Shown in pieces: positions 1 to 34,922 of a stretch of DNA of 34,922 bases. The stretch spans positions 1 to 34,922 of the forward strand of contig JABJBP010000128.1 of NCBI GenBank assembly GCA_018665815.1, read 5' to 3'. Below the pieces are notes generated by a model that was given only the letters and a program-made list of their open reading frames with translations, was not told where the DNA came from and made no database searches. This DNA is from Rhodospirillaceae bacterium. GTDB taxonomy: Bacteria > Pseudomonadota > Alphaproteobacteria > Rhodospirillales > Casp-alpha2. The translations under genes and the position numbers were made by a program. Numbering within the stretch: position 1 is the first letter of the stretch; every line of letters begins with the position of its first letter.

Positions 1-57
1 CCTCGTGATTTGAATTGCCGGTGGTGTCCAACATATAGGATGCTGCGGCGTTTGGCG

Positions 58-90
58 AAAGCCGTGATCGGTTTTTGCAATCGGCTTTTT
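58..90 (+). terminator. Intrinsic-terminator-like hairpin upstream of prfB
   Basis: AAAGCCG at 58-64 can pair with CGGCTTT at 82-88, and the right arm runs into five T residues (86-90). The loop is long, but two more A-T pairs are possible across a small bulge. It probably ends transcription of a gene left of the window. No coding end for that gene can be assigned with confidence in bases 1-57. Confidence 0.45.
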
Positions 91-94
91 CTAT

Positions 95-130
95 CTTGTT
101 ATCGGGCTTGTTATCGGGCTTCTTATCGGA
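95..130 (+). repeat. Three tandem copies of a 12-bp unit in the prfB leader
   Basis: CTTGTTATCGGG occurs at 95-106 and 107-118, followed by a degenerate third copy, CTTCTTATCGGA, at 119-130. It lies between the terminator-like hairpin and the prfB start codon. It may be simple slippage; no regulator is known to me for this unit. Confidence 0.8.
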
Positions 131-165
131 ACCGACCGAGCCAACATTTGGATAAGACCCAACCT

Positions 166-1288
166 ATGCGCGCAGAAATCGACTCCCTGGCCTCAGACAT
201 CAAGCAGTCCTCCGAACTGCTGAGGAGGCATCTTTGACTATGATCAGGCAATACTCCGTCTTGAGGAACTGAATTCACTCGCCGAAGGGCCCGACCTCTG
301 GAATGACCCGACCAAGGCGCAAAAGGTGATGCGCGAACGCAACCAGCTGGAAAGCGGCCTAAAGGCCGTCGACGAGCTGGAGCGTGAACTGGCCGACAAT
401 ATCGAATTGATCGAGCTGGGTGAATTGGAGGACGACGCGGACGTCGTCACCGAAGCCGAAGCGGCCATCAGCGCGCTTCATAAGCGCGCCGCCACGGCGG
501 AACTTCAGACTCTGTTGTCGGGCGAGGCAGATGCCAACGACTGCTATCTAGAAATCAATGCCGGTGCCGGCGGTACCGAAGCTCAGGACTGGGCTGAGAT
601 GGTGGCGCGGATGTATATGCGCTGGGCTGAAAGCAAGGGCTACAAGGTTGAATGGCTGGCGGAAAGTGCCGGTGAAGAGGCTGGCATCAAATCGGTGACG
701 GTTAAATTCTCTGGCCTGAATGCCTATGGATGGATGAAAACCGAGTCGGGTGTGCACCGGCTGGTCCGTATCTCACCTTATGATTCATCGGCGCGTCGTC
801 ACACCAGTTTCGCCTCGGCCTGGGTTTATCCCGTCCTCGATGACGATATTGATATCGACATCGAAGAAAAGGACGTCCGCGTCGATACCTATCGGGCGTC
901 TGGGGCAGGGGGGCAGCACATCAACAAAACCGATTCGGCCGTGCGTCTTACCCACGAGCCGACGGGCATTGTCGTTCAATGCCAGAACGACCGATCACAG
1001 CATAAAAACCGCGCTGCGGCATGGAAGATGCTGAAGGCGCGTCTCTATGAAGCCGAACTACAACGCCGCGAAGAGGAATCCCAGGCCGAACACGAAGCCA
1101 AGACGGATATCGGCTGGGGCCATCAAATCCGATCTTACGTTTTGCAGCCCTACCAGATGGTCAAGGATCTGCGGACCAATGTGGAGACGTCGAATACCCA
1201 GGCTGTCCTGGATGGCGATCTGGATGCTTTTATGGCCGCGGCCCTAGCGCAGCGGGTCCGGGGCGGCGATGAGGCGAGCGACGGTTAG
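166..1288 (+). CDS. prfB: Peptide chain release factor 2 (programmed +1 frameshift)
   Basis: RF2 reads UGA and UAA stop codons and triggers hydrolysis of peptidyl-tRNA on the ribosome. The gene is in two frames: ATG 166 gives 23 codons ending in CTT followed by an in-frame TGA (235-237). Reading resumes +1 at GAC (236) and runs to 1288, giving 373 residues. The joined sequence (LRRHL then DYDQA) matches the usual RF2 junction. The catalytic GGQ is at residues 248-250. The stop-recognition tripeptide is SPY (203-205) rather than the SPF of E. coli; I recall SPY as usual in alphaproteobacterial RF2. The Shine-Dalgarno before ATG 166 is weak, but the N-terminus from here matches the family. The gene ends three bases before the convergent dehydrogenase gene. 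Confidence 0.96.
223..238 (+). other. prfB: prfB programmed +1 frameshift site
   Basis: An internal Shine-Dalgarno-like AGGAGG (223-228) lies three bases before CTT TGA C (232-238), the same arrangement as in E. coli prfB. Low RF2 makes termination at TGA slow, so the CTT tRNA slips one base forward and full-length RF2 is made. This is an autoregulatory loop. Confidence 0.95.
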
Positions 1289-1291
1289 CCG

Positions 1292-2302
1292 CTAGACTTT
1301 GATCACCAGCTTGCCGAAATGTCCGGCCTCCTGCATGGCATGATAGGCCGCTTTGGCCTCATTGAAGTCGAAAACCGTATCGATGACGGGCTTGATTTGG
1401 TCCGCGGCCATGGCATCCGCCATGTCTTCGAACATCATCCTTGGCCCGACGTAAATGCCGCGGACACTGAGCGATTTTCGCATGATATCCGTCGGTACAA
1501 TGGAGCCGCCGGCGCCGGTTAGAATGCCGATCAAGGCCACGGTGCCACCGACTCGGACGGCGGTGATTGATTTTTGCAACGTGCCCGGGCCGCCGACCTC
1601 GATGACCCGATCAACGCCGTTGCCGTCAGTAAGCTCCAGGACGGCGGTCTCCCATTCGGGAGTGTCGCGGTAGTTGATGGTTTCCGCTGCGCCCAAACCC
1701 TTGATGCGGGATAGTTTTTCATCGCTCGATGAGGTGGCGATGGTGCGGATGCCTAGCATCGTGCAGAACTGTTGGGCGAATACGGAAACCCCACCGGTGC
1801 CCAGGATCAGGACCGTGTCATCGGTGGTGGCCGGTTCAATGGCGTGCAGCGCGTGCCAGGCCGTCAACGCCGCGCAAGGCAGTGTCGCGGCTTCTTCGAT
1901 GGAAAGATATTCTGGAACGGCGACGCAGCCTGTCTCGTTCAGCATCACATATTCCGCCAAGACGCCGTCAATGGCGCCGCCCAACGCCGAGGCCATGGCA
2001 CCCGGGGATATCGGCCCGCTAACCCAATTTTGGAAAAAGCATCCCATCACCCGTTCACCCGGGGTGATACGGGTGACGCCGGTTCCGACGGCCTCGACGG
2101 TGCCGGCGCAATCGGAGTTAGGGACCGTCGGGTAGGGAAGGCCGCGCCCGACGGGATCTAGGATGGTTGAGAGGTCCCGATAATTGACGCTCGACGCACC
2201 AACCTTGACCAGCACTTGTCCTGGCCCCGGCTCGGGCATTGGGCGGTCATTCAATGCCAAGGCGTCGATACTGCCGTCTGATACGATTTCCCAGGCTTTC
2301 AT
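1292..2302 (-). CDS. MDR-family zinc-type alcohol dehydrogenase / quinone oxidoreductase
   Basis: This is a medium-chain dehydrogenase/reductase, probably NAD(P)H-dependent; the substrate is unknown. The N-terminal GroES-like domain contains NYRD (about 40-43) and a PNSDCAGTVEAVG segment. The Rossmann domain has GTGGVS near 168-173, followed by the IATSSSDEKL and INYRD segments typical of the COG0604-like branch. There is no four-cysteine structural zinc loop, which points to the quinone-oxidoreductase-like side of the family. I chose ATG 2302 (336 aa), preceded at a normal distance by GGACGG; an upstream in-frame GTG at 2314 is possible. The gene starts 15 bases after the fliL stop and is probably the last gene of the minus-strand run. 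Its link to the upstream genes is not obvious. Confidence 0.85.
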   Translation of the reverse strand: MKAWEIVSDGSIDALALNDRPMPEPGPGQVLVKVGASSVNYRDLSTILDPVGRGLPYPTVPNSDCAGTVEAVGTGVTRITPGERVMGCFFQNWVSGPISPGAMASALGGAIDGVLAEYVMLNETGCVAVPEYLSIEEAATLPCAALTAWHALHAIEPATTDDTVLILGTGGVSVFAQQFCTMLGIRTIATSSSDEKLSRIKGLGAAETINYRDTPEWETAVLELTDGNGVDRVIEVGGPGTLQKSITAVRVGGTVALIGILTGAGGSIVPTDIMRKSLSVRGIYVGPRMMFEDMADAMAADQIKPVIDTVFDFNEAKAAYHAMQEAGHFGKLVIKV

Positions 2303-2317
2303 CAATCCGTCCACCCG

Positions 2318-2843
2318 TTACTGCAACAAGAATTCTTTGAACAAGATGCCGTGTACATGGGTCGGGGCAAGGACATTGTTCAAAATGTTCACCAAATCAA
2401 ACCGCAGTTGGTCAGATCCAGCCTTGCCTGTCAGGTCCTGGCGTTCCTGGTCGCGGAGATGAGTGATGATGGGGTCAATGACCTCGGTTTTTTTATCTTC
2501 CAGTTTGTCCTGATCCTTGCTGTCCAATTGGACGACAACGATGGCCCGTAAAAATGGCGCGCGGCACCGGCCGGTTTTCAAATCCGCTTTGATCTGTGGC
2601 AATTCGACCCTGACCGGGGCGCCTAATTGAATTTCGGCACTGGTTTTTTCACGCTCGATGCCCAGCATGGAATCCAAAAATCCCAACATGAATGCAGCGC
2701 CGCCGCCAACAATAATCAATGCCAAAACGCCGAGCCCCGCCATCGCGGCAAGTTTTTTCTTGTTAACTTTCTTTTTCGGCTTCCTCGCCGCCCATTTCCC
2801 CTTCCTCGGGTTCCATGGCGTCTTCGTCGATATCGGCGGTCAT
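2318..2843 (-). CDS. fliL: Flagellar basal body-associated protein FliL, N-terminal frameshift
   Basis: FliL is a single-span inner-membrane protein that associates with the flagellar stator and supports motor torque. The open frame from ATG 2743 (141 aa) begins directly with the membrane segment (about residues 3-22) and continues into a periplasmic FliL domain ending HGILFKEFLLQ. This ATG has no Shine-Dalgarno, and no start codon lies upstream in its frame. A good start does exist at ATG 2843 (GGGAG upstream). It encodes an acidic stretch of 26 residues, then TAA at 2765-2763. Shifting +1 within the A-rich tract at 2776-2766 joins the acidic stretch to KKVNKKKLAA and the membrane segment, giving a typical alphaproteobacterial FliL of about 174 aa. 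The coordinates cover this joined form. No other flagellar gene is visible nearby. Confidence 0.75.
2763..2776 (-). other. fliL: Site of the apparent +1 frameshift in fliL
   Basis: On the minus strand the tract reads GAAAAAGAAAGTTAAC. The upstream frame reads GAA AAA GAA AGT TAA. Removing one A from the five-A run (2776-2772) restores Lys-Lys-Val-Asn-Lys into the membrane segment. It may be a base-calling or assembly indel, a true mutation, or recoding; the sequence alone cannot decide. Confidence 0.7.
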
Positions 2844-2880
2844 AGTGCTCTCCCGTTAATCGGATGATCTCACCCGGTGC

Positions 2881-2892
2881 GTTTATATAAAC
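2881..2892. promoter_or_regulatory. 12-bp AT-rich palindrome upstream of fliL
   Basis: GTTTATATAAAC is a perfect palindrome in the 100-base gap between the DUF455 stop and the fliL start. It could hold a -10-like element for fliL, but no convincing -35 partner was found, so the regulatory role is a guess. Confidence 0.25.
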
Positions 2893-2943
2893 AGTAAACT
2901 CAAATGCCGACCGGAATGACAAGGGTTGCGTGTAATCCGTTGC

Positions 2944-3762
2944 CTAAGAATCTGCGGCATCGGCATAAAGTTGATAATAGGCAGGCGCCATGCCGGCGGC
3001 ATCGCGGGCTTGACTATTGAACGGTGGTTTCAGATTACCGCCGAACCGTGTTTCAATAATTTCATGAAAGGCGGCAATGGGTTCTAGTCCGCGCTGCCGG
3101 GCAAGAAATTCAAACCAACGCACACCGGCGGCGACGTGGGGAATTTCCTCGGTGCCAATGAATTCCAAAAGATCGGCGGTGGCGTCGTCACCGGTTCGGC
3201 GGAACCGGGCGACGGCAGCGGGCGTTGTGTCCAGGCCGCGCGCTTCTAACACCATGGGGACCAAGGCCAATCGCGCCAATAGGTCATCAGAAGTTGCCGA
3301 TGAGGCTTCCCAAAGGCCATCGTGGCCAGGTAGGTCGCCGTAGGCGCCGCCAAGATCATCCAGACGCCCGCACAATAATTCGAAATGCCGCGCTTCATCC
3401 GCCGCGACCCCAACCCAATCATCATAAAATGCCGTTGGCATGGCCTCATCAGTGAACCGCGCGACAATGTCCCAAGCCAGATCAATCGCGTTAAATTCAA
3501 TATGCGCGATGGCGTGGACAAATGCGAAGTGGCCGGCTTCCCCGCCCTTTGAGCGCCTGGGCATGAGGCGGGGTGCCAACAGTTCGGGCTTTGGCGGCCT
3601 AGCCGGGCGATCCGGTGGTGACACGTCACCGATGGTCGAAAGGGTGCCGGCTTGCCAGGCATCGGCATGCAACCGCGATTGGGCAATCTTGCCTTCCGGC
3701 GTTGGCTCATTGATGACCGCGACGGCGGCGCCCGTCAGGCTTGTCGGGCTGGTGGCGTTCAC
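2944..3762 (-). CDS. DUF455 ferritin-like protein
   Basis: This 272-residue protein belongs to the DUF455/COG2833 family (PF04305), with a ferritin-like helical fold and no established function. Candidate metal-ligand motifs are spread over the helices: HIEFNAIDLAWD, then DEARHFELL, EARGLD and GTEEIPHV, the Glu and Glu-x-x-His pattern expected for a di-metal site. I chose GTG 3762, which overlaps the bcp stop as GTGA; a GGAGG lies slightly further upstream than usual. The frame is open for 56 more codons upstream, but that part lies inside bcp and has no family features. The tight overlap with a peroxiredoxin gene suggests coupled translation and perhaps a redox or oxidative-stress role, which is inference. 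Confidence 0.85.
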   Translation of the reverse strand: MNATSPTSLTGAAVAVINEPTPEGKIAQSRLHADAWQAGTLSTIGDVSPPDRPARPPKPELLAPRLMPRRSKGGEAGHFAFVHAIAHIEFNAIDLAWDIVARFTDEAMPTAFYDDWVGVAADEARHFELLCGRLDDLGGAYGDLPGHDGLWEASSATSDDLLARLALVPMVLEARGLDTTPAAVARFRRTGDDATADLLEFIGTEEIPHVAAGVRWFEFLARQRGLEPIAAFHEIIETRFGGNLKPPFNSQARDAAGMAPAYYQLYADAADS

Positions 3763-4223
3763 AGCGCGCGCACTGCCTCCAGGACATCCTCGGCGTGATT
3801 TTTGACACGGACCTTGCGCCAGACGTTTCGGATAACGCCCGTCGCGTCGATGACAAATGTGGTGCGGACAATGCCCATAAACTCGCGGCCCATGAATTTT
3901 TTCAACTGCCAAACCCCATAGGCCTCGCAAAGCGCTCCGTCCTCATCGGACAAAAGGGCGAAATTCAAATCGTGTTTGGCTTTGAACTTGTCGTGGCGCT
4001 TGGGGCTGTCTTTGGACGCACCGACAACGACGGCACCGGCTTTTTCGAATGCCGCCATGCGGTCGCGGAAACCCCCAGCCTCGGTGGTGCAGCCCGGTGT
4101 CATGTCCTTGGGATAAAAGTACAAGACCACGGTCTTGCCCTTCAGGTCCTTCAGGGAAAGCGTTTGATCGGAATAAGTGGGAAGGGTGAATTCAGGTGCT
4201 TTGTCGCCGACGTCAACGCTCAT
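3759..4223 (-). CDS. bcp: Thioredoxin-dependent thiol peroxidase (BCP/PrxQ type)
   Basis: BCP-type peroxiredoxins reduce hydrogen and organic peroxides, with electrons from thioredoxin. The 154-residue protein has the thioredoxin-fold start GDKAPEFTLP and the peroxidatic motif PKDMTPGCTTEAGGFRD. The peroxidatic Cys is C45, with T42 and P43 also conserved. The resolving Cys found five residues later in E. coli BCP is Gly here (G50), so the enzyme may act as a 1-Cys peroxiredoxin or use another thiol. I chose ATG 4223; the frame is open 15 codons further upstream, but the family begins at MSVDVGDKAP. It lies 66 bases after the maoC-like gene, and its stop overlaps the DUF455 start. Confidence 0.92.
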   Translation of the reverse strand: MSVDVGDKAPEFTLPTYSDQTLSLKDLKGKTVVLYFYPKDMTPGCTTEAGGFRDRMAAFEKAGAVVVGASKDSPKRHDKFKAKHDLNFALLSDEDGALCEAYGVWQLKKFMGREFMGIVRTTFVIDATGVIRNVWRKVRVKNHAEDVLEAVRAL

Positions 4224-4289
4224 GCTAGAATCCAGTATGGAGTTTGTTGTTGTGGTCGGGCCGAACAATCAACCGCCCCAGCCGTCAAA

Positions 4290-4778
4290 TCAAGCCGCAT
4301 GGGCCGGTGTCCAAAGCGACAGCCATTCGGCGTAAACGACAGGGCCTTCAATGCCGTCGACTTCCAATTCATGCTTCGTTGTCATCAGGCACCGGCCATC
4401 ATCGCGGTGCGTGGCATCAAGTAGGGAAATTCGATCTCGCAGACGGAATGTGTCGCCGACGGGAACCGGCTGAATGAAGCGGACTTTGTCGAAGCCGTAA
4501 TTCAAATTATAGACCGAGTCAGCGGGCCGCAGCCCGGTTTGGTCGGAAAAATAAATGATGAAATCCAACATCAAAAACCCCTGGGCGATGGTGCCACCAT
4601 AGGGGCTCTCGTCGACAGCCCGGGCTGGGTCCATGTGCAGCCAATGATCATGGTTGGTCAGCTCGCCGAACGCGGTGACCTGGCTTTGGTCCAGTTCCAA
4701 CCAATCGCTCAACGCCATTTCCTGGCCAACCCAGCGTTTGGCATCGGCGATGGTGAAGGTCCCTTCGAAGCGTGGCAT
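4290..4778 (-). CDS. MaoC-like (hot-dog fold) dehydratase
   Basis: This 162-residue single-domain hot-dog protein resembles the MaoC/NodN group of (R)-specific enoyl-CoA hydratases. The active-site region is recognisable but altered: TNHDHWLHMDPARA followed by SPYGGTIAQGFLML. In NodN-like proteins the usual order is Asp-His-Gln-Trp-Ile-His; here the Asp is displaced by one position (H43, D44, H48), and the AHG motif after the two glycines reads AQG (65-67). The fold is well supported, but hydratase activity is less certain. The start at 4778 has AGGAG seven bases upstream. It is the first gene of the minus-strand run and is divergent from the alpha/beta hydrolase, with 81 bases between them. 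Confidence 0.8.
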   Translation of the reverse strand: MPRFEGTFTIADAKRWVGQEMALSDWLELDQSQVTAFGELTNHDHWLHMDPARAVDESPYGGTIAQGFLMLDFIIYFSDQTGLRPADSVYNLNYGFDKVRFIQPVPVGDTFRLRDRISLLDATHRDDGRCLMTTKHELEVDGIEGPVVYAEWLSLWTPAHAA

Positions 4779-4859
4779 ACTGGTCTCCTAGGTCGCGTCA
4801 ATTGATCTTGTGATCGATCCCATGATTGACTGGGCGCCGCCGACAAACAAGGAGACGGT

Positions 4860-5591
4860 ATGGCCAATTTTGTTCTGGTGCACGGCGCCTACCATGCAGC
4901 TTGGTGCTGGCAGCGTGTGGTGCCGGTTTTGGAACAAGCTGGTCACCGGGTGAGTGCGCCGGATTTGCCGGGTCATGGTGATGACAAGGCGCCACCTGCG
5001 GACGTCACGATGTCGAGCTATGCGGGGCGTGTCGCCGAGGTCGTGGCCGGTTTTGAGGCGCCGGTCATTTTGGTCGGCCACAGCATGGCCGGCGCCGTGG
5101 TCGCGCAGGCCGCCGAATTGATGCCGGACCGGATCGCGCAGGTGATATTTCTCACCGCCTATATTCCCGCCGACGGGCAATCCGTTGCCGATATGGTGCG
5201 CCAAGACACGAATGTTCGAATTCCAGTCACCCGCCTCGAACACGATGGCGTGCCGTGTCTTGGCATCGAGCCCTATGCGTTAGGTCGACATTTCTACCAT
5301 GACGCCAACCCTGAAGATTTTGCTTGGTTGAAGGACAAGGTTCAGACACAGCCAATAGCCCCGTTCGGCGCGGCGCTGAACCTATCTGCGGAAAACTTCG
5401 ATCGCGTTAAAAAAGCCTATATCCTTTGCCGCGATGACCGGGCGATTGGGTTTTCATTGCAACGCCAAATGGCCGCGCGATGTGGCTGTAATCCGGTGGT
5501 TACCATGAAGTCGGGTCATTCGCCTTTCATCACGGCCCCGAACGAATTGTGCCAATTGTTGCTCGGCCTTGCGGGCGATAGCGACAACTAG
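4860..5591 (+). CDS. Alpha/beta hydrolase (esterase / methylesterase-like)
   Basis: This 243-residue alpha/beta-fold protein begins FVLVHGAYHAAWCW, the oxyanion-hole segment shared with plant methylesterases and hydroxynitrile lyases and their bacterial EstC-like relatives. The catalytic triad can be placed: nucleophile S75 in GHSMAG, an acid at D192 or D193, and H220 in SGHSPF. No signal peptide is seen, so it is probably cytoplasmic. AAGGAG lies six bases before the ATG. It ends one base before the convergent glnE stop. The natural substrate cannot be read from the sequence. Confidence 0.85.
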   Translation: MANFVLVHGAYHAAWCWQRVVPVLEQAGHRVSAPDLPGHGDDKAPPADVTMSSYAGRVAEVVAGFEAPVILVGHSMAGAVVAQAAELMPDRIAQVIFLTAYIPADGQSVADMVRQDTNVRIPVTRLEHDGVPCLGIEPYALGRHFYHDANPEDFAWLKDKVQTQPIAPFGAALNLSAENFDRVKKAYILCRDDRAIGFSLQRQMAARCGCNPVVTMKSGHSPFITAPNELCQLLLGLAGDSDN

Positions 5592-5592
5592 G

Positions 5593-8500
5593 TCACACAG
5601 GCGGCAATGGCATGTCTTCATCGTTGCCGGCGTTATCGGGAAGGTCGGTTGCGGGGGACTCAATCAGATCGCGGAAAATTTCATAGACACCGCTTGCGGC
5701 CTTGCTCATTTTTGCTTCCAATTCATCGAAAACATCGCAATCGCCTAATAAGGCAAGGCGGGATTTCAAGGTGTCGGAGAATTCAAAACCGTCACCCTCA
5801 ACCGTTAGCCCGAGCATCCCCAGCAAGCCGTGCCAAAGGTGCAGCGCATCGCCTAATTGTTCCGCTATGTCGGTATCCAATAGGCCGGCATGTTGCAGGT
5901 TCGTCAACTGTGTCACCGTGTTGTGGTCAAGGATTTCGGGGTGTGCCGCAGCATGGCGAAGCATGAGATACTGAGCAATAAATTCAATGTCCACGGTGCC
6001 GCCGCGCACTTGCTTCAAAGACCATGGACCGTCGGCGGGCTTGGCGGTGACCAACCGGTGGCGCATGCTGGCGACGTCACGCAGCACGTTTTCATTCGTG
6101 CGAGGGCCGGTAAGGGTCGATTTGATAGCAGCGTCAATTGCTTTCGCCAGAACGGTGGAGGTCGACATGATGATCCGTGATCGCGTCAGCGCCATGTGCT
6201 CCCAGGTCCAGGCGTCTTCATTTTGATACTTGATGAACGAACCCAGTGTTGTCGCGATCGGCCCGGAATTGCCTGACGGCCGAAGCCGCATATCAACCTC
6301 GTAAAGTCCACCTTCGGAGGTCAGCGCGGTCAGCGCGTTGATCAGGCGCTGGCTGAGGCGTGCGAAGTACTGAGTGATGGAAAGTGGTTTCTCGCCATCC
6401 GATTCCGCGGCATCGGAAGGAACGTCATAGATGAAAACCAAATCCAAATCCGAGTTCGCCGTCATCTCTCGGCTTCCAAGCTTGCCCAAGGCCAAGACGG
6501 CCATGGCGCTGCCTGGAACTTTTCCATGACGGCCTTCGAATTCCGCTGAGATCGGGCCGTACAGACATTTCACCGCAGTTTCGGCGATATCGCTGAGCGC
6601 CCGGGACGCGGCATCGGCGCTGACGAGGCCTTGCAAATGGTGAACGCCGGCTTGGAAGCGCCGGTCGTGAGCCCATCGGCGGCATAAATCGAGGACGTCC
6701 TCTGCATACTCTGCGCGTTCAAGAAGACGCGTCAATTCTGATTCCAAGGTGTCCCGATCAGGCAGGGCCTCGAAAAAGTCCGGCGCCAAGACGCTGTCCA
6801 GAACCGCCGGACGGCTGCTCAAGTGTCGCGCCAATCTCGGCGCCGCGCCGATGATTTCGGCCAGCAAGTCGAGCAAATGCGGATTTGCCTGAATCATGGC
6901 GAACAGTTGAACGCCAGTGGGCAGACCCTGCAGAAATTCATCAAATTTGATGAACGTTGCGTCCGGGTCTGGCGTGTCGCCAACCGACGTCAGCAATCGG
7001 GGTAGGATTTCGGTCAGGATTTCGCGGGCCCGAGTGCTGCGGACGGCGCGGTAGCGGCCATGATGCCAACCTCGAACCGTCGCGTCGACCATATCCGGTT
7101 GTTTGAAACCCAATGCGGCAATGGTTTCCAGGGTGTCCGGATCGGTATCGGCACCGGTGAAAACCAAATTGCCGGCACCCTCGACACTCAAGTCAGGCGC
7201 GTCGGCAAACAGGGCAGCGTAATGCGCGTGGGTTCGGTTCAGGTGCAAAAGAAGTTCATCGCTGAACGCTTCAGCTGACGGAAAACCCATGAACGTGGCG
7301 ATGCGAGAAAATTCGTTCTCATTGTCGGGAAGGGTTTGCGTTTGTTCGTCATTGATCATTTGCAGCCGGTGCTCAAGACGGCGCAAGAACGTGTAGGACG
7401 CGATCAGTTCGTTGGCTGCTGATGATGCGCATTGGCCGAAGTCGGCCAGGTCAGTGAGCGCTTGGATCGTTTGAGGCGTTCGCAAGCTAGGCTCGCGCCC
7501 GCCCCAGATCAATTGTTGGGTTTGCGCATAAAATTCAATTTCCCGAATGCCGCCAGGACCCAGTTTGATATTCCGGCCAAGAAGCTTGGCTTTATCCGGA
7601 TTGATGCCGCCGCCTTTGTGCGCATTAATTTGGCGTTTGATCGAATGGATATCCTGGATCGCCGCGAAATCGAGATTCTTACGCCAAACAAACGGGGTTA
7701 GATGGCGTAGGAACGCCGCGCCGGCGTCGGTATCGCCGGCCACTGGGCGGGCTTTGATCATTGCCGCGCGTTCCCAGTTCTGTCCGAGGCTTTCATAATA
7801 GGTTTCGGCGGCCAATACCGAGAGCGCCAATGGCGTCGCACTTGGGTCGGGGCGGAGCCGGAGATCGGTGCGGAAAACATACCCGTCAATGGTCCGTTCC
7901 TGAAGAATTCTGACCAAGCCGCGGGCAATGCGGATGAAGTGGTTTTGCAATTTGTCCGGTGTCGTGGTTTCGATGCATTCATCATCGAACAGCACAATCA
8001 GATCGATATCGCTGGAATAGTTGAGCTCAAACGCCCCGAGTTTGCCCATGCCGAGAATAATCAGGCCAGATTGGTTTTCCGGATCGACCTCGTCTTTCAA
8101 GGTGAATGCACCTTGAGCAGCAGATTCGCGAAGCAGGTGTGCAGATGCCACGGATAGGGATAAGGCGGCAAATTCCGATAATGTCTCGGTGACTTTCGAA
8201 AGCGGCCACTTGCCGCTAATATCAGCCAGCGCAACGGCCAAAGCGATTAGCCGCTTAGCAATGCGCAAAACCCTGGAAAGCGTGTTCTCGTTAAGGGATT
8301 CTTTGCGCTTTTCTGATAGGTCTATGAGAATCCGCCGGACTGTCTCATCGGGACCATCGATCATCAGCCGGCAAACAAATTCCGGATCGCGGATTGCCGA
8401 GACTGAAAGGAACGGACTATTTCCGAATATACATGCCATCAGCGCACCAGCGCTTGGGTTCGCGGCGATTTCCTTGGCGGTATCGGCACAGGGCAGCGGC

Positions 8501-8601
8501 GCTGCCGCCTCAAGCCAATCCTGGCGGCCGATTTCAGCCGCTTCGGGGTCGAACGGCGCCGGCCACGAAGAGGTGCTGTCGATAAGGTGGAAATGAGTCA
8601 T
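5593..8601 (-). CDS. glnE: Bifunctional glutamine synthetase adenylyltransferase/adenylyl-removing enzyme
   Basis: GlnE adenylylates glutamine synthetase to switch it off in nitrogen excess and removes the AMP when nitrogen is short, under PII control. The 1002-residue protein has the two expected nucleotidyltransferase domains. The N-terminal deadenylylase domain has GMGKLGAFELNYSSDIDL at about 184-201. The C-terminal adenylyltransferase domain has ALGKLGSREM followed by NSDLDLVFIYD near residue 715. Both aspartate pairs are intact, so both activities should be present. I chose ATG 8601, with GGAG nine bases upstream; an in-frame TTG at 8616 overlaps that Shine-Dalgarno and is less likely. 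No glnA or glnB lies nearby. The gene is divergent from the AsmA-like gene. Confidence 0.96.
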   Translation of the reverse strand: MTHFHLIDSTSSWPAPFDPEAAEIGRQDWLEAAAPLPCADTAKEIAANPSAGALMACIFGNSPFLSVSAIRDPEFVCRLMIDGPDETVRRILIDLSEKRKESLNENTLSRVLRIAKRLIALAVALADISGKWPLSKVTETLSEFAALSLSVASAHLLRESAAQGAFTLKDEVDPENQSGLIILGMGKLGAFELNYSSDIDLIVLFDDECIETTTPDKLQNHFIRIARGLVRILQERTIDGYVFRTDLRLRPDPSATPLALSVLAAETYYESLGQNWERAAMIKARPVAGDTDAGAAFLRHLTPFVWRKNLDFAAIQDIHSIKRQINAHKGGGINPDKAKLLGRNIKLGPGGIREIEFYAQTQQLIWGGREPSLRTPQTIQALTDLADFGQCASSAANELIASYTFLRRLEHRLQMINDEQTQTLPDNENEFSRIATFMGFPSAEAFSDELLLHLNRTHAHYAALFADAPDLSVEGAGNLVFTGADTDPDTLETIAALGFKQPDMVDATVRGWHHGRYRAVRSTRAREILTEILPRLLTSVGDTPDPDATFIKFDEFLQGLPTGVQLFAMIQANPHLLDLLAEIIGAAPRLARHLSSRPAVLDSVLAPDFFEALPDRDTLESELTRLLERAEYAEDVLDLCRRWAHDRRFQAGVHHLQGLVSADAASRALSDIAETAVKCLYGPISAEFEGRHGKVPGSAMAVLALGKLGSREMTANSDLDLVFIYDVPSDAAESDGEKPLSITQYFARLSQRLINALTALTSEGGLYEVDMRLRPSGNSGPIATTLGSFIKYQNEDAWTWEHMALTRSRIIMSTSTVLAKAIDAAIKSTLTGPRTNENVLRDVASMRHRLVTAKPADGPWSLKQVRGGTVDIEFIAQYLMLRHAAAHPEILDHNTVTQLTNLQHAGLLDTDIAEQLGDALHLWHGLLGMLGLTVEGDGFEFSDTLKSRLALLGDCDVFDELEAKMSKAASGVYEIFRDLIESPATDLPDNAGNDEDMPLPPV

Positions 8602-8680
8602 AATCGTCGGCTCCAACCGGCGGCAGACTGCGGTATCGGTGATATCCGGTCAAGTGCCCGCCTGGCACAGGAATGAACCT

Positions 8681-11600
8681 TTGATCAAACGGACTGTCCG
8701 TGGAGCAATTCAGCTAGTTGGCGGCCTCGGCGCGGGCTTCGCCATCATCGTGCTGTTGATCGCCTGGCAGTTTAGCCGTGGCCCCATCCCGCTCGGCTTC
8801 CTGAGCCCCTATATCGAGGAAACGGTGAACGACGGAAGCCGGGAATTCACCTTGAAGATGGGCGATACCATTTTGACCTGGGCGGGCTGGGAACGTGCCC
8901 TGGATATCCGGGTTTTGGACGTTCGTGTCATTGATACGGCTGGCACGACGATCGGATCCATTCCCGAAGTTTCCTTTTCGATCAGCGGTGAAGCCCTGGT
9001 CCGTGGCAGACTGGCGCCGAAGAGCATTGAGTTGTTCGGCCCGAAAATTCGGCTGAGGCGCGACCGTGACGGCACAATCGATATTGGTTTTTCGGGACAG
9101 ACATCCAAATCCGGCGTTTTGGCATTGGGGTTGATCAATCAGTTATTGGAGCCTTCGCCATCACGTCAGACGCTGGAATACTTGACCCACGTCGCGATCA
9201 TCGGCGGTGATGTTACCGTGGCGGATCAGGTATTGAAAAAATCCTGGCATATGCCGGCCGCCGATCTGCGCCTTGTGCGCTATATCGACAGGGTCGGCGG
9301 CGAGATGTCACTGTTGATGGACATTGGCGAGCGGCAGACTGAATTGAAGCTGTCCGGCGAATACATGATGCCGGCGAAACGCCTCAATCTGAATATAGAT
9401 TTCAAGGATGTGGCGCCGGCTGTATTCGCAGCTGTCGCCAGCGACCTCGCGCCGCTTCAGGCCCTCGATATGCCATTTTCCGGCCAAGTCAGCCTTGGGA
9501 TGCCCATCGACGGCACGGTCGACCGGCTTGGCGTTGAGATCAAAGGCGGGCCGGGGAAACTTATTTTGCCGAAACCGTTCGCTCAAACCCTTGGCGTTGC
9601 GTCGGTAAAATTGAAAGCCGGATTCAGCGGTCCCCGGGCACGGGCCGATATCCAAAGCTTTGTCGTCGATCTGGTACCCGATAGCCGCATTCAATTGCCG
9701 GCGCCGTTCAATCATGCGATGCCAGTGCGCGGGTTCACATTCAAAGGCAGTGTTGTCGATGGCGGCGATACCTTGAATATTACGTCGCTCGACGCGGCAC
9801 TGGACGGGCCCATTGCTTCCATAAGCGGCGCCGTCAGTGGCCTCGCGAAATCGAATGCGCCGGTGGATATTTCAATCACTGGCAACCTCAAGAATACACC
9901 TATCGACCGGTTGACGTCCTATTGGCCGGCAGCGCTGGGCACCGATGCGCAAACGTGGGTGACCAAGCATATCTCAAAAGGCATGGCGCCCCGCGCCGAT
10001 ATGAAAGGGCAGTTCAAGGTGCACCCCGGCGGTGTGCTTGAGGTCGTCGCATTGGACGGCACCATGAACGTCAAGGGGGCGACAGTAGTTTACTTAAGTC
10101 CCATGCCGAAAGTTGAAAATGTAAATGCACGTATGGAGTTCGACCGCTCGTCCTATACCGTTCATATCGACAAAGGGACGTCCGGTGGCGTGACGCTGAA
10201 GGGTGGGACGGTGATCATTACCGGTCTCGATCAATTCGATCAGTTTGCCGATATTGATTTGCGCCTTGAGGGAGATCTGAACAAACAACTCAATTACATC
10301 GACCACAAACCCCTGCAGTTCGCCACGGCACTTGGGATTGACCCGAAAAGTGCGGCGGGCCAGGGCGCGACACGGCTCAAGCTGCATTTTATATTGGAGC
10401 ATACGCTTGGCTTTGAGCAGGTTCAGGTCTGGGCCCGATCAAGCCTGACTAACGTCAAACTGGCGAATGTGTATCTTGGTCGTGCCATCAAAGGCGGCAC
10501 ATTGGACCTTAAGGTCGATCGCCGCGGCATGGACGTGAGCGGTGATGTGTCGTTCGACAATATTCCCGCATCATTGAGCTGGCGCGAAAACTTCATGCCC
10601 GGGCAGAAATTCAAAAGCCGCTACGCGGTTCGCGCCAAAATTATTGACGTCAATCACATCCGCGATCTTGGCCTGGTTATGGATCCGTTCTCCGGGGATT
10701 ACGTCCGCGGCGCGGTTGATGCCAATATCGAATATACGATTCTGGATGATATTGATCGGCGCTTGAAAGTCAGCGCCGACATTACTCAGGCCAGTCTTGC
10801 CGCACCGGCATTTGGGTGGTCAAAAAAAGCCGGTGAGGAAGGGCGGGCGGAGATTGTTGTCAACGTCGAGCGTAGCCTGGTGTCTGATATTCCATCATTC
10901 AAATTGTCAGCGCCGGATATGGAAATTGTCGGCAACGCGAAATATGCCACCGACGGCACGGGGCTTGAGCGGATTGATTTCTCTAAGATCATGATGGGCC
11001 GAACGAATATGAAGGGCGCCTTGTTGCCGAAGCCCGATGGCGGTTGGGAGGCAGGGTTTCACGGGCCCAGTTTCGATCTATCGTCCATATGGAATGATAT
11101 TGTCGCCAAAGCCAGCGATCAGGGAACCGAGAACAACCGAATGTTGGACAAGGTGACGTTGGCCGTTGAGTTCGACAAGGTTTGGCTGGATCCGAAAATT
11201 TCGATCAAAAAAGTATCCGGCACTTTCGCCCGTGATCAGGAACTTTGGCAGACTATCTTGCTGAGCAGCACGGTCGGTTTGGACACGGATGTCAATTTGG
11301 AGGTCCGTCCCGGCGCCGACGGCAACCGCACGCTATCCATGCGTTCGAACAATGCCGGTACCGTTTTGAGCATGCTGGATCTTTATCCGAATATGATCGG
11401 CGGGACGCTTCGCATTGACGGCACCTATGACGACGCAGCCCCCGGCCAACCCCTGAAGGGCATAGTTTCCATCAAGGACTATCGGGTCACCAATGCCCCG
11501 GTGTTGGCGCATTTATTATCCATCATGGCGCTGTCGGGCATACTCGATGCTTTGGAAGGCGATGGATTGGCCTTTAATGACTTGCAGGTGCCGTTCGAAT

Positions 11601-11974
11601 TGAACCAGGGAACCTTCCATCTCAAGGAAGCGCGGGCAACGGGTGCGGCGCTGGGGTTCACCGCCAGCGGCAAGGTATTCCGACACGCCGACGTGGTCGA
11701 TTTGGAAGGCACGGTCATTCCCGCATATGCGCTGAATTCCGTCTTTGGGCGAATTCCGTTACTTGGCGATATCCTGACCGGCGGCGAAGAGGGGGGCGGG
11801 GTGTTTGCTGCGCGCTACACGATGACCGGGCCGACCGAGGAGCCGATCGTTTCGGTCAATCCGCTCTCGGCGCTGACGCCGGGTATCCTGCGCAATGTTT
11901 TCGGTATTTTCGGTAAGGCCGACACGCCGCCGAAATTTCCCGGCAGCGAGCCGTCGGAAAGCGAATCCAATTAG
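8681..11974 (+). CDS. AsmA/YhdP-like envelope protein (DUF3971 and AsmA C-terminal region)
   Basis: This very large protein (1097 aa from this start) has one N-terminal membrane span (about 11-29, followed by SRGPIPLGFLSPYIE) and a long periplasmic part rich in alternating beta-type segments. DUF3971-like sequence occupies roughly 150-500, and an AsmA_2-like C-terminus includes RIPLLGDILTGGEEGGGVF and ends in a Ser/Pro-rich tail. Relatives such as YhdP and TamB are bridge-like proteins thought to carry phospholipid to the outer membrane. The same role here is inference. I chose TTG 8681, preceded by AGGA and matching the usual start of the family just before the membrane span. In-frame GTG codons at 8639 and 8654 are alternatives. 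It may be co-transcribed with the glycosyltransferase downstream. Confidence 0.85.
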   Translation: MIKRTVRGAIQLVGGLGAGFAIIVLLIAWQFSRGPIPLGFLSPYIEETVNDGSREFTLKMGDTILTWAGWERALDIRVLDVRVIDTAGTTIGSIPEVSFSISGEALVRGRLAPKSIELFGPKIRLRRDRDGTIDIGFSGQTSKSGVLALGLINQLLEPSPSRQTLEYLTHVAIIGGDVTVADQVLKKSWHMPAADLRLVRYIDRVGGEMSLLMDIGERQTELKLSGEYMMPAKRLNLNIDFKDVAPAVFAAVASDLAPLQALDMPFSGQVSLGMPIDGTVDRLGVEIKGGPGKLILPKPFAQTLGVASVKLKAGFSGPRARADIQSFVVDLVPDSRIQLPAPFNHAMPVRGFTFKGSVVDGGDTLNITSLDAALDGPIASISGAVSGLAKSNAPVDISITGNLKNTPIDRLTSYWPAALGTDAQTWVTKHISKGMAPRADMKGQFKVHPGGVLEVVALDGTMNVKGATVVYLSPMPKVENVNARMEFDRSSYTVHIDKGTSGGVTLKGGTVIITGLDQFDQFADIDLRLEGDLNKQLNYIDHKPLQFATALGIDPKSAAGQGATRLKLHFILEHTLGFEQVQVWARSSLTNVKLANVYLGRAIKGGTLDLKVDRRGMDVSGDVSFDNIPASLSWRENFMPGQKFKSRYAVRAKIIDVNHIRDLGLVMDPFSGDYVRGAVDANIEYTILDDIDRRLKVSADITQASLAAPAFGWSKKAGEEGRAEIVVNVERSLVSDIPSFKLSAPDMEIVGNAKYATDGTGLERIDFSKIMMGRTNMKGALLPKPDGGWEAGFHGPSFDLSSIWNDIVAKASDQGTENNRMLDKVTLAVEFDKVWLDPKISIKKVSGTFARDQELWQTILLSSTVGLDTDVNLEVRPGADGNRTLSMRSNNAGTVLSMLDLYPNMIGGTLRIDGTYDDAAPGQPLKGIVSIKDYRVTNAPVLAHLLSIMALSGILDALEGDGLAFNDLQVPFELNQGTFHLKEARATGAALGFTASGKVFRHADVVDLEGTVIPAYALNSVFGRIPLLGDILTGGEEGGGVFAARYTMTGPTEEPIVSVNPLSALTPGILRNVFGIFGKADTPPKFPGSEPSESESN

Positions 11975-12010
11975 CGCGATGATGCGCGTGTTTACAGACC
12001 TTTCGCTAAC

Positions 12011-13564
12011 ATGACCAAGCTTGTGAATGTGATCGATGCTTGGGTCAGAATCTTAGGCGAAAACCGTTTGGCGCTGATCGTGCTGGCGGTATATCTCGGC
12101 GTCATTTTTACGTTGCGTGTTGCACTGTTTCCGGGCGCTTCTGAGGATGATGCGGAACAGCTGTATTACGCGCAAAGTTGGGCATGGGGATACAAAGCCA
12201 ATCAGCCCCCGCTTTACACCTGGATGGTGATGGCACTGCAGTCGTTCTTCGGCGTTCAGGCGGCGTCCGTGGTGGCGATCAAATATAGTGCGCTTGGTGC
12301 CATGTATGTCTTTTATTATCTGGCGGCATTGCGGATGTTGAGTGATCGCCGCACGGCATTAGTGGCAACGTTGACGGTGCTGGGGTTTTACTACATTGCC
12401 TGGGATATGGCGGTGAATTATTCCAACACCGCTTTGTTGGCGGCGGCCATCGCCGGCTCGCTTTGGGCTTTTATGCGTATCCACGAACGCCCGACAATTG
12501 CCAGATATGCCGTCTTTGGCTTATTTGTCGCCGCAGGCCTGTTGGCAAAATTTAACTACGCATTGTTTGTTTTGCCGCTGCTCATGAGTGCGTTGTTTGC
12601 GCCTGGGCATCGTGACTGTATGGTATCTTGGAAAATCTTCGCCACGGTGTTCGTTGCCGTGGCTCTGGCCGGGCCTTATTATTTCTGGTTTTTTGGGTCG
12701 GCAGATGGATTGGCCTCGGCGAACGTCAATTCATTACCGACGGATGCAACCTCGACCTACCTTGCGGACATAACAAAGGGCCTGTGGGGCGTCTTTCGGG
12801 GCGGCGTATCCATTTTGATGCCGGGCCTTATAATCGCCGCCGCCATTTTGTGGCCGGCACGGTCGTCGGCTGGTCAGGCGCCGAGACAATTGGGGGCACA
12901 CGACAATCGCCGCCTTCTGGGGGCGTATATCATTTGCGTGATCGTGGCATTGATCCTCGGCGTTGGCGTGTCGCGGGTCAGTGCCATTCAGGCGCATTGG
13001 ATGATCGTGTTGTTGCCGGTGCCGATCTTTGCCGCCACGTGGCTTGATCCGGCCCGGATTTCCGCCGGTCGCTTTCGGGCCTTCGTGGGCGTATTTACGG
13101 TGTTAGCGTTGTGCGTGCCTTTGGGACTAGCGGTGCGCGCCGGCGTCGCGCCTGAAACCTGCAAAAAATGTAACTTCTTCTTTCCCCACTCAGCACTCAG
13201 CCGGCAAATCGAGGCGGCGGGGTTTCAGCGCGGCACCATCATTGCCATGGATTATCCGAATATCCTGAGCGGCAATTTGCGTCGGTATTTTCCCGATTCC
13301 CGTGTCGTGTCGGGGCGTTTCCTACCCTATCTGGCGCCGACTAAAATTCCGCCCGGCAAATGCCTGATAATTTGGAATGCTACGCGGGGGAAGGACCTGA
13401 TGGATTCCAGCAGGTTGTGGCAATTGGCGAAACGGCATTTGCGATTGGCGCCGCCGCTGAGCTATCGATTGAATACCGCTGAAGCCCGCATCCACGGCAG
13501 CGCGGCCCGCACCAAGAAATTAGGATTTGTAATTTTAGAAAATAATTTGGGCGATTGCCGCTGA
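12011..13564 (+). CDS. GT39/ArnT-like integral membrane glycosyltransferase
   Basis: This 517-residue polytopic protein belongs to the PMT/ArnT superfamily, which moves sugars from polyprenyl-phosphate carriers onto lipids or proteins on the periplasmic face. The first periplasmic loop carries the acidic motif ASEDDAEQLYYAQ (E45, D46, D47, E49) and QPPLYTW (65-71), the usual catalytic and donor-binding region. About ten further hydrophobic segments follow, then a soluble C-terminal part from about residue 390 with CKKC. It lies 36 bases after the AsmA-like gene. The Shine-Dalgarno is weak. It ends one base before the convergent SGNH gene. The acceptor (lipid A, another glycolipid or protein) cannot be determined. 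Confidence 0.85.
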   Translation: MTKLVNVIDAWVRILGENRLALIVLAVYLGVIFTLRVALFPGASEDDAEQLYYAQSWAWGYKANQPPLYTWMVMALQSFFGVQAASVVAIKYSALGAMYVFYYLAALRMLSDRRTALVATLTVLGFYYIAWDMAVNYSNTALLAAAIAGSLWAFMRIHERPTIARYAVFGLFVAAGLLAKFNYALFVLPLLMSALFAPGHRDCMVSWKIFATVFVAVALAGPYYFWFFGSADGLASANVNSLPTDATSTYLADITKGLWGVFRGGVSILMPGLIIAAAILWPARSSAGQAPRQLGAHDNRRLLGAYIICVIVALILGVGVSRVSAIQAHWMIVLLPVPIFAATWLDPARISAGRFRAFVGVFTVLALCVPLGLAVRAGVAPETCKKCNFFFPHSALSRQIEAAGFQRGTIIAMDYPNILSGNLRRYFPDSRVVSGRFLPYLAPTKIPPGKCLIIWNATRGKDLMDSSRLWQLAKRHLRLAPPLSYRLNTAEARIHGSAARTKKLGFVILENNLGDCR

Positions 13565-13565
13565 A

Positions 13566-14687
13566 CTAATTGGTGAGCGTTCCATGCAGCCCCGTCGCCG
13601 ACAATAGCTTGGTTGCGAGCGCCGCGCCGGTCGGCGACCAATGACCATCACATCGATTAAACAGATCACTCGAATTTGGATGCGCCGAAAACGCAATGGA
13701 TAAATCAAGCAATGTGACGTTGGTGTGCGACTTCAGAAACGCTTGAAGCCAGTTGACCAAGGGGACGTTGGCGGCGCGGCGCATACGTGCCAAATCGTTC
13801 GGCCGGGGGATCAACACAACAACCATTGGCCGGTCGTCGAGGGCCGCGATTAAACGAGTCAGGACGTATTCAAGGCGCGCCAGCTGCGTGGGGGTAAAAT
13901 CATAAAAACCGGAATATCCCGTTGGGCTGGCATCTGGGGCATGCGGTGCCGCGCTTTGATAGGCGATCTGGGCTTGCAGATGATCGATGACGTTGGCCGC
14001 GTAGCTGAAGCTTCGGGTTAAACTCCTGAGGCCTCTTTTCCAGGCCTGGCGGTTGGCGGTTTCCAGATGTTCGGTCTCAGCGGCGTTTCTGTACTTGAGT
14101 CCGAATTTGCCGGCGCCCGCATGAAAGTAGGGGGCATATCGCGGATCGTTTTGGCGCGCCGCGCGGTCTGGGTCATCATCAAAGAAATCATTGTCGGGCA
14201 AAATGCTGACAATCACCGCGCGGTGATCAAAGGTCTTCGCCAGGGTTTCGTATTGCAGCAAATACTGGGTCGGGCCGAAGCCGCCCGAGGTGCCGAAGTT
14301 CAAATGCGGAATTCCGGTTTTTGCCTCCAGTCGGTCGGAGACACGGTCAGTTCGCCCAAGTCCGTACCCTTCAACAAACGAATCGCCCAGCATGATGACG
14401 CGTGGCAGCGACGATTTCTTCGCGCGCTCACGGTCACGTGCCCCGAACGAGTTGGTCCGATAGACCAGATTGTAACAGGATTTGACGTGATTGTAGTGCG
14501 CATCCGGCGGATGCCACATACCGAAATTTCGGTCCGTTGCCGCCCAGAACGGGGTGAAGCTGGGCCATGTGTATGACGGAATATTGGCAGCGATTAAGCC
14601 GGCATGGACGGCGATCACACTCATCATTTCAAGACTGATAAGTGAGACCATCACAATTGCGAAGCCGCGTTTCAGAAATTTCCACAT
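13566..14687 (-). CDS. Membrane-anchored SGNH/GDSL hydrolase-fold protein
   Basis: The protein has 373 residues with a signal-anchor helix at about 9-34, so the catalytic domain should face the periplasm. SGNH blocks are visible: GDSFVEGYGL with nucleophile S103, an oxyanion glycine in GTSGGFGP (132-139), a PDND segment in place of the usual GxND, and a C-terminal DGHWSPTG with D347 and H349. Anchored SGNH proteins of this size often add or remove acyl groups on envelope glycans. The neighbouring GT39 protein fits such a role, but this is inference. It starts 49 bases after the tyrS stop on the same strand and may be read from the tyrS transcript. No clear Shine-Dalgarno. Confidence 0.8.
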   Translation of the reverse strand: MWKFLKRGFAIVMVSLISLEMMSVIAVHAGLIAANIPSYTWPSFTPFWAATDRNFGMWHPPDAHYNHVKSCYNLVYRTNSFGARDRERAKKSSLPRVIMLGDSFVEGYGLGRTDRVSDRLEAKTGIPHLNFGTSGGFGPTQYLLQYETLAKTFDHRAVIVSILPDNDFFDDDPDRAARQNDPRYAPYFHAGAGKFGLKYRNAAETEHLETANRQAWKRGLRSLTRSFSYAANVIDHLQAQIAYQSAAPHAPDASPTGYSGFYDFTPTQLARLEYVLTRLIAALDDRPMVVVLIPRPNDLARMRRAANVPLVNWLQAFLKSHTNVTLLDLSIAFSAHPNSSDLFNRCDGHWSPTGAALATKLLSATGLHGTLTN

Positions 14688-14736
14688 GGGTCAGTATCGC
14701 GCAGCCGGCAGGACCGATAACCGTGTTGTTTCAGCC

Positions 14737-16017
14737 TCAGATCGAACGAACCAGGACATGGCGTTTTTTCCCCGATGAAACCTTGATCGCACCGTCCGCA
14801 TTGGCATCCGCCGTGCCGACCGTATGTTTTTCATCATTGATCGCAACGTCGTTGATCCTGGCCCCGCCGCCGCGCACCAGCCGCCGGGCTTCACCGTTCG
14901 ATGCAGCCAGGCCGCTGCGGACTAGTAATTCGAATATGGGCAGGCCTTGATCAAGCTCAGCAGCGGGGATTTCGAAGCTTGGCAGGCCGTCATCAAGCTG
15001 GCCTTGCTCAAAGGTTTTTTCAGCCGTTTCCCGCGCCTCGCCTGCGGCTTCAGTGCCATGGCATAAGGCAGTCACTGCGTCGGCCAATGTTTTCTTGGCA
15101 TCGTTAATCTCGACGCCTTGTAAGCTTTCCAAGCGCGCAATCTCATCAAGCGGAAGCTCTGTGAATAATCGCAGAAACCGACCGACGTCGGCGTCTTCCG
15201 TGTTTCGCCAATATTGCCAGTAATCATAGGCCGACAGCATATCGGCGTTAAGCCAAACCGCACCGTCGGCGGTTTTCCCCATCTTCGCGCCCGATGCCGT
15301 CGTCAACAGCGGCGTCGTCAGCCCGAACAAAACTCTGCCCATGTCGCCGCCCATATCTTGATCTTCGCGGACTCTTCGGCCCAGATCGACGCCGTTGACG
15401 ATGTTGCCCCATTGATCGGAGCCGCCCATTTGCAGAGCGCAGTCATGGCGCCGGGCCAGTTCAACGAAATCATAGGCCTGCAAAATCATATAGTTGAATT
15501 CCAGGAAACTAAGATGATGCTCGCGCTCAAGGCGCAATTTGACGCTGTCGAATGACATCATCCGATTGACGGAAAACAGTCGCCCGTAATCGCGCAGGAA
15601 CGGCACGTACTGAAGTTCGTCCAGCCAATCGGCGTTGTTGACCATGATCGCGTCCGTTGGGCCGTCGCCGAAGGTGAGGTACTTGGAAAATACCTGCTTG
15701 ATGCCGGCCATGTTGGCGGCGATGGCGTCATCATCCAAAAGCTTTCGCGATTCGTCCTTACCTGACGGGTCACCAACCTTGGTGGTGCCGCCGCCCATCA
15801 AGACGATGGGTTTGTGCCCGCATTGCTGAAACAATCTGAGCAGCATGATTGAGACCAAAGAGCCCGCATGCAGGCTTGGCGCGGTGCAATCAAAACCGAT
15901 GTACGCGGTCAGCGGCGATGCCGCGGCGCGATCATCCAGTGCATCGATATCCGTGCACTGGTGAAGAAACCCGCGCGCGGTGAGTTGATTGATAAAATCA
16001 GATTTGTGATTGGCCAT
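14737..16017 (-). CDS. tyrS: Tyrosyl-tRNA synthetase
   Basis: A class I aminoacyl-tRNA synthetase that charges tRNA-Tyr. The 426-residue protein has [13 protein letters not shown], where H50-A-G-S53 replaces HIGH, a form common in alphaproteobacteria. It also has the tyrosine-site [11 protein letters not shown], the KMSKS-equivalent KMGKT at 245-249, and a C-terminal S4 RNA-binding domain ([20 protein letters not shown] region). I chose ATG 16017, with AGAGG six bases upstream. The frame stays open for 67 more codons into anmK on the other strand, but that extension is not family-like. It is divergent from anmK. Confidence 0.97.
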
Positions 16018-16120
16018 CGATGCCTCTGTTAAGCGTTTTTCAGGGTTTATGCCATAGGCATGGCAAGTGCAATGCCCGGGTGATCCCGATGACAATCGAA
16101 AACGTGGCTGGAGAAGTGCG

Positions 16121-17215
16121 ATGAATGACAACCAACGGATGATCGCGATTGGGTTGATGAGCGGCACGTCCATGGATGGCGTCGATGCCGCCTTGGTGGA
16201 AACCAATGGCACCGACATTCATGCCCTGGGGCCAAACTTGTCGATTACCTATGCCGATGAGTTCCGCAGCCGGCTGAAACCCTATCTTGGCCGAAAGCCG
16301 GACCCGCACGGTGACGCGGAGTTTGTCGACGTGGTTCGTGATTTGACTTTGTATCACGCCGAAGTTGTGAACCGATTGTTGGCTGAATCCGGTATCGGTT
16401 CGGACGATGTCGACGTTATCGGTTTTCACGGGCAAACCGTGTTTCATGATCCAGCGGCGGGCGTTACTTGCCAAATTGGCGATGCCGGGCTGCTGGTCAA
16501 TGAGACCGGCATATCCGTGGTCAGTGATTTTCGGTCCGCCGATGTCGCGGCGGGCGGCGAGGGCGCGCCATTTGCACCCGTGTTCCATGTCGCCATGGCT
16601 CGTGACGTCGAGCGACCCTTGTGTGTGCTCAATATCGGCGGTGTCGCCAACGTCACCTGGATCAGCCCTGATGGCGGCGCCATCGCGTTCGATACGGGGC
16701 CTGGCAATGCGTTGCTGGACGATTGGGTGCAACGGATCACCGGCCAATCGTGTGACGAAGGTGGGCGATTGGCGCGCCAAGGCAATGTCGATCCGGGCCG
16801 ACTTGCCGTTCTGATGGACAACCCATATTTCGATTTACCGGCGCCGAAATCTCTGGACAGAGACGCGTTCTCATTGGCGCCTATAGAAGGACTTGGCCTG
16901 GAAGACGGTGCCGCGACCTTGGTCGCGTTCACGGCACGCTCAGCGGCGAAGGCGTTGAGCCATATTCCGGCGCCGCCGGTCCGCTGGCTTGTCACCGGCG
17001 GCGGGCGCCATAACCCGACCATAATGGCTGCCCTGCGTGCCGAAATGGATGCGCCACTGGCACCGGTTGAGGTGGTCGGATGGAACGGCGACGCGATCGA
17101 GGCCCAGGCCTTCGCCTATCTGGCGGTACGCAGCCTGCATGGCTTGCCGCTCAGCTATCCGCAGACGACGGGTGTTCGCCAGCCTGTGACCGGCGGCGTC
17201 TTACATGCGCGCTAA
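16121..17215 (+). CDS. anmK: Anhydro-N-acetylmuramic acid kinase
   Basis: AnmK hydrolyses and phosphorylates 1,6-anhydro-MurNAc to MurNAc-6-phosphate in cell-wall recycling. The 364-residue protein has the N-terminal ATPase motif [12 protein letters not shown] (11-22), FHGQTVFH, the NIGGVANVT segment, [13 protein letters not shown] with its catalytic-region aspartates, and the C-terminal GGGRHNP and [12 protein letters not shown] motifs. All are standard for the family. I chose ATG 16121, with GGAG seven bases upstream; an in-frame upstream start at 16067 would overlap the tyrS promoter region. It is divergent from tyrS with 103 bases between the genes, a pairing I recall in other alphaproteobacteria. 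Confidence 0.96.
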
Positions 17216-17220
17216 TACGA

Positions 17221-17236
17221 TAAGTCAGATGACTTA
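17221..17236. terminator. Short hairpin between convergent anmK and hydrolase genes
   Basis: TAAGTC (17221-17226) and GACTTA (17231-17236) form a six-base stem with an AGAT loop. The right arm contains the hydrolase stop codon. It is AT-rich and has no T tract, so any terminator role is weak. Confidence 0.25.
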
Positions 17237-17881
17237 AGCGGCTTTCGGCAGCGCCTTGTCGAGATAATCGTTGAGGTGGCCAATCAGTTCGCTGATATCT
17301 TCTTGGAAGAAATGATCGCCACCCTTGATGACCCGGTAATCGATGCGGATATTCTTCTGTTTCTTCAGCTTCTGCGCCAGCTTATCGACCGATACCAACG
17401 GAACGATATCGTCCTTGTCGCCGTGCAGGATCATCCCGGACGCCGGGCAAGGTGCCAGGAATGAGAAATCGTGCACGTTCGCGGGCGGTGCGACGGATAC
17501 GAATCCGTTGATTTCCGGCCGACGCATCATCAATTGCATGGCCACCCAGGCACCGAATGAGAAGCCTGCAATCCAGCAACTTTTGGTGTTGGGATTGTGG
17601 GCTTGCATCCAGTCCAGCGCCGCCGCTGCGTCGCTCAATTCGCCCTGGCCGTTGTCAAACAGGCCTTGCGAGCGGCCGACACCACGGAAATTGAACCGCA
17701 AAGCGGAAAACCCGCGCTTCACGAAGGCTTGATAAAGGATATAAACCACCCGGTTATTCATGGTCCCGCCGTGTTGCGGGTGCGGGTGCAGCAAAAGGGC
17801 GACCGGTGCGTTCGGCACCTTGGAATGATGGTAACGTCCTTCAATTCGGCCCTCGGGGCCGTTAAAGATCACCTCAGGCAT
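17234..17881 (-). CDS. COG2945-type alpha/beta hydrolase
   Basis: The 215-residue serine hydrolase fold has LLLHPHPQHGGTMNN (oxyanion region), FNFRGVGRSQG, the nucleophile elbow GFSFGA with S108, an acid in the GDKDDIVP segment (D155-D158) and H190 in KGGDHFF. This is the COG2945 pattern; the physiological substrate is unknown. There is no signal peptide. From memory, genes of this group often lie beside the iscR-suf cluster in alphaproteobacteria. Here it is divergent from cysE and shares the 236-base intergenic region that carries the IscR-box-like site, so co-regulation is possible but not shown. The start at 17881 fits the family's N-terminus (PEVIFNGPEGRIEGRY). Confidence 0.85.
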   Translation of the reverse strand: MPEVIFNGPEGRIEGRYHHSKVPNAPVALLLHPHPQHGGTMNNRVVYILYQAFVKRGFSALRFNFRGVGRSQGLFDNGQGELSDAAAALDWMQAHNPNTKSCWIAGFSFGAWVAMQLMMRRPEINGFVSVAPPANVHDFSFLAPCPASGMILHGDKDDIVPLVSVDKLAQKLKKQKNIRIDYRVIKGGDHFFQEDISELIGHLNDYLDKALPKAA

Positions 17882-17954
17882 CTATCTAATAAACCCCGGC
17901 TTTAGTTGGTTAATTGGCAGTTCAAAAACTCGAATTCGCTTAACGGCTTGGAAT

Positions 17955-17969
17955 TGCAAACGATTATCA
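17955..17969 (+). promoter_or_regulatory. Fur-box-like sequence
   Basis: TGCAAACGATTATCA compares with the 7-1-7 Fur consensus TGATAATGATTATCA: the centre and right half are perfect and the left half matches at four of seven bases. It lies just upstream of the predicted -35 of the cysE-suf promoter, where an iron-responsive repressor or activator could act. Confidence 0.4.
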
Positions 17970-17986
17970 ATCAAATGTTCCGTTGA

Positions 17987-18011
17987 ATACTTGACCATTC
18001 TAGTCGGCAAT
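17987..18011 (+). promoter_or_regulatory. IscR-box-like operator overlapping the -35
   Basis: The sequence ATACTTGACCATTCTAGTCGG matches the IscR type 1 pattern ATAnTTGAC-N7-GTCrg, with GAC at 17993-17995 and GTC at 18003-18005 seven bases apart. It overlaps the -35 hexamer, so bound [2Fe-2S]-IscR would be expected to repress the operon that encodes it. Confidence 0.7.
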
Positions 18012-18019
18012 CCTATATA
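17991..18019 (+). promoter_or_regulatory. Predicted sigma-70 promoter of the cysE-iscR-suf block
   Basis: TTGACC (17991-17996) and TATATA (18014-18019) are separated by exactly 17 bases. Transcription should start near 18026, leaving a leader of about 90 bases before cysE. No riboswitch structure was recognised in that leader. Confidence 0.65.
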
Positions 18020-18117
18020 ACGCTTATGGTTCAACGAGCCATTCCCGCAGACTGTTCATTGCGGGGTACCACGCGCGTTTTCCTTGGGAAACCCGCATAG
18101 AACATAGCCTAGGCGCC

Positions 18118-18843
18118 ATGGTTTTCAAGACTATTCGCGAAGATATCAAAGCTTATATGGAACGCGACCCCGCGGCCCGTGGTGCTGCGGAGATCATTCT
18201 ATGTTATCCGGGGTTCCATGCCTTGATCTGGTATCGCATCAGCCATTGGCTGTGGTCGCGTGGTTTTTACCTGAGCGGCCGGTTTTTGTCGCATGTTGGT
18301 AAAATTCTGACGGCGATCGAAATTCACCCCGGTGCGGAAATCGGGCGCCGGTTCGTCATCGACCATGGCACCGGCATCGTCATCGGACAGACCGCCGTGT
18401 TGGGTGACGATGTGACGCTTTATCACGACGTGACCTTAGGCGGTGTGGCGCCAAGCGTCGATTCGCAGGCCCAGGTCGGTCAAAAACGCCATCCGACCTT
18501 GGAAGAGGGCGTGATTGTCGGTTCCGGTGCGCAAATTCTTGGCCCCATTACCGTTGGCGCCCATGCCCGCATCGGCGCCAACTCGGTGGTCACGAAAGAC
18601 GTGCCTGCGTCGGTCACGGCGGTTGGCGTGCCGGCGAAGATTGTCATGCCGAAAGATAAAGAGCGGGCGAAAGAGTTTCAGGCCTACGCCACGTCGCTGG
18701 ACGACTGCCCGGACCCGGTATTGCAAACCATTGAGGCATTGCGGTCACAGGTATCGGCGCTCAGCAATCGAGTTAAAGAATTGGAGTCTGGTGAAGCCGA
18801 GGCGGTTGGTGAAGAAAAGCCCCACCGCAAACGGACCGGATAG
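18118..18843 (+). CDS. cysE: Serine O-acetyltransferase
   Basis: CysE transfers acetyl from acetyl-CoA to serine, giving O-acetylserine, the precursor of cysteine. The 241-residue protein is the short form, with a reduced N-terminal helical domain (E. coli has 273 residues). A left-handed beta-helix of hexapeptide repeats spans about 68-175. It contains the catalytic-region D82-H83 in [11 protein letters not shown]103 in [14 protein letters not shown] and GVPAKIV. The C-terminal tail has a short coiled-coil-like stretch ([19 protein letters not shown]), and the acetyl-CoA/cysteine-sensing tail is not obviously E. coli-like. As first gene after the IscR-box promoter, it ties cysteine supply to Fe-S assembly. 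The Shine-Dalgarno is weak. Confidence 0.93.
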
Positions 18844-18922
18844 GAACATTCACGCAAGTCGTCCGCTGACAGGAAACAGCATGGCGATGGCGGTTGAATT
18901 TTGGAAGTGAAGGGGAAGTGAA

Positions 18923-19399
18923 GTGAGACTCAGTACCAAAGGACGCTACTCTGTGATGGCAATGGTCGATCTTGCGACCCAATCGGATGGCAATCCCGTT
19001 GCCTTGGCGGATGTCGCCGAGCGCCAGGAAATTTCACTGTCTTATCTTGAACAATTGTTCGGCAAGCTCCGGCGCGGCGGATTGGTGAAAAGTGTCAGGG
19101 GGCCGGGCGGTGGGTATTTGCTGTCGCGCAGTGCCGCGGAAACGCGTGTCTCCGATATCATCATGGCGGTCGATGAGCCGATCAAGGCGACGCGCTGCAG
19201 TCCCGGTTCACCGGAAGGCTGCAAAACCAACAAGAGCCGATGTCTGACCCATGATCTTTGGGAGGAACTAGGCAATCATATTTATCTTTATCTGAGTTCC
19301 GTGTCGTTGGACGACGTGGTTGAGAAACGTGTTTTGGGGCGGAGCGGTCAGCTTTATCAGCCTGGCCACGCGGCCAGCCCGTTCGCCGCCGCCGAATAA
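18923..19399 (+). CDS. iscR: Rrf2-family [Fe-S] transcription regulator, IscR-type
   Basis: IscR binds a [2Fe-2S] cluster and, in that form, represses its own Fe-S assembly operon. The 158-residue protein has an N-terminal winged helix (MRLSTKGRYSVMAMVDLA, then ISLSYLEQLFGKLRRGGLVKS and the GPGGGYLL wing) and a C-terminal cluster-binding segment. The cysteines are C92, C100 and C107, with H110 in CLTH at the place of the E. coli His ligand. Spacing is C-x7-C-x6-C, wider than the C-x5-C-x5-C of E. coli. The start is GTG 18923 with AGGGG eight bases upstream. It lies between cysE and iscS, 79 bases after cysE. RirA is the alternative within the family, but the IscR-box upstream favours IscR. 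Confidence 0.9.
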   Translation: MRLSTKGRYSVMAMVDLATQSDGNPVALADVAERQEISLSYLEQLFGKLRRGGLVKSVRGPGGGYLLSRSAAETRVSDIIMAVDEPIKATRCSPGSPEGCKTNKSRCLTHDLWEELGNHIYLYLSSVSLDDVVEKRVLGRSGQLYQPGHAASPFAAAE

Positions 19400-19446
19400 C
19401 GCCGGCACGAACCAAGACTTTCGAAGGCTTAGGGATTTAGGAAGCC

Positions 19447-20577
19447 ATGACTGACATCGCCTATCTCGATCATAACGCGACGACCCCGGCGCGCCCCGAA
19501 GTGGCGCAAGCGGTGGCGGACGCGATGATGATGACCGGCGCCAATCCGTCATCGGTGCATGCTTATGGGCGCGCCGCGTTGAAGCGTGTCGAGGCGGCGC
19601 GTGCAGACATTGCCCGGCTGGCCGGCACGGAACCCGACAACGTGGTGTTCACGGGCGGCGGGTCTGAAGCCAACAACACAGTCATTTTGGGCGCCGGGCG
19701 CCGCCGTGTGCTGGTTTCCGCGACAGAACATTCGGCGGTGTTGAAAACCGCGCTGGTGCGTGCCGCCGATGCCGATGTCATTCCTGTTGATGATCAGGGC
19801 GTTGTCCACTTGGTGGCGCTGGCGGATTTGTTGGCCCAGAGCGACGAGCCGGCGTTGGTTTGCGTGATGGCGGCGAACAATGAGACCGGTACCCTTCAGC
19901 CGATCCCGGAGATCGTTAAAATTGCCCACGATGCCGGCGCCTTGGTGCATTGTGACGCCGTTCAGGCGGCCGGTAAGGTGGTGGTTGATTTCACCGCGTG
20001 GGGTGTCGATTTTATGGCGCTGACGGGTCACAAGATCGGCGGCCCGCAAGGCATTGGCGCGATCTTCAAACGACCTGGTCTAGCGCTGCGGAGTTTGATT
20101 ACCGGCGGTGGCCAAGAACGCGGCGCCCGGGCGGGAACGGAAAATGTCGCCGCCATTGTGGGCTTTGGCGTTGCGGCCCAACTGGTGGCGGAAAATCTTG
20201 AAACGTCAGCGCCTAGGATGGCTGAATTTCGCGACGCTCTGGAGGCGCAAATCAAGGAACTCTCGCTGGCGACGATGATCTTTTCCGCCGACGCGCCACG
20301 ATTGCCCAATACCAGCAATTTTTCATTGCCGGGCGTGCGCAGCGACACCCAGGTCATGAGCCTTGATTTGGCCGGTGTTGCGGTGAGTGCCGGATCGGCT
20401 TGTTCGGCGGGCAAGCTAGAGCCCAGCCATGTGCTTGATGCCATGGGGGTCGCGCCGGACATTTCAACGACCGCGCTTCGGGTCAGTTTTGGCTGGAATT
20501 CCGAGGCCGGTGACGTCGACAAATTTATCGAGGCCTGGAAAGGCCTTATTCCAGAGCGTGCTGAAACAGCGGCATAA
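19447..20577 (+). CDS. iscS: Cysteine desulfurase, NifS/IscS-like (group I)
   Basis: This PLP enzyme takes sulfur from cysteine as an enzyme-bound persulfide and releases alanine. The 376-residue protein has the N-terminal YLDHNATTP, a cofactor-contact segment ATEHSAVL, the PLP lysine K196 in TGHKIGGP and the catalytic C319 in [17 protein letters not shown]. The long flexible Cys loop marks the group I (NifS/IscS) branch, unlike SufS later in the cluster. AGGAAG stands before ATG 19447. No iscU or nifU scaffold gene is present in the window. The desulfurase may therefore feed SufBCD, or thiolation enzymes such as MnmA encoded 8 kb downstream; this is inference. Confidence 0.93.
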
Positions 20578-20612
20578 ACAAAAATTCAAAGTCATACGGG
20601 GAAGACAATAAA

Positions 20613-22070
20613 ATGGTCGCTACGGTTGAAACAGCGCAACAAGTTCAGGATTTCGCGGACGAGAAGTATAAGTACGGCTTCGTCACCGATATTGAGACTG
20701 AGTCCGCGCCGAAGGGGTTGAACGAAGACATCATCCGCTTCATTTCGGCAAAAAAGAAAGAGCCCGAATGGATGTTGGAAAGCCGGCTCAAGGCCTACCG
20801 CTATTGGTTGACCATGCCAGAGCCGGAATGGCAGAAACCCAATTTTCAGGCCATCGATTATCAGGACACCTATTATTTCTCGGCACCGAAATCCATGGCC
20901 GACGGGCCGAAAAGTTTGGATGAGGTCGATCCGGAACTTTTGCGCACATATGAAAAGCTTGGGATTTCGCTGAAGGAACAAGAACGTCTGGCTGGTGTCG
21001 CCGTCGACGTGGTGTTCGATTCGGTTTCCGTGGCGACGACATTTAAGGCGAAGTTGGAAGAGGTCGGTGTAATTTTCTGTCCGATTTCCGAAGCCATCGA
21101 GCGGGTGCCTGAGATGGTGCAGAAGTATATGGGAAGCGTCGTGCCCTATACGGACAACAAGCACGCGTGCCTGAATGCCGCGGTGTTCACCGACGGCTCG
21201 TTCGTCTATATCCCGAAGGGCGTCAAATGCCCGATGGAGCTGTCGACGTATTTCCGTATCAACGCCGAAAACACCGGTCAGTTCGAACGCACCTTGATCA
21301 TCGCGGACGAAGGTTCCTACGTCAGCTATCTGGAAGGCTGCACGGCACCCATGCGTGATGAAAATCAGTTGCACGCCGCGGTCGTCGAATTGGTCACCAT
21401 GGATGATGCGGAGATTAAATATTCAACCGTCCAAAACTGGTATCCGGGCGACGAAGAAGGGCGTGGTGGGATTTATAATTTCGTCACCAAACGCGGTGCA
21501 TGCCGGGGGCGAAACTCGAAGATTTCCTGGACCCAAGTGGAAACCGGCTCGGCGATCACCTGGAAGTACCCAAGTTGCATCCTGCAAGGTGACAATTCTG
21601 TCGGCGAGTTCTATTCCATCGCCATTACCAACAACCTGCAGCAGGCCGACACCGGTACCAAGATGATTCACCTTGGCAAAAACACCACGTCGCGGATCAT
21701 TTCGAAGGGAATTTCGGCGGGCCGTTCGGATCAAACCTACCGCGGTTTGGTCAGGATGGGGCCGAAGGCCACGGGGGCCCGAAATTACACGCAATGTGAC
21801 TCGCTCTTGATCGGCGATTCCTGCGGTGCGCACACGGTGCCCTACATCGAGAGCAAGAACCGCGACGCGATTGTCGAACACGAAGCAACGACATCGAAGA
21901 TCAATGAAGATCAATTGTTTTACCTGCGCCAACGCGGCATCGACGAGGAGGCCGCTGTGGCCCTGGTGGTCAACGGGTTCTGCCGTGATGTGTTGCAGCA
22001 ATTGCCCATGGAATTCGCCGTCGAGGCACAGAAATTGGTTGGAATCAGTCTGGAAGGCAGCGTCGGCTGA
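20613..22070 (+). CDS. sufB: Fe-S cluster assembly scaffold protein SufB
   Basis: SufB forms the SufBC2D complex, accepts persulfide sulfur from SufE and builds the nascent Fe-S cluster. The 485-residue protein keeps the family's key C-terminal region: [15 protein letters not shown] with C395 and C404, one of which corresponds to the essential E. coli Cys405, followed by [17 protein letters not shown]. The beta-helix core contains [19 protein letters not shown] and the YSTVQNW segment. GGGGAAG precedes the start at a suitable distance. It lies 35 bases after iscS and is part of the same block. Confidence 0.97.
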
Positions 22071-22118
22071 CGTTGGCTGTGGACACTGAAAAGACAAAGT
22101 AGAAGGTCATCAAAGCAT

Positions 22119-22868
22119 ATGTTGGAAATAAGAAATCTGCACGCCAGCGTTGACGGTACGAAAATTCTGAAAGGGATTGATCTGTCCATCGAAGCGGGTG
22201 AAACCCACGCGATCATGGGCCCCAACGGGTCCGGGAAAAGCACGCTTTCCTATGTATTGGCGGGGCGCGAGGGCTATGAGGTCACGGCCGGCGAAATCCT
22301 CTACAAAGGCAAGGACCTTACTGAATTGTCGCCTGAGGAACGGGCCGGCGAAGGCGTATTTTTAGCGTTTCAGTACCCGGTGGAAATTCCCGGCGTCTCA
22401 AACACGATCTTTCTCAAAGAAGCGCTGAATTCGATCCGCCGCTATCGGGGCGATGAGGATTTGGATGCTATGGCGTTCCTCAAGGTCGTTCGTCAGAAAA
22501 CCAAGGAGCTCAATATCTCCGACGACATGCTGAAACGCGCCGTCAACGTCGGTTTCTCGGGCGGTGAAAAGAAGCGCAACGAAATTCTTCAGATGGCGGT
22601 TCTTAATCCAGCGCTAGCGATCCTTGATGAGACCGACAGCGGGCTCGACATCGATGCGCTGAAGATTGTTTCCGATGGCGTCAATGCGCTGCGCGCACCG
22701 GATCGGGCGACGCTGGTCATCACCCATTACCAACGCCTGTTGGATCATATCGTGCCGGACCGGGTGCATGTTCTCGCGAAGGGCCGCATTCAGCGTTCTG
22801 GCGGTAAGGAATTAGCCCTGGAGTTGGAAGAGAAAGGCTACGCCGAATTCGCTGAGGCAGCGGCGTAA
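22119..22868 (+). CDS. sufC: Fe-S assembly ATPase SufC
   Basis: SufC is the ABC-type ATPase of the SufBC2D scaffold; its ATP cycle drives the conformational change that exposes the cluster-building site. The 249-residue protein has Walker A GPNGSGKS (34-41), signature SGGEKKR (147-153), Walker B LAILDE (166-171) followed by the SufC-typical TDSGLDIDAL, and H-loop ITHYQRLL. There are no membrane segments. AGAAGG lies upstream of ATG 22119. It is 48 bases after sufB and 14 bases before sufD. Confidence 0.97.
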   Translation: MLEIRNLHASVDGTKILKGIDLSIEAGETHAIMGPNGSGKSTLSYVLAGREGYEVTAGEILYKGKDLTELSPEERAGEGVFLAFQYPVEIPGVSNTIFLKEALNSIRRYRGDEDLDAMAFLKVVRQKTKELNISDDMLKRAVNVGFSGGEKKRNEILQMAVLNPALAILDETDSGLDIDALKIVSDGVNALRAPDRATLVITHYQRLLDHIVPDRVHVLAKGRIQRSGGKELALELEEKGYAEFAEAAA

Positions 22869-22882
22869 GGGCGGCAGAGCAT

Positions 22883-24232
22883 ATGACACAGAACGTCACA
22901 CCCGTCGAAGCCTTCGTCGCCGACTTTGAAGCCGTCAATGGCCTGTTGGCGGGCAATGATCTGCCGTGGCTGAGCTCGCTTCGGCGGAGCGGCATTGAAC
23001 AGTTTTCCGGTCAAGGGCTGCCGCACGCGAAGCTCGAAGCCTGGAAATACACACGCCTCCGGCCGTTGGAGGATACGTCTTTCAGGCCCGTGAATGACGC
23101 CGATGGTAGTGCCGGCGTCGCGTCCATTCCGGCGGTGCTGCCATCTGATTCAAGCCATCCGCGGATCGTGTTCGTCAACGGCACGCTGCGGCTGGATTTA
23201 TCGTGGCTTGATGCCTTGCCCGATGGCGTCAGCATCGAATCGCTTGGCCAAGTCATCGCGTCCGACCCAGAGTGGGTCGGCGCGCATCTTGGCCGGATCG
23301 GGCGATTAGACGGGCAGCCATTGACCGCCTTGAACACGGCAATGATGAATTGCGGCTGTGTCATCCGGGTGCGTCGCGGCGTCGTGGTCGAAGCCCCCAT
23401 TGAAGTGATCTATGTTGCCGGGCTGACAGATTCACCGGTTGCCTATCACCCGCGCAACCTGATCGTCATGGAAGAAAACAGTCAGGCGACCATTGTCAAA
23501 CTGCATGCCGGCTTGGGCGTTGGGGCCTATTTCGCCAATGCGGTGACCGAGGTTGAAGTTGGCGACGGTGCGACCCTCCGGCATTACCGGGTACAATCGG
23601 AAAACAGGGAGTCGACGCACCTTGCCAACTTGAATGTGCGGATTGGCAAGGACGCCACCTATGACGGCTTTGGCCTACACCTGGGCGGACGGTTGTCCAG
23701 GACCGACGTGTTCGCGCGCCTCGAAGGCGAGGGCGGGCATTGCGGGCTCAACGGTGCATACCTGATGAAGGGGCGCGAGCACTGTGACACCACCACGGTG
23801 ATTGAGCACCATGCCGCGCATACGACGTGCCGGGAGATTTTCAAGGGCATCCTTGACGATGAGGCGCGCGGTGTCTTTCAGGGCAAGATCATTGTCCACC
23901 CCGGCGCCCAGCAGATTGATGGCCATCAGCTGTCCAACGCGTTGCTGTTATCAGACCGGGCGGAAATGGATGCCAAGCCTGAATTGGAAATCTACGCCGA
24001 CGACGTCAAGTGTTCACACGGCGCGACGACCGGAAAGCTTGATGATACGTCATTGTTTTATTTGCGGTCTCGCGGCATTCCCGAAGCGTTGGCGCGCAAC
24101 CTGCTCATTCAATCGTTCCTCGCCGAAGTGATTGATGAGGTCAAGGATGAGGCCGTTCGCGAGGCCTTGATGGACAAGGTAATTCACTGGTTGCCGGCGC
24201 AATGCTTCCTGGCCGAGGAATGGACGAAATAA
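22883..24232 (+). CDS. sufD: Fe-S cluster assembly protein SufD
   Basis: SufD is the SufB paralogue in the SufBC2D scaffold and is needed for iron entry. The 449-residue protein has the N-terminal EAWKYTRLRPLE motif and the C-terminal core with KCSHGATTGKLDDTSLFYLRSRGI. Its H379 is the equivalent of the important E. coli SufD His360. The ATG is preceded by a G-rich AAGGGCGG. The stop TAA overlaps the sufS start as TAATG, so translation of the two is probably coupled. Confidence 0.95.
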   Translation: MTQNVTPVEAFVADFEAVNGLLAGNDLPWLSSLRRSGIEQFSGQGLPHAKLEAWKYTRLRPLEDTSFRPVNDADGSAGVASIPAVLPSDSSHPRIVFVNGTLRLDLSWLDALPDGVSIESLGQVIASDPEWVGAHLGRIGRLDGQPLTALNTAMMNCGCVIRVRRGVVVEAPIEVIYVAGLTDSPVAYHPRNLIVMEENSQATIVKLHAGLGVGAYFANAVTEVEVGDGATLRHYRVQSENRESTHLANLNVRIGKDATYDGFGLHLGGRLSRTDVFARLEGEGGHCGLNGAYLMKGREHCDTTTVIEHHAAHTTCREIFKGILDDEARGVFQGKIIVHPGAQQIDGHQLSNALLLSDRAEMDAKPELEIYADDVKCSHGATTGKLDDTSLFYLRSRGIPEALARNLLIQSFLAEVIDEVKDEAVREALMDKVIHWLPAQCFLAEEWTK

Positions 24233-25503
24233 TGAGTAAAATCCTGCCCCTTCAGGACGCCGGTCCGGGCGACAACTCTTTGACTGCTTTTGATGTCGAA
24301 AAAGTCCGTGCCGACTTTCCGATCCTGGCCCGCGAAGTTTATGGAAAGCCCTTGGTGTTCTTGGACAATGGCGCCAGTGCGCAAAAGCCGCGTGCCGTCA
24401 TTGATTGTGTCCGTGAAGTTTATGAAAGCTATTACGCCAACGTGCATCGCGGCGCCCATTACTTAAGCCAACGTTCTACTGATGCCTTTGAAGAAGCTCG
24501 CGTCACCGTCGCCAAATTCCTAAATGCGAAAACCGAAGACGAAGTGATCTTTACATCAAACGTCACCGAGGCGATCAATTTGGTTGCCGCGACCTGGGGC
24601 CGGAAATTTTTGGGTGAAGGCGATGAGGTGATCATCACCGAGATGGAGCACCATGCTAATATCGTACCGTGGCAATTGCTGCGCGAAGAAAAGGGCATTG
24701 TTCTGAAAATTGCCCCGATCCGCGATAACGGTGAGTTTGTCTTAGAAGACTTCAAGGCCTGCCTGAACCCGCGCACCAAATTGGTGGCAATCACCGAATG
24801 CTCAAACGTCTTGGGGTCCCGGGTGCCGATCAAAGAGGTCACGCGTTTGTCCCATGATCAAGGCGCCTTGGTTTTGGTCGACGGCGCCCAGGGCATCGTT
24901 CATCAACCGGTTGATGTGCAGGATCTGGATTGTGACTTCTATGCCTTCACCGGCCACAAGCTCTACGGGCCCAGCGGCATCGGCGCGCTGTACGGCAAAT
25001 GGGACGTGTTGAACACCATGCCGCCGTACCAAGGTGGCGGCGACATGATCGAGCGTGTGACGTTCGAGAAAACAACATTCAAGGAACCGCCGCACCGGTT
25101 CGAGGCCGGGACGCCGCCGATTGTTCAGGCCATTGGACTGGGCGCTGCGGTGAATTACGTTGCCGATCTGGGCATGGAGAATATCTCAGCCCATGAGCAC
25201 GGCATTCTCGCCTACGCCAATGAACGCCTGAAGGCTATTGAGGGCTTTAAGGTCGTCGGCGACGCGCCAGACAAGGCGGCGATCATTTCATTCTTGGTGG
25301 AAGGCCTGCACCCCTTTGACGTGGCCACGGTCCTTGATCGCCAAGGCGTGGCCGTCCGGGTCGGCCAGCATTGCGCCGAGCCGTTAATGGATCGGTTAGG
25401 GATTGAGGGCACGGTGCGGGCCTCGTTTGGGCTCTACAACACCCGCGAAGACGTCGATGCCTTGGCGGGGGCCATTGAGAAAGCCAAGGAGTTGCTGGCG
25501 TGA
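24232..25503 (+). CDS. sufS: Cysteine desulfurase SufS (group II)
   Basis: SufS removes sulfur from cysteine and passes the persulfide to SufE for SufBCD. The 423-residue PLP enzyme has VFLDNGASAQKP, the NVHRGAHYLSQRST segment, TEMEHHANIVPWQ, the PLP lysine K243 in TGHKLYGPSG and the catalytic C381 in VRVGQHCAEPLM, the short-loop group II arrangement. Upstream in-frame starts at 24202 and 24220 lie inside sufD. I chose ATG 24232, overlapping the sufD stop, because the family begins here. The stop TGA overlaps the sufE GTG start. Confidence 0.96.
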   Translation: MSKILPLQDAGPGDNSLTAFDVEKVRADFPILAREVYGKPLVFLDNGASAQKPRAVIDCVREVYESYYANVHRGAHYLSQRSTDAFEEARVTVAKFLNAKTEDEVIFTSNVTEAINLVAATWGRKFLGEGDEVIITEMEHHANIVPWQLLREEKGIVLKIAPIRDNGEFVLEDFKACLNPRTKLVAITECSNVLGSRVPIKEVTRLSHDQGALVLVDGAQGIVHQPVDVQDLDCDFYAFTGHKLYGPSGIGALYGKWDVLNTMPPYQGGGDMIERVTFEKTTFKEPPHRFEAGTPPIVQAIGLGAAVNYVADLGMENISAHEHGILAYANERLKAIEGFKVVGDAPDKAAIISFLVEGLHPFDVATVLDRQGVAVRVGQHCAEPLMDRLGIEGTVRASFGLYNTREDVDALAGAIEKAKELLA

Positions 25504-25943
25504 GCACGGAACTTTCCAATCTTGAGCGCTATCAGGAATTTGTCGATTCATTGGAATTGATCGACGACGAAGACATGCGCTTCGAATACATTATCGATAT
25601 CGGCAAGCGCGCCAATGACGATGACTTTCCGGAAGTCTTCAAGGTTGACGCCAATCTCATGCACGGCTGTATGTCGAAGGTTTGGATTGCTGATCGAATT
25701 GAGGATGGCCGCCACTATTTTTCCGGCTTTAGTGATGCCATCATCGTCAAGGGGCTGGTGACAATGATGATCGAATCGTTCAGCGGCCTGACCGGCGATG
25801 AGCTTCAGGACATCACTGCTGAGCACGTGCGCCATTTGAATCTCGGCGCGCTGACGACGCAGCGCCAGGTCGGCATGATGGCGATGCTTGAACATTTTCA
25901 AAAACTCGGCCGCAGGGCTGACGAAAGCCAAGCGGCGGAATAA
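25500..25943 (+). CDS. sufE: Cysteine desulfuration protein SufE
   Basis: SufE accepts persulfide from SufS and hands it to SufB, raising SufS activity. The 147-residue protein has the acceptor C57 in MHGCMSKVWI and the family's SDAIIVKGLVTMMI and HLNLGALTTQRQVGM segments. It starts with GTG 25500, overlapping the sufS TGA by four bases (GTGA), an arrangement that suggests coupled, balanced synthesis of the two partners. It is followed after 11 bases by sufT. Confidence 0.95.
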   Translation: MSTELSNLERYQEFVDSLELIDDEDMRFEYIIDIGKRANDDDFPEVFKVDANLMHGCMSKVWIADRIEDGRHYFSGFSDAIIVKGLVTMMIESFSGLTGDELQDITAEHVRHLNLGALTTQRQVGMMAMLEHFQKLGRRADESQAAE

Positions 25944-25954
25944 GGAAGATAGAA

Positions 25955-26353
25955 ATGGATCCCTACATGAACCCTTATGGCTCTCCCGGTGAGCCCGATA
26001 TGACGGAATTTTCCGAGACCATGGGCGAGCCTTTGGCGGAGGGCGTGACCATCGCCACCGAAGAACAGATGGTTGAGGCGATGCGCACGGTCTTTGACCC
26101 GGAAATTCCAGTCAATATCTATGACCTGGGGCTGATCTACACTTGTGATATCACCGCCGACGGGACCGTCAGCGTAGAAATGTCTCTGACCGCGCCGGGC
26201 TGCCCGGTGGCCGGCGAAATGCCGGGGATGGTAGCCAGCGCATTGGCGCCTCTGGAAGGCACGGGCGAGGTTACGGTGAAGATTGTTTGGGACCCGGCGT
26301 GGTCGCCGGATCTTATGTCCGAGGATGCCAAGCTTGCGCTCGGCATGTTCTGA
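25955..26353 (+). CDS. sufT: SufT / MIP18-family (DUF59) Fe-S maturation protein
   Basis: DUF59/SufT proteins assist maturation of Fe-S proteins and relate to eukaryotic MIP18/CIA2. The 132-residue protein has a divergent, Met/Pro-rich N-terminus of about 30 residues. The core motif FDPEIPVNIYDLGLIY follows, with D48, and then C83 in LTAPGCPVAGEM, the conserved reactive cysteine. AAGGAAG lies upstream of the ATG. It lies between sufE and sufA. Confidence 0.92.
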   Translation: MDPYMNPYGSPGEPDMTEFSETMGEPLAEGVTIATEEQMVEAMRTVFDPEIPVNIYDLGLIYTCDITADGTVSVEMSLTAPGCPVAGEMPGMVASALAPLEGTGEVTVKIVWDPAWSPDLMSEDAKLALGMF

Positions 26354-26394
26354 GCTTATCTAAAATCATTCCAAGTTACTGAGGACCAATAGAC

Positions 26395-26733
26395 ATGGAA
26401 CGTCCAGCACTACTGACATTGACCGACGCCGCCGCTGAGCACGTCCGCCATCTGATCGACGAAAGCGATACACCGGTCGCCGGGTTGCGGGTCGGGGTGT
26501 CTTCGAAAGGCTGCTCGGGCCTGTCCTACGTGTTTGAGTACGCGGAAGAAAAGAAGAAGCTCGAAGAAGAGATCGAATCAAAAGGCGTGAAGATTTTCGT
26601 CGACCCGGCTGCGATCATGTTCGTAATGGGCAGCGAAATGGATTACAAGGAAGACCGGCTGCAAAGCGGGTTTGTCTTCAGTAATCCGAATGCTAAGAAT
26701 GTCTGTGGTTGCGGCGAGAGTTTCTCAATCTGA
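26395..26733 (+). CDS. sufA: A-type Fe-S carrier protein (SufA/IscA family)
   Basis: A-type carriers receive clusters from the SufBCD scaffold and pass them to apo-proteins. The 112-residue protein has the three conserved cysteines, C40 in SSKGCSGLSY and C104 and C106 in VCGCGESF. A slightly extended charged segment (EEKKKLEEEIESKGVKI, 51-67) lies between them. GAGGA precedes the ATG. The gene is 41 bases after sufT and ends 31 bases before the ferredoxin start. The exact A-type subclass (SufA, IscA or ErpA) is judged from its location. Confidence 0.93.
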   Translation: MERPALLTLTDAAAEHVRHLIDESDTPVAGLRVGVSSKGCSGLSYVFEYAEEKKKLEEEIESKGVKIFVDPAAIMFVMGSEMDYKEDRLQSGFVFSNPNAKNVCGCGESFSI

Positions 26734-26764
26734 TCGTGTCGCCCCCCAGCTCGGAGTTCCCAGC

Positions 26765-27097
26765 TTGTTTAAAATGACGTTCATTGATCCGGATGGCACC
26801 CGCCATGAAGTTGATGCGCCTGAAGGCCTGAGCGTCCTGGAAGTAGCGCATCTACGCGGCTTTGATTTGGAAGGTGCGTGCGAGGGCTCGATGGCGTGCT
26901 CAACCTGCCATGTCATTGTTGATCCCGCATGGGCCGACAAGCTTCCCGATGCCAGCGAAGAAGAAGAAGACATGCTCGATCTGGCATTCAACGTGCGCCC
27001 GACGTCCCGGCTGGGTTGCCAGTTGACCATTTCCCAAGACTTTGACGGATTGGTCGTGTCGTTGCCGGCACAGCACTACAATCTGATGGGCGGCTGA
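26765..27097 (+). CDS. fdx: Adrenodoxin-type [2Fe-2S] ferredoxin
   Basis: This 110-residue plant/adrenodoxin-fold ferredoxin has cluster cysteines C39, C45, C48 and C85 (C-x5-C-x2-C then LGCQL), typical of Isc-type Fdx that supplies electrons for cluster assembly. The frame is open from 26672, inside sufA. I chose TTG 26765 (M-F-K-M-T-F) because GGAG lies eight bases before it; ATG 26774 is the alternative. It ends the tightly spaced Fe-S block. Finding an Isc-type ferredoxin in a suf operon suggests it serves the suf or iscS desulfurase here (inference). Confidence 0.93.
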   Translation: MFKMTFIDPDGTRHEVDAPEGLSVLEVAHLRGFDLEGACEGSMACSTCHVIVDPAWADKLPDASEEEEDMLDLAFNVRPTSRLGCQLTISQDFDGLVVSLPAQHYNLMGG

Positions 27098-27154
27098 CGT
27101 TCCCATCGCGATGGTGTAGATTTCCGGTTCGGTGAGACGCGGGGGAAGCGATTG

Positions 27155-27847
27155 ATGCTGAGTGAATTGATTGATCTGGTGCCGCTGCCGGACATCCTGG
27201 CGATCATTTGGCTGGTGGTGTGGTGGAGCGGCTATGCGGCCCTCAATTGTAATCCGCAAACCAATCGCCGCGAATTGGCCCGTGTCATCGACGGTTATCG
27301 CCATCGCTGGATGGAGCGCATGCTTGAGCGTGACAATCGCATGGCCGACGTCAATATCATCATCGCCCATATCCGAAGCGGCGCGCTGTTCGCGTCGACA
27401 ACCGTTCTCATTCTTGCCGGTATTGTGGCGCTTTGGGGGAACGTCGACCGGTTGATCGTGATGATTGATGAGCTGGCGTTCTCGACCTTGGCGTCACGTC
27501 AATTGATTGAGTTGAAGGTTCTGACGATGATGGCGATTTTCGCCTACGGGTTTTTTAAATTCGCTTGGTGTCTGCGCCAATACAACACAGCCTTGGTCGT
27601 CATTGGCGCGGCGCCATTGCCGGCCGAGTGCGACGACGAAACCAGAACGCAATACCCGGCGCGCGCGGCAAGTATTCTGACGCGCGCCGCCGGCAATTTT
27701 AACCGTGGTCTCAACGCCTATTATTTCGGCCTGGCGACATTGGCTTGGTTCATCCAGCCGGTGCTGTTCATGGTCGCCGTCTTGTTGGTCATTGTTGTGC
27801 TTTATCGGCGTGATCGTCATTCGGTTACGCTCAAGGCGTTAAGTTAA
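27155..27847 (+). CDS. DUF599 integral membrane protein
   Basis: This 230-residue protein of the DUF599 family has no known function. Four membrane segments are likely (about 9-31, 74-96, 118-141 and 188-217). The first is followed by a basic and polar stretch (NPQTNRRELARVIDGYRHRWM), and the RAAGNFNRGLNAYYFGLA motif precedes the last. GGGGGAAG lies six bases before ATG 27155; the in-frame TTG one codon earlier is less likely. It lies 57 bases after fdx on the same strand and may be read through from the Fe-S block, but nothing in it suggests an Fe-S role. Confidence 0.8.
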   Translation: MLSELIDLVPLPDILAIIWLVVWWSGYAALNCNPQTNRRELARVIDGYRHRWMERMLERDNRMADVNIIIAHIRSGALFASTTVLILAGIVALWGNVDRLIVMIDELAFSTLASRQLIELKVLTMMAIFAYGFFKFAWCLRQYNTALVVIGAAPLPAECDDETRTQYPARAASILTRAAGNFNRGLNAYYFGLATLAWFIQPVLFMVAVLLVIVVLYRRDRHSVTLKALS

Positions 27848-27872
27848 TAAGGCCCATCGAGACGCCAAATTC

Positions 27873-27900
27873 CTTGTTCTGGCGCTTGAAAAACCTATAT
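27873..27900 (+). promoter_or_regulatory. Predicted mnmA promoter with start codon near +1
   Basis: TTGTTC (27873-27878) and TATATT (27895-27900) are 16 bases apart. Transcription would start seven or eight bases after the -10, at or next to the mnmA ATG (27908), and no Shine-Dalgarno is present. A leaderless mRNA is therefore possible. Confidence 0.45.
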
Positions 27901-27907
27901 TCCCGGC

Positions 27908-29014
27908 ATGGATGGCATTGAACAGCAATCATTGGAAAACGGCGCGCGAATTGTCGTCGCCATGTCGGGGGGGGTCGATTCGTCCACCACCGCAGCCCTC
28001 ATGGTCGAAGCCGGCTATGAAGTCATTGGTGTGACGTTGCAGCTTTACGATCATGGCGAAGCCACGGGGCGCAAAGGGGCGTGCTGCGCCGGCCAGGATA
28101 TCTATGATGCCCGGCGGGTCGCCGAGACCCTCGATATCTCGCACTACGTTTTGGATTATGAAAGCCGCTTTCGTGAGAAAGTCATCGATGAATTTGCGGA
28201 CTCGTATTTGCGCGGCGACACGCCGATCCCTTGCGTGCGCTGTAATCAGACGGTCAAATTCCGCGATCTGTTGACGACGGCCAAGGATTTGGGGGCCAAA
28301 CGATTGGTTACCGGGCATTACGTCCAGCGTATCGACGGGCCGGAGGGCGCGGAAATGCACCGCGCGCGGGATTCCAAAAAGGATCAAAGTTACTTTCTGT
28401 TCACGACAACCGGCGATCAGTTGGGGTTCCTGGAATTCCCCCTGGGTGCCATGAGTAAATCGGAAACCCGCGATCATGCGGCGCGGTTTCAGCTTCCGGT
28501 CGCCGAAAAACCGGAAAGTCAGGATATCTGCTTTGTCCCTAACGGCAATTACGCCAGTGTCGTCGAAAAACTGCGCCCCGGTTCTCTGGAGCCTGGAAAT
28601 ATTGTTGATTTGGATGGCAACGTCATTGGCCGCCACGACGGGATCATTAATTTCACCGTCGGTCAGCGGCGTGGGATGGGCGTTGCCGCGGCGCACCCAC
28701 TTTATGTGGTTAAAGTGGACCCGGAAACGCACACTGTCGTCGCCGGCCCGAAAGAGGCGCTTCACCGCCATACGATTTTCGCAAATGAGATCAATTGGAT
28801 CGGTACGTCGGCGGCGCAAGTTGATGGTCGTAAATTTGGCGTGAAAATCCGCTCGACGACTGAGCCCGAGGCCGCGACGATCACCGACAAAGGTGACGGG
28901 CGCATTAAGATCGATTTCGATGTGCCGCAAGCCGGCGTTTCCTCCGGGCAGGCCGCTGTCATTTATGACGGTGAGCGGGTGCTCGGCGGTGGATGGATTG
29001 AAAGAGAATCCTGA
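27908..29014 (+). CDS. mnmA: tRNA-uridine 2-sulfurtransferase
   Basis: MnmA makes 2-thiouridine at position 34 of Glu, Gln and Lys tRNAs, using ATP and persulfide sulfur that originates from a cysteine desulfurase. The 368-residue protein has the PP-loop SGGVDSS (20-26), CCAGQDIYDARRVAETL, the nucleophile C112 in RCNQTVKF and the persulfide-carrying C208 in SQDICFV. The C-terminal beta-barrel carries NFTVGQRRGMG. Its place just after the Fe-S and desulfurase genes fits a shared sulfur source. The start lacks a Shine-Dalgarno and sits at the expected start of transcription. Confidence 0.96.
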   Translation: MDGIEQQSLENGARIVVAMSGGVDSSTTAALMVEAGYEVIGVTLQLYDHGEATGRKGACCAGQDIYDARRVAETLDISHYVLDYESRFREKVIDEFADSYLRGDTPIPCVRCNQTVKFRDLLTTAKDLGAKRLVTGHYVQRIDGPEGAEMHRARDSKKDQSYFLFTTTGDQLGFLEFPLGAMSKSETRDHAARFQLPVAEKPESQDICFVPNGNYASVVEKLRPGSLEPGNIVDLDGNVIGRHDGIINFTVGQRRGMGVAAAHPLYVVKVDPETHTVVAGPKEALHRHTIFANEINWIGTSAAQVDGRKFGVKIRSTTEPEAATITDKGDGRIKIDFDVPQAGVSSGQAAVIYDGERVLGGGWIERES

Positions 29015-29071
29015 GCACGCACGAATTTGGCCCTACGGCCGCGCGCCCGGTTCCGACAACGAGAATGTTGA

Positions 29072-30181
29072 ATGGTTAAACTCATTGCCATCAATGCGGC
29101 CAGCCTCGCGATTATCGCTGTTCTGGCGGAATTGATATTTGGATTTTGGGTTTGGGGCGACCCACTCAACGGATTGAATATTTTCCGCAACGTGACCTGG
29201 CGCTATAGCGCCAATCATTTGTATCCGCGCGAAGACGCGGTGGTCTATCGGCGCGACAAATGGGGATTTCGCGGGACGCACGCCGACCCCGGCGAAATCG
29301 AGGTTCTTGTCCTGGGTGGTAGCACCACCGACGAGCGGTTTGTCTCGGAAGGTGAGACGTGGACGAACGTGCTTGAGCGGTGCCTGGCGGCAAAGGGCAG
29401 GCCGCTGAAAGTTGCCAACGCCGGTGTGTCGGGGCAGTCGACAAAAGGTTTCGTCGCGAATTTCGATTTATGGTTTTCGCAGATTCCCAACCTCAAACCG
29501 AAGTACGTGATCGCCTATACGGGCATCAATGATATCTGGGCACTGTCGAAAGAAGCTCAATTCAAGGACGACCCCAGGCGGTTTAATGAAGAAAAAGACG
29601 CGACCAGTTCGTGGGGGGTATCCAAGCAGCGTTTGAAAATGAAAAGCGCACTCTATCGATTGTATCGAACCGTGAAAGGACAATGGATCGCTTGGCGGGC
29701 AGGGATGGCATACAAATTGCCGGTTCCCGGCGCCACGCGTGAGATCGATACAACGAATGAACTGCGTAGGAAATCCGCCGGCGACGAAACCCGGCTTGAT
29801 GCCCCGACGCTGATGTCCGCGATGAAAAACCGGCGTGCCCAAATATCTGGCGAGTTGAAGAATTTTGAGAACCAGATTGAAGCCGTCCTCGGGCGTATCG
29901 GGAAGCTCGGTGCGAAGCCCGTGTTGGTGACCCAAGCATGGGCCACATACCGTGTCCTAGGTGACCGTGTGAACGGGCATCTCGGGACTTTTGTCATGCA
30001 AGAGCCCTTCCACGACGTCACCCGGCGGATGTGCAAAAAAGCCAACCTAGCGTGCGTTGATCTGGCGCGCGAATTTGTGTTTGAAGCCGGTGATACCTAT
30101 GACGTCGTGCATACGACACCCCAGGGCTCGCGCCGGGGTGGGGAATTTCTCTGCCGGAAGCTCTTGGGAATGCTGAACTGA
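29072..30181 (+). CDS. Membrane-anchored SGNH/GDSL-like protein
   Basis: The 369-residue protein has an N-terminal signal-anchor (about 4-28), so the domain is probably periplasmic. Visible SGNH blocks are LGGSTTDERF with S84, GVSGQST (118-124), YTGINDI with N153, and a C-terminal DVVHTTPQGSRRGG with D344 and H347. The block order fits an esterase or O-acyl-transferase-like enzyme; the substrate is unknown. It resembles the protein at 13566-14687 only in general architecture. It lies 57 bases after mnmA and converges with the ABC exporter gene. Confidence 0.8.
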   Translation: MVKLIAINAASLAIIAVLAELIFGFWVWGDPLNGLNIFRNVTWRYSANHLYPREDAVVYRRDKWGFRGTHADPGEIEVLVLGGSTTDERFVSEGETWTNVLERCLAAKGRPLKVANAGVSGQSTKGFVANFDLWFSQIPNLKPKYVIAYTGINDIWALSKEAQFKDDPRRFNEEKDATSSWGVSKQRLKMKSALYRLYRTVKGQWIAWRAGMAYKLPVPGATREIDTTNELRRKSAGDETRLDAPTLMSAMKNRRAQISGELKNFENQIEAVLGRIGKLGAKPVLVTQAWATYRVLGDRVNGHLGTFVMQEPFHDVTRRMCKKANLACVDLAREFVFEAGDTYDVVHTTPQGSRRGGEFLCRKLLGMLN

Positions 30182-30213
30182 AAACGTTAGTGTGAGGTTT
30201 GGCGCGATTGTGC

Positions 30214-32082
30214 CTAGGCGTGTTCGGTGGAGAATTTTTCATCCTTACTTGCGGTCGCAGCCTCGACTTTCAATTGCGCCTCGGCGGCGGCTTGCTGGCG
30301 CGCCCACATGTCGGCGTATTTGCCGCCGAGCGCCAGCAACGCGATATGAGTGCCCCGCTCAACAACAGCCCCTTGATCAAGAACCAGGATTTCATCAGCC
30401 TCAATGACCGTCGATAAGCGGTGCGCGATGGTCAATGTCGTGCGGCCTTTCGAGACCTCCTTGAGGGCCGCCAGGATGCCCTGTTCGGTCTGGCTGTCCA
30501 GAGCTGACGTGGCTTCGTCGAAGATCATAATGTGGGGTTGCTTCAAGACGGTGCGCGCAATGGCGACCCGCTGGCGTTCACCACCGGAAAGTTTCAGGCC
30601 GCGTTCGCCAACCGTGGACTGATATCCATCGGGCAATTTCATGATGAAGTCGTGGATGTGCGCCAGCCGGGCCGCCGCCTCAACCTCGGCGGGCGTCGCA
30701 CCGGGCCGACCGTAGGCGATGTTGTAATAGATGGTGTCGTTAAACAGGACCGTGTCTTGAGGCACCATACCAATCGCCGCGCGGAGGCTTTTTTGGGTGA
30801 CTGTCCGCACGTCCTGGCCATCAATCAGTATGCCGCCGCCTGTCGCATCGTAGAACCGGAACAAAAGCCGCGATATTGTTGATTTCCCGGCGCCGCTGGC
30901 ACCGACGATGGCGACAGTTTTTCCGGGCGGTACGGTAAATGAGATGTCGTTCAAAATGGCGCGTCGGGGGTCGTAATTAAAAGCGACTTGCCGAAATTCC
31001 ACCTCACCGCCGCGAATGGCCAAAGGCACCGCATCAGGAGCATCTTCGACCTCGGCGTTTTCTTCCAACAGCCCGAACATGGTTTCCATGTCGGTCAGCG
31101 ATCGCTTAATTTCGCGGTAGACGAAGCCTAGGAAATTGAGCGGCATGAACATCTGAATCAGGTAAGCGTTGACCAACACGAAATCACCAATCGTCATGGT
31201 CCTGCTGACCACACCTTGCCCGGCCATGACCATCGACACGGTCACGCCGGTGGCGATGATGACGCCTTGGCCAATGTTCAAGATCGCCAGCGAGCCGCCG
31301 CTTTTGACGGCCGCTTCCTCATAACCCATGAGCGCCTGGTCGAAGCGTTTTGCTTCATGGTCTTCGTTGCCGAAGTATTTGACCGTCTCAAAGTTCAGGA
31401 GACTGTCGATGGCCTTGGTGTTCGCTTCGCTGTCGGTTTCATTCATCGCCCGTCGGAATTTGATTCGCCACTCGGTGATCAAGGTGGTCCAGGCAATGTA
31501 AATGCCCAGCGTTGCAAAGCTGACGAAGGCATATTTCCAGCCATAGAAATTCCAAAGAATGCCGCACACCAATAAGACCTCGAGCAACGTTGGAACGACG
31601 TTGAACAGCATGAACCTGAGCAGGAACTCAATCCCCTTGGTGCCGCGTTCGACGGCCCGCGCAATGCCGCCGGTTTTGCGGTCCAGATGAAACCGCAATG
31701 ATAAGGCGTGGAGATGGCGGAAGGTCTTCAACCCGGCCAGACGGATGGCGCGTTGGGCGACGCGGGTGAACACGGCGTCCCTCAGTTCACCGAAAGCCTG
31801 CGACAAGACGCGCGCGGCCCCGTATCCAACCAACAGGGCCAAAGGTACGGCGATAATGGTGGCGGTCGTCCCGGTCATGCTCAAGGCATCGACGGCATGC
31901 TTATAAAAAATCGGCACCACGACGTTCGCGATCTTGGCAAGGATCAGGAGGACGACGGCAACGACGACCCGCGCCTTCAGGGTCCACTCATTGGCGGGCC
32001 ACAGATAGGGGACCATGGTCTGGATCGTCTTGAGATCGTTGCGCGGACCGTCATGGGTCGGTCCGGGTTCGCGCGGGCGCAT
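30214..32082 (-). CDS. Atm1-type ABC exporter (heavy-metal/glutathione-sulfur family)
   Basis: This 622-residue half-transporter has six membrane helices in the first 330 residues and a fused nucleotide-binding domain. Walker A is GASGAGKST (394-402), the signature LSGGERQ (498-504), Walker B IMIFDE (518-523) and the H-loop H554. The membrane domain carries the Atm1 fingerprint EWRIKFRRAMNETDSEA (204-220) and AIDSLLNFETVKYFGNE (224-240), the first overlapping the glutathione-binding arginines of bacterial and mitochondrial Atm1. Atm1 proteins export glutathione-linked sulfur or metal species and connect with Fe-S metabolism, which fits the neighbouring Fe-S genes. The start has AAGG nine bases upstream. 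Confidence 0.92.
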   Translation of the reverse strand: MRPREPGPTHDGPRNDLKTIQTMVPYLWPANEWTLKARVVVAVVLLILAKIANVVVPIFYKHAVDALSMTGTTATIIAVPLALLVGYGAARVLSQAFGELRDAVFTRVAQRAIRLAGLKTFRHLHALSLRFHLDRKTGGIARAVERGTKGIEFLLRFMLFNVVPTLLEVLLVCGILWNFYGWKYAFVSFATLGIYIAWTTLITEWRIKFRRAMNETDSEANTKAIDSLLNFETVKYFGNEDHEAKRFDQALMGYEEAAVKSGGSLAILNIGQGVIIATGVTVSMVMAGQGVVSRTMTIGDFVLVNAYLIQMFMPLNFLGFVYREIKRSLTDMETMFGLLEENAEVEDAPDAVPLAIRGGEVEFRQVAFNYDPRRAILNDISFTVPPGKTVAIVGASGAGKSTISRLLFRFYDATGGGILIDGQDVRTVTQKSLRAAIGMVPQDTVLFNDTIYYNIAYGRPGATPAEVEAAARLAHIHDFIMKLPDGYQSTVGERGLKLSGGERQRVAIARTVLKQPHIMIFDEATSALDSQTEQGILAALKEVSKGRTTLTIAHRLSTVIEADEILVLDQGAVVERGTHIALLALGGKYADMWARQQAAAEAQLKVEAATASKDEKFSTEHA

Positions 32083-32309
32083 ATGCGAAGGCCTTTTCTT
32101 GCGATAATTGTCAGGAAACGGACAGTTTCACAGGATATAGATGTAGGTACTAAGGTAGAAGAATAAAAACTCTTGAAGGGGCCTGAATACGGTTGTTGCC
32201 AATGAAATTGGTGACAGCGCGGACGTCGGGCCTTTTTTGGTCTTGGATTCTCGGGCGTATTGCGTCAAAAAGCGCGCCATACGTTCTAAAATGGTAATGA
32301 ACCGCTGGT

Positions 32310-32804
32310 ATGAACACGTCGGGTTACTCTCTGGATGGATTGCGCGTGCTGGTCTGCGACGACAGCCGGCAAATTCGTTCGCTAATCAATTCGTTTCTCA
32401 ACGGCTTTGGCGTCAAGTCGGTTGAGGAAGCGGGGGATGCGGACGAATCGTTTGAGCGCATGGTTGAGTTTGATCCCGATTTGGTCATTACCGATTGGAA
32501 CATGCCGCCGACTGATGGGCTGGATTTCGTCAAGAAAGTCCGCAATTCTTCGGAGTCGCCCAATCCTTACGTGCCGATTATTATGCTGACGGGATACACT
32601 GAGCTATATCGGGTCAAGCAGGCCCGCGATGCGGGCATATCGGCATTTCTTGCCAAACCGGTTAGTGCCCGGGCATTATATAAGCGGCTCACCTCCGTGG
32701 TTGATGATCAACGGCCGTTTGTCCGTAATGATCTGTACTTCGGGCCTTGCCGCCGGATGAACGTTCGGTCGAATTACATGGGTGGTGAGCGTCGCAAGGC
32801 TTGA
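32310..32804 (+). CDS. CheY-like single-domain response regulator
   Basis: The 164-residue protein is a lone receiver domain with a short tail. Acidic pocket D17-D18, phospho-acceptor D62 in VITDWNMP, T94 in MLTGYTE and K116 in AKPVSA are all present, so it should be phosphorylated. The basic tail (FGPCRRMNV to the end) resembles the RPFV-YFGPDRR tail of many alphaproteobacterial CheY-like proteins. There is no output domain, so it acts by protein contact or as a phosphate relay. It is followed after 50 bases by an HPt-like gene, its likely partner. The 227 bases upstream hold no clear promoter or other feature. Confidence 0.92.
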   Translation: MNTSGYSLDGLRVLVCDDSRQIRSLINSFLNGFGVKSVEEAGDADESFERMVEFDPDLVITDWNMPPTDGLDFVKKVRNSSESPNPYVPIIMLTGYTELYRVKQARDAGISAFLAKPVSARALYKRLTSVVDDQRPFVRNDLYFGPCRRMNVRSNYMGGERRKA

Positions 32805-32854
32805 GGGCCTCAGCGAAGTAAACGCGAACACTAATAACGAGACCAAACACCCCT

Positions 32855-33367
32855 ATGGCCGACGCTAAAATTATACGTCCCGCCCGGCACATCTCCCAGA
32901 AAGTACGCAAGACCGGCGGCCCCAGCCCCGCCGATGCGATTATGCGCGCGCTGAATGCCGCCGAGGACCTGATGGGGCAGTATCAAGGCTGGGCGGTCGA
33001 TGATCTTGGGGCGCTTTGGCAGAAATTCAACGACACCGTGGCGAAGGGCGACGTCGGTACCGGCGATATCCAAGACATGTTCGATATTTCCCATGAAATT
33101 CGCGGCCAGGGCGGCACCTTCGGCTTTCCCCTGATAACAGTGATCGGGGATTCTCTATGCAAGTTCCTGGATGGCCGTGGGCGGCTGACGGGCTTCGAGT
33201 TGGAAGTCATCAAGGTCCACATCCTGGCCATGAAGGCGGTGTTTCGCCAGGAGCTGAAGGGTGATCAGGACGCCATGAAAAGCGACCTCAGGGATCTGTT
33301 GGAACTGTTGCGCGCCAAGGTCGATATGACGTCAAATTTCGGCGTCGATAGCCCCAGTGACGGCTAG
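32855..33367 (+). CDS. HPt-like phosphotransfer domain protein
   Basis: This 170-residue, largely helical protein has a candidate phospho-histidine H80 in SHEIRGQGGTFGFPL, the HPt signature pattern (His-x-x-Lys/Arg-Gly with glycines following). The basic N-terminal 30 residues look unstructured, and the rest is amphipathic helix. It is encoded 50 bases after the CheY-like receiver, so the two probably exchange phosphate; no histidine kinase is nearby. HPt assignment rests on one motif and context. Confidence 0.65.
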   Translation: MADAKIIRPARHISQKVRKTGGPSPADAIMRALNAAEDLMGQYQGWAVDDLGALWQKFNDTVAKGDVGTGDIQDMFDISHEIRGQGGTFGFPLITVIGDSLCKFLDGRGRLTGFELEVIKVHILAMKAVFRQELKGDQDAMKSDLRDLLELLRAKVDMTSNFGVDSPSDG

Positions 33368-33400
33368 GCAAGCAGCCTTAAATCACGATCACCCGGCGCC

Positions 33401-33640
33401 ATGACGACGCCGCGCATTTTCCGCGGCCTCTGTGCCGATGTCATTTGGCGCTGCGCGGTTATCGCGATGGTGCCGGTACTCATGTGGAGTTTCAGTCCGC
33501 CCGCAGAACGTGTTATCTGGGATCAGGCTGGTGGTCTGCATTATCAGGTGCGCCAAATGCCAGGCACAGAAGATGCGTGTCTGGTTTTGCGCATCGAGGA
33601 TACGACGCCGAACTTAGCACCCTATACCTGCTGGCGGTAA
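33401..33640 (+). CDS. Small hypothetical protein with one membrane segment
   Basis: This 79-residue open frame starts 33 bases after the HPt-like gene. The N-terminal part has a hydrophobic stretch (about 14-31, ending VPVLMWSF) that could be a signal or anchor, followed by a polar segment with two cysteines. No family is recognised. The Shine-Dalgarno is weak and another frame overlaps it, so its reality is uncertain. Confidence 0.4.
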   Translation: MTTPRIFRGLCADVIWRCAVIAMVPVLMWSFSPPAERVIWDQAGGLHYQVRQMPGTEDACLVLRIEDTTPNLAPYTCWR

Positions 33641-33797
33641 CGGCCTTCTTGATATTTGCATGTGTTCGGTTGCAGCTGACTTGCGATTGCGTTTGCCACA
33701 ACAGTCATGAACCGCGTGACTATCTTGGTTGCTGGTTTCACGGCCTTTGTCTGTCAATGTCACCACAATGTCGCCGCCAGATTTTTCGGTGGTGGAT

Positions 33798-34778
33798 TCA
33801 ACAACCTTTGTATTGCTTGCGGCGACACTCGCGGACAAGATTCTGTGATTCCATGAGTTGAGCCGGAGTCAATTTCTTTGCAATGCGGTCCCTGAATTTC
33901 ATCGCTTCTGTGCTACCTTGTGAGGCGGCGACGTCGTACCACATGAAAGCGAGGGGGTAATTTTTTCTGGACCCCAATCCGTATATATACATTTCGCCCA
34001 ACTTTTTTTGGGCCCGAACATTTTTTTGTTCGGCGGCGAGTTTATACCACCGGCGTGCACGTTTGTAATTTTGAAACACGCCATCTCCGGTAAAGTACAT
34101 TGTGCCAATATTAATCTTTGCATCCACTGAACCGAGTGCTGAAAAAAATTTCCAAACGGCCAGCGAAACACCAGCACTATCTTTTAATTTCCTCATGCGG
34201 TTGAGGTTGGAGTCAAGGTTTTGTCTGGCGCCAAGCGTGTACCATTTGAGCGCGGCGCCATAGTCCTGGGCAACGCCTTCTCCTCTTTCGTACATCCGGC
34301 CAAGATTAATCTGAGCCGAAGCTAGGTCTTGTTTTGCAGCACGCCCATACCACTTGAATGCCAATTTGTGGTCGTGAACTTCAAAAGCGCCACGTCTGTA
34401 AATATCTCCCATGAGATTTTGTATTAAAGCATTTCCCTGTTCCGCAGCGGGCGTCATTCTCTTGAAGGCAGCCTGCACATTTTGCGGGCCATAAATTTCC
34501 TTAACAAATATGGAATACAACGCTTTCAAGGAATCGGGCTCTCCTTGTATTGCAGAAAGAGTGTACCATTTCGCGGCAGTGAAAATATCCTGAGGGGTTC
34601 CTTGTCCGTCTGCGTACCTCACACCAAGGCCAAACTGGATCCACTGATCTCCGTGCTCCGCAGCAGGTATCAATTTATTGAGTTCAGCAATGTCGGTGGC
34701 TCGAGCTGCATCCGAATCTTGAATCGCCCCTAGATTTCTAGACACCTTGCTGGGTAACTTTAGAAGCAAGGAGAACAT
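33798..34778 (-). CDS. Sel1-repeat protein, 5' end replaced by IS3 end
   Basis: The 326-residue frame has at least five clear Sel1-like repeats of about 36 residues (pattern LGxMYxxGxGVxxDYxxAxKWYxxAAxQ), which form a helical solenoid for protein contacts. Its C-terminus has three cysteines. Codons 1-19 or 20 (34778-34719) appear to be encoded by the left end of the adjacent IS3-family element, not by the original gene. No Shine-Dalgarno lies before ATG 34778, and no signal peptide is present, although many Sel1 proteins have one. It is probably a remnant without its native start. The region is more AT-rich than the rest of the window, suggesting acquisition by transfer. Confidence 0.7.
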   Translation of the reverse strand: MFSLLLKLPSKVSRNLGAIQDSDAARATDIAELNKLIPAAEHGDQWIQFGLGVRYADGQGTPQDIFTAAKWYTLSAIQGEPDSLKALYSIFVKEIYGPQNVQAAFKRMTPAAEQGNALIQNLMGDIYRRGAFEVHDHKLAFKWYGRAAKQDLASAQINLGRMYERGEGVAQDYGAALKWYTLGARQNLDSNLNRMRKLKDSAGVSLAVWKFFSALGSVDAKINIGTMYFTGDGVFQNYKRARRWYKLAAEQKNVRAQKKLGEMYIYGLGSRKNYPLAFMWYDVAASQGSTEAMKFRDRIAKKLTPAQLMESQNLVRECRRKQYKGC

Positions 34779-34922
34779 AATGTCTGGAGGAATACGCTAC
34801 ACAGAAGAATTCAAGAAAGACGCTGTTTATCAGGTGACGGATCGGGTCCATTCAGTTGGTGATGTGTCGCGCCGGTTGGGTGTCAGCACGAAGTCCATGT
34901 ATGACTGGATCAAGCTATATAG
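34720..34922 (+). mobile_element. IS3-family insertion sequence, left end (cut by window edge)
   Basis: A likely terminal inverted repeat starts at 34720: TGAATCGCCCC followed by CTAGACACC, resembling the TGAACCGCCCC type ends of IS3-group elements. The orfA gene starts 60 bases inside. The right end lies beyond the window, so the second inverted repeat and target duplication cannot be checked. Confidence 0.65.
34780..34922 (+). CDS. IS3-family transposase OrfA (partial, runs off the window)
   Basis: The visible 47 residues begin MSGGIRYTEEFKKDAVYQVTD and continue with a helix-turn-helix (SVGDVSRRLGVSTKSMYDWIK), the PF01527-type DNA-binding domain of IS3-family OrfA that recognises the element's ends. 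AAGGAG lies six bases before ATG 34780. OrfB with the DDE catalytic domain would follow outside the window, usually reached by frameshift. Confidence 0.85.
   Translation, partial: MSGGIRYTEEFKKDAVYQVTDRVHSVGDVSRRLGVSTKSMYDWIKLY

Follow-up and report, generated by a model that had tools for sequence, protein, structure and literature searches.

A second FliL gene split by a frame break in a Rhodospirillaceae bacterium: probable recent decay of a redundant paralogue

The minus-strand gene at positions 2318–2843 of the window (the whole stretch of 34,922 nucleotides that was analysed) codes for a protein of the FliL family and is split by a +1 frame break. The gene is a paralogue that lies outside the clade of the main-type FliL of this genome, and its break most likely reflects gene decay of an ordinary kind, the alternative being a slip in sequencing. 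We estimate at about 60% the probability that a real and recent indel inactivated a redundant FliL copy which the genus is losing, the window gene then being a very young pseudogene. The lineage would be retaining its main fliL while losing the second gene. A change of one base in the length of an A-rich tract would have put the lysine stretch, the membrane segment and the periplasmic FliL domain out of frame and, since these downstream parts were moved, translation from the upstream start would yield just an acidic peptide of 26 residues. The extra base is presumably truly present in the genome, the full protein is presumably not made and its loss probably costs little.

Translation from ATG 2843–2841, which is preceded by a Shine-Dalgarno-like GGGAGAG, proceeds on the minus strand through 26 codons (2843–2766) coding the acidic amino terminus MTADIDEDAMEPEEGEMGGEEAEKES and halts at the premature TAA 2765–2763. 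The intact copy of genome G006 opens with a similar acidic tail, MTAPADESEMDLETDLDDADNEEAEGG. The remainder of the gene (2773–2318) is found in the +1 frame of the same strand, which reads KKVNKKKLAAMAGLG... (also given as KKVNKKKLAAMAGLGVLALIIVGGG...) through FKEFLLQ to a stop codon at 2320–2318 and codes for a lysine-rich stretch, a membrane segment recognized by eye and the FliL domain (2605–2321). The charged tail is out of frame with the membrane segment and the domain. No ATG, GTG or TTG is found in the +1 frame between its previous stop codon and the lysine stretch, and the earliest start is ATG 2743–2741, bordering the membrane segment. The frame changes near the A5 tract of GAAAAAG (2776–2772), where the window copy has one base too many relative to in-frame relatives; another tract, of six A residues (2758–2753), lies 3' of the premature TAA. 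The downstream frame matches PF03748 (FliL) with an E-value of 5.6e-11 and 43.3 bits (curated cut-off 24.6), and aligns over residues 1–151, with 68% identity, to a genome of the same genus. The split is therefore not the product of a chance open frame. These results bear out the original observation of an acidic frame stopped at the TAA, of a lysine-rich stretch and membrane segment placed in a +1 frame without a start of their own, and of a break, defined against the frame of relatives, in an A-rich tract of a FliL-family gene. A search of window positions 2200–3100 for a sigma-70-type promoter found none.

The genome carries two FliL genes: the stronger match (E 1.9e-19) is on contig C74 and the window copy (E 1.0e-10) on contig C69. 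The C74 gene is intact, codes for 179 residues and adjoins ORFs that were read by eye as FliM and as a flagellar rod or hook protein. The neighbours of the window copy are not flagellar genes. Upstream lies a gene coding a DUF455 protein (2947–3780, minus strand; PF04305, E 2.8e-93), which in relatives too is found beside the second FliL gene, and downstream one coding a protein of the zinc-binding alcohol dehydrogenase family (1295–2314, minus strand; PF00107, PF08240). A tree of 58 domain sequences over 100 columns, built from 31 of 39 main-type and 27 of 35 window-type loci, separates the two groups on a branch with 100/100 support, and the window copy groups beside that of genome G004 with support 92/80. 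“FliL2” is our own label for the clade of the window copy and “main type” stands for the clade of the C74 copy, main-type assignment being by clade and not by the neighbours of each copy. It is because of the two genes in one genome and of the 100/100 split that the window gene is classed as a paralogue. It shares with FliL proteins a PF03748 domain above the cut-off and, by eye, a hydrophobic segment preceding that domain, and it matches the NCBIfam FliL models weakly but over nearly their full length; its 49 bits lie far below the best equivalog cut-off of 197, which the 146.5 bits of the C74 copy do not reach either. It differs in its location away from flagellar genes and in its separate clade. 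Calling the gene simply fliL, as was done originally, needs correcting: it is a second, paralogous FliL, distinct from the copy that sits with flagellar genes.

The window copy as the sole fliL of this genome is ruled out by the intact C74 gene. The concern that motility may be impaired does not follow, because the main FliL is intact among flagellar genes and because, according to the abstract of PMC10127578, fliL alleles without the amino-terminal region keep motility. Annotators should accordingly record neither a defective main fliL for this genome nor, on that ground, a possible loss of motility.

FliL2 is present in 35 of the 48 genomes of the family that were compared (E 1e-20 or better). 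A DUF455 match was obtained in 20 genomes, and its coordinates place it immediately upstream of FliL2 in 13 of them. Excluding the copy of G043, which ends at a contig end, 34 FliL2 genes are assessable and 29 of them carry the upstream start, the charged tail, the membrane segment and the domain in one frame, so neither a start at the equivalent of ATG 2743 nor a conserved recoding event looks ancestral. The other five are broken. Besides the window copy (G000), they are those of G004, from the same genus, with an in-frame TAG close to the 3' end and an amino terminus in frame; G025, with one stop codon and one frame change; G032 (L025 / L068), with a surplus base where the lysine stretch, near the start, has an A8 tract and, toward the 3' end, a second break in a T5 tract; and G035, with a frame change in the middle of the gene. 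The main-type genes served as control (39 copies from the same family, in genomes that are partly different, the copy of G002 being cut by a contig end): 37 of 38 are in frame. The exception, in G013 (L213:1149 onward), is the sole FliL match of its genome and has one extra base in an A8 tract, within the lysine stretch that precedes the membrane segment. Breakage of FliL2 (5/34) exceeds that of the main type (1/38) non-significantly (Fisher p 0.094), unless the two remnants described below, from G001 and G003, are counted (7/36 vs 1/38, p 0.026). Other PF03748 matches, namely third copies (mostly from genus g14) and weak matches, were excluded from both counts; a check of them for internal stops in the table found none.

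An intact FliL2 was found in none of the five genomes of the genus that were compared (G000–G004), and G001, G002 and G003 yielded no FliL2 match at 1e-20. A worn remnant with 31–40% identity, a stop codon and gaps follows the DUF455 gene of G001 at the syntenic spot (L052:1751–2029). In G003 a remnant of 27 residues follows the DUF455 gene at a contig end (L054:69–149, E 0.002). The syntenic stretch examined in G002 has no FliL2 match, 75 bases separating its DUF455 gene from the next ORF. Absence alone is a weak argument, because the genomes of the genus are 75–98% complete (81% for G002, whose syntenic spot was nevertheless covered), whereas the remnants constitute positive evidence. FliL2 thus appears to be dispensable, as judged from close relatives in which it is damaged or without an intact copy, the case of G003 resting on a short remnant.

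Sequence downstream of the break is well preserved. Conservation was scored in an alignment of 23 of the 35 FliL2 sequences, which left out the broken copies of G025, G032 and G035, the cut copy of G043 and eight intact, more distant copies (G005, G009, G020, G023, G026, G031, G034 and G037). Conservation in 90% or more of the reference rows defines 25 columns, of which one is changed in the window copy (I to L), none in the G004 copy and 0 to 6 in intact copies. A codon model of seven copies gave an overall omega of 0.040. The window branch has an omega of 0.225 vs 0.040 elsewhere (2dL 2.55; 2dL 0.41 against omega 1) and, because synonymous change is saturated, it is indistinguishable both from the rest of the tree and from 1. 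The branch of G004 rejects omega 1 (0.053, 2dL 7.53) despite its own stop codon, so that lesion is at most very young; omega 1 is also rejected on the branches of G022 (0.013, 2dL 5.46) and G008 (0.032, 2dL 11.37). The nearly unchanged conserved columns indicate that the window break is recent, or an error.

Decay of a redundant gene is favoured by a frame that is broken against intact orthologues, by the presence of an intact main FliL on C74 and by the failure to find an intact FliL2 in any of the five genomes of the genus. The window gene resembles an ordinary pseudogene made by a single-base indel in its frame break, its intact paralogue and the state of the gene in sister species, where it is damaged, worn or undetected; it is unlike one in having a single lesion so far, the rest being unworn. 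Against decay stand the conservation of the sequence after the break, which equals that of intact copies and would also be given by an assembly error or by a gene still in use, and the occurrence of other single frame breaks in the same assembly. The latter bear on the second most likely explanation, clearly less probable than decay, that one base was added by an assembly or sequencing error and that fliL2 is intact in the organism, its downstream frame being conserved like that of an intact gene. For this comparison, 636,559 of the 3,893,358 bases in the assembly (about 16%) were set against open frames, 150 codons or longer, taken from samples of G021 (1,212,001 bases, a single-contig genome) and G022 (237,672 bases). 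Single frame breaks were found at three of 120 comparable places (L103:18550–19088, L102:6814–7499 and L092:4028–4407), each with protein matches of 47 to 81% identity on both sides; in the reciprocal control, where G022 and G021 were each queried with the remaining two genomes, there were none at 38 places in G022 and none at 125 in G021. The difference (3/120 vs 0/163) has a Fisher p of 0.075, in a control that is blind to breaks near a poorly conserved amino terminus, leaves the window break itself unflagged and may include antisense frames among its places. Since these three further breaks lie in conserved sequence, the assembly contains either indel errors or young pseudogenes, the latter at a few percent of its genes. 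Bacterial genomes usually have a few percent of their genes broken, which was counted against the error. So were the shortness of the A5 tract, the 636 kb containing 1,069 A/T runs of exactly five, and the genus-wide damage to FliL2, which is an independent reason to expect a real lesion.

Some related observations were made along with this control. One of the three broken genes codes, by eye, for a NapC-like cytochrome. A fourth row with two frames, L078, from an earlier count of 62 places, was discarded as a neighbouring relative and not a break, its two pieces matching one and the same query region. A wider count, with flags at 30 of 176 places in the assembly and at 24 of 81 in stretches of five relatives, was left unused for being too noisy, most flags seeming to come from antisense frames and upstream-extended starts. 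Reading the ORF lists of the window by eye revealed no other broken gene, the programmed site of prfB aside. A contig scan, which may omit records of the same or of a very near genome, matched two relatives titled Rhodospirillales bacterium, the MAGs OFTM193 and OFTM364, and turned up no other assembly of this species.

Explanations in which FliL2 is still made from the broken gene fare worse. Ribosomes ending at TAA 2765–2763 could reinitiate at ATG 2743 and produce a FliL2 of 141 residues without the charged cytoplasmic tail. This is mechanically possible, the ATG being in frame and 19 bases past the stop, the domain beyond it is conserved, and the motility of amino-terminally truncated fliL alleles, as stated in the abstract of PMC10127578, speaks in its favour. 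Relatives starting at the equivalent position were looked for, and none of the 29 intact FliL2 genes does so, which dismisses ATG 2743 as an ancestral start; each of them has a charged tail before its membrane segment (by eye), a clear Shine-Dalgarno sequence is absent before ATG 2743 (by eye) and the product would be devoid of the lysines that precede the membrane segment. We regard such a restart as very unlikely.

Programmed +1 ribosomal recoding or transcriptional slippage could join the two frames and set the level of FliL2, as had been proposed. The A-rich tracts at the junction fit this idea, as do two other copies, the G032 FliL2 and the G013 main-type FliL, each with a surplus base in an A8 tract at this lysine stretch. 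The codon before the TAA is AGT (by eye), unlike the prfB signal CTT TGA C. With a programmed prfB-type shift the window gene has in common only that a +1 shift would be needed; that motif is lacking and the break is not conserved. The 29 of 34 assessable copies that read in one frame need no shift, the amino terminus of G004 is in frame, and the G032 gene is broken a second time, which fits decay. Conserved recoding was rejected since neither the break nor the slip site is conserved. In the abstract of PMC1088944, selection against slippage is described as evident, for a large proportion of genomes, at a run length of nine, and the paper allows for slippage at shorter runs in some bacteria; the A5 tract is well under nine. 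Recoding that sets the FliL level is therefore unsupported, and we hold it to be extremely improbable.

The lysine-rich, A-rich juxtamembrane stretch might instead work across the family as a switch, in which slippage during replication or transcription toggles the membrane anchor. Behind this reading is the finding of one base too many at the same stretch in three FliL genes of three genera (A5 in the window FliL2, A8 in the G032 FliL2 and A8 in the G013 FliL). These three cases would be explained as well by indels in A tracts that are mutable or prone to error, the G032 gene has its second lesion, and 29 of 34 FliL2 and 37 of 38 main-type genes are plainly in frame. Such a switch is scarcely credible.

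A second clade of FliL located off the flagellar loci, which is damaged in, or lost from, several lineages although nearly all keep the main copy intact, could help to reveal the role of an extra FliL. Among the FliL papers listed in literature searches, titles and abstract openings contain no recognisable account of this second FliL.

Two other regions of the window were read by eye. The plus-strand gene that extends up to position 1288 codes for peptide chain release factor 2 (prfB) and contains at 223–238 the sequence AGG AGG CAT CTT TGA C, the well-known programmed +1 site of this gene. Its first frame ends with LLRRHL and the second continues past the shift site. Positions 18923–25943, also on the plus strand, read as an IscR-like regulator and sufB, sufC, sufD, sufS and sufE-like genes, all of them open.
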